Both the position numbers and the translations under genes were made by a program. A stretch of DNA of 64,000 nucleotides from an uncultured Gammaproteobacteria bacterium. Lineage in GTDB: Bacteria > Pseudomonadota > Gammaproteobacteria > PS1 > Pseudothioglobaceae. Positions 1-64,000 of the stretch are shown piece after piece; position 1 is the stretch's first letter; every line of letters starts with the position of its first letter. Below the pieces are notes generated by a model. The model was not told the DNA's origin and ran no database searches. It saw only the letters and a program-made list of their open reading frames with translations. Location of the stretch: assembly GCA_902606745.1 (NCBI GenBank), contig CACLHR010000008.1:1-64000 (forward strand). Direction: 5' to 3'.

Positions 1-2
1 TC

Positions 3-884
3 CAACCGATGTTGAGCGTTATTACTAACATTGATGAAGATCACATGGAGACATACAAACATAACTACAAAAACCTTATTGATGCCTTTATAAGTTTCAC
101 CTCAAATCTGCCCTTTTATGGAGTCTGCGTTGCCTGTATTGATGACCAAGGCGTGCAAGATATTCTAAATAAAGTGCACAGACCCATTATGAGTTATGGT
201 TTTAGCGATGATGCTGACGTCAGAGCCTTTAATGTTGAACAGAAGAAGATGAAAATGTTGTTTGATGTTTGTTGTAGTAAATACCAAAAAAACTTTCCTG
301 TTACACTTAATTTAATAGGAAAACACAACATATTGAACGCACTGGCAGCTATTTCTGTTGCTATCGAACTTGAAATTAAGCCAAAAATTATTCAACAGGC
401 ATTATCTAACTTTAGTGGTGTATCAAGAAGATTAGACTATCACCAAGATTTAATAATCAATCAAAAACCGATACCATTGTTTGATGACTATGGACACCAT
501 CCTAATGAAATTGAAGCTGTACTAAGTACTCTTAGAAACACCTTTCCAACGAATCGCCTAGTTGTTATTTTTCAGCCTCACAGATACTCTCGAACTAGAG
601 ATTTATTTAATGAATTTGTGAGTTGTTTGTCTAAAGTAGATGTATTGATTTTATTAAATATTTATTCTGCTAACGAGGCGCCAATAAATACAATTAGTTC
701 ATCAACACTCGCCGATTCGATAAGAAGAAGAAGTTCCATTGACCCTATCGTTGCTAAAAATAGTAGTGAAATAATGGATATACTGCCAAACGTTGTAACA
801 GAAAACGATGTCGTTCTCACACTCGGTGCTGGTGATGTCCATAAAATCCCTCAAAAATTGAAAAATCATTTTGCCATTAACTAG
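3..884 (+). CDS. murC: UDP-N-acetylmuramate--L-alanine ligase, 5' part outside the window
   Basis: Cytoplasmic ATP-dependent ligase that adds L-alanine to UDP-MurNAc, the first amino acid of the peptidoglycan stem peptide. The frame is open from the first base, so the N-terminus lies outside the window. With about 293 codons present and a usual family length near 460, roughly 170 residues including the P-loop are missing. Visible Mur-ligase features are TNIDEDHMETY near the start, the GKHNILNALAA segment of the central domain, and YGHHPNEI and FQPHRYSRTRDLF in the C-terminal domain, all typical of MurC rather than MurD/E/F. murB follows 2 nt after the stop, as the head of a murC-murB-ddl-ftsQ operon. 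Confidence 0.95.
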   Translation, partial: QPMLSVITNIDEDHMETYKHNYKNLIDAFISFTSNLPFYGVCVACIDDQGVQDILNKVHRPIMSYGFSDDADVRAFNVEQKKMKMLFDVCCSKYQKNFPVTLNLIGKHNILNALAAISVAIELEIKPKIIQQALSNFSGVSRRLDYHQDLIINQKPIPLFDDYGHHPNEIEAVLSTLRNTFPTNRLVVIFQPHRYSRTRDLFNEFVSCLSKVDVLILLNIYSANEAPINTISSSTLADSIRRRSSIDPIVAKNSSEIMDILPNVVTENDVVLTLGAGDVHKIPQKLKNHFAIN

Positions 885-886
885 AG

Positions 887-1720
887 ATGCTGAAGTACAA
901 CGAACCTATGTCAAAGCACTGCTCATTAAGATCAGGTGGCCTGACTCGTGAATTCTTTTCGCCAGAAAATGTAACCGAACTCTCCGAATTTCTAAGTGGC
1001 AACTCAAGGCAAGTTTTGTTTGTCGGACTGGGAAGTAACCTGCTTATTCGAGATCATGGTTTTGATGGCGTAACTATTCATACCAAAAACTTAAAAGAAC
1101 TCACAATTTCAGAAGGTATTATTGAAGCTGAGTGTGGCATAACGCTAGCCAAATTGTCAAGATTTGCGCAATCTAATAACAAGCACGGGGCAGAATTTCT
1201 TAGCGCAATCCCTGGAAGTGTTGGTGGAGCGCTTGCGATGAATGCAGGCGCCTTTGGTTCAGAAGTTTGGCAATATGTAGTGTCCGTCCAAACCATAAAC
1301 CTGACTGGCAAGGTGTATCAAAGAAAAAAGAGAGATTTTGTCGTTGATTATCGCTCAGTTTCGCATAAACATGTTGACGAGTTTTTTCTGAGTGCTCGAT
1401 TCGATTTCAACCTGACAGAACAAAATGATGATGTTCGCGACTTGCTTGAGAAAAGGAACTCTACTCAGCCTATAGGACTACCTAGTTGCGGTAGTGTATT
1501 CAAAAACCCAAAAGATAATTATGCTGCTGAATTAATTGAAAAAAGCGGGCTGAAAGGTTTTTGTGTGGGTGGCGCTTGTGTTTCAGAAAAACACGCAAAC
1601 TATATCATTAATCACGATAATGCAACCGCTGCGGATATAGAAAATTTAATTAATTACATTCAAAAAACCGTAAAGTCGTTGCATAACGTTGAACTTGAGA
1701 CTGAAATAATAATCATATGA
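887..1720 (+). CDS. murB: UDP-N-acetylenolpyruvoylglucosamine reductase MurB
   Basis: FAD enzyme that reduces UDP-GlcNAc-enolpyruvate to UDP-MurNAc with NADPH in the cytoplasm. The FAD-domain motif GLGSNLLIRD is near residue 48, IPGSVGGALAMNAGAFG follows, and the substrate-domain motif PSCGSVFKNP carries the serine proton donor. At 277 residues it is close to the short (type II) MurB form and clearly shorter than the roughly 340-residue E. coli type I enzyme. It starts 2 nt after murC, and its last codons overlap the ddl start through ATGA, so translation is probably coupled. Confidence 0.95.
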   Translation: MLKYNEPMSKHCSLRSGGLTREFFSPENVTELSEFLSGNSRQVLFVGLGSNLLIRDHGFDGVTIHTKNLKELTISEGIIEAECGITLAKLSRFAQSNNKHGAEFLSAIPGSVGGALAMNAGAFGSEVWQYVVSVQTINLTGKVYQRKKRDFVVDYRSVSHKHVDEFFLSARFDFNLTEQNDDVRDLLEKRNSTQPIGLPSCGSVFKNPKDNYAAELIEKSGLKGFCVGGACVSEKHANYIINHDNATAADIENLINYIQKTVKSLHNVELETEIIII

Positions 1721-2595
1721 TCGCAGTTTTAATGGGTGGCTATTCTACCGAAAGAGAGATATCGCTGATGAGCGGCAAGGCCGTTTATAAAGCCTTACTT
1801 AAAAACAATGTTGAGTGCTTTTCGTTCGACTTGACTAAAGACAATCTTGAAAAATTATGGATCACAGAATTCGATAAAGCATTTATTGTTCTGCACGGTC
1901 GTGGGGGAGAAGATGGCTACATACAATCCCTACTAAATAAAAGAAAAATCCCATTCACTGGCTCTGGAGTTGAGGCCTCTAATCTTTGTATGAATAAAGC
2001 TAATACTAAAGATGTTTGGCTAAAGCATGAATTACCTTTGTCACCTTCAATCGTTGCCACTCAAGGCAAACCTATAGATCCAATAGACTTCCCGCTACCT
2101 TGGGCTGTAAAACCAACATTGGAGGGATCGAGCATTGGTATAACCAAAGTAATAAATAAAAATGAACTGGATATGGCGCTTGAATTTGCTTGGCAATACA
2201 ATGACGAAGCATTGATCGAACATTGGATTGAAGGCGATGAATACACTGTTGCAATACTAGGTAACGAAGCATTACCGAGTATAAAGATAATTTCAGACCA
2301 CGATTATTATGACTACGACTCTAAATATTTCAGTAACAAAACTGAATATTTATGTCCTTCAGACCTCTCAGACCAACAAGAGAAAAATATTCGAACGATC
2401 GCAATGAAGGCCTTCAATCTAACTGGAGCTTATGGTTGGGGTCGGGTTGATTTCATTTTAGATAACGATAAAAATCCATACCTCTTAGAAATAAATACGG
2501 TACCTGGAATGACATCACATTCACTCGTCCCTATTGCTGCAAAAGCTGCTGGCATGAACTTTGACCAACTAGTCTTAAAAATCCTACATGGCTAA
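1717..2595 (+). CDS. ddl: D-alanine--D-alanine ligase
   Basis: ATP-grasp enzyme that makes the D-Ala-D-Ala dipeptide for the peptidoglycan stem. The N-terminal GGYSTEREISLMSG loop, VLHGRGGEDG, the ATP-binding VKPTLEGSSIGITKV and the C-terminal metal-binding LEINTVPGMTSHSLVP are all visible. Length (292 aa) is normal for the DdlB type found in division clusters. The start overlaps murB by 4 nt (ATGA) and the end overlaps ftsQ by 8 nt, marking a tightly coupled operon. Confidence 0.96.
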   Translation: MIAVLMGGYSTEREISLMSGKAVYKALLKNNVECFSFDLTKDNLEKLWITEFDKAFIVLHGRGGEDGYIQSLLNKRKIPFTGSGVEASNLCMNKANTKDVWLKHELPLSPSIVATQGKPIDPIDFPLPWAVKPTLEGSSIGITKVINKNELDMALEFAWQYNDEALIEHWIEGDEYTVAILGNEALPSIKIISDHDYYDYDSKYFSNKTEYLCPSDLSDQQEKNIRTIAMKAFNLTGAYGWGRVDFILDNDKNPYLLEINTVPGMTSHSLVPIAAKAAGMNFDQLVLKILHG

Positions 2596-3316
2596 AGAAC
2601 GACTTAATCGCTTAAAAGAGCCAAGAAAGCCTTTCAAACTCGTACTACTCAAGTTTCTAAAAAAATTGACTTATTTATTTATATTTCTGTTATTTGCAGG
2701 GCTGATTTATGTCATTGACAGTTCAGATCTATTTGAACCAAAAATTTCTTGGGAAGTCGATGGAATCCTGACAATTGAAACTGCACAATATGACCAACTA
2801 ATCAAACCACTCCTAAATAACAAATATTTGATTGACCTATCTCAGTTAAAAGAAAGAGTAGAGCAATACCCATGGATAGCCAGAGCTGAAGTTAGTCGAT
2901 TATTTTGGAATAAGATTCGAATCGCTGTTGTAAAGCATGAAATTGCAATGCGCTGGGGTTCTGAAGGTTATATTTCAACTCAAGGGGTATTGTTTAAACC
3001 GAACCTTTCAATTGACTCTGGAGCACCCATTGCTATCGTTTCAGAAGACCAAATTGAACAGTTTTACGTCGACTTTGTGAACTATCAATCAATTCTAGGT
3101 CCATTAATCATCAAACAGTTTGAGAGGTCACTTATTGATGAATTAACTCTCGAAACAAACGTGAAGGTTATTCTGGGTTACCAACAACAAAGCGAAAGAT
3201 TAAAAATCTTCATTAAAGCTTACGACCAGTTAAATGGGTCTTCAAAAATTAAAAAAAGGGGTATTTTTGATATGCGCTACCCTAAAGGTTTTGCGTTGAG
3301 TTATTCCCCACAATAA
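2588..3316 (+). CDS. ftsQ: Cell division protein FtsQ
   Basis: Bitopic inner-membrane divisome protein that links FtsB/FtsL to the rest of the septal machinery. A basic N-terminus of about 25 residues is followed by one membrane segment (about residues 25-45), a POTRA-like region around the YPWIARAEVSRLFWNKIRI motif, and the beta domain ending in DMRYPKGFAL, a typical FtsQ C-terminus. It overlaps ddl by 8 nt. Unlike most gammaproteobacteria, ftsA and ftsZ do not follow. Instead the 3' end overlaps a convergent gene by 35 nt, so the division cluster is broken here. Confidence 0.9.
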   Translation: MAKERLNRLKEPRKPFKLVLLKFLKKLTYLFIFLLFAGLIYVIDSSDLFEPKISWEVDGILTIETAQYDQLIKPLLNNKYLIDLSQLKERVEQYPWIARAEVSRLFWNKIRIAVVKHEIAMRWGSEGYISTQGVLFKPNLSIDSGAPIAIVSEDQIEQFYVDFVNYQSILGPLIIKQFERSLIDELTLETNVKVILGYQQQSERLKIFIKAYDQLNGSSKIKKRGIFDMRYPKGFALSYSPQ

Positions 3317-3956
3317 CACGATAGCACAATGCAAAGCTGATCGACATCCAATATATTATGATAATCATGGCTACCCAGAAAACAAACTGGGCACCAATCA
3401 ATATCACCAGAGCAACCAGAAAAGCAGGCACACCCAACTTAATCAAGAACACACTTAACTGAACCCTCGCACGTAATTTTATTTTTTTATAGGGAATGTC
3501 ATTGGCTATAGAAACCAAATTAAGGGCATATGGAATTAAAAGGAAATAAACCAACGGAATCAGAAGCGGTGAAATAAAGAATAAAGGCAACTGTGTAGCT
3601 ATAGACAAAAGTAAAAATAAAACAAAAAAACGACCCAAACGAATATTCGGCAAAACAACTCCAAGCCTAGCAACGGAAGCACCTCCTGAAACTACCAAAC
3701 GATAAACATTGATTAATATGGCTATATATCCATAATCAAACATTAACAGGTAGAGTTGATAAAACTGAGGATAGGCCTGGACTTGGCCAACACCAAATAA
3801 TTGCGCTTGAAGAACACCCATCATTTCTGGCAGAATAGTAACTAACGGGAGTGCCATCAACAATGGAAATGCACTCACCTCGATTAACTTCTTCCAATTA
3901 GAAAATGCGAAAGCCAAACTGGCAAGAATGGTTTGTATAATCGGTATAGTTGTCAT
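3282..3956 (-). CDS. Multi-spanning membrane protein of unknown function
   Basis: I do not recognise a family. The 224-residue product is very hydrophobic, with about five to six predicted membrane segments: near residues 30-50, 70-95, 105-150 as two or more helices, and 170-215 as two. Short polar loops contain IANDIPYKKIKLRARVQL. Its ATG overlaps the stop of mltD (ATGA on the minus strand), so it is the last gene of a reductase-bolA-mltD unit and is probably translated with mltD. Its 3' end overlaps the ftsQ 3' end by 35 nt on the opposite strand. The length, clean frame and ATGA coupling argue that it is real. Confidence 0.7.
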   Translation of the reverse strand: MTTIPIIQTILASLAFAFSNWKKLIEVSAFPLLMALPLVTILPEMMGVLQAQLFGVGQVQAYPQFYQLYLLMFDYGYIAILINVYRLVVSGGASVARLGVVLPNIRLGRFFVLFLLLSIATQLPLFFISPLLIPLVYFLLIPYALNLVSIANDIPYKKIKLRARVQLSVFLIKLGVPAFLVALVILIGAQFVFWVAMIIIIYWMSISFALCYRVIVGNNSTQNL

Positions 3957-5491
3957 GACAAATTTGAGTTTACTACATTAATTATAATGGTCAATTTTTC
4001 TCCCGGCTGTAAAACATGGTCTGTCTCTAAATTGTTCCATGAACGAATATCAACAACCCTAACATTATACTTACTGGCTATAGCTGAAAGGTTATCACCA
4101 GACCTAACTGTATAGAAAATCTTTCGACTAATATCAATTCCTGTATTTGTTATTTTGGCCAATTCAGTTTTATTCTTATTCTCAAACCAAATAATCAGTT
4201 CCTTTCCTATAGAAAGTGGTGCAGTAGGAATCAGCTGATTCCACCTCACAAGGTTATTAACCGTAGTATCAAATTGTACTGCAATTTTCCATAAACTGTC
4301 TCCAGAAACAACTTTATAAATAACTTTTTCAGCATTTTTTTGAGCGTTCAGTCGGCTTTTCTCCCTCTGTTTCTCGGAAAGAGAATAGTACCCTTCTATT
4401 TGCTGAGCCAGAGGTACAATTAGATAGTCACCGACCCTAATCAAATCGCTACGTAGTTCATTGACACTTTTAATTTGTTCAATAGTTGTCTTATATTTCT
4501 TTGCAAGATGGCTCAAACTATCACCAGATCTCACTTCATGACGAGCCCAACTAATTTGTGGTCTTTCTCCAGCTTCTGATAACTTGTTCTCAAAGCGAGA
4601 GACCACATCCTGAGGAAGAAGAATTGTATATGGAAGAGTTACTGGGGTCGCCCAGCGTCTTAATCCAGGATTGAATGTATATATTTGATTAATGCTCAAA
4701 CCTGTCCACTGAGCAATCAATGCAAGATCGAACTGCGAGTTAAGTTCAATGGCCTTGAGATAAAGATTACGATCTATCTTCAATAAGTTCTGATTATAAC
4801 GCGATGGATCCTTGACAATTTTTGCCAAAGCCAATAGCTTAGGTACATATCTTGTAGTCTCTTTGGGTAAATTTAAATGCCAAAAATCTGTTTTCTGACC
4901 ATTCTCAATATTTGCCTTGATTGCTTGTTGAATTCGACCAGGTCCTGCGTTGTATGCAGCTATTGATAAGAGCCAATCACCATCAAATAACTTATTTAGG
5001 TCTTTCATATACTTTACAGCTGCCCTAGTTGAGGCCAAAACGTCCCTTCTGTCCTCGTGCCACCAATCTTGATCTAATCCATAAAGTTTTCCTGTTGAAG
5101 GTATAAACTGCCAAAGACCAACTGCTGTACCATGTGAAAAAGAGAAAGGGTAGTAGTCTGATTCTACAATCGGCAACAATGCAATTTCAATAGGTAAACC
5201 CTCTTTTTCAATTTCGGAAACAACAAGGTAAAGATAAGGCTGCGCCCTTTTGGAGATTCGGGTAAGGTATTCAGGGTGTTTTTGATACCAATCAATAAAC
5301 TCTAGAACTCTAGGATGGTCTTCAATAGGAAGTTTTTGATGACTGGCTATGTAGCTCCATAGGTTTGATTCATCAACATATTCAATGTTTTCAGCAGAGT
5401 CGATGGCTTTGTTGCTTAGCTTTTGCGAATTATCAATAATGCTCTGACAAGCAGAAAGAAGCAACATTGACAGTAAAAGAACAAATTTCAC
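3953..5491 (-). CDS. mltD: Membrane-bound lytic murein transglycosylase D with three LysM domains
   Basis: Outer-membrane lipoprotein that cleaves peptidoglycan strands to 1,6-anhydro products. A lipobox LLLSAC ends a short signal peptide at residue 15. The SLT domain (about 85-240) shows VESDYYPFSFSHG with the catalytic glutamate, GLWQFIPSTG and IAAYNAGPGRI. Three LysM repeats follow at about 315-360, 390-435 and 460-505, each beginning SGDSL or SGDNL. The start codon is GTG, 2 nt after the bolA stop. Length 512 aa, close to other MltD proteins. Confidence 0.93.
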   Translation of the reverse strand: MKFVLLLSMLLLSACQSIIDNSQKLSNKAIDSAENIEYVDESNLWSYIASHQKLPIEDHPRVLEFIDWYQKHPEYLTRISKRAQPYLYLVVSEIEKEGLPIEIALLPIVESDYYPFSFSHGTAVGLWQFIPSTGKLYGLDQDWWHEDRRDVLASTRAAVKYMKDLNKLFDGDWLLSIAAYNAGPGRIQQAIKANIENGQKTDFWHLNLPKETTRYVPKLLALAKIVKDPSRYNQNLLKIDRNLYLKAIELNSQFDLALIAQWTGLSINQIYTFNPGLRRWATPVTLPYTILLPQDVVSRFENKLSEAGERPQISWARHEVRSGDSLSHLAKKYKTTIEQIKSVNELRSDLIRVGDYLIVPLAQQIEGYYSLSEKQREKSRLNAQKNAEKVIYKVVSGDSLWKIAVQFDTTVNNLVRWNQLIPTAPLSIGKELIIWFENKNKTELAKITNTGIDISRKIFYTVRSGDNLSAIASKYNVRVVDIRSWNNLETDHVLQPGEKLTIIINVVNSNLS

Positions 5492-5493
5492 TT

Positions 5494-5799
5494 CTAAGAC
5501 TTGCTAGAACATTCTGGAGACTCTGGTGCACTCTGGCGCTTTTGCCATTCCTGAGGGGTATAGGTGTGCATAGCTAGGGCATGAATATGGCTAAGCTCTT
5601 CTGCGAAAAGTTTATTGATAAAACGATGTCGGTCTATGAGCTTCATTTCATTAAATTGTTCACTAACAACCACCAATTTAAAATGGGATTCAGTTGCAGG
5701 CCCTGAGTGCTGGCTAGATTCATTCACAACCTCACAATAATCAGGCTTTAGAGCTACCTCAAGTTGCGTTTTTAAGTGGTTTTCCATGTTATTCGTCAT
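5494..5799 (-). CDS. bolA: BolA family protein
   Basis: Small BolA/Fra2-type protein that partners monothiol glutaredoxins in iron-sulfur and redox regulation. The core EVVNESSQHSGPATESHFKL, the helix around RHRFINKLFAEELS and the closing IHALAMHTYTPQEW match classical BolA. I place the start at 5799 (MTNNMENHL), where a GAGAG sequence sits a few bases upstream. The frame stays open to 5829, but that would put 41 nt inside the upstream reductase, and a third ATG at 5787 directly follows the reductase stop. It lies between an iron-sulfur reductase and mltD. Confidence 0.88.
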   Translation of the reverse strand: MTNNMENHLKTQLEVALKPDYCEVVNESSQHSGPATESHFKLVVVSEQFNEMKLIDRHRFINKLFAEELSHIHALAMHTYTPQEWQKRQSAPESPECSSKS

Positions 5800-6804
5800 C
5801 GCTACTCTCAAAAGCGTATTCAAAGGCATCTGAAAAGAAGTTCTTCTTACTTAAACCTTTCTCTATGCAGCCTTTTGCTGCAGCCTTAACCATCACCGGG
5901 GGACCACAAGAATAGACCTCATAATCTGACAAATCTTCAAAATCTCTCATCACAGATTCATGAACATAGCCACGTTCACCTTGCCAAGCCCCATTTGCTT
6001 CTGATAATACTGGAACGAACTGAATTTTTGGAAATTTTTCAGCCCACTCGCTCGGAAGCTTTGAATATAAATCCACCTCATCTCTAACACCCCAATACAG
6101 ATAAACAATTCTTTCTGAGTTAATAGTAATTAGGTGTTCAATTATAGCCTTTATAGGTCCAAAACCTGTACCACCAGCAATCATAATTATTGGTTTCTCA
6201 CTTTCCTCTCTAAGGAAAAAATCACCCTTAGGTCCTTCAATCCTTAGAATGGATTTTTCAGCCAAGCTATTAAAAATAAAATTAGTAAATTTCCCATCTT
6301 CAACCAAGCGAACATGGAGCTCAATTATGTTTGAATTAACTGGAGCATTGGCAATCGAAAAAGCTCTTGGTTCGAAATCTGAATGCTCCAAATCAAGGTA
6401 TTGTCCTGCCAGATATTGCAAAGACTGAGCGCCAGGAATTTTCAATATAATTTGAATAACGTCATGATTCAAATGATTTATTTGTTCAACCTTACAAGGA
6501 ATGCTACGAACTTCGATATTAGCAAGAGCATCTAATTCATCAACAGCAATGTATAAATCACTTTTTGCTCTACATTGGCACAACAAAGCCATGTTGGCTT
6601 CAACTTCCTCTTCTGTAATAGCTGATGGAATTTCACCGTCATATTCAATTTCACCATTCAAGATAACGGCTTTGCATTTACCACAAAAACCATTTTGACA
6701 GCCATATGGAAAATTCAAACCATTTGAAAGTGCGCCATCCAAACACTTACTTCACCTTTACTTTGAAAGGACTTTCCACTAACCTGATTTAATACTGTAA
6801 ACAT
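5789..6804 (-). CDS. 2Fe-2S ferredoxin / FNR-type flavin reductase, apparent 1-nt frameshift near the 5' end
   Basis: NAD(P)H-dependent oxidoreductase of the CDP-6-deoxy-glucoseen-reductase/oxygenase-reductase type: an N-terminal plant-type ferredoxin domain, then FAD and NAD domains. The cluster motif YGCQNGFCGKC, a later LLCQC, the FAD motif EPRAFSIANAP, the NAD motif IAGGTGFGPI and the C-terminal YSCGPPVMV are all present. The open frame begins only at a TTG at 6742 (LDGALSNG), which cuts off the first ferredoxin strands. Those strands are encoded from an ATG at 6804 (MFTVLNQVSG...GEVSV) in another frame. One extra T in the TTT at 6741-6743 would join them as VSVLDGALSNG, the usual family sequence. 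This is either a recent frameshift or an assembly error. It leads the bolA-mltD run and is divergent from miaA. Confidence 0.82.
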
Positions 6805-6873
6805 TGTTTTGGAGCTAAATACACAAAGCTGACATTATAATGTAGGTCTAAGTGTTATAAGCCTAGTATTCTT

Positions 6874-7791
6874 ATGAGAATATCGTCCAACGATTCAGTA
6901 GTTTTTTTGATGGGACCAACCGCTTCTGGAAAAACTGAATTAGCACTAGAAATATTTGATCGCTTTGATGTCTGCTTGATAAGTGTTGACTCTGCGCTAA
7001 TCTATCGTGGTATGGATATTGGTACTGCCAAACCGAACCCTGAAATCCTCGCAAACTATCCACATGAACTGATCGATATTTGTGAGCCAGAAGATAGTTT
7101 TTCAGTCAACCATTTTGTCTCTCTTGCAAAAGAGCATATCGACATAGCGCTGAAAGAAAACAAGCTGCCAGTTTTGGTGGGTGGCACCTCTTTTTATTTC
7201 CATGCACTCGAACATGGACTATCTGAATTGCCTGAATCCACAAAAGCTTCGAGAAAACATTTTAATAATCTTTTAAAGAATAAAGGTAGTGAAAAATTAC
7301 ACTCACATTTAGTAAAAATTGACCCAAAGTCTGCTGAGCGTATCCACCCTAATGATTCACAAAGAATTACCCGGGCACTTGAAGTTTTTCACCTTTCAGG
7401 ACAAATATTGAGTGAACTTCAAGGTAATCAGGCGACAAACAAGCTGAATCATCAAATCAAAAAAATTATACTCATGCCTGATCGTTCAGAACTTCACTTA
7501 AAAATTGAAAAGCGCTTTATGAAAATGATGGAGAGTGGATTTCTGGATGAAGTAGAAATACTTAGGAATAATAAAAATTTAAACTTAGATCTAGCTTCTA
7601 TGCGTTGTGTTGGTTATCGTCAAGCTTGGAAATATTTTGATGGGGTTTATGACAAGCAAGAAATGATTGATAAAGCTGTAATTGCTTCGAGGCAGTTGTG
7701 TAAACGCCAGTGCACCTGGTTAAGAGACGAAAATAATGCCCTTATCCTTAAAAAAGCTAATATTGAAGAGGTGATTAAGTTTCTTCAATAA
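6874..7791 (+). CDS. miaA: tRNA dimethylallyltransferase
   Basis: Transfers the dimethylallyl group from DMAPP to N6 of A37 in tRNAs reading UNN codons. The P-loop GPTASGKTELA is at residues 14-24, followed by the substrate motif DSALIYRGMDIGTAKP, VGGTSFYFHAL and QRITRALEVF. The 305-residue length is standard. The usual downstream partner hfq is absent: a convergent marR gene follows instead. Confidence 0.96.
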   Translation: MRISSNDSVVFLMGPTASGKTELALEIFDRFDVCLISVDSALIYRGMDIGTAKPNPEILANYPHELIDICEPEDSFSVNHFVSLAKEHIDIALKENKLPVLVGGTSFYFHALEHGLSELPESTKASRKHFNNLLKNKGSEKLHSHLVKIDPKSAERIHPNDSQRITRALEVFHLSGQILSELQGNQATNKLNHQIKKIILMPDRSELHLKIEKRFMKMMESGFLDEVEILRNNKNLNLDLASMRCVGYRQAWKYFDGVYDKQEMIDKAVIASRQLCKRQCTWLRDENNALILKKANIEEVIKFLQ

Positions 7792-7831
7792 GATCAAACT
7801 TTACCTAGATAAGGTGATGGGCGAGCACTTG

Positions 7832-8362
7832 TCAACTGTTACCCTTGTTGTTAAATTCTTCCATAGTATGAAGCATTGTTCTTAAGCTGTCTATAGTAGT
7901 TTCGAATTCATCGCTCGTTAAGTCAGATACAGCAACATCTTCGATTTCATGATATTTTGAAAAGACTTTTTCCATAAGCTCTTCACCAGCCTTGTTGATA
8001 TGAACAACAACTCTTCTAGCGTCATTTGGATGGGCAAGTCTTTGACAATAACCATGTTTTTCTAGCGTTATTAATATTCCTGTCAATGTACTTTTTGCAA
8101 TGCCAGCATTTTTAGCCAATTTTGCAGTCTCAAGATCTCCCCAAACCCACAATACCCACATAACAACAAAGCCAGAAAAGGATAGGTTAAATTCCTTGAA
8201 CACATGCTTTTCTGCATAACTTCTGATAATTGATGTAAGTCTGAAAGCGTTTGAAATAATTGAGACCGACCTACCATATAGTCCAACAGAAATTAAGTGC
8301 TGCTTGGCCTTCTCTTCAGCACTTGTGGCTTTTGGATGAGATTTATTTACAGGCTTATCCAT
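7832..8362 (-). CDS. MarR-family transcriptional regulator, likely controller of the adjacent catabolic island
   Basis: Winged-helix dimeric repressor family that usually releases DNA on binding aromatic or phenolic ligands. The helix-turn-helix region is at about 70-125, with LAKNAGIAKSTLTGIL as recognition helix and the wing at NDARRVVVHIN. An N-terminal extension of about 30 polar residues precedes the fold. I use the ATG at 8362; a TTG one codon upstream (8365) is also possible. It lies 30 nt downstream of the decarboxylase-family gene on the same strand, so the two are probably co-transcribed from the divergent region at 9194-9354, which has two copies of the proposed operator. The regulon assignment is inference. 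Confidence 0.88.
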   Translation of the reverse strand: MDKPVNKSHPKATSAEEKAKQHLISVGLYGRSVSIISNAFRLTSIIRSYAEKHVFKEFNLSFSGFVVMWVLWVWGDLETAKLAKNAGIAKSTLTGILITLEKHGYCQRLAHPNDARRVVVHINKAGEELMEKVFSKYHEIEDVAVSDLTSDEFETTIDSLRTMLHTMEEFNNKGNS

Positions 8363-8392
8363 CAAAGATTCTCATTAAATAGTTAACTGTGG

Positions 8393-9193
8393 TTATGTTA
8401 AATTCTCTCTAGCCAGGGTTGTACCGCCCTTCCAAGAAACACCAACTTGACGGTAATAGCCCTGAATTAGTTCCTCAGGTTCGAGTAAATGAAATTCCTC
8501 AACCGGTGAGGAGAACAATTCAAGTTCAAAAGAACCTTTAAAAGTTAGACCAATCTCAGCGTCAAAACCTGACATTGTGACCACTTCATTTAAACTGTCT
8601 TTCCCATCGCTTTCAATTGCAGGCATCCATCGATTGTGAAGCATTGGTAAAGCATTAACAAATCCAGCGTGATCTGATTCTGCCTCAATAGTGAACTTGG
8701 CTTGAACTAGTCGTCGATCATAAGCTGCCAGAGTAGCTCCAAAAACACCTCCAGGGGCAAGACGGGGTCCGGCCTTTCCTACAGTAGTTGACCTCGTTAA
8801 ATGAATGGAACCAATTTTTTTCGGATAGCCCTGAAATTGACCACGAGCGGCTGAAAAATCCTTATCCACCCAAATATAAGTACAACGTGAGTAAGTTTTT
8901 CCTTGATATTTACAACGAACAACAAAAAACACCTCTTTATATTGAGCACGCACAGGGTCTAATAATTCGTTAAAGTTATCACTACAGCTTTGCCAATCTG
9001 CCCAGATAACAGCAACAGCTCCGGGGTCTTCATCAGCCAACTCGATTCCATCAGGCAAGAGCTCAGCTACACGGTCAGGATTAGTTCGATACTCTAAGGT
9101 TAACAAGTCTCCCGAATAGTGCCAAGGTACATTAGGAATTAATGACGAAACACCAGTGTGAGTTCTAGGGAAAAGAAAGCCTTTTAAAGACAT
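8393..9193 (-). CDS. Acetoacetate decarboxylase-family protein
   Basis: The acetoacetate decarboxylase fold uses a Schiff-base lysine to decarboxylate or rearrange beta-keto acids, and some members do aldol-type chemistry. The paired lysines in GYPKKIGSI (about residue 124) match the catalytic lysine and its pKa-lowering neighbour. The fold motifs LLTLEYRTNPDRVAELLP near the start and GGVFGATLAAYDRR in the middle are visible. Length 266 aa is normal. It is divergent from the FAH-P450 operon and upstream of marR. In this setting it may handle a keto-acid ring-cleavage product; the actual substrate cannot be read from sequence. Confidence 0.85.
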   Translation of the reverse strand: MSLKGFLFPRTHTGVSSLIPNVPWHYSGDLLTLEYRTNPDRVAELLPDGIELADEDPGAVAVIWADWQSCSDNFNELLDPVRAQYKEVFFVVRCKYQGKTYSRCTYIWVDKDFSAARGQFQGYPKKIGSIHLTRSTTVGKAGPRLAPGGVFGATLAAYDRRLVQAKFTIEAESDHAGFVNALPMLHNRWMPAIESDGKDSLNEVVTMSGFDAEIGLTFKGSFELELFSSPVEEFHLLEPEELIQGYYRQVGVSWKGGTTLARENLT

Positions 9194-9232
9194 ATATAAC
9201 TATTACAATTAATTGTGATAAACATATGATAC

Positions 9233-9248
9233 CATTCGGGAGCGAATG
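9233..9248. promoter_or_regulatory. Perfect 6-bp inverted repeat, probable MarR operator facing the decarboxylase-marR operon
   Basis: CATTCG-GGAG-CGAATG, with core TTCG-N4-CGAA at 9235-9246. Its spacing is identical to the palindrome at 15651-15662. It lies about 40 nt upstream of the decarboxylase start, so it could give autoregulation of marR. Confidence 0.6.
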
Positions 9249-9292
9249 AAATTATCAAAATTTCAATATATAGCTCTGAAATTAAGTCATAA

Positions 9293-9339
9293 TTCATAAA
9301 TCATCGTATATAATATATAATCATTCGTACCCAAACGAA
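9293..9339 (+). promoter_or_regulatory. Promoter of the FAH-P450 operon with overlapping operator
   Basis: TTCATA at 9293-9298 and TATAAT at 9316-9321 are 17 bp apart; a second TATAAT is at 9309-9314. Immediately downstream, TTCGTACCCAAA (9324-9335) matches the island operator TTCG-N4-CRAA. The same site can also be read as a wider inverted repeat, TTCGT-N6-ACGAA (9324-9339). A repressor here would cover the transcription start. Confidence 0.6.
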
Positions 9340-9354
9340 ATATAGGAATAAAGT

Positions 9355-10245
9355 ATGCCAACCAAAGAATATCGCAAAATACTATTAAATGGACAATCGA
9401 TCCAAGTAACTGTTGAGGGAGATGAGCTAGTTACTGAAGATGGACAAAGTGTTGATATCGAAGAAGCACAACATCTTCCACCTACTCAACCCTCGAAGAT
9501 TATATGTGTACATCTAAACTATGAAAGTCGCGTTAAGGAATATATAACAAAGCTACCACCGGCCCCAACATATTTTCATAAACCTATCACTGCACTTAAT
9601 AGCCATAAAGGTGATGTTGTAAGACCTGAACGTTGCAAATGGCTAAACTATGAAGGCGAGATTGCCATAGTAATCGGTCGAAATTGTCGTAATATAAGCC
9701 CTGCTGATGCGAGACAATACATTGCAGGTTATACGATAGCTAATGATTACGGTTTGCATGATTTTAGAGATACAGATGCAGGGTCAATGCTTAGAGTTAA
9801 AGGTTCAGATACGCTTTGCCCAGTAGGACCAGGTTTAGTTACTGGTTGGGATTTCCATAACAAGGGAATCCGCACAATTGTTAATGGGAAAGTTATGCAA
9901 GATGCTAATACTAGCGAGATGGAGTGGGATATGAACTATCTTCTAGCTGATATAGCTCGCAATATTACTTTAGCACCTGGAGACTTACTACTCTCAGGTA
10001 CACCCGCAAACAGTCGCCCTGTTCAACCAGGTGATGTCGTTGAAGTTGAGGTAGAAGGTTTAGGCCTGCTATCCAATACAATAGTTAATGGTGCCGCTAT
10101 TCGTGATGATGTCGGTGCACAACCTTCTAGCTCTGAAGAGGTTGTATCTACTGCTATGGGTGGTGATTGGGAATTTCGTGGCCAAAGAGCTGCAGGTGGG
10201 CAAGGTGCGAAACATTATAAATCCGCTGTAGAAACTAAAAAATAG
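9355..10245 (+). CDS. Fumarylacetoacetate hydrolase-family enzyme (HpcE/HpaG-like isomerase/decarboxylase)
   Basis: FAH-family enzymes use a divalent metal to cleave or decarboxylate dioxo acids. HpaG/HpcE members decarboxylate and isomerise intermediates of homoprotocatechuate meta-cleavage. The metal-site region YEGEIAIVIGRNCRNIS with its paired glutamates (about residues 99-115), GYTIANDYGLHDF with the aspartate, KGSDTLCPVGP and the C-terminal LLSGTPANSRPVQPGD are clear. A C-terminal tail of about 40 residues after the fold is unusual. An AGGA ribosome site precedes the ATG. It is first in a five-gene operon (FAH, P450, ligase, dehydrogenase, ferredoxin). Confidence 0.88.
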   Translation: MPTKEYRKILLNGQSIQVTVEGDELVTEDGQSVDIEEAQHLPPTQPSKIICVHLNYESRVKEYITKLPPAPTYFHKPITALNSHKGDVVRPERCKWLNYEGEIAIVIGRNCRNISPADARQYIAGYTIANDYGLHDFRDTDAGSMLRVKGSDTLCPVGPGLVTGWDFHNKGIRTIVNGKVMQDANTSEMEWDMNYLLADIARNITLAPGDLLLSGTPANSRPVQPGDVVEVEVEGLGLLSNTIVNGAAIRDDVGAQPSSSEEVVSTAMGGDWEFRGQRAAGGQGAKHYKSAVETKK

Positions 10246-10269
10246 TTGAGCATTATCTCGGAAAAAGTA

Positions 10270-11547
10270 ATGGTAAAAACAGTCAGCCCAAATAACAACG
10301 ACGATATCAATGCAGATATTACTAGTCACGATACTTTTGAAAAAGGCTTTCCACATTTGGCATTTAAACGGATGCGTGATGAAGACCCCTGTGCTTGGAT
10401 AGATGAGACTGATGGTGGAAGCGGTTTCTGGTCAGTCTCCCGATACAAAGATATTAAAGAGGTTAACGGTTTACCAAAAATTTTTAGCTCAGCTCAAGGA
10501 ATTCGTCTAGAAGAGCAATCAAAAGAAGAATACGAAGCTCGCAAGACATTCCAGGAGACTGACCCACCAGTTCATACCCGTCAGAGAATGATGTTTCATC
10601 GTGGATTTACACGTAAACTAATTTCAACCTATGAACCAATGATTCGTGATATTTGTAACGATATTATTAATGAAGCAGTTGACTTGGGTGAAGTCGACGC
10701 CACTAAGGAGATTGCTAGAAAACTACCAATGAGAATGTTGGGTCGTGTTGTTGGTACTCCAGATGAAGATGCAGAGTGGTTAGTTTCAAGAGGTGACTCA
10801 ATGATTGCTAACAGTGACCCAGATTTTACAGACTATGTTATTGACAAGGTTGATACAGATGAATATCGATTTTTGCCTTTTCGCTCACCTGCTGGAAAAG
10901 AGATTTATGATTATGGAGAAAAACAAAAGAGGCTTCGTGAAAATCACGATATGGGTGATGTGATGTCAATGTTATTGCAACCAAACAAGCAGGGAGACAA
11001 GCTATCAGACCTCGAATTTAAAAACTTCTTTGCGCTCATGGTGGCTGCTGGAAATGATACAACTCGATATTCGATGGCATCTTCAATGCATGCTATAGCC
11101 AATAATCCGTATATTTTTGACTGCCTAAAATCTACACCAGATGACGCCCCAGTTTGGGCCAGTGCTACCGAAGAGTTTATCAGATGGGCTTCACCAACTA
11201 TGCACTTTAGACGCACTGCTACGGAGGATTATGAACTTCATGGAAAGCAAATCAGAGAGGGAGACAAAGTCGCTATTTGGTTTACTTCAGGGAATTACGA
11301 TGAACGTAAGTTTTCTGACCCATTTAGTCTTATATTAGAGAGAGAAAATAATCAACATATCGCTTTTGGTCAAGGTGGTCCTCATGCATGCTTGGGTATG
11401 TGGCTTGCACGATTAGAAGTTCGTGTGGCTATGCAGGAATTGCTTAAAAGGGTTTCGAAAATTGAGCAAATCGCCCCCGAAAAATACTTGCGATCTAATT
11501 TTATTCGGGGAATAAAAAACTTGCCTGTTAGGCTAACATCAGCATAA
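10270..11547 (+). CDS. Cytochrome P450
   Basis: Soluble bacterial class I P450. The I-helix motif AGNDTTRY (oxygen activation), the ExxR motif in EEFIRW and the heme-binding loop FGQGGPHACLG with the cysteine ligand at about residue 374 are present. The GGPHxCLG form resembles CYP125/CYP142-type enzymes more than camphor-type ones. I start at ATG 10270 behind GGAAAAAG; the frame is open to a TTG at 10246, right after the FAH stop. The ferredoxin at 14366 in the same operon is the likely electron donor; a dedicated reductase is not in the operon. It probably hydroxylates or dealkylates the island's substrate. Confidence 0.95.
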   Translation: MVKTVSPNNNDDINADITSHDTFEKGFPHLAFKRMRDEDPCAWIDETDGGSGFWSVSRYKDIKEVNGLPKIFSSAQGIRLEEQSKEEYEARKTFQETDPPVHTRQRMMFHRGFTRKLISTYEPMIRDICNDIINEAVDLGEVDATKEIARKLPMRMLGRVVGTPDEDAEWLVSRGDSMIANSDPDFTDYVIDKVDTDEYRFLPFRSPAGKEIYDYGEKQKRLRENHDMGDVMSMLLQPNKQGDKLSDLEFKNFFALMVAAGNDTTRYSMASSMHAIANNPYIFDCLKSTPDDAPVWASATEEFIRWASPTMHFRRTATEDYELHGKQIREGDKVAIWFTSGNYDERKFSDPFSLILERENNQHIAFGQGGPHACLGMWLARLEVRVAMQELLKRVSKIEQIAPEKYLRSNFIRGIKNLPVRLTSA

Positions 11548-11579
11548 TATGGTACTGAATAATTAAGTAAAGGAGAAAA

Positions 11580-12866
11580 ATGAATAATTACAGAAGAGTT
11601 CGAGTGTTATTCTCAGATCACTTGGGTTTAGCAAGAGGAAAATATCAACCTATAAAGACTGCAGCTGGTGGTGAGGCAAGATTTTGTATTAGCCTTTACG
11701 GCCTTACCTATGATAAGCAGTTATTACCAGTACCTGGCAGCGGATTACTTGATGGCTTGCCTGATGTGGTTGCTAAATTCAAAGAAGAAGACGTTCGCCC
11801 TTCCTGGGAAGCTGACACGGGTGTCGTTGTTCCCGATATTGAATTTAAAGGAGAACCTTTGGCGCATTGTGGACGTAATGTATTGAAAAAAACAATAGCC
11901 CAGTTTGAAAAAATAGGTTTAACACCATATGTTGGAATAGAATTAGAAGCCTATGTTTTTCAAAAAGATAGCAATGACAAGTGGGTCCCGTACAATACTC
12001 CAGGAGCCTACGTCTATGGTACCGGTTCAACAGTTGATCCTGTGGGTCTAATTGATGAGGTTTGGGAGCAAGCTGAAGCTTGCGGTATTGAGCTAGAATC
12101 TTTCAACTCAGAGTTCGATTCACCACAATTTGAATTGACTCTAAAGTACGACAAAGCTTTAGAAGCGGTTGATCAGATATTCCTATTTAAAGCGATGGCA
12201 AAAGAGATTTTTGAACAGAATGGTTACTTATTAAGTTTCATGCCAAAACCTTTATCGAAAAACGGTGGAAGTGGAATGCACGTCAATTTTAGTTTTAATG
12301 ATAAAAAAGGCAATAATGCCATTTATGATAAGTCTGCCAAAGATGGATTGTCTGATATTGCAAAAAAATCGATTTCTGGTCTTGTACAACACCATGAAGG
12401 TATGTCGGCTTTACTTGCGCCAACAGTTAATTCTTATCGAAGATTGTTGCCTGCAAGTCTTTCAGGGTATTGGGCAAATTGGGGGTACGACCATCGAGGA
12501 GTGACAACTAGAATACCTGATGAACGTGGCGCAGGTACAAGAATTGAATTTAGAATGGCTGATTGCGCTGCAAATCCTTATACTGCAGTTGCAACAGTTC
12601 TTCAAGCTGCTAAGTTGGGTATAGAGAATGACTATGAATTGCCTGACGCAGAAACTCTAGACTGTCTTGAATCTCAAAGCACAGATAGGCATGTTCCAGA
12701 CAACTTGGCTCTTGCATTGGAGGCTTTAAATGCTGATAAAGTTTTATGTCAGGCGGTAGGCCAAGAGCTGGTAGATAATCATACTGCTATCAAAGAGCAA
12801 GAGTGGCAAGACTATGCCACTCATACAACAGATTGGGAATTTGATCAATACCTGAAATATATCTAG
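11580..12866 (+). CDS. Glutamine synthetase-like gamma-glutamyl-amine ligase
   Basis: The glutamine-synthetase fold includes enzymes that join glutamate to an organic amine (PuuA for putrescine, IpuC for isopropylamine, AtdA1 for aniline). The protein starts directly with the beta-grasp strand VRVLFSDHLGLARGK and keeps the metal/ATP residues in GIELEAYVF, NSEFDSPQFEL, GSGMHVNFSF, NSYRRLLPAS and GTRIEFRMADCAANP. The 428-residue length is a little shorter than the second copy in this window (33645-35003). A strong AAAGGAG site precedes ATG 11580. Its neighbours are a P450, an aldehyde dehydrogenase and, in the converging operon, a GATase-like hydrolase, so amine activation is much likelier than ammonia assimilation. 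Substrate unknown. Confidence 0.85.
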   Translation: MNNYRRVRVLFSDHLGLARGKYQPIKTAAGGEARFCISLYGLTYDKQLLPVPGSGLLDGLPDVVAKFKEEDVRPSWEADTGVVVPDIEFKGEPLAHCGRNVLKKTIAQFEKIGLTPYVGIELEAYVFQKDSNDKWVPYNTPGAYVYGTGSTVDPVGLIDEVWEQAEACGIELESFNSEFDSPQFELTLKYDKALEAVDQIFLFKAMAKEIFEQNGYLLSFMPKPLSKNGGSGMHVNFSFNDKKGNNAIYDKSAKDGLSDIAKKSISGLVQHHEGMSALLAPTVNSYRRLLPASLSGYWANWGYDHRGVTTRIPDERGAGTRIEFRMADCAANPYTAVATVLQAAKLGIENDYELPDAETLDCLESQSTDRHVPDNLALALEALNADKVLCQAVGQELVDNHTAIKEQEWQDYATHTTDWEFDQYLKYI

Positions 12867-12875
12867 GATTGGGTG

Positions 12876-14339
12876 ATGTCAAACAGAATTTCTATAAAAG
12901 GCGTTGAGGTTTCTACGGATCACTATATTAATGGAATGCGAGTTTCGTCCGATAAAAAATTTACCGTCATCAATCCAAATAATCCTAGCGAGGTTCTCGC
13001 CGAAGTGTCAAGAGGTGATGCAAAAATAGCTAAACTTGCAGTTTCTGCTGCCCGAGAAGGATTTAATGTTTGGTCAGAAATGAGTGTTGATGAGCGTGCA
13101 TCGATTATGCACAGGCTAGCTGATCTCATCGAGTCTAATATCGACGATATTTCTCTTATTGAGTGCTTAGATATGGGTATGCGCCATGAAAGTCTAAGAA
13201 ACCGTGTAATTCCTAGAGGTGCTAGAAATTTTCGTTCATATGCAGATATTGCCAAAGAATATAAACCAAGGAAATGGCATTCAAATACTACAAAGAATGA
13301 AATTCAACGTATGCCTAGTGGAATTAGTGTAATTATTACTCCCTGGAATGCACCATTTATGTTGTCTACATGGAAATGTGCACCCGCCCTCGCTGCAGGT
13401 AATAGTGTGATTTTGAAGCCAGCTGAATGGTCACCATTGTCAGCATCATTGTTGGGTGATTTGATAGATGAAGCAGGTTTTCCAGCTGGAGTTTTTAATA
13501 TTGTCCAGGGTATTGGTGAAGAAGTTGGGGCGATACTAGTATCAGACCCAAATGTGAATCGTGTTTCATTTACTGGCTCCCCCGAGGCAGCACGCCATAT
13601 TGGTAAATCAGCCGCTGAAAATATCACTCCATTTACTGGTGAGTTGGGTGGAAAAAGTCCATTAATCATCTTTCCAGACGCAGATCTAGAAGCAGCTGTT
13701 ACAAAGGCAGTAGGACAATTTGATGACTCTGGTCAGATTTGTCTTGCAGGAACTAGATTACTGGTGCATTCGTCCATAAAAAATGAATTTTTAATTCGCT
13801 TCTTAGAACTAACTGCCGAACAAAAATTAGGTGCAAGTTTTGATGATGAAACTGAAATTACGCCGATGATCCACCCAGAACACCTTCAAAGTGTTGCTGG
13901 TTTTGTTGACCGAGCTAAAATTAATGGAGATAAGATTCTTTGCGGCGGAAAGGTATTTAAAAATGGCAAGTTGTGGTACGAGCCAACTTTAATCGAGCCT
14001 GTTTCTAATCAATCTGAAGTGGTTCAAAAAGAAATTTTTGGTCCAGTTTTGACACTTCAAACATTTGACACTGAATCAGAAGCGATCGAGTTGGCAAACA
14101 GTACAGAATATGGTCTTGCCGGAATGCTCTATACCAAGAATCGCGACATCGCTGAACGAGTTGGACGTGCAATTCGCGCAGGCACGGTTTGGGTTAACTG
14201 TTTTCTTATTCGTGACCTGACAGCACCGTTCGGTGGTTTTGGTCTGAGTGGCATTGGACGAGAAGGTGGCGATTATGGAATTGATTTTCATAGTGACTTA
14301 AAAACCTTTCAAATACTTGATGATTCTTTATCTGAATAG
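12876..14339 (+). CDS. Aldehyde dehydrogenase (HpaE/semialdehyde dehydrogenase-like)
   Basis: NAD(P)-dependent aldehyde dehydrogenase of 487 residues. The N-anchor is in TPWNAPF (about 158), the general base in FTGELGGKSP (E256) and the nucleophile in GQICLAGTR (C289). The C-terminal RDLTAPFGGFGLSGIGREGG resembles the motif found in 5-carboxymethyl-2-hydroxymuconate semialdehyde dehydrogenase (HpaE). ATG 12876 sits behind AGGA; a GTG is one codon upstream. It could oxidise the ring-cleavage semialdehyde, or an aldehyde from the gamma-glutamyl amine as PuuC does. Both fit its neighbours. Confidence 0.93.
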   Translation: MSNRISIKGVEVSTDHYINGMRVSSDKKFTVINPNNPSEVLAEVSRGDAKIAKLAVSAAREGFNVWSEMSVDERASIMHRLADLIESNIDDISLIECLDMGMRHESLRNRVIPRGARNFRSYADIAKEYKPRKWHSNTTKNEIQRMPSGISVIITPWNAPFMLSTWKCAPALAAGNSVILKPAEWSPLSASLLGDLIDEAGFPAGVFNIVQGIGEEVGAILVSDPNVNRVSFTGSPEAARHIGKSAAENITPFTGELGGKSPLIIFPDADLEAAVTKAVGQFDDSGQICLAGTRLLVHSSIKNEFLIRFLELTAEQKLGASFDDETEITPMIHPEHLQSVAGFVDRAKINGDKILCGGKVFKNGKLWYEPTLIEPVSNQSEVVQKEIFGPVLTLQTFDTESEAIELANSTEYGLAGMLYTKNRDIAERVGRAIRAGTVWVNCFLIRDLTAPFGGFGLSGIGREGGDYGIDFHSDLKTFQILDDSLSE

Positions 14340-14365
14340 TATTTATATTTTTTAGGATGAGGTAA

Positions 14366-14695
14366 ATGGCAACAGTTAAATACATTTTAGAAGATGGTTC
14401 TGAAGTCTTGATTGAAGCAGATGTAGGACAAAATTTAATGCAATTGGCCCTTGATAATAATCTTGATGGTATTGAAGGTGCGTGCGGTGGCTCCTGTATG
14501 TGTGGTACTTGTCACGTTCTAATTGAATCGGTTAAAGGAAAGCAGCTTGAAGAAAGAGATGAAATGGAAACAATAATAATAGAAATGGAAATCGATGAGC
14601 TTGCTCCTCCTAATAGTCGCCTGGGATGTCAGATTACTATACAAGAAGGGATGGAGTCAATCACGGCACGTATTGCCAATCTCAGTAATTTCTAA
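14366..14695 (+). CDS. 2Fe-2S ferredoxin, adrenodoxin type
   Basis: Small electron carrier with cluster ligands in GACGGSCMCGTC plus a later LGCQ cysteine, the adrenodoxin/putidaredoxin arrangement that serves class I P450s. Length 109 aa. AGGATGAGG precedes the ATG. As last gene of the operon led by the FAH-family gene, it is the natural redox partner of the P450 at 10270. It ends 15 nt from the convergent dioxygenase gene, with no terminator hairpin visible between them. Confidence 0.95.
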   Translation: MATVKYILEDGSEVLIEADVGQNLMQLALDNNLDGIEGACGGSCMCGTCHVLIESVKGKQLEERDEMETIIIEMEIDELAPPNSRLGCQITIQEGMESITARIANLSNF

Positions 14696-14710
14696 TATCT
14701 GGTGTAATAT

Positions 14711-15583
14711 TTAAGTCCAGCCCTCAGCAGGTTGGTCAAACCAAAGATGGACTTGACCAGTTCCTGTGGCGTTTTCGTAGTCACCAAACTGGCGACCTTT
14801 GGCTCGACAATTCACTCCACCAATCGCTTCTGCCATAATTAAATAATGTCCAAATTTACCCTCTGGAGCGTATTTATTATATTCATCCATTCCATCAAAT
14901 ACAGAGCGATGGTCACCTTTTTTTAACCAAGCAATTCGCTTCTCATCGGCTTTCCTTGCTTCTGGTGTAATGACGTGAATAGGGTCAGATGCTTCGTGTT
15001 TCTCGAGTTCATCAAGTGGCCAAAACCTATGACTTAATCCTCCGCTAGCTAATAGTACTACACGCTTATCAGATTGCTCTATGGCTTCTTTCAAGCCCTT
15101 ACCAACCTTCATAAAATGCTCTTTCTTAGCAGTACCACAAATACTCATTGAAAGCCACTGTTCATTAGCTTGGAGATATTCAAGCAAATTAACAGTGGGA
15201 TAATGTATTGGCAGGTGTTCATTGTCGTTGGCAGAGCAACGCACGCCATTTTCATTGATCCGTTCTACAATATTATTTGCTAATTCAGGGTTGCCAGTTA
15301 TATCGAATGGAATGCTGTTCATTGTCCGAGGCAACTCCTCGGATGTATAAAAACCTTGACGCCTTTGATGGCTGGTGACAATGAACTCAACAATCGTAAA
15401 CCAATGCGTGTCAATAACAATAACAACATCGGGCTTGAGTGGCTCTAAGATTTCACGTCGCATGTCTTGAAAACCTGTCACTAACGAGATTTCTTTACCT
15501 TCATTTAGAGCATAACGCTGCTCTTTAGTCATCATGATTGTCGGCGCATGGGATACCAATCCAACCCCTACTATTTCACCCAA
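14711..15583 (-). CDS. Class III extradiol ring-cleavage dioxygenase (LigB family, HpaD/HpcB-like)
   Basis: Non-heme Fe(II) dioxygenase that opens catechol rings next to the hydroxyls. VSHAP with H12 and IDTHW with H60 are the likely iron ligands. YTSEELPRTM and LLASGGLSHRF match the homoprotocatechuate 2,3-dioxygenase HpcB/HpaD of E. coli, as does the GTGQV near the C-terminus. Length 290 aa fits. The start codon is TTG behind GGAG. It has its own promoter and operator at 15650-15702, separate from the sulfatase-transporter operon upstream. The catecholic substrate is inferred only from family resemblance. Confidence 0.88.
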   Translation of the reverse strand: MGEIVGVGLVSHAPTIMMTKEQRYALNEGKEISLVTGFQDMRREILEPLKPDVVIVIDTHWFTIVEFIVTSHQRRQGFYTSEELPRTMNSIPFDITGNPELANNIVERINENGVRCSANDNEHLPIHYPTVNLLEYLQANEQWLSMSICGTAKKEHFMKVGKGLKEAIEQSDKRVVLLASGGLSHRFWPLDELEKHEASDPIHVITPEARKADEKRIAWLKKGDHRSVFDGMDEYNKYAPEGKFGHYLIMAEAIGGVNCRAKGRQFGDYENATGTGQVHLWFDQPAEGWT

Positions 15584-15649
15584 ATTTATTCTCCAAAAAA
15601 ATCAAAAAACGCTCTAACTGCGTAAGCTTAATGAAACAAGCAAAAAATT

Positions 15650-15702
15650 GTTCGTATACGAACGTTATTAATTAATATACTATAACCTCAACTCTGAGTC
15701 AA
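15650..15702 (-). promoter_or_regulatory. Dioxygenase promoter with perfect 14-bp palindromic operator
   Basis: On the minus strand TTGACT (15697-15702) and TATATT (15674-15679) are spaced by 17 bp. The perfect palindrome GTTCGTATACGAAC (15650-15663) follows 10 bp downstream, over the predicted start of transcription. It is the best copy of the TTCG-N4-CRAA motif in the island. Confidence 0.7.
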
Positions 15703-15707
15703 GGAAA

Positions 15708-16427
15708 CTAAGAACAAAAAAACTCCATAATCCACTGAGCCCAAACACTGGAATCAGATTTACCATTTTCAATACGCTGCTTAGCTTTTTCAAGTTCCTG
15801 TTCGGTTAGCACTTTTTTAGTCACTTCAAGAAAGTTATACATAGCGCGTTTTGGTTGTTCTGGATGCCCCTGAAGACAAGCGATATTATTGCCAAGAGTA
15901 TAAGCAAAGTCTGGATAGTCTTTAGTGCTAGCAAAACTGATTGCACCTTCAGGTAATTTAGTGACTCTCTCTTTATTAAAATGATATAGGTCAGTAGTAT
16001 CTAATGTATTCTTCATCCAAGGAAATTTTTTCTTAATTTCTAGAGGGAAGCTCCCTATCATCCACCCTTTTTCGTTATTACCAACAACACCGCCATAATA
16101 CTTTGCAATAAGTTGATGACCGAAACACACTCCAACGATTGGTTTATTTTTATTGTCTGCCTGGCCTACAAACTCTGAAAGCATTCTGATCCAATCATGA
16201 TTATCATGAACACTCACTGGGCTTCCTGTCAATAAGTAACCATCATAACTCTCAATAATGTCAGGAAACTCATACTCCGACACATAAAAAATATCAAATT
16301 TTGCATTGACATTTTCAGGTGCTAGTAAGTCAACAAATTTCTGGCCATCAGTAACACCATTGTCATCACGCCAATGAAATTTAGGCACAGAGTCAAGTAT
16401 CGCAATTTTAATAGGCTGTTCGTTCAT
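15708..16427 (-). CDS. Class I glutamine amidotransferase-like hydrolase, candidate gamma-glutamyl amide hydrolase
   Basis: A stand-alone GATase domain of 239 residues with the nucleophile in GVCFGHQL and the His-x-Glu pair in QGHPEQ. No synthase domain is attached. Homologous stand-alone GATases hydrolyse gamma-glutamyl compounds (PuuD for gamma-glutamyl-GABA, AtdA2 for gamma-glutamylanilide). Its ATG directly follows the sulfatase stop codon with no gap. With the glutamine-synthetase-like ligase at 11580 in the same regulon, release of glutamate from a gamma-glutamylated intermediate is the most economical role. A paralogue lies at 29035-29748. Confidence 0.82.
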   Translation of the reverse strand: MNEQPIKIAILDSVPKFHWRDDNGVTDGQKFVDLLAPENVNAKFDIFYVSEYEFPDIIESYDGYLLTGSPVSVHDNHDWIRMLSEFVGQADNKNKPIVGVCFGHQLIAKYYGGVVGNNEKGWMIGSFPLEIKKKFPWMKNTLDTTDLYHFNKERVTKLPEGAISFASTKDYPDFAYTLGNNIACLQGHPEQPKRAMYNFLEVTKKVLTEQELEKAKQRIENGKSDSSVWAQWIMEFFCS

Positions 16428-17996
16428 CTACCATCTACCAATAATAATTCCTGCCTTCTCGTCTGCTTCAGGTGAGCGTTTATAAAGTTCATCTAAATGA
16501 ACCACGGTTCTTTGCTTTCTTTGTCTTAACCAAGCAAATAATTGCTTTTCAAAGTCAGCTAAACGCTCAGATTGGTCTGGATTTTCAGCTAGGTCATTGA
16601 ACTCATTTGGGTCGTTCAACAAGTCGAACAATTGTGCTCGAAAGCCTTCCCAATAAATATACTTCCAACGAGTATTTTTTATCATGTAGCCTCGACACTT
16701 GTAAGGGTGATGATCAAGAACTTGTCTGGCACCACGATCGCTATAATCTATTTCGGCAAAAACTGTATCACGCCAAGTTGGGTTATCTCCAAAAAGCAAT
16801 GGAACAAGCGATCGACCCTCCATTCTATTAGATGAATATGAGCCTCCCATGGTTTCAACAAGGGTCGGCACTATATCAACAGATTCAATCATTCTATTTT
16901 CATTAGATCCACGAAGATTTTCTGGCATTTCAGGATCAACAATAATCAATGGGATGCGAATAGAAGGTTCATGAAATAAATCCTTTTCACCAAGCCAATG
17001 ATCGCCAAGGTAGTCACCATGATCACTGGTAAAAATAATTAAAGTATTTCTACTTAAATTATTTTCATCCAAAAATATTATAAGTCTACCGATATGATGG
17101 TCAATTTCACTTATTAAGCCCATATAGGTCGGAATTACGTGTCTACGTTTTTCCTCATCAGTGTAGTTTCGAGAATATTCAAGCTGCTGAAAAGCAGAAA
17201 AGACGGGATGAGGATTTTTCATCTCGATCTTATCTTTAACAACCCCTATAACATCACTGTCTTTATACATCTTGTGGTACGGTGAGGGAGCAAGTAGAGG
17301 CCAATGAGGATTAAAGTAGCTCAAATGCAAACACCATGGGGTATCCTTATTTCGAGTAGAAATATACTCCATTGCCCGATTAGTTAGAAAAGCTGTTTCT
17401 GAATGCTGTGCTTCGATATCTGAAGGCAAATGAGCATTTCTCATTTCCCAGCCGCTATATTTCAAACCAGACTTTTTAGTGGCCGTATTGGCTGCGTTTT
17501 CCCAAGGATTATGCATCTCATAGCCTTGAGACAATAAATAATCGTTATAACCAACTCCATCATGGACAATTGGCTCTGGATATAAACCTCCATAATGCTC
17601 AAAAGGTGTAAAACCATTGTCATGACGATTTAGAGCTATTTCAGAATCTAGCGGTATGTTTAGACGGGACAAGCCTTCTGTATTAGGACGTCCTTCGCTT
17701 TTACCTACAACATGCGCTTCACAACCCAAATCACGCATGTAATCACCTAACGTAACTTCGTCCACTTTTATTGGGTCATCATTAGCCATCACCCCATGGC
17801 TAGTCATATAACGACCAGTATAAAAACTTGCCCTGCTAGGACCGCAGAGAGAGGCATTGCAATAACTATTCTCAAACAACATACCTCGACTGGCAAGCAT
17901 ATCAATATTTGGTGTTTTTATGCTGGGATGGCCGGTACAACTGAGATAGTCATGCCTTAGCTGGTCACACATAATAAATAAAATATTTTTAGTCAT
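16428..17996 (-). CDS. Sulfatase / phosphonate monoester hydrolase-family enzyme
   Basis: Alkaline-phosphatase-superfamily hydrolase. The first metal aspartate is in IMCDQLR (D11), and Cys51 in LCGPSRASFYTGR fits the C-x-P-x-R motif that is converted to formylglycine. FTSDHGDYLGDH carries metal ligands. SYFNPHWPLLAPSPYHKMY and SVDIVPTLVETMGG resemble phosphonate monoester hydrolases, which accept sulfate, phosphate and phosphonate esters. There is no signal peptide, so it acts on an imported substrate. It lies between tctA and the GATase gene, suggesting that the transported compound is esterified. No maturase gene is visible in the window. Confidence 0.88.
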   Translation of the reverse strand: MTKNILFIMCDQLRHDYLSCTGHPSIKTPNIDMLASRGMLFENSYCNASLCGPSRASFYTGRYMTSHGVMANDDPIKVDEVTLGDYMRDLGCEAHVVGKSEGRPNTEGLSRLNIPLDSEIALNRHDNGFTPFEHYGGLYPEPIVHDGVGYNDYLLSQGYEMHNPWENAANTATKKSGLKYSGWEMRNAHLPSDIEAQHSETAFLTNRAMEYISTRNKDTPWCLHLSYFNPHWPLLAPSPYHKMYKDSDVIGVVKDKIEMKNPHPVFSAFQQLEYSRNYTDEEKRRHVIPTYMGLISEIDHHIGRLIIFLDENNLSRNTLIIFTSDHGDYLGDHWLGEKDLFHEPSIRIPLIIVDPEMPENLRGSNENRMIESVDIVPTLVETMGGSYSSNRMEGRSLVPLLFGDNPTWRDTVFAEIDYSDRGARQVLDHHPYKCRGYMIKNTRWKYIYWEGFRAQLFDLLNDPNEFNDLAENPDQSERLADFEKQLFAWLRQRKQRTVVHLDELYKRSPEADEKAGIIIGRW

Positions 17997-18010
17997 TCAA
18001 TTAATGTAGA

Positions 18011-19492
18011 TTAGTTAGTTTTCCTTCTGTATTGGCGCCATATTGCCCAAAAATGAATTAATAGAGCAATCACAATTATCGCAAAAATTGTGCCTGAAAT
18101 GGGTCTATTTATATAGTCAAACAGTGTATCGATTCGCGCCTGACTGGCGCGAAACTTTAGTTCCATGATGTTACCCAATACCATTCCAAGAATGATGGGC
18201 ACAATAGGTAAATTAAGTCTCTTTAAAGCGTAACCAAATACACCAAAAACTGCACACATTATGCAATCAATCATAGAATTTCGAAGTGTATAAACACCAA
18301 CAAAAGAAAGTCCTAAAATTGAGACGCCTAAAAAACGCTGTGGTATTTGAATTATTTTAAGTAGGTACTTTGTAGCAAAAAGCAAGAAAATCATCACAAT
18401 AATATTAATTACAATTAAGCTTTCATATAGTCCATACACAAAATCAATATGTTTTACAAACAAATCTGGACCCGGAATGATGCTATGAACATAAAAAACT
18501 GACAGCATCATTGCTGTTAAAGCTTCGCCAGGAATACCGAGTGCTAAAAGTGGAATCATGGCTGCAGCTGGAACGGCATTGTTGGCAGCTTCAGCGGCGA
18601 TAATACCTTCTGGAGCCCCTTTACCAAATCTCTCAGGTTTGTCAGAAATGCCTCTGGCGATATTGTAAGAAAAAAATTGTGCTAAGAACTCACCTACACC
18701 GGGAATAATTCCCATTATCACTCCCATCGCTGAAGAAATGAGCGCAACAGTTTTATATTTAATTAGATCGAAAAAGCCTTCACTTTTTTTACCTTTTAAA
18801 CTAGGCATTGAGACTCGTTTATCGTTACCAATAAGCAGTATAAAAGCTTGAGAAACTGCAAATAAACCAAGCAATACGGTAATTAAGTCAAAGCCTGATA
18901 AAAGCCACGATTGATCAAAAGTAAATCGCTTTGTATATTTGACACTTTCCATTCCGATGGTACTTATAAACATTCCAAAGAAAACTAGCATTCCAGCTAT
19001 TAGAGTTTGTTTTCGATGTGAAATAACAACCAATACCAATCCCAACAAGGCTGCCATCAGTATATCTCTAGAACCAAATAGTGGGGCCACCTTGGCTATT
19101 ACAGATGTCATAAAAATAAGAGCTATAATTGAGAAAATACCACCAGTAAATGAAGACCAATAAGCCAGAGTGATTGCTCGTCTTGCTTTATTGTCTTTCG
19201 TCATACTATAACCATCATAAGTAGTCAATGCATTGACAGGTGTACCAGGAGTATTAATCAAAATTGCTGGAATTGCACCACCATACATTGCAGAACCATA
19301 AATACCCAATAGCACAGTAATACCAATAATTGGCTCCATACTGTAGGTTGCAGGGAGCAAAATAGCAATCGCCACAGCGGGCCCGACACCTGGAATCGCG
19401 CCGATAATTACTCCACCTATTGAACCAACTAATATAGCTGCCCAGACATCCCATCGAAAGAATATGTCAAAACTTGATAGAATTAAGTCCAT
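18011..19492 (-). CDS. tctA: Tripartite tricarboxylate transporter, large permease TctA
   Basis: Inner-membrane permease with about 10-12 membrane helices that imports carboxylates using an ion gradient and a periplasmic binding protein. The TctA signatures IPGVGPAVAIAILLP, MYGGAIPAILINTPGTP and the internal repeat GIIPGVGEFLAQFFSYN are present. Length 493 aa is typical. It starts 7 nt after tctB and is followed 14 nt downstream by the sulfatase gene, so the transporter and ester hydrolase are probably one transcript. Confidence 0.95.
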   Translation of the reverse strand: MDLILSSFDIFFRWDVWAAILVGSIGGVIIGAIPGVGPAVAIAILLPATYSMEPIIGITVLLGIYGSAMYGGAIPAILINTPGTPVNALTTYDGYSMTKDNKARRAITLAYWSSFTGGIFSIIALIFMTSVIAKVAPLFGSRDILMAALLGLVLVVISHRKQTLIAGMLVFFGMFISTIGMESVKYTKRFTFDQSWLLSGFDLITVLLGLFAVSQAFILLIGNDKRVSMPSLKGKKSEGFFDLIKYKTVALISSAMGVIMGIIPGVGEFLAQFFSYNIARGISDKPERFGKGAPEGIIAAEAANNAVPAAAMIPLLALGIPGEALTAMMLSVFYVHSIIPGPDLFVKHIDFVYGLYESLIVINIIVMIFLLFATKYLLKIIQIPQRFLGVSILGLSFVGVYTLRNSMIDCIMCAVFGVFGYALKRLNLPIVPIILGMVLGNIMELKFRASQARIDTLFDYINRPISGTIFAIIVIALLIHFWAIWRQYRRKTN

Positions 19493-19499
19493 GAATTAA

Positions 19500-20027
19500 T
19501 CAAAAATAAATCATAAAAAATGTTGCCCAGCCATCTGGAAGAAAATCATAAATTGTCCCACTAGGTATCTTCACTTGTAACAAAGATTTAAATACAACCA
19601 CAATGCCAAATCCCGTTGCCAAACTAACCCAGAACATTAAAAGAGATCGATAACCTGACCTAATGGTAAGTAGCGAGAAAAACAATAAGGTTGAAAGTAA
19701 ATAGCCTGCCAAAGGAACAAACCAAACATACAATACAAAATAAAAAACAAACTCTAAAGGTCTTGACCAAGATGATAATTCATTTAATTCACCCTGAACC
19801 TGGCCTAGTTGAAATTTATAGCTTCGCCAAATCTGCAAACTATAAAGCAAACCAAAAAGAGCCATTCCCACTAAACAAAATGTGGGCCAAAGTCTTGGTT
19901 GTTTAACTAATGGGACGCCTTCAAACCACTTTGTTTCAAAGGGAATAGATACCAATAAAGCCATTACAATAAAGAGCATCAATATTGCAAAGACCAAATC
20001 GCCTGCTTGATATTCTTCTCTACCCAT
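19500..20027 (-). CDS. Tripartite tricarboxylate transporter, small subunit TctB-like
   Basis: A 175-residue membrane protein with four predicted helices (about residues 10-30, 48-65, 90-120 and 130-155), between tctC and tctA. TctB proteins are poorly conserved, so the call rests on size, topology and position. It carries FEGVPLVKQPRLWPT before the second helix. Confidence 0.85.
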   Translation of the reverse strand: MGREEYQAGDLVFAILMLFIVMALLVSIPFETKWFEGVPLVKQPRLWPTFCLVGMALFGLLYSLQIWRSYKFQLGQVQGELNELSSWSRPLEFVFYFVLYVWFVPLAGYLLSTLLFFSLLTIRSGYRSLLMFWVSLATGFGIVVVFKSLLQVKIPSGTIYDFLPDGWATFFMIYF

Positions 20028-20065
20028 AAAGACCTATAAAATTATGATTACTTTATATTTTATAT

Positions 20066-20098
20066 AAAAAAAAAGGAAGGTAAATTAACCTTCCTTTT
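20066..20098 (-). terminator. Rho-independent terminator/attenuator between tctC and tctB
   Basis: An 11-bp stem, AAAAGGAAGGT (20071-20081) with ACCTTCCTTTT (20088-20098), has a 6-nt loop. On the minus strand it is followed by nine T residues (complement of 20066-20074). Partial termination here would let the binding protein outnumber the permeases. Confidence 0.85.
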
Positions 20099-20117
20099 AT
20101 TTGTAGTTTTGTCTCTA

Positions 20118-21056
20118 CTAAAGACTACCAATAGTAACCATGGTCGCCCTATCTTTATTGATTTGTGCAGTTGAAGCATCAGCATCCATCCAGTAGATTA
20201 ATGCACCGCTGTTGGCCGCAACTTCTTGCGCCCTATCACTTAGCATTGATCTCTTGGCAACAGCAGTAATCTTATCTTTAACATCCTGTGGTGTGCCTTC
20301 TCCGACAAATAAGCCGTTCCACAAAAATATGTCTAACTCAGGTATCAATTCACCAATTGCTGGTGTGTTCGGTACCTTAGAAATACGCTCATTTGTTATA
20401 GAAACTAAAACTTTCACATCATTTAAGCAAGGCAGAATTAGCTGAATCGTTGTATTAATAACGTCTGCATCACCTGAAGCTAAAGTATTACAGTCCAACA
20501 TGTCAAAGGCAGCATCTGAACCCCATTCGAAGCCCATTATCTTAGCTGCAGCCTTGGTCACCTGTGTTGGTGCCAGTGGGTCACCAAAGTGACCTAGCGT
20601 TACTTTGTTACTTTTAGCATGATAAGCTAATTGTTGAAATGAACTATATGGAGCATCACCTGCTACAGCTATCACAAATGGATAGGTTAGGAAAATCCCT
20701 AGAGGTTCAAAAGTGTCTTTAGTTAAACCCTCTATTCCAATTTCTGGTCCTACAACCGGTACACCGATTACAAATGAACCTACCATTGAACCATCAGGAT
20801 CTGCTGCCGCTACTTCCATCGCACCTGGGAATGGACCACCGCCACCACCTGGTTTATTAACAACCGCTGCAGCAACACCATATTCAGCCTGAAAGTCTTC
20901 TGCAATCATCCTAGTTAAAACATCTTCAAGATCCCCAGGAGGCCATGGCACAACAAAAGTCACAGGTTTATCAGGATAATCAGCCTGTGCTATTGGCATA
21001 CCTACCATAAAAGTTGAAAGTGCAAAAAGCACTCCAATTAAAATTTTATTCATCAT
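20118..21056 (-). CDS. tctC: Tripartite tricarboxylate transporter, periplasmic binding protein TctC
   Basis: Secreted substrate-binding protein of 312 residues. The signal peptide ends at PIAQA (about residue 25), and the mature protein begins with YPDKPVTFVVPWPPG, the usual start of TctC/Bug proteins. VNKPGGGGGPFPGAMEVAAADPDG matches the ligand-loop region. Two adjacent ATGs lie behind AAAGGAG; I use the first. It leads the tctC-tctB-tctA-sulfatase-GATase operon. Its promoter carries the island operator at 21156-21169. Bug/TctC proteins bind carboxylates, including aromatic ones; the ligand is unknown. Confidence 0.94.
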   Translation of the reverse strand: MMNKILIGVLFALSTFMVGMPIAQADYPDKPVTFVVPWPPGDLEDVLTRMIAEDFQAEYGVAAAVVNKPGGGGGPFPGAMEVAAADPDGSMVGSFVIGVPVVGPEIGIEGLTKDTFEPLGIFLTYPFVIAVAGDAPYSSFQQLAYHAKSNKVTLGHFGDPLAPTQVTKAAAKIMGFEWGSDAAFDMLDCNTLASGDADVINTTIQLILPCLNDVKVLVSITNERISKVPNTPAIGELIPELDIFLWNGLFVGEGTPQDVKDKITAVAKRSMLSDRAQEVAANSGALIYWMDADASTAQINKDRATMVTIGSL

Positions 21057-21155
21057 TTATCTCCTTTTTTTTTAAGTTAATTCAATTATAAAAAAACGTC
21101 TCAAAATAACCGATGGATTATTCTTTTTCACTCAATTAGATTGCACTAAAGAGAC

Positions 21156-21204
21156 GTTCGTATACAAACAATCCAAATATAACATAATACTTTTAAATAA
21201 TCAA
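21156..21204 (-). promoter_or_regulatory. tctC promoter with near-palindromic operator
   Basis: On the minus strand TTGATT (21199-21204) and TATATT (21176-21181) are 17 bp apart. GTTCGTATACAAAC (21156-21169) lies 6 bp downstream and differs by one base from the perfect palindrome at 15650. The rest of 21057-21298 is AT-rich, with no further feature I can support. Confidence 0.65.
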
Positions 21205-21298
21205 TTTATTCAATTTAAATTTACAATAACTTTTTTCAATAATCAAGAACGTAATCTAGTTCTCACAAGATAATAAACCGGCGTCGCTACGATTTCAG

Positions 21299-23452
21299 CT
21301 AATGGTATGGTTTAACCAATAAAGTTTCAGCATCAAGTTGATAATCCTTTTCTGTCGCATTTATTAAACGACGTTCACGAATGAATGGCTTATGTTGGTC
21401 GGGGTTATCCGCATCAAATTCTCTTGCAAGACGAGTTCCAGAAAAAGTTGCCTGTGCAATTACGTTTGGCGTGTGAGCGTCACCGATTAAATGTATAGAC
21501 TTAATTCCAGCATTGGACATTTCATCAGGCGACCCTTGTAGTTGATCATATAAATCGCAATTAGAAGTTCTGTGCGTGACTAACATAACACTATCGTATT
21601 CGACAATCATTTCCTCACCTTTCCATATATTCACAAGAGTTGCATTTCCGTTTTCAACAGCTACTGCGACATGCTGATGAATCGTTGTAACACCGAGTTC
21701 AAGAAGTCGCATTAACATTCGTTGCTCTTCCAAAACCAGACGGAGGTAAGGGCCAACGGTTTCTCCATAGGTAGCGTATGTTACTTCATGGCCATTTTCT
21801 GCAATAAGTTCCGCCATAGCAGAACCCATATAGTAAGGATCATTGTCGATTACTAATACTCGTTTTCCGAGTTTTTTCCCATGTACACAATACTGTTCTG
21901 GATTACAAATTTCCGGCTTTGAAGCGTCAGCACCAACTATATAATCATGAAGTAGTGATGACATACCCGTTTCGTCCCAGTTAGAACCGGTTGCGAAAAC
22001 AATGCGCTCAGCTCCGGATTCAAGAACATCTTGATAATTAAGCCGATTATTTAAGATAATTTGTACATTGGTTTTTGTTCTAATTTGCGTTTCCCGCCAA
22101 TCAATAACACGCTTCCAAGCCCCAAAATTAGGCAGTTTAGAAACCCAACGTAAATGACCGCCTATTTCAGCTTCAGCTTCAATTAGATGGACTGTATTAT
22201 AGCCACGAAGACCTAAAGTCATAGCACACTCAAGCCCAGCAGGGCCTGCCCCAATAACAACAATTGGTAGATCAGGATTTTTTGTTGGAATATATTTTTC
22301 AGGATGCCATCCCCTACGATATTCTTCACCAGAAGTTGGATTCTGAGTGCACCAAATAGGCGGCCCACCTTTTTCCCATCGAGAAACACAAATATTGCAA
22401 CCAATACATTCTCGGATATCATTGTATCGACCTTCCTCTATTTTTTTTGGTAGAAATGGGTCGGCAATAGATGGACGAGCTGCCCCAATAATATCGCACT
22501 GGCCTGAATTTATTGCTTTAATCATAACTTCCGGATCTGTAAAGCGACCAACATTTATAACTGGTTTTTTAGAGGCTTTTTTTGCATATTGAGTATACTG
22601 GGCTTGATGATTTGAATCAAAGAACCGGGAAGATCCTGCATCCTCTCCCCAGTTTAGAGTGCCAATATTTATATCCCAATAATCAACCAGATCGTCCATT
22701 GCCTTGATGAAAGCTACGCCCTCATCTTCAGCTTTTGTTCCCAAATCTCCAAGACCAAAAGGTTCAGGCAATGTATCAATTGGAAAACGTATTCCAATTG
22801 CACAGTCATCAATTTCTTCTCTCATCATCTCTAACAATTCTCGAGTAAAACGACATCGGTTTTCAAAGGAACCACCATATTCGTCAGTACGTTTGTTGTG
22901 AGAACGGTACAAGAAATGCTGAGGTATTGTCGCGAGACCTACGAAAAGAGTCAGCAAATCAAAACCTGCTGCCCTTGCTCTTAAAGCTCCATCCACATGT
23001 TCACGTTGTATTTGTCGAATTTCTTTAATTGTCATCGCCCTGGCACTTGCCATGGGTTCAAATTCATGTGGTATTTGTGAGGCTGCTCGAGTTGGTTCAC
23101 GGGTTTCTGCATTGAAGCCAAAGGAAGTGGCATGAGTAAGCTCCACACCAGCAAGGCCACCATGAGTATGGATACTATCGCACATCAAGGATAAATTCCT
23201 AACGTCACCTTCATCAATAATTTTACTTCCAACCCATGGATGAATATCACTATCATTTGTTATAAAACAAACTTCCGTAAAAACTGCCCCCCAACCACCT
23301 TCAGCTTTCATTCCTCGAAAAGATGCCTGCATTCCTGGTTTATCTGATCCAGCTCCATTACAGTGAGGTACTTGCCAGAATCGGTTTTTAAGGGTTTTTG
23401 GTCCAAGTTTGATTGGTTCAAAAAGAATATCGTGACGTTTCTCTCTAGCCAT
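21299..23452 (-). CDS. Trimethylamine dehydrogenase-family flavoprotein with altered active site
   Basis: Old-yellow-enzyme barrel (about 1-380) fused to 4Fe-4S, ADP-binding and NAD-like domains, 717 residues. HDILFEPIKLGPKTLKNRF and the FMN-attaching cysteine in QVPHC (C31) match trimethylamine dehydrogenase, as do cluster ligands C349, C352, C355 and C368 in CIGCNICVSRWEKGGPPIWC. By alignment from memory, the cluster-proximal bowl Trp (W359), W268 and D271 are kept, but Tyr60, Tyr169 and His172 of the Methylophilus enzyme become Val61, Phe170 and Leu173. The substrate is therefore probably not trimethylamine. It starts 15 nt after murD behind AGGAG. An N-demethylase-like role on an amine is plausible. 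Confidence 0.88.
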   Translation of the reverse strand: MAREKRHDILFEPIKLGPKTLKNRFWQVPHCNGAGSDKPGMQASFRGMKAEGGWGAVFTEVCFITNDSDIHPWVGSKIIDEGDVRNLSLMCDSIHTHGGLAGVELTHATSFGFNAETREPTRAASQIPHEFEPMASARAMTIKEIRQIQREHVDGALRARAAGFDLLTLFVGLATIPQHFLYRSHNKRTDEYGGSFENRCRFTRELLEMMREEIDDCAIGIRFPIDTLPEPFGLGDLGTKAEDEGVAFIKAMDDLVDYWDINIGTLNWGEDAGSSRFFDSNHQAQYTQYAKKASKKPVINVGRFTDPEVMIKAINSGQCDIIGAARPSIADPFLPKKIEEGRYNDIRECIGCNICVSRWEKGGPPIWCTQNPTSGEEYRRGWHPEKYIPTKNPDLPIVVIGAGPAGLECAMTLGLRGYNTVHLIEAEAEIGGHLRWVSKLPNFGAWKRVIDWRETQIRTKTNVQIILNNRLNYQDVLESGAERIVFATGSNWDETGMSSLLHDYIVGADASKPEICNPEQYCVHGKKLGKRVLVIDNDPYYMGSAMAELIAENGHEVTYATYGETVGPYLRLVLEEQRMLMRLLELGVTTIHQHVAVAVENGNATLVNIWKGEEMIVEYDSVMLVTHRTSNCDLYDQLQGSPDEMSNAGIKSIHLIGDAHTPNVIAQATFSGTRLAREFDADNPDQHKPFIRERRLINATEKDYQLDAETLLVKPYH

Positions 23453-23467
23453 GCTATATCTCCTAAA

Positions 23468-24772
23468 TTAATTTTCTTCAAGAACGTGACGCTTAAAAAC
23501 TTCACCGCGTTCATTAAAATCAACAAACATATCAAAACTTGCACAACCAGGTGAAAGCAATATTGCCCCTTTCTTGGCAATAGCTTTTGAAGAGATGACT
23601 GCTTGTTTCATTGATTCAACAATACTAACAGGACAACCATTAATCTGCTGAGAAAATAATGTTGCAGACTCTCCAATCAAAATTACAGCATCAATCTTTT
23701 CACTTATTAACTGAAAAAGTTTTGAGTAGTCTTCTTTTTTAGCAATCCCACCAGCAATTAAAACTATCGATTTATATCTATCTGAAAGAGCCTCAATAGC
23801 AGTGATAGTAGAAATTGCATTGGTAGATTTGGAGTTATTGAAGTAATCTACGCCACTAAGATTTGTAACCCACTCCAATCTATGTGGCAAGCCTGTAAAG
23901 GACTTTGCGACCTGTATCATCTCCTGTACTGATAGCCCAGCTTGTTTACCAAGCGTTAAGGCTGCAAGCACATTTTCAACATTGTGTCGCCCAACCACTA
24001 TCAGGTCATCACTTGTCATTAGAATATCTTCACCCTGGTAAAGGGTATAGACACCACCATCTTTCTTGGCACTAAATTCACAACTTTGAGTGACCTCTTC
24101 AATCGCGTAGTAACTATCACCCTTAATACCTTTAACCAGCGATTCATTAAGGTTAACAACCGAATACTGGCAGTATTCATAAAGTTTTAACTTAGAGGCA
24201 ATATAAATATCATAATTTGGGTATCTATCTAGATGGTCCGGAGAGATATTGGTCACTACCCCAGTTAATAAACTAAGGTTGTTTGTATAATCCAGCTGGT
24301 AACTTGACAGTTCAACAACGTATAGCTCAGCTTCGTCACTCAAACTCTCCATAACCGGTTTTCCGATGTTGCCGCAAATGACTGCATTTTTCCCACTACC
24401 TATGGCCATTTCACCCAGTAATTGGGTCACTGTAGATTTACCATTAGAGCCGGTAATACCAACAATTGGCGCCTTTGTGTAGCGACCGAAAAGCTCAATA
24501 TCACTGATAACGGGGATTTTTTGTAGTCTCGCCCAGCCAACAATTGATTCCGTTTCCGAAATTCCAGGACTGATGACAACTTCAGTGATATTATCAAGCA
24601 ATGATTCTTTCCACTCACCAAGATGACAATCTGAGAGTAGATTTTCTTGTTTACAGGTATCTTGCATTGGTGGTGACAAACGGGAATCCGCTATACGGTA
24701 GGCAATATTATTTGATGAAAAGAAACGTGCAACCGACAAACCGGTCAGCCCCATACCCAAAATAAGTTTCAT
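23468..24772 (-). CDS. murD: UDP-N-acetylmuramoyl-L-alanine--D-glutamate ligase
   Basis: Adds D-glutamate to UDP-MurNAc-L-Ala in the cytoplasm. The N-terminal Rossmann motif LGMGLTGLSVARF, P-loop GITGSNGKSTVTQLL (about 105), NISPDHLDRY and the C-terminal LLSPGCASFDMFVDFNERG are diagnostic for MurD. Length 434 aa. It is detached from the other mur genes at the window start by over 20 kb, with a catabolic island between. The region 24773-24834 to the divergent YccA-type gene has a short palindrome GTCAA-AA-TTGAC (24791-24802) of unknown meaning. Confidence 0.96.
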   Translation of the reverse strand: MKLILGMGLTGLSVARFFSSNNIAYRIADSRLSPPMQDTCKQENLLSDCHLGEWKESLLDNITEVVISPGISETESIVGWARLQKIPVISDIELFGRYTKAPIVGITGSNGKSTVTQLLGEMAIGSGKNAVICGNIGKPVMESLSDEAELYVVELSSYQLDYTNNLSLLTGVVTNISPDHLDRYPNYDIYIASKLKLYEYCQYSVVNLNESLVKGIKGDSYYAIEEVTQSCEFSAKKDGGVYTLYQGEDILMTSDDLIVVGRHNVENVLAALTLGKQAGLSVQEMIQVAKSFTGLPHRLEWVTNLSGVDYFNNSKSTNAISTITAIEALSDRYKSIVLIAGGIAKKEDYSKLFQLISEKIDAVILIGESATLFSQQINGCPVSIVESMKQAVISSKAIAKKGAILLSPGCASFDMFVDFNERGEVFKRHVLEEN

Positions 24773-24834
24773 GAAAACCTTGTATTTTCAGTCAAAATTG
24801 ACTATATTTTACACTTTAACTTAACTTTAAGATT

Positions 24835-25494
24835 ATGCGTACAAACGTTCAAACAACAACAAATGCGATTGTTATAAATCGCACACTAAGAAACACATAT
24901 CAGCTACTTTCAGCAACACTACTTTTTAGTGGCTTGATGGCGTTCTTATCGATGTCTCTTAATTTTCCTTACTTAGGGATATGGATTACCTTAGGTGGCT
25001 ATTTTGGTCTCTTATTCTTAGTGGCAAAACTAAGGAACTCAGCAGCTGGAATATTAGCGGTTTTTGCCCTAACCGGTTTTTTGGGCTTGACCTTGGGTCC
25101 CATTATTGGAATCTATACAACGGCTTTTTCGAATGGCAGTGAGTTGGTTGCAATGGCAATGACGGGAACTGCTGCTATCTTTTTGTCACTGTCTTTCTAT
25201 GCGCTTTATTCGAAGAAAGATTTTAGCTTTATGTCTGGCTTTCTGACTGCAGGCATTTTGGTTGCATTTTTAGCAGGTATTGCTGCTTACCTTTTCCAGA
25301 TACCAACCTTAGCATTGACAGTATCTGCAGCATTTATTTTGTTAATGAGTGGTTTGATATTGTTCGAAACAAGCAATATCATTCGTGGTGGAGAGACGAA
25401 TTACATCATGGCAACCGTCACCCTATATATTTCTATTTACAACTTGTTCTTAAGCCTGATTCACCTTCTGGGTGTTTTTTCAGGCGATGACTAG
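24835..25494 (+). CDS. Bax inhibitor-1/YccA family membrane protein
   Basis: Inner-membrane protein of 219 residues with seven predicted helices and the BI-1 family ending FETSNIIRGGETNYIMATVTL, the usual C-terminal motif. Bacterial members (YccA) interact with the FtsH/HflKC protease or act as pH-sensitive leak channels. Its stop overlaps the rppH start by 1 nt (TAGTG). Confidence 0.9.
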   Translation: MRTNVQTTTNAIVINRTLRNTYQLLSATLLFSGLMAFLSMSLNFPYLGIWITLGGYFGLLFLVAKLRNSAAGILAVFALTGFLGLTLGPIIGIYTTAFSNGSELVAMAMTGTAAIFLSLSFYALYSKKDFSFMSGFLTAGILVAFLAGIAAYLFQIPTLALTVSAAFILLMSGLILFETSNIIRGGETNYIMATVTLYISIYNLFLSLIHLLGVFSGDD

Positions 25495-26027
25495 TGATAG
25501 ATAGGGAGGGTTATCGCGCTAATATTGGCATTGTAATTACAAACGAAAAAAAACAAATCCTCTTAGCAAAGCGATACAAACAAGATGCTTGGCAACTTCC
25601 TCAGGGTGGAATCGACAAGGGAGAAACTGAATTAGACGCTCTTTATAGAGAACTTGAGGAGGAGGTTGGCCTTGCACCCGAGCAAGTCAGTTTAGTTGCC
25701 AAAACCCCAAAATGGCTGCGCTACGAATTACCAATGGAACATATAAGGCGTAAACAAAAACCGACCTGTATTGGTCAAAAACAGGTTTGGTATATGTTAA
25801 AGCTAGTTTCTAACGATACTGATATTTCGCTTAATTTACATAACAAGGTGGAATTCGATGACTGGAAATGGGTTGATTACTGGAGTCCTGTTGATGAGGT
25901 AATTAACTTTAAAAAAGAGGTTTACGAAGACATGCTCAAAGCCTTGGCACCTGTTCTGTTTGAGAATGAACATAGCATTCCATCAAAACTCTCTCGACCA
26001 TTGCAGTTTAGTGCAATCAAACTATAA
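25494..26027 (+). CDS. rppH: RNA pyrophosphohydrolase
   Basis: Nudix enzyme that removes pyrophosphate from mRNA 5' triphosphate ends and starts RNase E decay. The Nudix box GGIDKGETELDALYRELEEEVGL begins at about residue 38, and the N-terminus MIDREGYRANIGIVI is characteristic of RppH. The start is GTG, overlapping the upstream stop by 1 nt. It converges on the GntR gene with a 6-nt overlap of the two 3' ends. Confidence 0.95.
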   Translation: MIDREGYRANIGIVITNEKKQILLAKRYKQDAWQLPQGGIDKGETELDALYRELEEEVGLAPEQVSLVAKTPKWLRYELPMEHIRRKQKPTCIGQKQVWYMLKLVSNDTDISLNLHNKVEFDDWKWVDYWSPVDEVINFKKEVYEDMLKALAPVLFENEHSIPSKLSRPLQFSAIKL

Positions 26028-26690
26028 TTGAGATAGGCTCTTTTTAATAATCTCTACTGGTGTCATAATGTGAGCTTCAATAAGCTTTTTAGCAGCCTTT
26101 TTATCCCTTTCCAGCGCCAGAATCAACAAAGCTGCATGTTCATTTTGATTGATTTTAAGTGCTGCAGTGTTAGTAACATTTTCTCTCAGCCAAAGATTAC
26201 GATATCTAGTAGATTTTTCGAATAATGAATCTCTTATTTGAAAAAGTCTTGGAGACATACAACCTACCACTAAAGCCTCATGAAATGCGGCATGTCGGAT
26301 CTGCCACTCACCCATCTCTATTTCGTCTAATTTACTATATTTATTTAAACGATGTGAAGCTGCAATCAAATTTGCCTCCCAAAAGTCATCACCTTTTTCT
26401 ATAGCCATTTCAATGCAAAGCGACTCTATTTTTGCTCTAGCTTGATAGATATCTGTCAAATCCTCTATAGAGATGTCACTCACATAAAAACCCCTTTGAT
26501 TTTCAGATATTACTAAATCCTTTGCGATTAGTTGAGATAAAGCTTCTCGTAACGGACTTGTGCCGACATTGTATCGATCTTTTAAAGTTTTTATGTGTAA
26601 CTTCTGTCTAGGTGAATATTCACCCTGAATAATGTCATTAGTTAATGATTCAAGTATCTGAGCGGCAGTATTTTGCCTAGAATTTTTCAT
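26022..26690 (-). CDS. GntR-family (FCD) regulator, probable CsiR-type repressor of glutarate genes
   Basis: An N-terminal winged helix (about 10-75, YNVGTSPLREALSQLIAKDLV) is followed by an all-helical FCD ligand domain with AAFHEALVVGC and the late INQNEHAALLILALERD carrying metal-ligand histidines. Length 222 aa. It is divergent from csiD, as csiR is linked to csiD-lhgO elsewhere, where it responds to glutarate. The 16-bp palindrome at 26790-26805 is its likely operator. Confidence 0.87.
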   Translation of the reverse strand: MKNSRQNTAAQILESLTNDIIQGEYSPRQKLHIKTLKDRYNVGTSPLREALSQLIAKDLVISENQRGFYVSDISIEDLTDIYQARAKIESLCIEMAIEKGDDFWEANLIAASHRLNKYSKLDEIEMGEWQIRHAAFHEALVVGCMSPRLFQIRDSLFEKSTRYRNLWLRENVTNTAALKINQNEHAALLILALERDKKAAKKLIEAHIMTPVEIIKKSLSQL

Positions 26691-26757
26691 GTACTATTTA
26701 TTTTTTATATGATAAATAATTAATAAAAAGTTGATACGATCAAAAAAACATTATAAA

Positions 26758-26805
26758 TTGAATTTTATCATAAATGTAGTTATAATGTAAAAATGTCGAC
26801 ATTTT
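26758..26805 (+). promoter_or_regulatory. csiD promoter with 16-bp perfect palindrome
   Basis: TTGAAT (26758-26763) and TATAAT (26781-26786) have a 17-bp spacer. AAAATGTCGACATTTT (26790-26805) is a perfect palindrome over the predicted transcription start. It is the natural binding site for the divergent GntR regulator. Confidence 0.72.
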
Positions 26806-26825
26806 AAAATTTCGAGACAAATATT

Positions 26826-27797
26826 ATGAAAACATCATTAAATAAAGGAAATGTCGGCTTTGTGACAAGCTCTCACCCCTCTAATGAAAGACTTCAAATA
26901 GTAACGCTTAGTAGAAATACAGTTAACAACTTTTCTGAGAAAATTTCTAATTTTGACGTCCAATCAGTCGAATACAAGCCTTTTCTTAGGTTTTTTATTG
27001 CTAATAGTCTCAATCAAGCAACACAAAACACCCTCGGTAACTATTTATTAAAAACAATCAAGGATCGTTCAACTGGTGCGGTGTTGCTTGAATGTGAATC
27101 AATGGATGATTCAATACTAAACGGTACTGATTTTATTGACTTCAATATTCTCCTTTCAACGGCAATTTCACACCTCATAGGTGTTCCCAATCTTGATTCA
27201 ATGTCCGGTAAATTTTACGCAAGATTTAGTGTCAAGAATGAAGACAATAGCGATAGTTATCTGCGACAAGCTCATCGCAGAATGGAGCTTCACAATGACG
27301 GTACTTACGTTAAAGAACCCACCGATTGGGTAATCATGCAAAAGATGCTTGAAGTAAATGTTGATGGAGGAGATTCCCTAATACTTCATGTTGATGACTG
27401 GCAAGATTTAGATAAATTTTATCAACACCCTTTAGCTAAAGAAAATCTACAATGGTCCTCTCCAGCAAGCAAAAATGTCGGCTATAAGACCTATCACCCT
27501 ATTTTTCTTGACGAACAAGTCGAAGGGGAACCGAGAATGTCTTTTATTGATCAATTTGTAGAACCATTAAACATGGATCAGGGTTTATATTTGTATGAAA
27601 TGGGTGAGTCACTTGAAACTGAAGATAACACCTTTAATGTTCAATTACTAGAGGGGAGCATGTTGATCATCAATAACTATATTTGGCTGCATGGTAGAGA
27701 TAAGTTTGTGCCCCACAAAAATCTTCATCGAGAGCTTCTACGCCAGAGAGGTGTTTTTGTTGAAAATACTGGATATGACAACAAAAAAAATGTGTAA
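26826..27797 (+). CDS. csiD: Glutarate 2-hydroxylase CsiD/GlaH
   Basis: Fe(II)/2-oxoglutarate dioxygenase that converts glutarate to L-2-hydroxyglutarate. The iron triad is H156-x-D158 in MELHNDGTY and H289 in WLHGRD, and R302 in HREL is the 2-oxoglutarate anchor. Spacing and the 323-residue length match E. coli CsiD. lhgO follows 38 nt downstream. Next to a polyamine catabolic cluster, its glutarate probably comes from cadaverine or 5-aminovalerate. Confidence 0.93.
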   Translation: MKTSLNKGNVGFVTSSHPSNERLQIVTLSRNTVNNFSEKISNFDVQSVEYKPFLRFFIANSLNQATQNTLGNYLLKTIKDRSTGAVLLECESMDDSILNGTDFIDFNILLSTAISHLIGVPNLDSMSGKFYARFSVKNEDNSDSYLRQAHRRMELHNDGTYVKEPTDWVIMQKMLEVNVDGGDSLILHVDDWQDLDKFYQHPLAKENLQWSSPASKNVGYKTYHPIFLDEQVEGEPRMSFIDQFVEPLNMDQGLYLYEMGESLETEDNTFNVQLLEGSMLIINNYIWLHGRDKFVPHKNLHRELLRQRGVFVENTGYDNKKNV

Positions 27798-27835
27798 CCT
27801 TTGTTATTGCTTCTTTTAGTATCTGGACTATTCAA

Positions 27836-29038
27836 ATGTACGATTACATAGTTATTGGTGGCGGAATTGTAGGAGTTTCAACCGCACTATCACTCATTAC
27901 AAAACACCCCGATAAACGTATTCTTTTACTGGAAAAAGAAAACTCTTTTGGCGACCACCAGACAGGCCATAACAGTGGCGTTTTGCATGCTGGAGTCTAC
28001 TATCAACCTGGCAGTCTAAAAGCCAAATTTTGTAAAGAAGGCTTGAAAGAAACGATCAACTTTTGCACAGCTCATCAGATTCCTTATAAACAGTGCGGTA
28101 AGTTAATAGTAGCCACCTCTGATGAAGAGTTATCTCGTATGCATGACTTGTATCAGCGTTGCAAAGAAAATGAAATTGAAGCTGAAATTCTAGACCAACA
28201 AGAACTTCTAGAAATAGAACCCAATATTCAAGGAGTCGGCGCTATTTTGGTTAAATCATCTGGTATTGTGAATTACCGCATTGTTACAGAAAAAATGGCC
28301 GAGCAATATGAAGCAATGGGTGGAGAGTATCTTCTCGATACCGAAATAATTAATCTTAAAGAGGACCTAAATGAGATTAAAGTTATTTCTAGAAATGAAG
28401 CCTTTGTTTCAAAGTATCTGATTTGCTGCGCAGGTTTAATGGCAGACAGAATGGCCAACTTCCTTGATATTAAAACCAACTTTCAAATCATTCCATTTCG
28501 CGGTGAATACTATAAATTACCAGAGAAACACAATACACTTGTCAAACACTTAATCTACCCTATACCAAACCCTAAATTACCTTTCCTCGGCATACACCTA
28601 ACCCGCATGATTGATGGCAGCATTACTGTTGGACCGAATGCCGTTATTGGATTTAAGCGAGAAGGATACGGTATTGTCAATTTCAGCTTAAAAGACACTA
28701 TTGAAATGCTCACTTTTAAAGGTTTTAGAGGAGTCCTTAAGAATCACTTTAGGTCTGGAATGAAGGAAATGCTGAACTCTTTTTACAAACGTGGCTATTT
28801 GAAACAAGTACAAAAATATGCTTCCTCAATTACACTCAAAGATCTTCAACCTTATCCTGCTGGCGTTCGCGCAATGGCAGTTTCAAAAGATGGTTCATTG
28901 ATTGACGACTTTCTGTTTGAAGAGACCAAGCGCTCTATCCATGTTTGTAATGCACCTTCCCCAGCTGCAACCTCGGCAATACCTATCGGCAGATATGTCA
29001 CTGAAAAAGCAACAACTGCATTCAACAAGCTAGATTAG
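27836..29038 (+). CDS. lhgO: L-2-hydroxyglutarate dehydrogenase/oxidase
   Basis: FAD enzyme that oxidises L-2-hydroxyglutarate to 2-oxoglutarate and passes electrons to quinone at the inner membrane. The dinucleotide motif VIGGGIVGVSTAL at the N-terminus and GHNSGVLHAGVYYQPGSLKAKFC are hallmarks of the LhgO/L2HGDH family, as is the C-terminal GVRAMAVSKDGSLIDDF. Length 400 aa. It completes the glutarate route begun by csiD and ends in a 4-nt overlap with the convergent GATase gene. Confidence 0.93.
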   Translation: MYDYIVIGGGIVGVSTALSLITKHPDKRILLLEKENSFGDHQTGHNSGVLHAGVYYQPGSLKAKFCKEGLKETINFCTAHQIPYKQCGKLIVATSDEELSRMHDLYQRCKENEIEAEILDQQELLEIEPNIQGVGAILVKSSGIVNYRIVTEKMAEQYEAMGGEYLLDTEIINLKEDLNEIKVISRNEAFVSKYLICCAGLMADRMANFLDIKTNFQIIPFRGEYYKLPEKHNTLVKHLIYPIPNPKLPFLGIHLTRMIDGSITVGPNAVIGFKREGYGIVNFSLKDTIEMLTFKGFRGVLKNHFRSGMKEMLNSFYKRGYLKQVQKYASSITLKDLQPYPAGVRAMAVSKDGSLIDDFLFEETKRSIHVCNAPSPAATSAIPIGRYVTEKATTAFNKLD

Positions 29039-29748
29039 TTCAAGAAAAAACGTCGAATAGTCTCAGCGAAATGGCTTGATTCAACAAGATCAGGATTATC
29101 TTCAAGTCCAACCATTGCTCTGTCGACAAACTCTTTTGGAATTGTGACATCTCTTCTAGCGTTTAGAAGATCTTTAGTAAAATCTACCTTAAATTCGGGA
29201 TGAGCCTGCATAGTTAAAACCTTATCTTTGATATAAAAACCCGCATACTCGCAAAAATCAGAGTGTGCATAAACGACAGCGCCCTGAGGAAGCCTAGTTA
29301 CCTGATCTTGATGGCAAATGTTTAAAGTAATTTCTTCTTTCAAATTACCCATATACCGAGATTTGTTGTCAATTTGATAGGTATGAAGTCCCAAACCCCA
29401 GCCTTTCTTAGATTTCTCAACATCACCACCGAGCGCATGTGCAATCATTTGATGACCAAAACAGACACCTAAAAGGGGTAAACCAGAATTGTAGATATCA
29501 TTAATTAGCTGACTAATTGTTTTCATCCATGGCAACTCTTCATAAACACCATGTGGTGAACCCGTAATAATCCAACCATCACACTCAAGATGATCCTCAG
29601 GAAACTCATCATCAAGAATATTAAAAGTTTTAAATTCAAATATTTTCTCTTCAGAATTAATCAAAGCAACCAACATTTCTGCATAGGTACCATACTGATT
29701 AATCAAATCTTCTGACGCCCTTCCGACCAGTAGTATGCCTATTCTCAT
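29035..29748 (-). CDS. Class I glutamine amidotransferase-like hydrolase, PuuD-like role
   Basis: Stand-alone GATase domain of 237 residues with nucleophile GVCFGHQM and the His-Glu pair in QAHPEF. It is of the GMP-synthase-like type, not the peptidase C26 type of E. coli PuuD. As the distal gene of the aminotransferase-puuB-agmatinase operon and divergent to puuA, it is the candidate that hydrolyses gamma-glutamyl-aminobutyrate or -aminovalerate. It is a paralogue of the gene at 15708-16427. Confidence 0.82.
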   Translation of the reverse strand: MRIGILLVGRASEDLINQYGTYAEMLVALINSEEKIFEFKTFNILDDEFPEDHLECDGWIITGSPHGVYEELPWMKTISQLINDIYNSGLPLLGVCFGHQMIAHALGGDVEKSKKGWGLGLHTYQIDNKSRYMGNLKEEITLNICHQDQVTRLPQGAVVYAHSDFCEYAGFYIKDKVLTMQAHPEFKVDFTKDLLNARRDVTIPKEFVDRAMVGLEDNPDLVESSHFAETIRRFFLN

Positions 29749-29769
29749 AATATATTCAGTTTCAAATTA

Positions 29770-30732
29770 TTACTTTGACTTCATTTTTTGCTTTGCACGG
29801 ATTACTAAATAATCATGAGCAATGGTTGCTGCAGCAATAGCTGTGATTTCAGCATGGTCGTAAGCAGGAGCCACCTCAACAACATCTGCTCCGATAAAAT
29901 TTAAACCATGTAGCCCCCTAATAATAGCCAAGGCTTGTGCAGAGGTTAGACCGCCAGCCACTGGTGTACCAGTTCCGGGAGCATATGCAGGGTCAAGACC
30001 ATCTATATCAAAAGTTAGATAAGCTGGTCGATCTTTGACAACTTCAATTATTTTTTTAATGACCTTATCAACGCCATTCTTATGAACCCATGGGGCGTCA
30101 AGAATAGTGACACCCTTGGTGTTGCTATTATGTGTTCTGATACCAATTTGAATAGAATGTTTGGTATCAATCAGATCTTCTTTTATAGCTCTAGAAAACA
30201 TGGTTCCATGATCCAATCGACCATCTTCATCAGGCCAAGTATCTGTATGTGCATCAAAATGCACAAGTGCTATCGGTCCAAACTTTTCAGCGTGAGCACG
30301 TAAAAGAGGGTAAGTAATAAAATGATCACCACCAAAGGTCAGCATTTCTGTTCCGGAATCCAAAATAGTCTTAGCATGTGCTTCAATCTGAGAAACGACA
30401 TTATTATGAAACCCATAATCCAGTTCACAATCACCGTAATCAGTAACCGCCAAAGTCTTAAAAGGGTCAATACCATCAGGATACGCCAACAGCTCAGCAA
30501 GCTGAACAGAGGCTTCTCTTATCGCTTTAGGACCAAATCTTGCGCCAGGGCGGAAGCTCGTAGCAGCGTCGAATGGAATACCGCTAACCGTGATATCAAC
30601 ACCTTCTAAGTTCTTAGTGTACTTGCGTCTTAAAAAACTCTGAGCGCCACCATAGGTCATCTCACCATCTCTACCATAGAGAGTGTTTTTAGTAAACGCC
30701 TGATCTGTAGTTACATCTTTAAAATCGCTCAT
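29770..30732 (-). CDS. speB: Agmatinase / ureohydrolase
   Basis: Binuclear manganese ureohydrolase that most likely splits agmatine into putrescine and urea. Metal motifs are FGGDHFITYPLL, VHFDAHTDTW and FDIDGLDPAYAPGTGTP, all complete. Length 320 aa. It lies between the puuB and GATase genes in a minus-strand operon, so it feeds putrescine into the pathway. A guanidinobutyrase-type specificity is possible, since the family is not separable by eye. Confidence 0.9.
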   Translation of the reverse strand: MSDFKDVTTDQAFTKNTLYGRDGEMTYGGAQSFLRRKYTKNLEGVDITVSGIPFDAATSFRPGARFGPKAIREASVQLAELLAYPDGIDPFKTLAVTDYGDCELDYGFHNNVVSQIEAHAKTILDSGTEMLTFGGDHFITYPLLRAHAEKFGPIALVHFDAHTDTWPDEDGRLDHGTMFSRAIKEDLIDTKHSIQIGIRTHNSNTKGVTILDAPWVHKNGVDKVIKKIIEVVKDRPAYLTFDIDGLDPAYAPGTGTPVAGGLTSAQALAIIRGLHGLNFIGADVVEVAPAYDHAEITAIAAATIAHDYLVIRAKQKMKSK

Positions 30733-30803
30733 TAACTTTGGTATTTGTTATGAAAATTATGATAATAACAGGTCTCATTATATTAGATTTTTTTACCCAT
30801 TAA

Positions 30804-32072
30804 CTATAGGCGGTCAAGCAGAGCGTGATAAAACATTCCGACCTTCATGGTAGGATTTCGTAGAAACCTACCACCGGGAAAGCTTCTCATTGGAATATTA
30901 GCCATAGTGTCAAATATCTCTCCATCACCGGTAATCTTCTCTGCAATTACCTTTCCAGCATAGCTTGCTAGGGCTACACCCTGTCCTGAATAGCCCTGAG
31001 CACTCAACACTTTTCCTTGATTCATTTCTTTATAGAATGGCAACCTATTCATTGTTATTGCCAGCTTACCACCCCAAGCATAGTCAATCTTAACGCCCTT
31101 TAAGAATGGATAAATCTTTTCAAGCGGTTTTGTAACAATAGGAATGATATTATTACTAAGTTCTTGAGAGTAATTTTCACCACCACCGAAAAGTAGACGT
31201 TTGTCGGCACTCAATCGAAAATAATTAATAACGAACCTTGAATCGGCAAAAGCGATATCTCTTGGATTAATCTTGGCAACAGTTTCATTATCTAGAGGTT
31301 TGCTGGCAACAATATAGTTGTTCATTGGTAATATTTTCGAATTTAAGCGTTTCTCAAGATTACCCAAATAGCCGTTACAGGCAAGTACCACACGTTCTGC
31401 TTTAACAGAACCCAATTTAGTAATCACTTTAACATGACTTTTAGACAACTCATAACTCGATACGGTACTATTTTCATAGATCTTAGCATGAGCCAATAGT
31501 GCCGCCTGTGCTATACCTAGTGCGTAATTAAGCGGGTGACAGTGCGCCTCTCCTTTGTCATAACTGCCACCGAAATAGGTCTCAGAGCCAGTTACCTCTT
31601 TCATCTCATCGTCATTTAGATACTCAATATCGTGATAATCGTAATTCTGGTTCAAATGTTCGACATAACGCCGAGAATCTTCACAAAATTTTTGCTTGTG
31701 ATTAGGATGTGCGATACCTTTTTTATAGTCACACTGAATTTGATATTCATCCATCAAGCCCTTGGCATGGTATTTAGCTTTCTCACCTATGTCCCACAAA
31801 ACGCGTGCATATTCTTTGCCTAGAGCTTTTTCTATATAAAGCTGATCTCTGCGCATCCCTCCAGAGACTTGACCTCCGTTAACACCTGAAGCGCCAGATG
31901 CCAACTTATTTGCTTCGAGTAGTACTACATTTAGACCCTCTTTTGCTAAATAAAGAGCGCTTGATAGGCCAGTGTAACCACCACCAACAATACAGATGTC
32001 TGCTTCAATATCTCCTGATAGTTGGGGCTGACTTATTTCTATATTGCGACTTGCTTGATAATAAGATTGCAC
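30804..32072 (-). CDS. puuB: FAD-dependent gamma-glutamylputrescine oxidase
   Basis: DAO-family flavoprotein of 422 residues. FAD motif IVGGGYTGLSSALYLA starts at about residue 28, then ASGASGVNGGQVSGGMRRDQ, typical of PuuB, and the C-terminal SAQGYSGQGVALASYAGK. It would oxidise the free amine of gamma-glutamylputrescine to the aldehyde, giving ammonia and peroxide. The start is GTG. It sits 13 nt behind the aminotransferase gene. Confidence 0.9.
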   Translation of the reverse strand: MQSYYQASRNIEISQPQLSGDIEADICIVGGGYTGLSSALYLAKEGLNVVLLEANKLASGASGVNGGQVSGGMRRDQLYIEKALGKEYARVLWDIGEKAKYHAKGLMDEYQIQCDYKKGIAHPNHKQKFCEDSRRYVEHLNQNYDYHDIEYLNDDEMKEVTGSETYFGGSYDKGEAHCHPLNYALGIAQAALLAHAKIYENSTVSSYELSKSHVKVITKLGSVKAERVVLACNGYLGNLEKRLNSKILPMNNYIVASKPLDNETVAKINPRDIAFADSRFVINYFRLSADKRLLFGGGENYSQELSNNIIPIVTKPLEKIYPFLKGVKIDYAWGGKLAITMNRLPFYKEMNQGKVLSAQGYSGQGVALASYAGKVIAEKITGDGEIFDTMANIPMRSFPGGRFLRNPTMKVGMFYHALLDRL

Positions 32073-32085
32073 GCGAAGGATAAAA

Positions 32086-33459
32086 CTACTTTATAGATTG
32101 ATCAGTCAAATCAAGACACTTCCATACCTTTTCAATAATTTCATCTATATGATCGTTGGAACAGATTAATGGCGGCGCAATAACCATTTTGTTGACTATT
32201 GCCCTCATGACTAAACCATTGTCATAGCAATAGTCCCGACACCTTGTTACAATCTCTTTACTATTTTCGAAGCGCTTATAACTATTTTTGTCTTCGACTA
32301 TTTCTAAGGCAGCAAGCATTCCTAGGCAACGAGCCTCACCCACTAATGGATGCTCTTCCAAAGTTTTCCACTTACTAGCTAAATAGGGAGCCGTATTGCT
32401 TTGTACTTGATGCAAAATATTTGTTTCTTTCATCAATTCGAGATTAGCAATTCCTGCAGCCATGCAGGTTGGATGACCAGAATAAGTATAGCCGTGAGCA
32501 AATTCTTGTCCTGCAGAGACTATAACATCTACTATATCATCACGCACAATGGCTCCACCTACGGGTAGATATCCTGAAGTCACCGCTTTTGCAAAAAGCA
32601 TCAGGTCTGGCTCAATTTCATAATAATCAGTCGCAAACCATTCACCTGTCCTACCAAATCCACAAATGACTTCATCAGCAACCAACAAAATGCCACGCTC
32701 TTTACAGATTCGAGCTACTTCTGGCCAATAGGTTTTTGGAGGAACAATAACACCACCTGCACCCTGGATAGGTTCAGCTATAAATGCTGCAACTCTGTCC
32801 TCACCGAGTTCATCAATTTTATTTGCCAGACTTTGTGCAGCTTTTATGCCAAACTCATCAGCATCAATTTTTTCTCCAGCTTCAACGCATGCTTCAAAAT
32901 AGTAAGGCTGATCTACATGTTCGATATCAGGTATAGGCAATCCACCCTGAGCATGCATCGTGCTCATACCACCTAAACTAGCACCAGCCATAGTGGATCC
33001 ATGATAAGCATTTTTTCGACTTATGATGACTGACTTAGATGGCTTACCTTTAGCGGCCCAGTAATGCCTTACAAGCCTAATCATAGTGTCATTTGCCTCA
33101 GAACCTGAGCCTGTAAAATAAATCTTATTTAATCCTTCAGGAGTTAAATCTGTAATCATTTCAGATAACTTGATAGCTGATGGATGACTTGTACCAAAAA
33201 AATTATTATAGTAAACAAGCTCTTTCATTTGATCATTTACTGCGTTGATAATTGATTGCTGACCGTAACCCATATTAACGCACCATAACCCTGACATACT
33301 GTCTAGTATTTGGTGACCATCACTATCATAAATATAAACACCATCTGCACGAGTAATAATGTGTGTAGCCGCTGGGTTCTTTGTGTAAGCAAAATCGCTA
33401 AATGATTGCATATGATGCTGTGCATTGCGGTTTTGAAGGTTTAAAGTGGTGTCAGTCAT
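32086..33459 (-). CDS. Class III aminotransferase, putrescine/polyamine--pyruvate type
   Basis: PLP omega-aminotransferase of about 457 residues. FTGSGSEANDTMIRLVRHYW, the cofactor aspartate in LLVADEVICGFGRTGEWFA and the Schiff-base lysine in LFAKAVTSGYLPVG are present, as in SpuC-like enzymes of pseudomonads. I use ATG 33459, six bases after AAGGA; the ATG at 33465 abuts the ribosome site. It leads the minus operon and gives a transamination route parallel to puuA-puuB. Confidence 0.9.
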   Translation of the reverse strand: MTDTTLNLQNRNAQHHMQSFSDFAYTKNPAATHIITRADGVYIYDSDGHQILDSMSGLWCVNMGYGQQSIINAVNDQMKELVYYNNFFGTSHPSAIKLSEMITDLTPEGLNKIYFTGSGSEANDTMIRLVRHYWAAKGKPSKSVIISRKNAYHGSTMAGASLGGMSTMHAQGGLPIPDIEHVDQPYYFEACVEAGEKIDADEFGIKAAQSLANKIDELGEDRVAAFIAEPIQGAGGVIVPPKTYWPEVARICKERGILLVADEVICGFGRTGEWFATDYYEIEPDLMLFAKAVTSGYLPVGGAIVRDDIVDVIVSAGQEFAHGYTYSGHPTCMAAGIANLELMKETNILHQVQSNTAPYLASKWKTLEEHPLVGEARCLGMLAALEIVEDKNSYKRFENSKEIVTRCRDYCYDNGLVMRAIVNKMVIAPPLICSNDHIDEIIEKVWKCLDLTDQSIK

Positions 33460-33508
33460 AATCATTCCTTATATAAAAAAATATAAATAAAATCTTTAAC
33501 GAACTAGA

Positions 33509-33560
33509 TTGCCAAAAGCAATTAAGTGATATAGTGTAATCCATTTTTGCTTTTTGACAA
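33509..33560. promoter_or_regulatory. Imperfect inverted repeat in the divergent aminotransferase/puuA control region
   Basis: TTGCCAAAAGCAAT (33509-33522) and TTGCTTTTTGACAA (33547-33560) are inverted copies with one substitution and one extra base. A TTGACA lies within the right arm (33554-33559). It may be a two-site regulator target between the two polyamine operons. The rest of 33466-33644 is AT-rich without a further clear signal. Confidence 0.35.
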
Positions 33561-33644
33561 TAATTAATTTAATATTATCCGTTCAAGAATTTTAATACTG
33601 TTTAGTAATAACAATCAAAATAAATTATTAGTGAAAGTTAATCC

Positions 33645-35003
33645 ATGAAAAATATTGGGAAAAAATTTCTAGATTCACATCCAGAGTTGGAAAAAATTGA
33701 GTTTATATATGTAGACTTTAATGGTATACCAAGAGGAAAAAACGCCTCACCAAAAACACTAATAAAAGCATTTGATGGTGGTCTTAGAATGCCTATTTCA
33801 AGCTTTGTTCTGGATATTTGGGGCGATAATCCTAAGGGAACTGGATTGATTATGACTGGAGATGGTGATGCAATATGTAGACCCGTTGCAAACTCCCTTG
33901 CAGTAACACCATGGAACTCTCGCAATACAGCTCAATGCTTAGTGAGCATGGAGGATGGTGATGGTAAACCTATTTTTGCCGATCCAAGACATATACTCAG
34001 CAAGGTTCTGGACCGTTTTGCTAAGTTAGATCTCAGACCAGTTATAGCTCCGGAGATGGAGTTTTATCTTGTCGACAATAAGCTTCAAGCCAATGGTCAC
34101 CCCCAAACTCCATTAATTCCTGGCAGCCACAGACGTTACCAGGACGTTCAATTACTCAACTTAAGCGAAATGGATGATTTTGAAGGCTTCTTTACTCTCG
34201 TTGAAAAGAGTGCTCATTCGTTAGGAATTCCTGCAGAAACTGCAATTAAGGAGTGTGCTCCTGGGCAATTTGAGATCAACCTGCTGCACCATAATGATGC
34301 ACTATTGATGGCTGACCAAACTTTCTTATTGAAACGCCTAATCAAAAATTGCGCCAAACAATTTAATATGAATGCCACCTTTATGGCGAAACCATTTTCT
34401 GATGAAGCTGGAAACGGTATGCATGTTCATCTAAGTGTTGTCGATAAAGATGGCAAAAATGTGTTTGCTATGGATAAAAATAAGCAACCTCAGGGTCTCT
34501 TTTCTCAAGCTATTGCAGGCCTTCTTAAAACAACTCCTGACTTTCTATCTTTCTACGCCCCTCACTCAAACTCTTATAGACGTCTAGTCCATAACGCTGA
34601 CCACGCACCAACAACTTTAAGCTGGGGTAATGAAAATAGAACCGCACTAATAAGACTACCAGAAGCTTCCGCTGAAGCGACTAGGCTAGAGTTTCGTGTC
34701 GCTAGTGCTGACTCCAATCCCTACTTAGTATTTGCATCAGTACTTGCGAGCGTGTATGCTGGCATACAAGGCAAACTCCCCCATGGTAAAGAAACTATCG
34801 GCAATGCCCATGCACAACACCCACCATCATTAGGTATTACATGGAGGGAAGCTGTAGAGAAAACAAGTGTATCATCATTAGTAAAGGATTTTTTTGGAGA
34901 ACAGTTTCAGCAATGCTATAAATGCGTTAAAGAATCAGAAATAAATAGATTTGAATCAACAATAACAGATTTTGAATACCACTCTTATTTGAGGTGTCTT
35001 TGA
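33645..35003 (+). CDS. puuA: Gamma-glutamylputrescine synthetase (glutamine-synthetase family)
   Basis: ATP-dependent ligase joining glutamate to putrescine or a related diamine. IEFIYVDFNGIPRGK is the beta-grasp start; PEMEFYLVD, GQFEINLLHHND, NGMHVHLSVVD, NSYRRLVHNADHAPTT and TRLEFRVASADSNPYL carry the metal, ATP and glutamate residues. Length 452 aa fits PuuA. It heads the plus-strand half of the polyamine island; potF follows 79 nt downstream. Confidence 0.9.
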   Translation: MKNIGKKFLDSHPELEKIEFIYVDFNGIPRGKNASPKTLIKAFDGGLRMPISSFVLDIWGDNPKGTGLIMTGDGDAICRPVANSLAVTPWNSRNTAQCLVSMEDGDGKPIFADPRHILSKVLDRFAKLDLRPVIAPEMEFYLVDNKLQANGHPQTPLIPGSHRRYQDVQLLNLSEMDDFEGFFTLVEKSAHSLGIPAETAIKECAPGQFEINLLHHNDALLMADQTFLLKRLIKNCAKQFNMNATFMAKPFSDEAGNGMHVHLSVVDKDGKNVFAMDKNKQPQGLFSQAIAGLLKTTPDFLSFYAPHSNSYRRLVHNADHAPTTLSWGNENRTALIRLPEASAEATRLEFRVASADSNPYLVFASVLASVYAGIQGKLPHGKETIGNAHAQHPPSLGITWREAVEKTSVSSLVKDFFGEQFQQCYKCVKESEINRFESTITDFEYHSYLRCL

Positions 35004-35082
35004 TGACGACTTCTGAGTTGTGGTTACAAAAGAGTCTTTTAATTAGCAATAATTAAAAGTTTTATAATAAAGGAGAAAAACA

Positions 35083-36177
35083 ATGAAAGTAAAAATCAAA
35101 AGTCTGCTCATTGCTAGTGCACTGACCTGCTCAGCGCAAATCGCAGTGGCAGAAGAAAATGTAGTACATGTCTATAACTGGTCGGACTATATTGATGAAC
35201 AGGTGAACACTGATTTTACAGCCGCAACCGGTATTAAAGTGGTCTATGACGTGTTTGATTCCAACGAAGTACTAGAAGCTAAACTCTTAGCAGGTGGTTC
35301 AGGCTACGATGTAGTTGTGCCTTCAGCTGGATTCTTGGCAAGACAAATTCAAGCAGGTGTTTTCCAAAAGCTTGATAAATCAAAATTATCTAATATTGGA
35401 AATATGTGGGATGTTGTTGAACAACGTGTAGAACAGTTTGGACCTCTTAATGAATATTCTGTCAACTGGATGTGGGGTACAACTGGCATTGGTTATAACG
35501 AAGGCATGATCAATGAAAGAATGGAAAATGCTCCAACAACTTCTCTGGCGATGATCTTCGACCCAGACGTTGTATCTAAATTTGCTGATTGCGGTATTCA
35601 TTTATTGAATGCACCAACAGAAATCATTCCTGCAGCTTTGGCTTATATCGGTGAAGATCCATCAACAACAGATGCCGATGTGTTGAAAAAAGCTGAGCCT
35701 GTTATAGAAGCAATTCGTCCATATATTCAGAAATTTCATTCATCTCAATATATTGATTCACTTGCCAATGGCGATGTCTGTTTAGTTATTGGTTGGTCAG
35801 GTGATATCTTTATGGCTCAATATGCAGCCTGGGATGCTGATAATGGCGTTGAAATTGTTTATTCAATTCCTGATGAAGGTGCGCTTATGTGGTTTGATCA
35901 GTTGGCCATTCCGAAGGATGCACCTCACCCTGATAACGCCCATAAGTACATCAACTGGACAATGGATCCTGAGCAGATTGCTACAGCAACAAACTACGTT
36001 TGGTATGCCAATGGTAATTTAGCTTCTCAGCCACTTCTAGATGAAGAGCTGTTCAATGATCCAGCAGTTTATCCAACACCTGAAGTTCTTGAAGGTTTGT
36101 ATACTGTACCAACATACGATGCTGCAACACAACGTGTTGTGACCCGTCTTTGGACTAAGATTACAACAGGATACTAA
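35083..36177 (+). CDS. potF: Putrescine/polyamine ABC transporter substrate-binding protein
   Basis: Periplasmic PotD/PotF-type protein of 364 residues. The signal peptide ends at AVAEE (about residue 24), and the mature start VVHVYNWSDYIDEQ is a hallmark of the family. Later GSGYDVVVPSAGFL, SVNWMWGTTGIGYN and LVIGWSGDIFMAQ contribute ligand contacts. AAAGGAG precedes the ATG. A strong terminator directly follows, so it should be made in excess over the membrane components. Confidence 0.93.
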   Translation: MKVKIKSLLIASALTCSAQIAVAEENVVHVYNWSDYIDEQVNTDFTAATGIKVVYDVFDSNEVLEAKLLAGGSGYDVVVPSAGFLARQIQAGVFQKLDKSKLSNIGNMWDVVEQRVEQFGPLNEYSVNWMWGTTGIGYNEGMINERMENAPTTSLAMIFDPDVVSKFADCGIHLLNAPTEIIPAALAYIGEDPSTTDADVLKKAEPVIEAIRPYIQKFHSSQYIDSLANGDVCLVIGWSGDIFMAQYAAWDADNGVEIVYSIPDEGALMWFDQLAIPKDAPHPDNAHKYINWTMDPEQIATATNYVWYANGNLASQPLLDEELFNDPAVYPTPEVLEGLYTVPTYDAATQRVVTRLWTKITTGY

Positions 36178-36192
36178 AACTGCACTATCATT

Positions 36193-36228
36193 ACCTCCAT
36201 GGTTTTTACCATGGAGGTATTTTTTTTT
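36193..36228 (+). terminator. Rho-independent terminator/attenuator after potF
   Basis: An 11-bp stem, ACCTCCATGGT (36193-36203) with ACCATGGAGGT (36208-36218), has a 4-nt loop and is followed by nine T residues (36220-36228). It lies between potF and potG, so read-through sets transporter stoichiometry. Confidence 0.92.
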
Positions 36229-36240
36229 ATGTTATAGGTT

Positions 36241-37371
36241 ATGACAGAGACTACTACAACTGAACCGTGGCTGGATTCAAACCAGAAACCCTACATTCAA
36301 ATAGAAAGCGTTACAAAAAAATTTGGCGACTTTACAGCCATAGATAATTTATCCTTAGATATATATAAAAATGAGTTCTTCTCATTGTTAGGGCCTTCGG
36401 GATGTGGAAAAACAACACTACTTCGAATGCTAGCTGGGTTTGAAAGATTTACCGAAGGTAGAGTTCTTGTTGATGGTGAAGATATCTCTGAAATCCCACC
36501 CCATCTAAGACCAATCAATATGATGTTTCAGTCATATGCTCTTTTTCCACATATGACGGTTGAAAAGAATATCGCATTTGGTCTAAAGCAAGACAAATTA
36601 CCAGATAACATCATCAATCAAAGGGTTGAGGAAATGTTGGAATTAGTTGAACTGACTGATTTTGCTAAACGTAAACCTGGACAACTTTCTGGTGGTCAAA
36701 GTCAACGTGTTGCGCTCGCAAGAAGCCTAGCTAAACAACCTAAATTGCTACTCTTAGATGAGCCATTAGGTGCGCTAGATAAGCGCCTGAGGGAACAAAC
36801 ACAGTTCGAGTTGATGGATATTCAGGAAAAATTGGAGGTGACTTTTGTTATTGTCACCCATGACCAAGAAGAGGCAATGACTGTTTCCAGTAGGATAGGT
36901 GTTATGGATTCAGGGAAATTGATTCAAGTTGCAACACCTACGCAGATTTACGAAGCACCAATCAACAGAGAAGTTGCGGACTTTATTGGTGACGTTAATA
37001 TCTTTAAAGGTATATACAAGGGTCAAGACGAAACGGGAACTCAATTACTCTCTGAAGATTCAAAGTCGATTATCTATGCAACTCAAAAAGTTGATGTGCC
37101 AGTTGGTAATAGAATATGGTTTGCATTGAGACCAGAAAAACTTGAAATAACAAGAAAATTACCAGAAGTTGATTTCAATATTTTGAAAGGCAAAATTGAA
37201 GATATCGGTTATGGAGGTAGCTTTTCAACCTATCACGTTAAGCTCGAAAACGGTAGACAACTTACCGCCATCCGTGCTAACCGTGAACGAACCGCTGAGC
37301 ACCATTTAACATGGGGAGATGAGGTTTATCTTCATTGGGCTCCGCATTCAGCTGTTGTTTTACTTTCTTAG
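36241..37371 (+). CDS. potG: Polyamine ABC transporter ATP-binding protein
   Basis: ABC ATPase of 376 residues with Walker A GPSGCGKTT, signature LSGGQSQRVALARS, Walker B LLLLDEPLGALD and switch histidine in VTHDQEE. The C-terminal regulatory TOBE domain covers about residues 285-375. FQSYALFPHMTVEKN is typical of the PotA/PotG group. It starts 13 nt past the terminator, and potH follows after 4 nt. Confidence 0.93.
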   Translation: MTETTTTEPWLDSNQKPYIQIESVTKKFGDFTAIDNLSLDIYKNEFFSLLGPSGCGKTTLLRMLAGFERFTEGRVLVDGEDISEIPPHLRPINMMFQSYALFPHMTVEKNIAFGLKQDKLPDNIINQRVEEMLELVELTDFAKRKPGQLSGGQSQRVALARSLAKQPKLLLLDEPLGALDKRLREQTQFELMDIQEKLEVTFVIVTHDQEEAMTVSSRIGVMDSGKLIQVATPTQIYEAPINREVADFIGDVNIFKGIYKGQDETGTQLLSEDSKSIIYATQKVDVPVGNRIWFALRPEKLEITRKLPEVDFNILKGKIEDIGYGGSFSTYHVKLENGRQLTAIRANRERTAEHHLTWGDEVYLHWAPHSAVVLLS

Positions 37372-37375
37372 TTTT

Positions 37376-38293
37376 ATGAGTATAAAAGAAATACAAATCC
37401 CAGCCTTTCTGAAACGCACTTTTAATGGAAGGAATGTAGCCATTTCAATTCCCTATCTTTGGTTACTTTTATTGTTTTTATTTCCATTTGTTATTGTTCT
37501 CAAGATCAGTCTTGCTCAGCCTGTTATCGCTATGCCTCCTTATACACCACTTTTTAGCTGGGGTGATTCATTATGGCCAAAAATACAAGCAGGCTTAGAT
37601 AGCTATCTTTTCCTTTTTAGTGACTCGCTTTATATCAAAGCCTATCTTTCTAGTATAAAAATTGCAACAATCTCAACAGTATTAACCCTCATTATTGGCT
37701 ATGCGATAGCTTATAGTATTGCTAGGGCACCGACACGTTGGCGTGGCATCCTATTGATGTTGGTCATTCTCCCTTTCTGGACGTCATTCCTTATACGTGT
37801 CTACGCTTGGATAGGTATTTTAAAGACTGAAGGTTTATTAAATTTAGCCTTAATGACATTAGGGGTAATCGAAAAACCTCTCATCATTATGAATACCGAC
37901 CTCGCAGTCTATATCGGCATCGTATACTCCTACCTGCCATTTATGATCTTGCCACTCTATGCAAATCTAGAAAAAATGGATATGAATCTGTTAGAAGCAG
38001 CAGCTGATCTAGGTTGTCGTCCATTTAAAACTTTCTGGACTGTAACGATACCTTTATCTTTACCAGGAATACTGGCTGGCTGTTTTCTTGTATTTATTCC
38101 TGTCATTGGTGAGTTTGTTATCCCAGACCTACTAGGTGGAACAAAAACCCTCATGATTGGTAAAGTTCTTTGGGGTGAATTCTTCTATAACAGAGACTGG
38201 CCGGTAGCATCTGCTGTTGCTATTATTATGCTATTACTTCTAATAGTTCCAATTATTCTCTATCAAAAATCGCAAGAAAAGGCCATCTCATGA
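37376..38293 (+). CDS. potH: Polyamine ABC transporter permease PotH-like
   Basis: Inner-membrane permease of about 305 residues with six helices and the EAA loop EAAADLGCRPFKTFWTVTIP, which contacts the ATPase. I use ATG 37376 (MSIKEIQIP), just after the potG stop; the frame extends upstream to an ATG at 37319 inside potG, which is unlikely. The 3' end overlaps potI by 4 nt (ATGA). Confidence 0.92.
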   Translation: MSIKEIQIPAFLKRTFNGRNVAISIPYLWLLLLFLFPFVIVLKISLAQPVIAMPPYTPLFSWGDSLWPKIQAGLDSYLFLFSDSLYIKAYLSSIKIATISTVLTLIIGYAIAYSIARAPTRWRGILLMLVILPFWTSFLIRVYAWIGILKTEGLLNLALMTLGVIEKPLIIMNTDLAVYIGIVYSYLPFMILPLYANLEKMDMNLLEAAADLGCRPFKTFWTVTIPLSLPGILAGCFLVFIPVIGEFVIPDLLGGTKTLMIGKVLWGEFFYNRDWPVASAVAIIMLLLLIVPIILYQKSQEKAIS

Positions 38294-39084
38294 CAAGGTT
38301 CAGTAAATTTAATGTATCTGCCATAATCATAGGATTTACGTTTCTTTATTTGCCAATCATCCTTTTAATTTTGTTTAGTTTTAATGAATCTAGATTGGTC
38401 ACTGTTTGGGCAGGATTCTCAACAAAATGGTATGTTGAACTGATGCAAAACCAAGGCATCAAAGATGCAGCTTGGGTAACCTTTAAGGTTGCATTTATCT
38501 CTTCATCTGTGGCAACATTCTTAGGGACTATTGCCGGACTTGTAATGACACGTTTTGGTAAATTTAGAGGTAGAACTCTTTTTTCTGGAATGATCTATGC
38601 GCCTATGGTAATGCCAGAGGTGATATTAGGCTTATCTACGCTACTTACATTTATAACTTTAGCTATTGATAGAGGCGTTTTAACAGTAACGCTGGCTCAT
38701 ATAACTTTTTCGATGTGTTATGTTTCGGTCATTATTCAGTCCAGAATGTCTAGTTATGACGATAGTATTAATGAAGCAGCACTCGATTTAGGTTGTACGC
38801 CCTTTCGCACTTTTTTGTTAATTACATTCCCAATTATATTACCGGCAGTTGTGTCGGGTTGGCTATTATCATTCACTATGTCGCTTGACGACCTTGTCAT
38901 AGCAAGCTTTACTTCTGGCCCTGGTTCAACAACACTACCAATGAAGATATATTCAATGGTTAGGCTTGGAGTTACTCCAGAGATTAATGCCGTATCTACA
39001 ATTTTAGTTGGCTTGGTTACGGCCGGCGTTATCACTGCCTCTCTCATTGGCAAAAGACAAAGACAACAACTAGCTCAAAGCTAA
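38290..39084 (+). CDS. potI: Polyamine ABC transporter permease PotI-like
   Basis: Second permease of the importer, 264 residues, six helices, EAA loop EAALDLGCTPFRTFLLITFP. The segment SLDDLVIASFTSGPGSTTLPMKIY is typical of PotC/PotI. It is translationally coupled to potH. Confidence 0.92.
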   Translation: MTRFSKFNVSAIIIGFTFLYLPIILLILFSFNESRLVTVWAGFSTKWYVELMQNQGIKDAAWVTFKVAFISSSVATFLGTIAGLVMTRFGKFRGRTLFSGMIYAPMVMPEVILGLSTLLTFITLAIDRGVLTVTLAHITFSMCYVSVIIQSRMSSYDDSINEAALDLGCTPFRTFLLITFPIILPAVVSGWLLSFTMSLDDLVIASFTSGPGSTTLPMKIYSMVRLGVTPEINAVSTILVGLVTAGVITASLIGKRQRQQLAQS

Positions 39085-39101
39085 CAAAGTTAAATATTAT
39101 A

Positions 39102-39128
39102 AAATTATAATTAAGGGTATTATAATTT
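39102..39128. repeat. AT-only 10-bp inverted repeat downstream of potI
   Basis: AAATTATAAT (39102-39111) and ATTATAATTT (39119-39128) form a hairpin with a 7-nt loop. There are no G/C pairs in the stem and no following T-run, so it is a poor terminator. It may be an operator or structure for the next gene. Confidence 0.4.
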
Positions 39129-39168
39129 GCGACTTCTAAAAAATTAACTGAACATTTTGGACAAACAT

Positions 39169-40623
39169 ATGCTGAACAACACTGAACTCTTAAAAACCGC
39201 TGGATATATCAATGGTCAATGGTTGGGGATTGACTCCGATAACAGATTTGAAGTGAAGAACGCTTATACCAAAGAAGTGATATGTACACTTCCAAATATG
39301 GGTGCAAAAGAAACAAATATAGCAATTGATGCCGCTAATCAGTCTTGGCTAAGTTGGAGAAGTATGACTGCCAAAGAAAGAGCTGGTATTTTAAAAAAAT
39401 GGTTTGAATTGGTTATGAAGAACCAAGAAGATTTGGCTATTTTGATGACGTCGGAGCAAGGCAAGCCATTGGCAGAAGCTCGAGGTGAAGTGGGCTATGG
39501 TGCTTCATTTATTGAGTGGTTTGCTGAGGAAGGAAAACGAACCTATGGAGATGTTATCCCTACACCTGCAAATGACCGTAGAATCCTAGTTATTAAGCAA
39601 CCTATAGGTGTGGTTGCTGCGATTACGCCATGGAATTTTCCAATTGCCATGATTACAAGAAAATGTGCTCCAGCACTCGCTGCTGGCTGCCCGGTGGTAA
39701 TTAAACCTGCCGCTGAAACCCCACTCTCAGCTTTGGCATTAGCAGAACTTGCAGACCAGGCAGGCGTTCCAAAAGGTGTTCTAAATGTAGTTGTGGGAAC
39801 TAATGCAAGTGAAATTGGTACCGCACTAACTAACAGTCCGATTGTACGAAAACTCTCTTTTACTGGCTCTACAGAAGTAGGTAAGATTCTGACTCGTAAT
39901 TGTGCAGACACTATGAAGAAGGTCTCTATGGAGTTAGGAGGCAATGCCCCATTTATTGTTTTTGATGATGCTGATTTAGATTCAGCCGTGGCAGGAGCAA
40001 TGACATCGAAGTTTCGTAACACTGGACAAACATGTGTTTGTAGTAATCGTATCCTAGTGCAGGAGGGTATTTACGATAAATTTGTAGCCAAGTTAGCTGA
40101 AGCAGTTAAAACACTAGAGGTTGGAAACGGAATGATGGAAGGAATTAATCAAGGCCCTTTAATTAATGAAAATGCACTCAAAAAAGTCCAAGATCACATC
40201 TCAGATGCTGTTGATAAGGGTGCAGTAATTGTAACTGGAGGTAAACCACACTCAAGCGGCGGCACAATGTTCGAACCAACCGTTATTGGTAATGTAACAA
40301 CTTCAATGAAGGTAGCATCAGAAGAAACCTTCGGACCTTTAGCACCTGTTTTTAAGTTTTCAACCGAAAAACAGGCAATTGAGATGGCCAACGACACCGA
40401 GTTTGGTCTAGCATCTTACTTTTACACAAACGACGTAAATCGAATTTGGCGAGTTTCAGAAGCATTAGAGTATGGAATGGTTGGAATCAACGAAGGCATT
40501 ATATCCAACGAAGTTTCCCCATTCGGTGGAGTTAAAGAATCTGGACTAGGTCGTGAAGGTTCTCACTACGGAATTGAAGACTTCCTTGAACTAAAATATA
40601 TTTGTATGGGTGGTTTAAGCTAG
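39169..40623 (+). CDS. gabD: Succinate/glutarate-semialdehyde dehydrogenase
   Basis: NAD(P)-dependent aldehyde dehydrogenase of 484 residues with TPWNFPIAM, MELGGNAPFIVF and the nucleophile in NTGQTCVCSNR, where the Cys-x-Cys pair is the redox switch known in E. coli GabD. ATG 39169 is chosen over the upstream TTG at 39157. It finishes the polyamine routes, oxidising succinate semialdehyde from putrescine and possibly glutarate semialdehyde from cadaverine; the latter would supply csiD. Confidence 0.93.
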   Translation: MLNNTELLKTAGYINGQWLGIDSDNRFEVKNAYTKEVICTLPNMGAKETNIAIDAANQSWLSWRSMTAKERAGILKKWFELVMKNQEDLAILMTSEQGKPLAEARGEVGYGASFIEWFAEEGKRTYGDVIPTPANDRRILVIKQPIGVVAAITPWNFPIAMITRKCAPALAAGCPVVIKPAAETPLSALALAELADQAGVPKGVLNVVVGTNASEIGTALTNSPIVRKLSFTGSTEVGKILTRNCADTMKKVSMELGGNAPFIVFDDADLDSAVAGAMTSKFRNTGQTCVCSNRILVQEGIYDKFVAKLAEAVKTLEVGNGMMEGINQGPLINENALKKVQDHISDAVDKGAVIVTGGKPHSSGGTMFEPTVIGNVTTSMKVASEETFGPLAPVFKFSTEKQAIEMANDTEFGLASYFYTNDVNRIWRVSEALEYGMVGINEGIISNEVSPFGGVKESGLGREGSHYGIEDFLELKYICMGGLS

Positions 40624-40708
40624 AAAATAACTACTTTGGATAGTTAATACAACTCAAAAACTCTAATAACATTTTTAAACATGATTGGTAGTGAGCCTTT
40701 TCACTGCT

Positions 40709-40717
40709 TGGTATAAT
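40709..40717 (+). promoter_or_regulatory. Extended -10 promoter element upstream of hom
   Basis: TGGTATAAT is an extended -10 (TGn plus consensus TATAAT at 40712-40717), 31 nt before the hom ATG. No good -35 is at the right distance. A GTGA-N6-TCAC inverted repeat lies just upstream. Confidence 0.5.
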
Positions 40718-40747
40718 GCTGTTTTTTGTATTTATTAAAAGAAAAAG

Positions 40748-42025
40748 ATGAAAGTTGGAATTCTCGGTCTTGGCACTGTTGGTGGTGGCGTTGTCAATGT
40801 ACTGCAAAAAAATGGCGCATCTATAGAGCGACGCACAGGTGTCAATATTCAAGTTATTTTGGCTGGTGTTAGAGATGTTAAACAAGATCGTATTTGTGAT
40901 ACCTCAAATATCAAGCTTACTGAAGACCCATTTGATGTAGTCAATCACCCTGAAATCGATGTAGTATTAGAGCTTATCGGTGGCACGGGTCTGACCAAGA
41001 AATTGGTGGAGACAGCTATTAAGAATGGCAAACATGTTATTACCGCTAATAAGGCGCTTATTGCAAAACACGGTAATGAGCTAATTCAATCCGCCAATAA
41101 AAACAAAGTTCGGCTTTTATTTGAAGCCTCTGTCGCAGGTGGAATTCCAATCATCAAATCATTAGAACAAGGACTTAGCGCCAATAAAATTGAATCACTT
41201 GCTGGAATCATTAACGGAACGGGAAACTTTATCCTTACTGAAATGAAAGAAAAGAACAGAGATTTTGATGATGTTCTTAAGGAAGCTCAAACATTAGGCT
41301 ATGCTGAAGCAGATCCAACCTTTGATGTAGAAGGTATCGATGCTGCGCAAAAATTAGCTATACTCGCAGCAATTGCCTTTGGCACTGAACTTCAATTCAA
41401 TAAAGTTTTTACTAAAGGTATCAGTAACATAACCACAGAAGATATTAAATATGCTACCGAGCTGGGTTATACGATTAAACATTTAGGTATTGCCAAGAGA
41501 GTAGGTAATGGAATCGAATTACGTGTCCACCCCACTTTGATTTCTAACGAAGAACTTATCGCCAATGTCAATGGTGTGATGAATGCCGTTCTTGTTAAAG
41601 GTGACGCTTTAGGAACAAGCCTCTACTATGGCGCAGGTGCAGGTGAAGAAGCAACAGCCTCATCTGTTATTGCAGACCTTATAGACATTATCAACAATCA
41701 AACTAGTAATCATATCTTGGGTTGGAAATCACAAGAAAAACTCACTGTTATTGACACGAAGTCAATAGACAGCGAATTTTATTTGCGCCTCCTAGTTAGC
41801 AATATGAAGGGTGTATTAGCCCAAATTACTGGAATTTTTCATCAATACAATGTAAGCATCGAGGAACTCATTCAAAAACAAATAGATGAAAACAATAACG
41901 CCCACATTGTCATCATAACCAATAAAGTTAATACTAAAGACATTATGGGTATTAAAGCTGCCATAGAAGCTAGCGAATTTAATCAAGATGATATGCAAAT
42001 TATTCACGTTGAATCGCTTGACTAA
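40748..42025 (+). CDS. hom: Homoserine dehydrogenase
   Basis: Reduces aspartate semialdehyde to homoserine on the threonine/methionine branch. The N-terminal NAD(P) motif GILGLGTVGGGVVNVL, the catalytic-region LAGIINGTGNFILTEM and AEADPTFDVEGIDAAQK are present. A C-terminal ACT domain (about 350-425, LLVSNMKGVLAQITGIF) suggests feedback control by threonine. Length 425 aa, with no aspartokinase fused. thrC follows after 14 nt. Confidence 0.95.
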   Translation: MKVGILGLGTVGGGVVNVLQKNGASIERRTGVNIQVILAGVRDVKQDRICDTSNIKLTEDPFDVVNHPEIDVVLELIGGTGLTKKLVETAIKNGKHVITANKALIAKHGNELIQSANKNKVRLLFEASVAGGIPIIKSLEQGLSANKIESLAGIINGTGNFILTEMKEKNRDFDDVLKEAQTLGYAEADPTFDVEGIDAAQKLAILAAIAFGTELQFNKVFTKGISNITTEDIKYATELGYTIKHLGIAKRVGNGIELRVHPTLISNEELIANVNGVMNAVLVKGDALGTSLYYGAGAGEEATASSVIADLIDIINNQTSNHILGWKSQEKLTVIDTKSIDSEFYLRLLVSNMKGVLAQITGIFHQYNVSIEELIQKQIDENNNAHIVIITNKVNTKDIMGIKAAIEASEFNQDDMQIIHVESLD

Positions 42026-42039
42026 ATATAAATAATAAT

Positions 42040-43107
42040 ATGAGATACACAGGTTTAATTGAAAAATACCGAGACAGACTCCCGGTCAGTGAGAGCACTC
42101 GTATCATCAGCCTAGGTGAAGGTAATACGCCACTCATTAAGCTAGAAAACATTCCAAAAGAATTAGGCAAAGAAGTTGATCTATACGTTAAATATGAAGG
42201 ACTAAACCCAACAGGTTCATTTAAAGATCGTGGCATGACAATGGCAGTCACAAAAGCTGTCGAAAGTGGTTCTGAAGCAATTATTTGTGCTTCGACAGGT
42301 AACACCTCAGCCGCTGCCGCCGCCTATGCGGCTCGTGCAGGCATCAAAGCATTTGTTGTTATACCTCAGGGTAAGATTGCACTCGGAAAATTAGCACAAG
42401 CGATGATCCATGGATCTACTATTATTCAAATCAAAGGTAACTTTGATGATGGTATGAAGATCGTCAAAGAGATCTCCAATCATGCCCCAGTTTCAATAGT
42501 AAATTCGATTAATCCTTTTCGTCTTCAAGGTCAAAAAACTGCCGCATTTGAAATTATTGAAGAGTTAGGCTCTGCCCCTGATTATCACTCCTTGCCGGTT
42601 GGTAATGCGGGCAATATTACCGCACACTGGATGGGTTATACTGAGTACCATGAGATTGGTAAATCAGACTCAAAACCAACAATGCTTGGCTATCAAGCAG
42701 AAGGAGCAGCTCCATTTATAAAAGGGTCGAAGGTTGACAATCCTGAGACGATTGCAACTGCCATTAGAATCGGTAACCCACAGAGTTGGGAACAGGCTCT
42801 TAAACTAAGCAAAGAGTCTAATGGTTGGTTTGATGCATTTACGGATAAGGAAATTTTGGCGACTCAAAAAATGTTGACTGAGAAGGAAGGTGTTTTTTGT
42901 GAACCTGCTTCAGCCACTTCTGTTGCTGGCGCTTTGAGGGATATAAAATTAGGTAAAATACCTGAAGGTTCCAGTGTTGTATGCACACTTACAGGTCATG
43001 GTCTCAAAGACCCCGACACTGCTATTGCTCAGTGCGATCAAAGTGCAATGATTAATGTTAATCCAACTCTGGAGGAAGTTAAAAAGGCCATATTAGACCA
43101 CATGTAG
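42040..43107 (+). CDS. thrC: Threonine synthase
   Basis: PLP enzyme converting O-phosphohomoserine to threonine. The Schiff-base lysine is in NPTGSFKDRGMT, with ASTGNTSAAAAAYAARAG for phosphate binding and a late CTLTGHGLKDPD. The short 355-residue form lacks the long insertions of the E. coli type. It is in an operon with hom. Confidence 0.95.
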   Translation: MRYTGLIEKYRDRLPVSESTRIISLGEGNTPLIKLENIPKELGKEVDLYVKYEGLNPTGSFKDRGMTMAVTKAVESGSEAIICASTGNTSAAAAAYAARAGIKAFVVIPQGKIALGKLAQAMIHGSTIIQIKGNFDDGMKIVKEISNHAPVSIVNSINPFRLQGQKTAAFEIIEELGSAPDYHSLPVGNAGNITAHWMGYTEYHEIGKSDSKPTMLGYQAEGAAPFIKGSKVDNPETIATAIRIGNPQSWEQALKLSKESNGWFDAFTDKEILATQKMLTEKEGVFCEPASATSVAGALRDIKLGKIPEGSSVVCTLTGHGLKDPDTAIAQCDQSAMINVNPTLEEVKKAILDHM

Positions 43108-43157
43108 TTCTAGTAGAGGCTCTAAGTAAAAAATTATTAAACTAGAGCTATCAATTT

Positions 43158-44057
43158 ATGAGTAACCAGCATTACAAAACTATTGAACAATGTGTTGGCA
43201 ATACTCCATTAGTGCGCCTTCAAAGGCTGAACCCTAATCCGTCCAATACTATTCTTGCCAAACTAGAGGGCGATAACCCTGCAGGTTCAGTCAAAGACCG
43301 TGCAGCACTCAATATGATTACTGAAGCAGAACAAAGAGGCGAGATTAGTCCTGGAGATACACTTATAGAGGCGACTAGTGGTAACACAGGTATTGCACTT
43401 GCGATGATTGCTGCAATTAAAGGTTATAGAATGGTTCTGGTGATGCAAGAAAACTTGTCACAAGAAAGAAGAGATGCGATGACCGCTTATGGTGCTGAGC
43501 TAATTCTAGTTTCTGAAGAGCAGGGAATGGAAGGAGCACGTGATCTCGCTAATCAAATGAGTGCAGATAAAAAAGGAACTCAACTTAACCAATTTTCTAA
43601 TCAAGATAACCCAAGAGCTCATTTAAAAACTACTGCTAAAGAAATTTGGCAAGATACAAATGGTGAAATCACTCACTTTGTGAGCTCAATGGGAACTACT
43701 GGTACGATTATGGGAGTCTCTAAGTACTTAAAAAAGAAAAACCCGAAGATTCAGATTGTTGGAATTCAGCCTGACGGTGATTCACATATACCAGGCATTA
43801 GACGTTGGCCTGAGGGCTATCTTCCCAGTATTTTTGAAGCTTCTAGAGTAGACACAATAATGGATGTTTCTCAAAAGATTGCTGAACAAACAACAAGAAA
43901 TTTGGCAACCCAAGAGGGTATTTTTGCAGGCGTTTCCTCTGGAGGAGCAGTCGCCTGTGCCATCAGGCTTTCAAAAAAAATCAACGATGCTGTAATTGTC
44001 ACTGTGATTTGTGATCGAGGAGACAGATACCTGTCTACGGGAATTTTTAACGATTAA
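43158..44057 (+). CDS. cysM: Cysteine synthase B (O-acetylserine sulfhydrylase)
   Basis: PLP enzyme of 299 residues making cysteine from O-acetylserine and sulfide or thiosulfate. The PLP lysine is in NPAGSVKDRAA, with EATSGNTGIALAMIAAIKGYRM and SSMGTTGTIMGVSKYL. NLSQERRDAMTAYGAELILV is nearer CysM than CysK. It starts 50 nt after thrC, so it may be in the same transcript. Confidence 0.92.
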   Translation: MSNQHYKTIEQCVGNTPLVRLQRLNPNPSNTILAKLEGDNPAGSVKDRAALNMITEAEQRGEISPGDTLIEATSGNTGIALAMIAAIKGYRMVLVMQENLSQERRDAMTAYGAELILVSEEQGMEGARDLANQMSADKKGTQLNQFSNQDNPRAHLKTTAKEIWQDTNGEITHFVSSMGTTGTIMGVSKYLKKKNPKIQIVGIQPDGDSHIPGIRRWPEGYLPSIFEASRVDTIMDVSQKIAEQTTRNLATQEGIFAGVSSGGAVACAIRLSKKINDAVIVTVICDRGDRYLSTGIFND

Positions 44058-44166
44058 TTAAGAGAATTTGAAGTTAAAGTTTTAGCAACTTTGACACGAA
44101 TAATCTAGCTATTCATTACTCAAAGGTGTGTACAATAATACTCTCATAAATAAAAAGGAGAAGTAA

Positions 44167-45024
44167 ATGAATATTAAGTTTGGCCTTAAAAAGGCAACTA
44201 TAGTTCTTACAGCTGCCTTATTGTCAGTGAACATGTCAGCCAAAGCTGGCGCTGTTTATGATTATATTAAGGCAAATAACGAACTAATGATTGCCACGGA
44301 TGCAAACTGGGCTCCATTCTCATATATTGACGATGATGGAGTGATGCAAGGATTTGATGTCGAAGTGGGTAGAGAAATTGCAAAACGTATGGGTGTTGAA
44401 GCTCGCTTTATAACCCCTGATTGGGATGTTATCACAGCAGGAAACTGGAATATGCGTTGGGACGTTTCTGTTGGCTCTATGACGCCAACTGCAAGCCGTT
44501 CTGAAGTATTGAACTTTCCAGCAACTTACTACTACACACCCGCAGCTTTCGCTGTACACACTGATTCACCGATTACAACATTAGCTGGACTGAATGGCAA
44601 AAATGTCTGTACAACGGCAGCGTCTACTTGGGAGATGTATCTTCAGGGTAACCTAGATATGCTTAATGCTCCAGCGTTCACTTATGACGTTACACCGGGC
44701 ACAATTACCTCTTTGAAGGATGGTTCAATGTGTGCGGATGACACTCGTTTAGGTGCAGGCGTTCGAAATGATGGTTTTATTGATTCAGTACCAATGATAC
44801 AAGGAGCAATAGAGGCTGGTTATCCAATTCGTTTCTTAGGAGATCCGGCTTTCCATGAGCCTCTTTCATTAGCGACTGACAAGGGCAATGATGACGCTGA
44901 ACTAGATGCTGAACTTGCTAGAATCATAGCTGAAATGCAGAAAGATTACACTTTAAGTTTGTTGTCAATTCAGCACTTTAAAAATGCAGACGGTTCTTCT
45001 GAAGACTATACTGTTGCTTACTAA
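44167..45024 (+). CDS. Polar amino acid ABC transporter substrate-binding protein
   Basis: Periplasmic family 3 binding protein of 285 residues. The signal peptide ends near SAKAGA (residue 28). TDANWAPFSYIDDDGVMQGFDVEVGREIA is the classic N-lobe. VCTTAASTWEMYLQG, where a conserved GT is usual, and the two cysteines in VCTTAA and SMCADD are less common. AAAAAGGAG precedes the ATG. The ligand is unknown; cysM upstream hints at a sulfur or polar amino acid, only weakly. Confidence 0.9.
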   Translation: MNIKFGLKKATIVLTAALLSVNMSAKAGAVYDYIKANNELMIATDANWAPFSYIDDDGVMQGFDVEVGREIAKRMGVEARFITPDWDVITAGNWNMRWDVSVGSMTPTASRSEVLNFPATYYYTPAAFAVHTDSPITTLAGLNGKNVCTTAASTWEMYLQGNLDMLNAPAFTYDVTPGTITSLKDGSMCADDTRLGAGVRNDGFIDSVPMIQGAIEAGYPIRFLGDPAFHEPLSLATDKGNDDAELDAELARIIAEMQKDYTLSLLSIQHFKNADGSSEDYTVAY

Positions 45025-45069
45025 TAGGAATTGTTAGTTAGTTTTTTTGGTTAGAATTTAGAAAAAGGT

Positions 45070-46035
45070 ATGTTCGTCGATACCGTTATTGAAGATAAGG
45101 CACTGCATAAACCAGTATTCCTTATCGGTTTATCATTAACGGTGTTGGCGATTTTCTTTGCCCTTAATTTTACAAACACCCTTTTTGGTGAATTCCTTAG
45201 GCCTGTTATAGGAGACCCCACGGAAAGCGGTTTTTTTGGTCGTTTTGCAGTTTCACTTGTTCTAACAATAATATTTGTCGTTAATTTATTTGTAATTAGT
45301 TTCTTTAAATTAAAAGTACAAGTTGCAATTGTTTGGGTTGAATTATTTTTACTTTTCTTGGCATTTGCCTATTCTTTTGATCTCAAAATGTCGTTTATCC
45401 AGAGTAGGATTCCGCTCATGATTTCTCGGGGGCTATTTACGACAATTTATATTTCAGCAATCTCAATTGTTATTGCGACCGTAATTGCCATCATAGGTGC
45501 CATTGCAAAACTTTCGAATAACGGCTTTGCTTATGCGATTTCCAGTTTTTATACTTCTCTGTTTCGAGGGCTTCCACTTCTTTTGCAACTTTTCCTAATC
45601 TATAAAGGGTTACCACAACTCGGTTTTATGGTCGACGCAGTGCCTGCAGCCATCACCGCCCTGTCACTTTGTTATGGTGCCTATATGACAGAGATTTTCC
45701 GTGCCGGGATCCAGAGTATCCCTAGAGGTCAATGGGAGGCTTCTAGAGCTCTAGGTTTTAAATTTAACCTTATTCTTCGTAAGATTATTTTGCCTCAAGC
45801 CATACCAATTATTATTCCTCCAACTGGAAATCAGTTTATCGCTATGCTAAAAGATAGTTCTCTTGCCTCTGTTCTTGGGGTTTGGGAATTAATGTATCTC
45901 GCTAGAACCTTAGGACAAAGAGATTTCAGGCACATGGAAATGCTCCTAACTGCTGCAATGATTTACTGGGCTCTAACAATTGTGCTCGAGGTGATTCAAG
46001 CTCGAATAGAAGAAAAATACAAACAAAAAAGTTAA
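45070..46035 (+). CDS. Polar amino acid ABC transporter permease
   Basis: HisM/GlnP-type permease of 321 residues. An N-terminal extension with two to three helices (about 15-110) precedes the usual permease domain (about 115-315), whose EAA loop is [42 protein letters not shown] is typical. It is the only permease of the system, so it probably forms a homodimer. The ATPase gene follows after 2 nt. Confidence 0.92.
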
Positions 46036-46037
46036 TT

Positions 46038-46808
46038 ATGGATACAAAAACCAATATCCCAAATAACACTGAAATGACGCCAGTCATTTCTCTCAAGGGA
46101 GTCAATAAGTGGTATGGAGATTTTCAGGCTCTATCCAACATCGATCTCGAGATTAAGCTCAAGGAGAAGATTGTAATTTGTGGTCCTTCTGGCTCTGGGA
46201 AGTCTACCCTTATTCGTTGTCTTAATCGTCTTGAAGCACATCAAGAAGGCACAATTCATGTTAGCGGTATAGAACTACATGAAAGAATGAAAGATATTGA
46301 TGTTGTTCGCCAAGATATCGGAATGGTCTTTCAGAGTTTTAACTTGTTTCCACACTTAACTGTTTTAGAAAACTGCATGGCGGGCCCAAATTGGGTTCGT
46401 GGCGTTGATAAAAGTAAGGCTAAAGAAAGAGCTATTTTAATGCTGGAGCAAGTTAAGATACCGGAACAGGCAGATAAGTATCCAGATCAACTTTCGGGTG
46501 GTCAGCAACAACGTGTAGCCATTGCAAGAAGTCTATGTATGCAACCGAAGGTTATGTTGTTCGATGAACCCACTTCAGCACTTGACCCTGAAATGGTATC
46601 AGAGGTCTTGGAGACAATGATCGAACTGGCAAAAAGTGGCATGACAATGATTTGTGTAACCCATGAGATGGGTTTCGCCCGTCAGGTCGCGGACAGAATT
46701 GTATTCATGGCTGAAGGTGAGATTGTGGAACAAAGTTCACCCGAAGAATTTTTCAATAATCCACAACATGAACGCACTAAAGTTTTTTTAGATCAAATAT
46801 TAGAATAA
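46038..46808 (+). CDS. Polar amino acid ABC transporter ATP-binding protein (GlnQ-like)
   Basis: ABC ATPase of 256 residues: Walker [19 protein letters not shown], signature [16 protein letters not shown], Walker [16 protein letters not shown], switch [15 protein letters not shown]. The NRLE after Walker A is a hallmark of amino acid importers. An 18-residue polar N-terminal extension is present. It ends 7 nt before the convergent threonine aldolase gene. Confidence 0.94.
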
Positions 46809-46815
46809 AAGACTG

Positions 46816-47880
46816 TCAGCTCTTAAAGTATTCTCGAAAAACTTCAATAACAGATTTAATATCCTTTTCAGTGATACCTAAATGACACACCAGTCTGCCT
46901 CTGTCAAGACTTGAGATTCGAATATGATTATCAGAGAGATACTTCTCTAGAGGAGCTCGATGCTGCTCCGGACAATTAACAAAAAGCATGTTGGTTTGGT
47001 CTTCACCGTAATCTACTTTAAGCTCTGATATTTCAGACAAACCTTGAGCCAACAGCTTGGCATTGTTGTGGTCTTCTTGAAGTCTTGTAATATTGTTCTT
47101 GAGGGCATACATCCCGCAAGCAGCCAAAACACCAACCTGCCTCATGCTGCCACCTAGGATTTTTCTTATGCGTTTCGCTTTAGCGATTATTTCATGGCTA
47201 CTTACTAGCAATGTCCCTGCTGGCGCGCCTAAACCTTTCGATAAACAAATAGAAACACTGTCACAGTTTTTGGTGAGTTTCACGGGGGATAAACCATTAT
47301 GGATGTGAGCATTGAACAAACGAGCACCATCTAGATGAACACTTAAACCTCTTTCGTGAGCAGCTTGTGCTAAGGCATCAATTTGAGATTGTGGTTGGAC
47401 CTGTCCTGAAATAGGATTTTCCAAACAGAGCAACTTGGTGATTGCATAATGGGGATCATCTTCCTTGATTTGATTGATCATATCTTCTACCTCCATGCCA
47501 CCAGATTCATTGATATCAATAGGACAAATACCAACTCCTCCAAGAACCGATGCTCCACGCGCTTCATATAAATTGGTGTGGTACTCACGCCCAATCAACG
47601 CCTCATCTCCACGCTGGCAATGGGAAAGTATTGCGGTTAAATTGCTCTGGGTGCCACTCGGGAAGAATAAACTCGCCTCCTTACCCAATAACTCTGCTGC
47701 ATATTGCTGTAGTTCTAGTACTTCAACATCTTCGTCATATACATCGTCACCCAGTTTGGCTTTTGGGATAGCCTCAAACATACCAGCAGTTGGCAATGTA
47801 ACTGTATCACTACGGAAGTCAATTGGTTTATCCTCTGAATAAACTGGCAATTTAGTGCTACTTTTCTTATAGTTATTCAT
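46816..47880 (-). CDS. ltaE: Low-specificity L-threonine aldolase
   Basis: PLP fold-type I enzyme of 354 residues that splits threonine, allo-threonine and other beta-hydroxy amino acids into glycine plus an aldehyde. DFRSDTVTLPTAGM opens the fold, HLDGARLFNAHI holds the cofactor aspartate, and the lysine is in CLSKGLGAPAGT. It starts 8 nt after an aspartyl-hydroxylase-like oxygenase, so the two may act in sequence. Confidence 0.93.
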   Translation of the reverse strand: MNNYKKSSTKLPVYSEDKPIDFRSDTVTLPTAGMFEAIPKAKLGDDVYDEDVEVLELQQYAAELLGKEASLFFPSGTQSNLTAILSHCQRGDEALIGREYHTNLYEARGASVLGGVGICPIDINESGGMEVEDMINQIKEDDPHYAITKLLCLENPISGQVQPQSQIDALAQAAHERGLSVHLDGARLFNAHIHNGLSPVKLTKNCDSVSICLSKGLGAPAGTLLVSSHEIIAKAKRIRKILGGSMRQVGVLAACGMYALKNNITRLQEDHNNAKLLAQGLSEISELKVDYGEDQTNMLFVNCPEQHRAPLEKYLSDNHIRISSLDRGRLVCHLGITEKDIKSVIEVFREYFKS

Positions 47881-47888
47881 CTTTTTTT

Positions 47889-48545
47889 CTAAGGCTGATA
47901 CTCTGGATAAGCCAGTGTTGCTACTAAATGAACTCTTGGCTTTACACCCCCATTAAGAGCAGTATGATAGCCTCGGGTATCAGTAAAATAAACAGAGCCA
48001 TCTGCGGGCAGATGGGTGCAGTGGTGGTTAATAATAAGTAAGGCTCCAGGGTTTGTATAAATTGGGATATGAATTCGTGGTTCAGGATCCCTATGCCAGG
48101 AGTTGCAATTAAAGCTATCTTTTTCTAGAATACGAACCCTTCCAATCGGGTATCGAGCCAATAATTCTTTGTAAATGTTTTCAAAATAGGTCCCTTTAAA
48201 AACATCCACTAATTCAGTAAATGAAGATTCATCAATCAACTCATCTTTTGCTATCTCCTTATAACTCTCATCAATTCGAGTGTAATAGCGTCCAACCAAG
48301 TCTTGATCTGATTCCACTGTATGGTTTTTTCTTCGAGTCATAGCTAGCGCATGAAAACCTGATGCAGCAGTTTTAAATTCTGATTTGAGACTCACTTCAT
48401 CGAGTGCTTCACGTATTTTTTTAATATCAAACTTTAGTTTAAGTCGAACAATGTGCTCGTTCCCTTTGAACGATGCAACTGAGTTAATATCAACCTTTCT
48501 GTCGATATAAGAATTCAACTCTCTTGTGTCTTCAGTAATACTCAT
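47889..48545 (-). CDS. Aspartyl/asparaginyl beta-hydroxylase-like Fe(II)/2-oxoglutarate oxygenase
   Basis: A 218-residue cupin-fold protein whose C-terminal half has the hydroxylase signatures. H151 and D153 in NSWHRDPEPRIHIPIY and H194 in RGYHTALNGG are the probable iron ligands; R157/H159 and R204 in PRVHLVATL are the probable 2-oxoglutarate contacts. The N-terminal 130 residues I do not recognise. It lies between hemJ and ltaE with gaps of 9 and 8 nt. A free amino acid or peptide substrate is likely but not identifiable. Confidence 0.72.
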   Translation of the reverse strand: MSITEDTRELNSYIDRKVDINSVASFKGNEHIVRLKLKFDIKKIREALDEVSLKSEFKTAASGFHALAMTRRKNHTVESDQDLVGRYYTRIDESYKEIAKDELIDESSFTELVDVFKGTYFENIYKELLARYPIGRVRILEKDSFNCNSWHRDPEPRIHIPIYTNPGALLIINHHCTHLPADGSVYFTDTRGYHTALNGGVKPRVHLVATLAYPEYQP

Positions 48546-48554
48546 AAATTCAAC

Positions 48555-48980
48555 TTAAAAAGGTTTAACAACAGAAAGGATGATAATACCAATGAGAAGT
48601 GGAACTGGAAATTCATTGAACCAACGATAAAAGGTGTCAGACCGGGTATTTTTATCCTCTGCAAAAACACCTATCAAATAGCCACAGTAAAAATGATATA
48701 CAATCAATAGACCTACTAATATTAACTTGGCTTTAAGCCAATAGTGAATATTGTAGGCTTCCCAAGCATAGTTTTGCACCATCCATAAACCAAATACAGT
48801 TGTGATAATAAAGCTTGGCATCATAATGCGTCTATAGAGTCTTCTCTCCATTAACTTGAAACGCTCAATGCTAATTTCATCATCCGCCATAGAATGATAA
48901 ACAAACAGGCGTGGCAAGTAAAACATACCAGCAAGCCATGAAATAAATCCTAAAATATGTATAGCCTTAACCCAAAGCAT
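48555..48980 (-). CDS. hemJ: Protoporphyrinogen IX oxidase HemJ
   Basis: Integral membrane heme-biosynthesis enzyme of 141 residues with four helices. The start LWVKAIHILGFISWLAGMFYLPRLFVYH, with its conserved histidine, matches HemJ (UPF0093), as does the lysine-containing WLKAKLILVGLL. It heads the hemJ-oxygenase-ltaE operon and is divergent from ftsY. Another heme gene, hemC, lies 1.4 kb away. Confidence 0.92.
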   Translation of the reverse strand: MLWVKAIHILGFISWLAGMFYLPRLFVYHSMADDEISIERFKLMERRLYRRIMMPSFIITTVFGLWMVQNYAWEAYNIHYWLKAKLILVGLLIVYHFYCGYLIGVFAEDKNTRSDTFYRWFNEFPVPLLIGIIILSVVKPF

Positions 48981-49133
48981 CTAAACTCCAGAAAATAGAT
49001 ACATAATACCGTTTCAATACTAATAATGTCCAAGATTCATTAAAGAAGTTATATGAAATAATCAATCTTTGATTTGCACTTCTCTTGTTCAATGACATAG
49101 TAAAATTTGTCTACCATTTAAAATTAGATCAGT

Positions 49134-50087
49134 ATGCTCAACTTTTTTAAGAAAAATCAAAACAAAGATATACCAACTGATACAAAAAAAACATCCCTAA
49201 AAGATAGGTTATTTAAATCAAAACGTCGCCTTGGAGATGGTCTTTCATCACTACTGATTGGCAAAAAGAAAATCGATGATGAACTGCTGGAAGAGTTAGA
49301 AATACTTATGATAAGCGCTGATATTGGAATTCAAACAACCGATAAGATTATCGAGTCGGTTCGAAAGAAGGCTTCTCGTAAAGAGCTTAAAGACGGTGAC
49401 AGTTTATACCAATTAATTAAAATTGAATTAGAAGCACTTCTCGTAAAAGACAACCTATTGGAAACAGTTAGTGACAGCACTTTTGTGATCCTTGTTGTTG
49501 GAATCAATGGAGCAGGTAAAACCACTACGATAGGTAAACTTGCTAAATCATTTCAAAGTCAAGGAAAGTCGGTAATGCTAGCTGCAGGTGACACTTTTAG
49601 AGCAGCGGCAGTAGAACAACTTCAGATATGGGGAGAGAGGAACGAAATACCTGTAATTGCTCAAAAAACTGGTGCTGATGCAGCTTCGGTTGTCTATGAT
49701 GCTTACCAGTCTGCAGTTGCAAAAAATATTGACATACTGATTGCAGATACAGCAGGACGACTCCATACCCAAGACAACTTAATGCAAGAGTTGGAAAAAA
49801 TTAAACGTGTTCTGAAAAAACACAATGAAAAATCACCCCATGAGACTTTACTAGTGATAGATGGTGGATCTGGTCAAAACGCTGTTCAACAAGCTAATGA
49901 ATTCCATAAATCTATCGAACTTTCTGGAATCGCCGTGACTAAACTCGACGGCACCGCCAAGGGTGGTGTGTTATTCGCCGTATCAGATTCACTAAATTTA
50001 CCTATACGCTACATCGGCATTGGTGAAGCTATTGATGATCTCAAACCTTTTCACGCCAAAGATTTTATTAATGCCCTATTTGATTAA
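49134..50087 (+). CDS. ftsY: Signal recognition particle receptor FtsY
   Basis: SRP-receptor GTPase that docks ribosome-SRP complexes at the inner membrane. The N domain is at about 25-110; G1 GINGAGKTTTIGKLA, DTFRAAAVEQL, G3 DTAGRLHTQDNLMQEL and G4 TKLDGTAKGG follow. The acidic A domain is nearly absent: only about 25 mostly basic residues precede the NG core, so the 317-residue protein is much shorter than E. coli FtsY. Confidence 0.96.
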   Translation: MLNFFKKNQNKDIPTDTKKTSLKDRLFKSKRRLGDGLSSLLIGKKKIDDELLEELEILMISADIGIQTTDKIIESVRKKASRKELKDGDSLYQLIKIELEALLVKDNLLETVSDSTFVILVVGINGAGKTTTIGKLAKSFQSQGKSVMLAAGDTFRAAAVEQLQIWGERNEIPVIAQKTGADAASVVYDAYQSAVAKNIDILIADTAGRLHTQDNLMQELEKIKRVLKKHNEKSPHETLLVIDGGSGQNAVQQANEFHKSIELSGIAVTKLDGTAKGGVLFAVSDSLNLPIRYIGIGEAIDDLKPFHAKDFINALFD

Positions 50088-50127
50088 TGTCTTGATTTAG
50101 GCAATTCTCTTAATAAGTAAGCTAATT

Positions 50128-50418
50128 TTAGGATTGTATTGAGTTATTAATGCTATCAATTTTTATGGCCAGCTCTTTGTCCAGTAATGTAATTCCACCT
50201 TCACTGTGAGTTGATAAATTAATAATAACCTTGTTGTAAACATTTGACCACTCAGGATGGTGATCCATGGTTTCTGCTGTAATCGCTACCTCAGTCATAA
50301 AACCAAAGGCCTGAATAAAGCCCTTAAATTTAAATTCTTTTGATAGTTGGTTATCAATGATTTTCCAACCATCAAGCTCTTTGAGTACTTCATTTAACTC
50401 TAAATTAGTCAATATCAT
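50128..50418 (-). CDS. Pterin-4a-carbinolamine dehydratase
   Basis: A 96-residue protein with the family motif TMDHHPEWSNVYNKV (paired histidines), then THSEGGITLLD. It dehydrates 4a-hydroxytetrahydrobiopterin during phenylalanine hydroxylation. No phenylalanine hydroxylase gene is in the window, so its pterin role here is open. It lies 3 nt downstream of hemC. Confidence 0.92.
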   Translation of the reverse strand: MILTNLELNEVLKELDGWKIIDNQLSKEFKFKGFIQAFGFMTEVAITAETMDHHPEWSNVYNKVIINLSTHSEGGITLLDKELAIKIDSINNSIQS

Positions 50419-50421
50419 GAT

Positions 50422-51339
50422 CTAAACTCCTTCTAATAATTTTCCTGCACCGATAGCAAGAAGTTGGTTTGCAACCAATTCACCTAAAGCTCCGGGTTGA
50501 GAAATTGAATCTGAACTCTCTGCTCTTAGTATAGAACCTGACTCCACGTTACCTACTAAACCTTTAAGTAATAATTCCTCTCCCATTGTTGTAGCATAAC
50601 CAGCGATTGCAACCGAACAGCTGCCTTCAAGAGCAGCATTCATGGCTCTTTCAGCTAAAACTTCGGTCATCGTTTTGCCGTCGATGAGTGGCTTTATAAG
50701 TTCTCTAACAGTCTCGTCATCCTTTATATTTTCTATACCTAAGGCACCTTGACCAACTGCAGGTAAAGAGGTTTGCGCATCAAGGGGTTGTCTAATTCTG
50801 TCTTCAAAACCAAGTCTAATGAGGCCTGCACAGGCCAAAATAATAGCATCATATTCTCCCTTATCTAATTTCATTAATCTAGTATTGACATTGCCACGCA
50901 AATCAAGAATTTCCAGATCCGGCCTAATTGCTTTTAATTGAACAATACGACGCAAACTACATGATCCAACCCTTGCACCCTTCGGAAGTTCATTTATTTC
51001 ATTAAAGTGATTTGAAACAAAAGCATCAAAAGGATTCTCACGAGCCAATATCGCCCCAATTTCGAATTTATCTGGTAATTCATAAGGAACATCCTTCATG
51101 GAATGCACAGCAATATCAGCCTTACCTTCCAACATACCAACCTCTAGCTCTTTCATAAATAGACTCTTTCCACCAATCTTTGATAGAGGTGAATTAAGCA
51201 TCTGGTCACCCTGAGTGCTCATTTTGACCAACTCAATGTCAAGTTCAGGGTAATAAATCTGTAGCTGAGACCTTACAAAGTCAGCTTGCCATAAGGCTAA
51301 TGGGCTTTTACGTGTTGCAATCTTAAGTGCTCTATCCAT
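50422..51339 (-). CDS. hemC: Porphobilinogen deaminase (hydroxymethylbilane synthase)
   Basis: Links four porphobilinogens into hydroxymethylbilane. RKSPLALWQADFVRSQL begins the protein; HSMKDVPYELPD, VGSCSLRRIVQLKAIRPD and the dipyrromethane-cofactor cysteine in EGSCSVAIAGYA are intact. Length 305 aa. hemD does not follow; a pterin dehydratase gene does. Confidence 0.96.
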   Translation of the reverse strand: MDRALKIATRKSPLALWQADFVRSQLQIYYPELDIELVKMSTQGDQMLNSPLSKIGGKSLFMKELEVGMLEGKADIAVHSMKDVPYELPDKFEIGAILARENPFDAFVSNHFNEINELPKGARVGSCSLRRIVQLKAIRPDLEILDLRGNVNTRLMKLDKGEYDAIILACAGLIRLGFEDRIRQPLDAQTSLPAVGQGALGIENIKDDETVRELIKPLIDGKTMTEVLAERAMNAALEGSCSVAIAGYATTMGEELLLKGLVGNVESGSILRAESSDSISQPGALGELVANQLLAIGAGKLLEGV

Positions 51340-51443
51340 GATTCCAATTCAGATCTTTTGCTATTATTATTTTATCGAGTGTTGATTGGTAATAGTAGCT
51401 TATCGGTAGGATTAATATCTCACAAAACGGTCGAATCGGTGTA

Positions 51444-51460
51444 TTTTCCGAAACGGAAAA
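51444..51460. promoter_or_regulatory. 7-bp perfect inverted repeat between hemC and argH
   Basis: TTTTCCG (51444-51450) and CGGAAAA (51454-51460) flank AAA in the 169-bp divergent region. It is about 50 nt upstream of argH. It does not fit the ArgR box. A regulator site is possible, and no other clear signal is seen in 51340-51508. Confidence 0.35.
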
Positions 51461-51508
51461 AATAGGTTTTATTATATTTTCAATAAATTGTCATCGATAT
51501 AGGGAATA

Positions 51509-52942
51509 ATGTGCTCTGAAAACGAAATTTGCTTTAATGATTTTAATAATAGAATAATGAACTCTGATAAAAACCATTTATGGGGTGGTCGCTTTAATGA
51601 GCCAACTGAAGAATTTGTAAAAATTTTTGGTGCTTCCATTTCTTTTGACAAAATTTTAGCCCTCTACGACATTGAGGGTTCTCAAGCACATGCAACTATG
51701 CTTAGTGAGGTAGGCGTATTGACGAGTAAAGAATTAAAACAAATATCTGAAGGCTTGGACCAAATTAAACATGAAATAACCAATGACCAATTTGAATGGT
51801 CTGTTGATTTGGAAGATGTTCATATGAATATTGAAGCTCGATTGACCGAAATCTGTGGTGATTCAGGTAAAAAACTGCATACAGGTCGTTCACGAAACGA
51901 CCAGGTTGCAACTGATATTAGACTCTATCTTCGTGACCAAGTTCGCAACATTACCACTGAAATTGAACGATTACTGAATGCTCTACTTGATCTTGCAGAT
52001 CAAGAAAAGGAAACCATCATGCCTGGCTTTACACACCTTCAGGCTGCCCAGCCTGTTAGTTTCGGTCACCACTTATTGGCTTACTTTGAAATGTTTAAAC
52101 GCGACCATGAACGACTTCAAGATGGATATAAACGTATCAATACAATGCCATTAGGAAGCGCCGCTCTTGCGGGTACAAGTTACCCAATCAATCGTGAACG
52201 AACCGCTGAAATTTTAGGTTTTGACCGAATTTGCCTAAATTCAATTGATGCAGTTAGTGACCGTGATTTTGCCATTGAGTTTACTGCTAATGCCAGCCTA
52301 ATCATGATGCACCTCTCGCGATTTTCTGAAGAGCTTATCCAGTGGTCAAGTGCACAATTTGACTTTATCTCCCTTCCAGATAGTTTTTGTACAGGTTCAT
52401 CAATCATGCCACAAAAGAAAAACCCTGACGTCCCAGAATTGATTCGTGGTAAAGCCGGAAGAGTTAACGGCAATCTAGTTGCTTTACTGACATTAATGAA
52501 GGGCCAACCTTTAGCCTATAACAAGGACAATCAAGAGGATAAAGAGCCACTATTTGATACTGTTGAAACGCTACATGCTTGTCTTCATGTTTTTGCTGAT
52601 ATGGTCCCAACTATTCAAGCAAAAAAGGAAAATATGTACCAGTCTGCCCTAAAAGGTCATACCACGGCCACAGATTTGGCAGATTATCTTGTCAAAAAAG
52701 GAATGGCATTCAGGGATGCCCATGAAATTGTTGGCGAAGCTGTCTCTTATGGAATCAATGAAAACAAGGACTTAAGTGAATTAAGCTTAAAGGAATTAAA
52801 AGTATTTAATTCTTCAATTGAAAGTGATGTTTTTGATACTATCTCGATAGAAGGATCACTTAATGCACGAAATCATTTAGGTGGCACTTCACCAAAGCAA
52901 GTTTCACTAGCTATCAAAGCTGGTCGTAAATCGATTAAATAA
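51509..52942 (+). CDS. argH: Argininosuccinate lyase
   Basis: Last step of arginine synthesis, splitting argininosuccinate into arginine and fumarate. [14 protein letters not shown] near the start, [13 protein letters not shown] and the catalytic-serine loop [12 protein letters not shown] are intact. I keep ATG 51509 because AGGGA lies just upstream; this adds 16 residues not usual in the family. The internal ATG at 51557 gives the standard N-terminus but has no ribosome site. The stop overlaps the fmt start by 1 nt (TAATG). Confidence 0.95.
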
Positions 52943-53871
52943 TGCGCATTGTTTTTGCTGGAACACCAAAATTTGCCGTTAAATCTCTCTCCGTTCTGAA
53001 TCAATCAGAGCACGAAGTTGTTGCAGTTTATTGTCAACCAGACCGACCCAAAGGTAGGGGGAAAGTTTTGACTGCATGCCCAGTAAAGATTTTTTCTGAA
53101 GAAAATAACCTGTTAGTTATTCAGCCAGAAGATTTTAAGGATAAACAAAGCCAAACCCGACTTGCTTTATTAAATCCCGACATTATGGTGGTGGTTGCTT
53201 ATGGACAAATCCTACCCAAAGCTGTATTAGAAATTCCTAAGCTTGGATGCCTTAATATTCATGCTTCCCTGCTGCCGCGTTGGAGAGGTGCAGCCCCTAT
53301 AGAGAGAGCTATTCTCGAAGGTGATAGGGAAACTGGGATTTCGATTATGAAAATGAATGAAGGGCTGGATACAGGAGATATCTTGTTTGAAAAAAAGTGC
53401 ACAATCTCTAATCATGAAACAGCACAAACTCTCCATGACACTTTATCAAACATAGGCGCCAATGCCATTCTTGAAACCTTAAATATGTTGCCTACATTGA
53501 AAGCCAGACCACAACAAAACAATGACGCGACTTACGCTGAAAAAGTAACAAAGGATGAAGCACAAATAGATTGGCATCAAAGTGCTGAACAAATTAGTCG
53601 TGTGATTCGAGCGTTTAACCCTCGTCCTATCGCTTATACCAATGCCTTGGCTAAACAATTTAAAAACAGAGTACTTAGAATTATAGAAATAGAGGTTGTG
53701 AAAAGACAAACCACTAACTCTCCAGGGGAGATTATTAAATATGACAAAGACGTATGCTATGTTGCTACTTCTAGTGGTGTAATAAATCTAAAAAAGGTCC
53801 AACTTTCTGGGAAAAAAGAGGTTTCCATTAAAGACTTTAATAATGCTTATCAATTAATTAAGCTTAACTAA
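52942..53871 (+). CDS. fmt: Methionyl-tRNA formyltransferase
   Basis: Formylates initiator Met-tRNA. The N-terminal domain has FAGTPKFAVKSL, the formyl-donor signature NIHASLLPRWRGAAPIERAI and DTGDILF. The C-terminal tRNA-binding domain ends VINLKKVQLSGKKEVSIKDF. Length 309 aa is full. A 42-bp piece of its 3' part (53761-53802) is repeated with three differences at 56859-56900. The usual partners def and rsmB are not adjacent. Confidence 0.96.
   Translation: MRIVFAGTPKFAVKSLSVLNQSEHEVVAVYCQPDRPKGRGKVLTACPVKIFSEENNLLVIQPEDFKDKQSQTRLALLNPDIMVVVAYGQILPKAVLEIPKLGCLNIHASLLPRWRGAAPIERAILEGDRETGISIMKMNEGLDTGDILFEKKCTISNHETAQTLHDTLSNIGANAILETLNMLPTLKARPQQNNDATYAEKVTKDEAQIDWHQSAEQISRVIRAFNPRPIAYTNALAKQFKNRVLRIIEIEVVKRQTTNSPGEIIKYDKDVCYVATSSGVINLKKVQLSGKKEVSIKDFNNAYQLIKLN
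53761..53802 (+). repeat. fmt-internal copy of a 42-bp direct repeat
   Basis: Part of the fmt C-terminal domain (VATSSGVINLKKVQ). It matches 56859-56900 at 39 of 42 positions in the same orientation. The two copies bracket the amidohydrolase-like gene and the second trimethylamine-dehydrogenase-like gene. Confidence 0.85.
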
Positions 53872-53887
53872 TAGAGCGCTACAAATT

Positions 53888-54661
53888 TTAAGGAAACAGT
53901 TCAAGTGCTAGTTTAGGTAAAGCTAATGATAGAAAGTCGACCACTTCATCTGTTTTGATTGTTCTGGAGCTCTTAGGAAATTCAAAATGAAGGGCTGGTT
54001 TAATTTTACTGAGAGACCCTTGAGCCTTAGACGATGTCGCGTGGTAGTAAATATAGTCAATATGCTCAATAGCAATTGATTGGGTTAATTTTGTTGAAGA
54101 CAACGCATTTTGAAGTATTAATTTTATACGCCTCGCTTGATCGTCTTTAATGCCGACTGTCGCAATTTCTATTCTATTTTTACTCTCATTTCGACTATTT
54201 CCATGGATCTCAACATAGAGTTTTGGTGCTTTATTTATCAAATATATTTGTCTTAAATACTCATCATATACGTACAAAGCTCGATCTGTTCGAACTTCAT
54301 GGTTGCTTGAAACACCATATTTTTCTGTAGGCCTGTTGACATTAAGAGGATGACTCTTAGAGCGAAAATCCTGAGCAATGAGACAATTCCATAAGATATT
54401 GTCACAAACTTTACGAACAATTACCTCTGTCATTAAATCATACCCACCATGAGGCGCTGTAATTATGTAATGTGAATTGTTATCTTGACTACTAAACTGC
54501 CCAAGAGATAGGGCCTCTTCGCGTGCAGTAACAAAATTGTTAGAATCCGCACCAACCTCTAAAATAAAAAAGAGGGACCAAAGAGTGATAATCAGTAATA
54601 CTATAAAGCGAGATTGCTTTGAGCAAGGCGGAGCCACTACTAACATTTTAATAAATCTCAA
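53888..54661 (-). CDS. Exported N-formylglutamate amidohydrolase-like protein
   Basis: A 257-residue protein with an N-terminal hydrophobic stretch (about 18-36), likely a signal or anchor. The body shows ITAPHGGYD (H71), PLNVNRPTE, YDEYLRQIYL and YVEIHGNSR (E151, H153), which resemble the zinc and substrate motifs of N-formylglutamate amidohydrolase. The match is partial, and export is unusual for that enzyme. It may be a related peptidase/amidase. It lies 16 nt from fmt, convergent, inside the region bracketed by the fmt repeat. Confidence 0.6.
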   Translation of the reverse strand: MRFIKMLVVAPPCSKQSRFIVLLIITLWSLFFILEVGADSNNFVTAREEALSLGQFSSQDNNSHYIITAPHGGYDLMTEVIVRKVCDNILWNCLIAQDFRSKSHPLNVNRPTEKYGVSSNHEVRTDRALYVYDEYLRQIYLINKAPKLYVEIHGNSRNESKNRIEIATVGIKDDQARRIKLILQNALSSTKLTQSIAIEHIDYIYYHATSSKAQGSLSKIKPALHFEFPKSSRTIKTDEVVDFLSLALPKLALELFP

Positions 54662-54743
54662 AAAAATTTCCTCAATACTACTCGGTTACAGCTAAATTCA
54701 GAAGTTATTTTTAAAACTAGGTGCTACCAATAAAATCCGACCC

Positions 54744-56816
54744 TTATTTAAGGTTTGGCATTTCGCGCATATACATGGCACGCTCAATTTCAATTTCAGG
54801 TGTTTCAAAGTTTTCAGCAGCAAGGTGGCCTGAATAAATTGAGTCCGCAATAAGTCCAGGTGACTCTGCATCACCAATCAACTGTATATTTTTTGACGAG
54901 CTGCTGCCAAGCGCCTCTTCTTGTTTTATCAATTTATCAAAAAGACTATAATTTGGAATTCTTTCTGTAACCATAATTATGGTCTTACAATCAATAGTAG
55001 TTCTTTTGCCAGTAAAAACACATTTAGCCTCTATGCCTTTGCTGTCTGCCTGTTGAATGCTCTTATTACAGATTATTTCTACGCCCTGATTTAAAAGGGA
55101 TCTTTGCACCCTTGTTTGCTCTAGAGTAGATTCGGTCCATGGAGATACAACGCTTGCAGGAGTTAAAAATACTATTTTGTGGCCAGCAGCACTAAGATGG
55201 TCAGCAATAACCCCTGCTAAATAGCCTTGTTCATCGTCATAGACAATAATGGGATTTTTTAGATTGGTAGTATTTTTTACAGCCTCTTCTGGCGACAATA
55301 CCTTAATTTTATCAAGGCCTTTTATTGGCTTTCTTGTACTTCTTCCAATACCGTCTAGTCGCCAACTAGCTCCTGTAGCTAGAAATATATTATCGATACC
55401 AAGCTCATTTATATGAGTAGCTGTAAGTTCACTATCCTTATATATTTCAATATTATTTTTTTGTTGAATCTCATAAACCCTATTGTCGACAACTCTTTTC
55501 CAAGCTGAAAGTCCCTTTAAATTAGCCTCAAATATAACTCGACCACCGAGCTCTTTTTTAGCTTCTGCCAAAACCACCTGATAGCCACGGCGAGCCAACT
55601 GCAAACTACACTCAAGCCCTGCAGGTCCAGAACCAACAACAAGTACATGCTGATCTGTCTTCTTTGGTTTTATGGTTTCTGGGTCCCAGCCACGCCGCCA
55701 CTCTTCTCCCATTGTTGGATTTTGCGTACAACGTATTGGCACAGAAAAGTTATCACTTGAAACACAAATGTTGCAACCAATACACTCCTTTATTTGATCA
55801 ATCTTTCCAGTTTTTATTTTATTTGGAAGATAAGGATCAGCTATTGAGGCTCTGGCAGCGCCAATAAGATCTAAAACACCTTTTTTTACAAGCGAGGCCA
55901 TTAAGTCAGGTGATGTAATTCTTCCCACACCAACCACTGGCTTCGAAGTAAGCCCCTTCACAAACTCAACATAAGGCAATTGATATCCTTCGTTTGGCTC
56001 AAATCTTGATGTTTGGGAATCGTTTGACCAATCAGAAACATTAACATCCCACAAATCTGGATGTTCAGCTAATAACTCAACAACAGCTCCGCCTTCCTCT
56101 CGAAATTGCATACCATCTTTACCTTTCATTTCGTCTACAGCAAACCGAAAAGCAACACCACAAATATCTCCTATTGCATCAACTGTTTCCTCAAGAAGCT
56201 CTCTTGTTAAACGAATTCGGTTCTCAAGGCTGCCGCCATATTCATCAGAACGAGTATTCATGTTTGGCAATATAAATTGTTGTGCTACTGACATACCATG
56301 CCCTGCATAAACATAAACAATATCAAATCCGGCCTCCTTAGCATTAAGAGCGGCATTACGATGCCACCTTCTAAAATCAGCAATGTCTTTTTTGCTCATG
56401 CGTCTGGCTTGCTTTGGGTATAAAAAGTTAATTGGATAATCTACAGGGGACATAGTTGGTATTCTAGAATAAAGGTTTATAGCATTATGTCCGCTATGGG
56501 TAAGCTCTATTGCTGCAAGAGCTCCATGCTCATGAACAGCTTCTGTCATAAGACGCAATGCAGGAATGTCTTTTTTATCCCAAATCCTTTGCTCAACATA
56601 CGGGGCTAAATCCGAACTTGGATGTATTTCAGCCTCTTCGGTGCTTACAACTCCCCAACCACCTTTTGCTTTTACGCCTCTCATTGCAGCGTGCGCTTGG
56701 GGCCGTAAATGACCCATACCACAGCAATGTGGGACCTGGTAGAAGCGGTTTTTTGTAACAACAGGGCCAATCTTAACAGGCTCAAAAAGCACACTATACT
56801 TTTGATTTTGTTTCAT
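54744..56816 (-). CDS. Trimethylamine dehydrogenase-family flavoprotein, second paralogue
   Basis: About 690 residues with the same domain order as the gene at 21299: FMN barrel, 4Fe-4S site, FAD/ADP-like and NAD-like domains. QVPHC holds the FMN-linking cysteine, and CIGCNICVSSDNFSVPIRC the cluster ligands (last gap one residue shorter than the paralogue). By alignment from memory, the catalytic Tyr-His pair of trimethylamine dehydrogenase is kept (VYVYAGHG) and also the Trp/Asp of DWSND. The bowl Tyr60 becomes Glu, and the cluster-proximal Trp becomes Asp. A cationic amine other than trimethylamine is plausible. I choose ATG 56816 (MKQNQKYSVLFEP) behind AAAGG; the frame is open to 56834. 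Confidence 0.87.
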   Translation of the reverse strand: MKQNQKYSVLFEPVKIGPVVTKNRFYQVPHCCGMGHLRPQAHAAMRGVKAKGGWGVVSTEEAEIHPSSDLAPYVEQRIWDKKDIPALRLMTEAVHEHGALAAIELTHSGHNAINLYSRIPTMSPVDYPINFLYPKQARRMSKKDIADFRRWHRNAALNAKEAGFDIVYVYAGHGMSVAQQFILPNMNTRSDEYGGSLENRIRLTRELLEETVDAIGDICGVAFRFAVDEMKGKDGMQFREEGGAVVELLAEHPDLWDVNVSDWSNDSQTSRFEPNEGYQLPYVEFVKGLTSKPVVGVGRITSPDLMASLVKKGVLDLIGAARASIADPYLPNKIKTGKIDQIKECIGCNICVSSDNFSVPIRCTQNPTMGEEWRRGWDPETIKPKKTDQHVLVVGSGPAGLECSLQLARRGYQVVLAEAKKELGGRVIFEANLKGLSAWKRVVDNRVYEIQQKNNIEIYKDSELTATHINELGIDNIFLATGASWRLDGIGRSTRKPIKGLDKIKVLSPEEAVKNTTNLKNPIIVYDDEQGYLAGVIADHLSAAGHKIVFLTPASVVSPWTESTLEQTRVQRSLLNQGVEIICNKSIQQADSKGIEAKCVFTGKRTTIDCKTIIMVTERIPNYSLFDKLIKQEEALGSSSSKNIQLIGDAESPGLIADSIYSGHLAAENFETPEIEIERAMYMREMPNLK

Positions 56817-56858
56817 GCTAATACCTTTCAACATAAAGCTTTGGAGCTTTATTTTAAC

Positions 56859-56900
56859 GTTGCAACTTCTAATGGTGTAATAAATCTAAAGAAGGTCCAA
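56859..56900 (+). repeat. Orphan fmt 3'-end fragment
   Basis: 42 bp matching 53761-53802 with three substitutions, still readable as VATSNGVINLKKVQ. It lies between the start of the trimethylamine-dehydrogenase paralogue and the stop of the next gene (56906). It is a scar, not a gene: similarity stops abruptly at both ends. Confidence 0.8.
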
Positions 56901-56905
56901 ATCAT

Positions 56906-58219
56906 TTATCGATCTTTCCCGACGCCTTTAAATCTTTGTCTTGTGACATACCATGCTCCAAGATCTAATAAAGGGCTTGGGGGTAGCCATCTGGCCTTTT
57001 GAATTGACAGGCAATCACTCACTAATTTGGAATCATTGCCACAGGCGTAATCGGCCATTCCCAAACCAAAAGCAGTTCCTTTAGTGATCCCAGAGCCATT
57101 GTAGCAGCCAGAAAAATAAAGATTATTTGACAATTTTTTGAATATGTTAGTTTTGTTCGCTGTGACTCCTTCTACGCCAGAATAAAGATGTTCAAAGCTT
57201 ACATGACTTAGCTCTGGAAATCTATTATCGAAAGCTTGTCGATGAATTTTTTGTCTTCTTTTGAGTTGCTGATCATTTAATAAACGATGACTATTGTATT
57301 CAGCAGTGTTTCTAATTGAAATTCTTTTATCTTCTGTGAGTCTTACTGTTGCACCACCACTATGAAGTGATAAAACACCCCATGATGATTCACTTCCAAG
57401 CATGTTAACTTCATCCTGAGTCAATACTCGCGTTATACTTCCTGATAGTGTAACACCAACAACTCTTTGTTTTTGTTGGCCTTTAGCCAAAGACTCATAG
57501 TTACAGGCCATGATGACGTTTTCAGCTTTAATCGTTAAATTTGGAAGTCTTATTGTATTGATTTTTCCATACTCCATTCCCAATACTGGAGAGTTCTCAT
57601 AGAGCTCAACGTTACTTGGGAGGTTGTCAGCGAGACCAAAAACTAATTTAGCAGGTTGAACTAGAGCACCATTTTTAACCTTGACTCCCTTTCGATACCA
57701 TGATGTCCCGAGCTCTAAATTAATTTGATCTTGCGAGAGTGGCACATGCTCAATTTGCCTCTTTTTAAGATAGTCAACAAAATAATCACACTCTTCAGAT
57801 GAGTTTTTATCAGCCGCCATATGATAAATTCCTGACTCCTTAAAGTCGCAATTAATATGGTTTTTATCAATTATAGATTTTAGAGAGTCAAGACCGGTCT
57901 TATTAATGCGATCAACCCTTTCATATTGTCTGAGTTGATCCTTTTGATAACCTCCAGAGAAGTGACTATGCTCCACAGCATATCCTGAATTTCTTCCAGA
58001 CGCACTCTGCCCGACTTCTCTAGCCTCAAGCAAAACAATCTTTTCATTAGGATTAAGCTCTGCCAGTCTTCTCGAACATGAAAGACCTGTAAAGCCAGCA
58101 CCAATGACCAACCATTTTGTATCCACTTGAGAGGTTAATTTTGGACGAGGTACTCTAGATGGGATTAAATCAACCCAACCCCTAGTTTCATGATCAAAGT
58201 TAAGGTTATCCTGACTCAC
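56906..58219 (-). CDS. FAD-dependent amino acid/amine oxidoreductase (DAO family)
   Basis: A 437-residue flavoprotein with dinucleotide motif VIGAGFTGLSCSRRLAELNP (about 34) and the substrate-loop start REVGQSASGRNSGYAVEHS. The C-terminal FAD contact is FSGCYNGSGITKGTAFG. It resembles gamma-glutamylputrescine oxidase and related secondary-amine oxidases. It lies 7 nt downstream of the saccharopine-dehydrogenase-like gene, with which it forms a pair. Its substrate is unknown; an N-substituted amino acid is plausible. Confidence 0.85.
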   Translation of the reverse strand: MSQDNLNFDHETRGWVDLIPSRVPRPKLTSQVDTKWLVIGAGFTGLSCSRRLAELNPNEKIVLLEAREVGQSASGRNSGYAVEHSHFSGGYQKDQLRQYERVDRINKTGLDSLKSIIDKNHINCDFKESGIYHMAADKNSSEECDYFVDYLKKRQIEHVPLSQDQINLELGTSWYRKGVKVKNGALVQPAKLVFGLADNLPSNVELYENSPVLGMEYGKINTIRLPNLTIKAENVIMACNYESLAKGQQKQRVVGVTLSGSITRVLTQDEVNMLGSESSWGVLSLHSGGATVRLTEDKRISIRNTAEYNSHRLLNDQQLKRRQKIHRQAFDNRFPELSHVSFEHLYSGVEGVTANKTNIFKKLSNNLYFSGCYNGSGITKGTAFGLGMADYACGNDSKLVSDCLSIQKARWLPPSPLLDLGAWYVTRQRFKGVGKDR

Positions 58220-58226
58220 AAAATGA

Positions 58227-59381
58227 TTAATTCAAATGATCAATTAAGACAAAGTGGTCACAAATTTCTTCGGCCTGCTTTAACCAACGATTAACTAGCT
58301 CCCTCTGATGGGGAGCTGCTGAAACACCAGGAGGAATTTCTTGATTAATTACCGCTTCAACCGCAAGAGCAACAGAACATGACACTAATTGAGCCATTGC
58401 GCTTCCTTTGTCATTTCCAAGAGTGTCCATTAAGAATTGTTTATGCCAAATAACCTGTGATTCTTTTCCAACCTTTAACTCAACGGTTAGGATGACTCGA
58501 TCAACCTCATCCTCCTTATAAGAATATTTATTCCATAAATCATCACTGATCTCCTTCAAACGATCTTCTGCTAAAGAGGATTCAAGCGAATCTACCTCTG
58601 AAAAAATATCTCTCCATGCATTTTTCCAACCTTTGTAGCGTAAAGTACCTCTTACAAATTGGTTGATTTTTAGACCACCATCCATTTTGTATTGTTCTAT
58701 AAATGGAAGAGAGTCTCGATTTGGGTAAACTTCAAACTCATCTTCACCCCATGGCATCGGGAGAGGATAAAGCTCTACAGACTCCCATGGCTTTTTTACA
58801 GTATAAACTTCGCCATCACGAATACTCACAGAGGTCGACATCAAAGCCTTTAAAACGCCAAGTGGAGACCAACTAAACTTGTAGCAAAAGTCATTTGGAA
58901 TATCACTCAAGCCGCCACAATAACTTAGAAAAAAATGTTCATTCTGCGCTGAAAAAACACTTGATTTTTTGTAATCCTCAACCAAGGCATGCGACATACT
59001 ATGATCAATTCCAGGGTCTAGCCCGACCTCATTGACAAAACATAAATTTTTTTCTTTTGCAGCATCATTTAAAACTCTCATCTCATCTGAAATATATGAG
59101 CTTGATACAAAATGAGCGTCTAGTGAAAGACAAAGCTCTGCAACCGGAACATGGAAATTACCAGGAAGCATTGAAACAACTAAATCTCCAGCTATAGCAT
59201 ATTGCTTGACAGCATTGAGTGAAAATGGAACCACTTGATAGTCTCCATTGACACCAGACAATGCTTCAATTGCTTTATCAACTGTGCGGTTATAAACAAC
59301 AACTGAATGTCCTTTCTCAATCAGCATTTTTAAACCTGGAATTGCTGAGAGTCCAGTTCCAAGCCAATGAATTTTTCCCAT
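58227..59381 (-). CDS. Saccharopine dehydrogenase-like protein
   Basis: A 384-residue protein with Rossmann motif WLGTGLSAIPGLKMLIEKGH and the family motif NEVGLDPGIDHSMSHALV, as in the glutamate-forming saccharopine dehydrogenases (LYS9/LYSDH). The mid segment YCGGLSDIPNDFCYKFSWSPLGVL is also typical. It may release glutamate from saccharopine or a related opine-like adduct, possibly with the FAD enzyme downstream. The gap 59382-59495 has nothing I can name. Confidence 0.82.
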   Translation of the reverse strand: MGKIHWLGTGLSAIPGLKMLIEKGHSVVVYNRTVDKAIEALSGVNGDYQVVPFSLNAVKQYAIAGDLVVSMLPGNFHVPVAELCLSLDAHFVSSSYISDEMRVLNDAAKEKNLCFVNEVGLDPGIDHSMSHALVEDYKKSSVFSAQNEHFFLSYCGGLSDIPNDFCYKFSWSPLGVLKALMSTSVSIRDGEVYTVKKPWESVELYPLPMPWGEDEFEVYPNRDSLPFIEQYKMDGGLKINQFVRGTLRYKGWKNAWRDIFSEVDSLESSLAEDRLKEISDDLWNKYSYKEDEVDRVILTVELKVGKESQVIWHKQFLMDTLGNDKGSAMAQLVSCSVALAVEAVINQEIPPGVSAAPHQRELVNRWLKQAEEICDHFVLIDHLN

Positions 59382-59495
59382 TAATGCTCCTTACATATTT
59401 TTATGGTGTCTATCCCAAAATTGACATATAAATTAAACTTATCTAATAACTCATTTTATCCCTCAATCGGATATATTTAATTTTCATTTTTTAGT

Positions 59496-59945
59496 TTAAA
59501 TAGCAAAGTCAAGCTGTCGCCATGCCTCATAAGCGACAATTGACACACAGTTTGATAGATTTAGACTTCTTGAGCCATCCTGCATAGGAACCGTAATCCC
59601 TTCATATTCATCAAATATTTCCTTTGGAAGTCCTTTTGTTTCAGAGCCAAATAGAAATGAATCATTGTTATGATATTTTATGTCAGTATAGTTCTTACTT
59701 ACTTTAGAGCTGACTAAATAAAGTTTAGATGGATTAGCTTTGTCTAAATAATCATCAAAATTATCATATTCATAGACACTTGCTAAATCTTTATAATCAA
59801 GTCCAGCACGTCTAAGGCGCTTATCATTCATCTCAAATCCATAAGGCTTAATAAGGTGAAGGTTAGCACCCATATTTGCTGATAAACGAATGAGATTGCC
59901 TGTATTGCTAGGTATCTCTGGCTGGAATAATACTAAATTTATCAT
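59496..59945 (-). CDS. trmL: tRNA (cytidine(34)-2'-O)-methyltransferase
   Basis: SPOUT-fold methyltransferase of 149 residues that modifies the wobble base of leucine tRNAs. FQPEIPSNTGNLIRLSANMG, RLRRAGLDYKDL and the knot region FGSETKGLP...LNLSNCVSIVAYEAWRQL are intact. Confidence 0.94.
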   Translation of the reverse strand: MINLVLFQPEIPSNTGNLIRLSANMGANLHLIKPYGFEMNDKRLRRAGLDYKDLASVYEYDNFDDYLDKANPSKLYLVSSKVSKNYTDIKYHNNDSFLFGSETKGLPKEIFDEYEGITVPMQDGSRSLNLSNCVSIVAYEAWRQLDFAI

Positions 59946-60065
59946 AACGCTATTTCACAGAAAATTACATTATCATCCCATAGATATCAAAAAAATTAAA
60001 GATTCTCTAACACTTGATAATTTCAAGCCATAGCAAAACCAGCTTGTTGATATAATAGCGACCTT

Positions 60066-60752
60066 ATGCAAGAATACTTAAAAATTACTAGGAATGGCCT
60101 TTGGAATAATAACCAAGCATTGGTTGCTTTGTTGGGCCTGTGCCCACTTCTAGCAGTTACCAACAATGTAGCTAACGCAATAAGCTTAGGGATAGCAACA
60201 ACATTTGTGTTGGTTACTTCTAACCTTAGCGTTTCATTATTTCGTAACTACATTAGAAAAGAAGTAAGAATTCCTATCTTTGTTTTATTGATCGCTTCTT
60301 TTGTGACATTAGTTGATCTTCTTATGCAATCATTCTTTTATGACATGTACTTAATACTCGGTATTTTTGTTCCTCTTATCGTTACCAACTGTGCAATATT
60401 GGCTCGTGCTGAGGCTTTCGCTTCAAAGAACACTTGGGACAAATCTGTTATTGATGGTTTGATGATGGGCATTGGCTTTTCAATAGTATTAGTATTGCTA
60501 GGAGCGATGAGGGAAATCTTAGGAAGTGGAACATTATTTGATCAAGCGGATCTAATTTTTGGTGAACTGGGATCTAATCTGAAAGTGACATTTTTTGATC
60601 AATATCAAGGAACTCTAATCGCTTTATTACCACCAGGTGCTTTTATCGGCTTGGGTTTGATTGTTGCCCTTAAAAACTTAATCGATTCAAGACAAATAGC
60701 CCCTCAAACTGCTGCTGACTCTAAAGCAACTCTAGAACCTCAAACAAACTAA
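60066..60752 (+). CDS. rnfE: Electron transport complex subunit RnfE/RsxE
   Basis: Integral membrane subunit (about six helices, 228 residues) of the ion-pumping Rnf ferredoxin:NAD oxidoreductase or Rsx complex. The N-terminus with NGLWNNNQALVALLGLCPLLAVT, then PLIVTNCAILARAEAFASKN and LLPPGAFIGLG, is diagnostic. No other rnf gene is in the window, although rnfE normally ends an rnfABCDGE operon. Here it is followed 9 nt later by prmC and preceded by divergent trmL. Confidence 0.94.
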   Translation: MQEYLKITRNGLWNNNQALVALLGLCPLLAVTNNVANAISLGIATTFVLVTSNLSVSLFRNYIRKEVRIPIFVLLIASFVTLVDLLMQSFFYDMYLILGIFVPLIVTNCAILARAEAFASKNTWDKSVIDGLMMGIGFSIVLVLLGAMREILGSGTLFDQADLIFGELGSNLKVTFFDQYQGTLIALLPPGAFIGLGLIVALKNLIDSRQIAPQTAADSKATLEPQTN

Positions 60753-60761
60753 AGTTACTCC

Positions 60762-61556
60762 ATGTCTGGGAGAAAAACAATACAAGATTTTCTAAGTAGT
60801 AATAAAGTTGATATAGCAAAATTACTAACCTTGGCGCTTGAAAAAACAAAAGAAGATCTTTATAAAAATTTAAGCTATAACTTAACCAAGAAGGAACTTG
60901 AAAAGCTCAAACTACTCATTTATAAAAGAGAGCAAGGTATACCTTTTGCTTACTTAAGTGGATCACAAGGTTTTTATCACTTGGACTTTAAAGTTTCTTC
61001 TGCAACCTTGATTCCTAGGCCTGAAACTGAGCTACTTATTGATATTGCAATTGATTTATTTAAACCGAACCAATTGATTGATGTTTTAGACTTAGGAACC
61101 GGCAGTGGAGTGATTGCCATAACTTTAGCTGACAAGTGCCCTTCGTGGCGTATAAGTGCGACCGATAAATCTATAGATGCATTAAAAATTGCCAAAAAAA
61201 ATACAACCAAAGATATTAATTTCTGTCACAGCAGTTGGTTTGATGAACTGACTGGAAAGACCTTTGACTTAATAGTTACAAATCCACCCTATCTAGCAGA
61301 AAATGATTCTCATCTTGAAAGTCTCAAATACGAGCCTATCGAGGCAATGGTTTCTGGGAAAGATGGGCTAGATGACATCAGAGAAATTATACAAAATGCC
61401 CCTAAACATTTAAATCAAGGTGGTTATCTTCTTTTAGAACATAGTGATAGACATCAAAAAGAAGTTGTCGAGTTATTGAAACTTTCTTTTGTTAATATTC
61501 TTACCTATCAAGATCTTAATGGTTTAGACAGGGCAATACTTGCACAGTATCTATAA
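60762..61556 (+). CDS. prmC: Peptide chain release factor N5-glutamine methyltransferase
   Basis: Methylates the GGQ glutamine of release factors RF1/RF2. RQ-type N-terminal helical domain (1-80), then LIPRPETELLID, SAM motif VLDLGTGSGVIAITLA and catalytic VTNPPYLAEND. Length 264 aa, slightly short. prfA is not adjacent; the gene follows rnfE by 9 nt. Confidence 0.95.
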   Translation: MSGRKTIQDFLSSNKVDIAKLLTLALEKTKEDLYKNLSYNLTKKELEKLKLLIYKREQGIPFAYLSGSQGFYHLDFKVSSATLIPRPETELLIDIAIDLFKPNQLIDVLDLGTGSGVIAITLADKCPSWRISATDKSIDALKIAKKNTTKDINFCHSSWFDELTGKTFDLIVTNPPYLAENDSHLESLKYEPIEAMVSGKDGLDDIREIIQNAPKHLNQGGYLLLEHSDRHQKEVVELLKLSFVNILTYQDLNGLDRAILAQYL

Positions 61557-61694
61557 TGAAAATCTTGATTAATTAGCCTACTTTCACTCGGCTTTGCATT
61601 AATATAACCTCCCTAACACAACAAACGAAATTTGGACTTTGACTAAGTTCCAATTGAAATATAATTCTAGTATGAAAAAACTACTCAAAAAATT

Positions 61695-62948
61695 TTGGCT
61701 GAAAAAATAGATACGCTAGTAGTTGGTGGTGGTCAGGCAGGTATAGCCATGAGTGAGCACCTGAGCAACTGTAACTTACCTCACCTCGTTCTTGAGCGAC
61801 ACCGGATAGCTGAACGCTGGCGTTCGGAAAGATGGGATTCTCTAGTTGCTAATGGTCCGGCCTGGCATGATCGATTACCAGGAATGGAGTTCGCGGATTT
61901 CGATCCCAATGCATTTCCTTCTAAGGAACGGATTGCAGACTATTTAGTCGCTTATGCAGATATGATCAATGCGCCTATCCGTTGCGGCGTAGAGGTAAGA
62001 GAAGTGCGAAGAAATATTGGCAACCCGGGCTTTCGTGTCGAAACCTCGGGTGGTGTGATCGAAGCCAACAATGTCGTTGCCGCCACCGGATCTTTTCAAA
62101 TCCCTGTGATTCCAGATCTGGTTACTGCAGATGCTGAAATCACGCAGATCCATTCCAGCTCCTACCGCAATCCAGAGCAATTACCTGAGGGTGCGGTGCT
62201 AGTAGTCGGAGCAGGATCATCAGGGGCACAGATCGCAGATGAACTATTGCTTTCAGGTAAATCTGTTTACCTCTCTGTCGGCCCTCACGACCTTCCTCCT
62301 CGAAGCTATCGTGGACGTGATTTTGTTTGGTGGCTGGGGGTTCTCGGCAAGTGGGATGCTGTGACTATGGATCCCGGCATGGAACATGTCACTATCGCGG
62401 TAAGCGGAGCTCGTGGAGGTCATACGGTTGATTTTCGACGTCTTGCTAGGCAAGGGATAACACTTCTTGGTAGGACAGAATCCTTCAATAATAATGTGGT
62501 GTACTTCGCGACAGATCTTGCAGATAATATTGCGCGAGGAAATGCCTATACCCTTTCGCTGCTAGACGAAGCCGACGCTTATGTGGTAAGAAATGGTCTT
62601 GACTTTCCAGAGGAACCTGAAGTCCGTAAAGTCGAACCAGACCCGGCGTGTGTGACTGATCCTATTCTTGAGTTGAATCTGATAGAGGCTGGAATAACTT
62701 CAATACTGTGGGCAACCGGTTTTGATGTTGATTACAACTGGTTAAAGGTTGAAGTCTTCGATGAAGAAGGTAAGCCGAAACATGAGCGTGGTATTTCAGC
62801 CGAAGCCGGAATCTATTTTCTGGGATTGCCGTGGCAGTCACGAAGAAGTTCCTCCTTTATCTGGGGTGTCTGGCACGATGCCAAATTTCTGGCTGACCAG
62901 ATATCTATTAGACGTAATTATCTGGCTTATGATGATTCAGCACGATGA
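61695..62948 (+). CDS. FAD-dependent monooxygenase-like oxidoreductase (CzcO/FMO type), GC-rich
   Basis: A 417-residue flavoprotein with FAD motif VVGGGQAGIAMSEHL at residues 9-23, NADPH motif VVGAGSSGAQIADELL (about 170) and a WATGFDVDYNWL region near the C-terminus, as in flavin monooxygenases of the CzcO type. GC content is clearly higher than its neighbours (one 60-bp line near 62300 is 58% against about 35% in prmC), a sign of recent transfer. The start is a TTG with no clear ribosome site. A 12-codon ORF beginning at ATG 61672 overlaps it in another frame, so the true 5' end may differ. It precedes RidA-like and DUF1028 genes. Confidence 0.82.
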   Translation: MAEKIDTLVVGGGQAGIAMSEHLSNCNLPHLVLERHRIAERWRSERWDSLVANGPAWHDRLPGMEFADFDPNAFPSKERIADYLVAYADMINAPIRCGVEVREVRRNIGNPGFRVETSGGVIEANNVVAATGSFQIPVIPDLVTADAEITQIHSSSYRNPEQLPEGAVLVVGAGSSGAQIADELLLSGKSVYLSVGPHDLPPRSYRGRDFVWWLGVLGKWDAVTMDPGMEHVTIAVSGARGGHTVDFRRLARQGITLLGRTESFNNNVVYFATDLADNIARGNAYTLSLLDEADAYVVRNGLDFPEEPEVRKVEPDPACVTDPILELNLIEAGITSILWATGFDVDYNWLKVEVFDEEGKPKHERGISAEAGIYFLGLPWQSRRSSSFIWGVWHDAKFLADQISIRRNYLAYDDSAR

Positions 62949-63001
62949 AAGCCTGAAAGTGTATCAAACCTTGATAATACTAAGGGTTAAATAGATTTAT
63001 A

Positions 63002-63427
63002 ATGGAAAAATCTATGACACATCAACGAATTAGAAAATTTAACACCTCAGAAATGTATCCTGGCAAAGGGATGGATAATGACCTCTGTATGGCTGTGAGA
63101 GCGGGCAACCGAGTATTTTTAAGAGGGCAAACAGGCTTTGACTTGAATGGCAATATGACCGGTATTGGTGATGCTGCAGTGCAAGCTGAAAATGCAATGA
63201 GTTGCGTTAAGATATTGCTTGAAGAGTCAGGCGCCAAGTTGGAACATATTTGCAAAGTAACAATCTATATCACCGACCGATCTTATCGTGAAGAAGTATA
63301 TGAGGTAGTCGGTCGTTGGCTTAAAGGAATTCATGTATGTTCTACAGGTTTAATTGTTAAAGGATTAGCATTGCCTGAGATGATGATGGAAATTGATGTT
63401 GAAGCAATGATTCCAGAGGATGATTAA
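63002..63427 (+). CDS. RidA/YjgF/UK114-family protein lacking the deaminase arginine
   Basis: A 141-residue trimeric chorismate-mutase-like fold protein. VRAGNRVFLRGQTGFDLNG and QAENAMSCVKILLEESGAKLEHICKVTIYI are typical. The position of the imine-deaminase arginine (Arg105 of E. coli RidA) appears as Gly in the CSTGLIVKGLALPEMM segment, so it is probably not a classical 2-aminoacrylate deaminase. It lies between the flavin monooxygenase and the DUF1028 gene. Confidence 0.88.
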   Translation: MEKSMTHQRIRKFNTSEMYPGKGMDNDLCMAVRAGNRVFLRGQTGFDLNGNMTGIGDAAVQAENAMSCVKILLEESGAKLEHICKVTIYITDRSYREEVYEVVGRWLKGIHVCSTGLIVKGLALPEMMMEIDVEAMIPEDD

Positions 63428-63462
63428 ATACTAAACAAAGAGAATTAAGAGGAGAGTGAGTT

Positions 63463-64000
63463 ATGACTTTTTCTGTTGCGGGATTTTGTAAAAAAACAGG
63501 TATGGTTGGTGTTGCTATTTCCTCATCAAGCATATGCGTAGCGAGTCGTTGCCCCTGGGTTCGTGCAGGCGTTGGAGCGGCAAGCACTCAAAATATTACT
63601 GACCCAAGTTTGGGTAATGCAATGCTAGATTTAATTGCAAAAGGTTCAAGTCCTGAAAAAGCAGTTCAAATGGTTGCTAACGGACGAAAATTTATCGATT
63701 ATCGGCAATTGACTTTGATTGATACTAAAGGTCGAAGTGCTAGCTTCACTGGCTCAGAAACTCTCGGTACTAATTCAGTGGTTAGTGGTGATGGTTGCAT
63801 TGCAGCGGGAAATCTGTTGATCAGTACTGAAGTACCTCAGGCTATAGCTGATAGTTTTTCTAAGCACACACACTTACATCTAGCTGAGCGCTTATTGTTG
63901 GCCTTAAAGGCTGGCCTTGATGCTGGAGGTGAAGAGGGTTCTGTGCACTCGGCTGGAATTAAGGTTGCACATGAACATCCTTGGCCATTAGTGGATTTAC
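63463..64000 (+). CDS. DUF1028 family protein, 3' end outside the window
   Basis: The ATG follows GGAGAG. The frame stays open to the window edge, giving about 179 residues that begin MTFSVAGFCKKTGMVGVAIS. PWVRAGVGAASTQNITDPSLGNAMLDLI, YRQLTLIDTKGRSASFTG and CIAAGNLLI match DUF1028, an Ntn-hydrolase-like family of unknown substrate often found near amidases or peptidases. It starts 35 nt after the RidA-like gene, in an apparent three-gene operon with the monooxygenase. Full length is usually 220-300 aa. Confidence 0.85.
   Translation, partial: MTFSVAGFCKKTGMVGVAISSSSICVASRCPWVRAGVGAASTQNITDPSLGNAMLDLIAKGSSPEKAVQMVANGRKFIDYRQLTLIDTKGRSASFTGSETLGTNSVVSGDGCIAAGNLLISTEVPQAIADSFSKHTHLHLAERLLLALKAGLDAGGEEGSVHSAGIKVAHEHPWPLVDL

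What the first reader, a model, noticed from the sequence alone, without database searches (positions are those of the whole stretch)
21299..23452. Trimethylamine-dehydrogenase paralogue with a rebuilt active site
Cofactor residues (FMN cysteine C31, four cluster cysteines) are intact, but the residues aligned to Tyr60, Tyr169 and His172 of the Methylophilus enzyme are Val61, Phe170 and Leu173. Trp268, Trp359 and Asp271 remain. The dehydrogenase machinery is kept while the catalytic Tyr-His pair is lost, so the substrate should differ from tri- or dimethylamine.
Basis: partly seen in the sequence, partly recalled or inferred. Interest (0 to 1): 0.6.

Follow-up and report, generated by a model that had tools for sequence, protein, structure and literature searches.

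The report
Amine-demethylase relative with altered pocket
A marine bacterium carries a flavin and iron-sulfur enzyme related to trimethylamine dehydrogenase whose altered active site is shared by a small family found in several phyla; its neighbours suggest that it strips methyl groups from the nitrogen of a larger, probably ring-containing molecule rather than from small methylamines.

Summary
Window 21299-23452 (-) encodes a 717-aa trimethylamine dehydrogenase (TMADH) homologue (1djn: 702 bits; fold match to 2tmd Z 49.3). The alignment to TMADH is gapless up to residue 213: Y60, Y169, H172 align with V61, F170, L173; C31, the four cluster cysteines, R222, W268, D271 and W359 are kept.

The substitutions belong to a monophyletic subfamily (support 100) in Thioglobus/Pseudothioglobus, other proteobacteria, Actinomycetota and an Acidobacteriota MAG: V/I60 and L172 in 16 of 16, whereas 58 of 60 other relatives have H172. 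Position 169 varies (F 11, Y 5), so the Tyr is not a defining loss.

A GcvT-type folate aminomethyltransferase adjoins the gene in all but two of the orthologous loci, and several loci carry aromatic-ring-cleavage genes. The window's own cassette (TctCBA, sulfatase, LigB dioxygenase, P450) recurs in a Vicinamibacterales MAG. Best reading: an N-demethylating dehydrogenase handing its methylene to folate, acting on a bulky, probably (hetero)aromatic N-methyl compound. The substrate is unproven.

The partner gene is deleted here (19 codons remain) and, separately, in a sister species; a third lost both genes. A new, apparently undescribed variant of a known family; moderate interest.

The parts
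21299..23452 (-). TMADH-family dehydrogenase (V/L subfamily), 717 aa: FMN TIM barrel with C31, 4Fe-4S cysteines C349/C352/C355/C368, C-terminal Rossmann-type domains
21243..21299 (-). Remnant of a deleted GcvT-like aminomethyltransferase: last 19 codons (AEIVATPVYYLVRTRLRS*), matching the C-terminus AEIVATPVYDPERVRSRS* of the intact gene in L038
   Evidence: absent from the rest of the assembly
20118..21056 (-). TctC, periplasmic binding protein of a tripartite tricarboxylate transporter
   Evidence: Pfam PF03401; 67% identical homologue beside the orthologue in L041, 61% in L042
19500..20027 (-). TctB, small membrane subunit
   Evidence: Pfam PF07331
18011..19492 (-). TctA, large membrane subunit
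   Evidence: Pfam PF01970
16428..17996 (-). Sulfatase / phosphoric-sulfuric ester hydrolase
   Evidence: PF00884, NCBIfam PehA 311 bits, below cut-off; 52% homologue in L041
15708..16427 (-). Class I glutamine amidotransferase-like protein
   Evidence: PF00117
14711..15583 (-). LigB-type extradiol dioxygenase, HpaD-like
   Evidence: PF02900; HpaD 139.6 bits, below cut-off; nearest solved 8iq8 DHPA dioxygenase; 63% homologue in L041
14366..14695 (+). 2Fe-2S ferredoxin
12873..14339 (+). Aldehyde dehydrogenase, nearest model HpaE
   Evidence: 477 bits, below cut-off
11580..12866 (+). Glutamine-synthetase-like gamma-glutamyl ligase
10246..11547 (+). Cytochrome P450
   Evidence: 54% homologue at the edge of L041
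9355..10245 (+). FAH-family hydrolase/isomerase, HpaG-like
8393..9193 (-). Acetoacetate-decarboxylase-family protein, MppR-like
7832..8365 (-). MarR-type regulator, HpaR-like
   Evidence: 46 bits

Best explanation
The protein is an N-demethylating amine dehydrogenase of the TMADH family, belonging to a distinct orthologous subfamily (V/I60, L172). FMN bound at C31 takes two electrons from an N-methyl group and passes them one at a time to the 4Fe-4S cluster and then to an external acceptor such as ETF. The N-methylene product is, in the ancestral operon, captured by the adjacent GcvT-type protein on tetrahydrofolate; in some genomes PurU then releases formate. The pocket keeps the tryptophans and Asp but has lost His172, Tyr60 and Tyr174, giving a larger, less polar cavity without the residues that tune a small, strongly basic amine. 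I therefore infer a bulky N-methyl substrate, most likely (hetero)aromatic or attached to an aromatic ring, feeding the ring-cleavage genes beside it. In this species the GcvT partner has been deleted, so the methylene must leave as formaldehyde or go to another folate enzyme. Shown: family, residues, subfamily, operon partner, its deletion. Inferred: reaction, acceptor, cavity size, substrate class.
For: TMADH homology and fold. All FMN and cluster residues kept in 16/16 orthologues with V/I60, L172, T/N174. Monophyly with support 100. GcvT-like gene adjacent in 15 of the 17 orthologous loci searched (14 of the 16 with an unbroken dehydrogenase), the exceptions being the window and L039, with the acidic VDD/IDD motif of GcvT conserved; PurU adjacent in the Aeromicrobium, Kineosporia, Solirubrobacterales and Gemmobacter loci. 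Aromatic-ring genes: LigB + TctCBA + sulfatase + P450 shared by the window and the Vicinamibacterales MAG L041; HpaR/HpaG/HpaE/HpaD-like genes in the window; gentisate-type dioxygenase in L034, L042 and L044 and a 2,5-dihydroxypyridine-dioxygenase-like protein in L034. Within the genus the dehydrogenase co-occurs with LigB: 4 both, 1 LigB only, 24 neither, Fisher p = 2e-4, not corrected for phylogeny. Purifying selection continues after loss of the partner: dN/dS 0.16 and 0.12.
Against: No activity data. The ring-cleavage genes differ between genomes and some loci (e.g. L043, L049) show none in the stretch held. The core cassette persists in G018 without the dehydrogenase, so the two are separable. 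A Stc2-like Rieske demethylase beside the L040 copy would also fit an aliphatic betaine-derived substrate. The electron acceptor was not tested and the cavity was not measured.
Confidence: 0.55

Rival explanations
1. It demethylates an aliphatic N-methyl amino acid or other betaine-derived tertiary amine, in the way of N-methylproline demethylase StcD or dimethylglycine demethylase DgcA, after a Rieske enzyme has removed the first methyl.
For: In L040 a Rieske oxygenase close to stachydrine demethylase (3vca/4qup, about 252 bits; identity of those entries from own knowledge) follows the GcvT-like gene; L077 also has a Rieske gene nearby; TctCBA systems often import carboxylates (own knowledge); StcD is described as an N-methylproline demethylase in PMC12239276.
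Against: The window has no Rieske gene next to the enzyme; its neighbours are ring-cleavage-type genes. Another subfamily that adjoins a Stc2-like Rieske gene (L093) keeps Tyr169 and His172. StcD and DgcA sequences could not be fetched for comparison.
Confidence: 0.25
2. It is still a small-amine dehydrogenase (trimethylamine or dimethylamine) and the substitutions only shift its pH optimum.
For: W264, W355 and D267 equivalents are kept; TMADH mutants at 169/172 are reported to keep some activity (own knowledge).
Against: V/I60 and L172 are fixed across three phyla, with T167 and T/N174 also changed; the TMADH-type pattern Y60/Y169/H172 is kept in a separate clade, which a sister species (G016, L007) carries; the operon context is not that of methylamine use.
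Confidence: 0.1
3. In the window lineage the gene is a leftover on its way to loss, as its partner gene and regulator have already gone.
For: GcvT remnant of 19 codons here, a different remnant in L039, both genes lost in G018.
Against: Open reading frame intact, all cofactor residues kept, dN/dS 0.16 and 0.12 against sister copies.
Confidence: 0.07
4. It works as an ene-reductase or another old-yellow-enzyme-type reduction rather than amine oxidation.
For: The N-terminal domain is of the Oxidored_FMN family; 2-naphthoyl-CoA reductase has a similar layout over 639 residues.
Against: The C31 FMN-linking cysteine and the W264, D267 and W355 equivalents are amine-dehydrogenase features, and the nearest structures are all amine dehydrogenases or oxidases.
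Confidence: 0.03

Closest known systems
Trimethylamine dehydrogenase, Methylophilus (2tmd, 1djn)
   Same: Fold and domain order (Z 49.3, rmsd 1.6 over 691 residues), C30, R222, W264, D267, W355, four cluster cysteines; 49% identity
   Different: Y60 to V, Y169 to F/Y, H172 to L, Y167 and Y174 to T, N57 to F; conserved extra loop around 231-233; GcvT-type partner in the subfamily
Histamine dehydrogenase (3k30, 6de6)
   Same: Fold, cofactor residues
   Different: HADH keeps Y169 and H172 and has Gln at 60 with no Trp355
6-hydroxypseudooxynicotine amine oxidase HisD (6l6j)
   Same: Fold (Z 46.3); acts on an N-methylamine attached to a pyridine ring (own knowledge), a precedent for a bulky substrate in this fold
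   Different: Keeps His172, has Glu at 60, lacks the FMN-linking cysteine and Trp355; about 38% identity
N-methylproline demethylase StcD / dimethylglycine demethylase DgcA
   Same: Proposed chemistry: flavin N-demethylation in betaine breakdown
   Different: Sequences not fetched here, relation not tested
TMAO demethylase Tdm and dimethylglycine oxidase (GcvT-domain fusions)
   Same: Coupling of N-demethylation to a GcvT-type folate domain; the partner gene's best NCBIfam match by E-value is Tdm
   Different: There the folate domain is fused to an unrelated catalytic domain; here it is a separate gene beside a TMADH-type enzyme

Membership tests
TMADH superfamily (FMN + 4Fe-4S amine dehydrogenases) | Full-length homology and fold | tested here: met
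   702 bits to 1djn; Z 49.3 to 2tmd
TMADH superfamily (FMN + 4Fe-4S amine dehydrogenases) | FMN-linking Cys and four cluster Cys | tested here: met
   C31, C349, C352, C355, C368
TMADH superfamily (FMN + 4Fe-4S amine dehydrogenases) | Amine dehydrogenase activity with ETF as acceptor | not testable with these tools
   needs purified protein
Trimethylamine dehydrogenase sensu stricto | Tyr60 of the aromatic bowl | tested here: not met
   V61; V/I in 16/16 orthologues
Trimethylamine dehydrogenase sensu stricto | His172 | tested here: not met
   L173; Leu in 16/16 orthologues
Trimethylamine dehydrogenase sensu stricto | Trp264, Trp355, Asp267 | tested here: met
   W268, W359, D271
Trimethylamine dehydrogenase sensu stricto | Groups with known TMADH in a tree | tested here: not met
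   neighbour of, but outside, the clade with 1djn
Histamine dehydrogenase | Gln at 60, no Trp355, Tyr169 and His172 kept | tested here: not met
StcD / DgcA demethylases | Sequence orthology to StcD or DgcA | not tested
   reference sequences not found in the collections reached
Folate-coupled N-demethylation (dehydrogenase + GcvT pair) | Adjacent intact GcvT-like gene | tested here: not met
   met in 15 of 17 orthologous loci, but in the window only a 19-codon remnant is left

The most novel reading that the evidence does not exclude
A previously unrecognised, cross-phylum N-demethylase subfamily of TMADH fold that does without the His172 of TMADH, is paired with a stand-alone GcvT folate protein, and opens the breakdown of an N-methylated aromatic or heteroaromatic compound in sea and soil.
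Probability: 0.4. Interest if true: 0.6.

Novelty: new variant of a known kind. Interest (0 to 1): 0.42.

Why it matters
If right, it adds a substrate class to a well-studied enzyme fold, offers a natural test of what His172 and Tyr60 do in TMADH, and points to an unassigned N-methylated compound used by Thioglobus/Pseudothioglobus, marine bacteria better known for sulfur oxidation and small methylamines. The conserved operon gives a concrete list of genes and compounds to test.

Tried and rejected
Shifted Tyr/His pair: the alignment is gapless over 2-213, and the nearby H179 is not conserved in the subfamily (N, Y or F elsewhere), so it cannot stand in; H107 and Y182 are conserved and remain candidates. 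Homarine and stachydrine pathways: paper searches gave no gene-level match to this enzyme. No open-access paper found links a TMADH-type enzyme with an adjacent aminomethyltransferase, and none discusses it in Thioglobus; the library lacks most subscription journals. NCBIfam has no equivalog model whose cut-off it reaches. Some dN/dS values for Sulf, TctC and LigB-L048 are artefacts of start or indel mismatch or saturation and were ignored. The first residue table was wrong because minus-strand loci were not reverse-complemented; it was redone. Long reverse-strand ORFs in GC-rich loci (e.g. F10) are spurious.

Full report
What is there. The ORF at 21299-23452 on the minus strand encodes 717 aa. 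It matches trimethylamine dehydrogenase over nearly its whole length (1djn, 702 bits), with the Oxidored_FMN, OYE-like second alpha/beta and Pyr_redox_2 domains. A model built from 37 sequences has mean pLDDT 87.6 and pTM 0.88, and aligns to 2tmd with Z 49.3 and rmsd 1.6 over 691 residues, then to HisD 6l6j and the histamine dehydrogenases.

Residues. R222 is kept. Tyr167, Tyr174 and Asn57 of TMADH are also replaced, by Thr, Thr and Phe.

A subfamily, not an oddity. Orthologues at 60-98% identity occur in three further Thioglobus/Pseudothioglobus genomes, on plasmids of Gemmobacter fulvus and Aminobacter aminovorans, and in Rhodobacterales, Rhizobium, another gammaproteobacterium, Aeromicrobium, Kineosporia, Acidimicrobiaceae, Solirubrobacterales and a Vicinamibacterales MAG. 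In 16 distinct copies position 60 is V (14) or I (2), 172 is L (16), 169 is F (11) or Y (5); in 60 other family members 172 is H in 58. The 16 form one side of a branch with support 100, next to the TMADH clade; a long-branched Rhodococcus sequence attaches at its base with support 86. The subfamily is rare: besides the window's own genome, none of 398 genomes spread over the phylum gave a match at 1e-170 that belongs to it; the single hit (G101, 44%) has the Glu60/His172 pattern.

Context. A GcvT-like gene (PF01571) lies directly beside the dehydrogenase in 15 of the 17 orthologous loci searched (the 16 copies of the tree plus the frameshifted Aminobacter one); the exceptions are the window and L039. 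Its best NCBIfam match by E-value is the C-terminal part of TMAO demethylase, and the acidic VDD/IDD motif of GcvT is conserved. PurU is close by in four loci. This is the basis for proposing N-demethylation with transfer of the methylene to folate. In the window the gene follows MurD by 15 bases and is followed on the same strand by TctC, TctB, TctA, a sulfatase, a glutamine amidotransferase and a LigB dioxygenase. The Vicinamibacterales MAG carries sulfatase (52%), TctA (61%), TctC (67%), LigB (63%), the dehydrogenase (73%), GcvT (59%) and part of a P450 (54%) in one contig. The neighbouring window genes at 7832-15583 resemble HpaR, HpaG, HpaE and HpaD of the homoprotocatechuate route, all below the curated cut-offs, plus a P450, a ferredoxin and a GS-like ligase. 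Elsewhere the subfamily sits near a gentisate-type dioxygenase (L034, L042, L044), a 2,5-dihydroxypyridine-dioxygenase-like protein (L034), or a Stc2-like Rieske oxygenase (L040). I infer a ring-containing or otherwise bulky N-methyl substrate. A further argument, from my own knowledge of TMADH enzymology, is that His172 and Tyr169 help to bind the small amine in its deprotonated form; a weakly basic aryl amine would not need this.

Loss of the partner. The window keeps only the last 19 codons, stop included, of the GcvT-like gene (21243-21299), L039 keeps only about the first 28 codons, and neither genome has another close copy (completeness 82.5% and 95%). In G018 the dehydrogenase and all but 35 codons of the partner are gone while TctCBA-to-P450 stays. 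The different break points point to separate deletions. dN/dS for the dehydrogenase stays at 0.16 (window-L038) and 0.12 (window-L039), so the enzyme appears still to be in use without its partner; how the methylene is then disposed of is unknown.

Verdict. The sequence observation is confirmed; the idea of a different substrate is plausible and better founded than before, but the substrate is inferred from context and has not been shown. The claim that the catalytic Tyr-His pair is lost holds for His only.

Noticed in passing
window 21243-21299 (-); L039 12152-12445; L098 7829-7933: The GcvT-like partner gene has been deleted with different break points in the window species, in L039 and in G018, where the dehydrogenase is gone as well; the TetR gene upstream in L038 and L048 is also missing from the window and L039.
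   Followed up: yes
window 54744-56834 (-): A second TMADH-family gene of the histamine-dehydrogenase-like group (Glu60, Tyr169 and His172 kept, no Trp355), common in the genus and close to the Leisingera copy that adjoins a Rieske oxygenase.
   Followed up: partly
window 7832-15583: Cluster resembling the homoprotocatechuate pathway (HpaR, HpaG, HpaE, HpaD-like) with a P450, ferredoxin, GS-like ligase and an MppR-like protein: an unassigned aromatic pathway in a small marine genome.
   Followed up: partly
L034 12001-14149: The Aminobacter aminovorans plasmid copy is annotated as two ORFs, apparently split by a frameshift.
   Followed up: no
L049 14307-16442: A site-specific integrase and an IS91 transposase lie near the orthologue, and other copies are on plasmids, suggesting horizontal spread.
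   Followed up: no
L035 8001-10166; L037 8001-10142: Two further TMADH-family variants without His172 (Rhodococcus: A60, M169, I172; Shinella: F60, T169, D172), possibly other substrate classes.
   Followed up: no
L094 12303-14354: A Yoonia plasmid has a divergent family member without the FMN-linking Cys, near a Rieske oxygenase, agmatinase and a TctC 61% identical to the window's.
   Followed up: no
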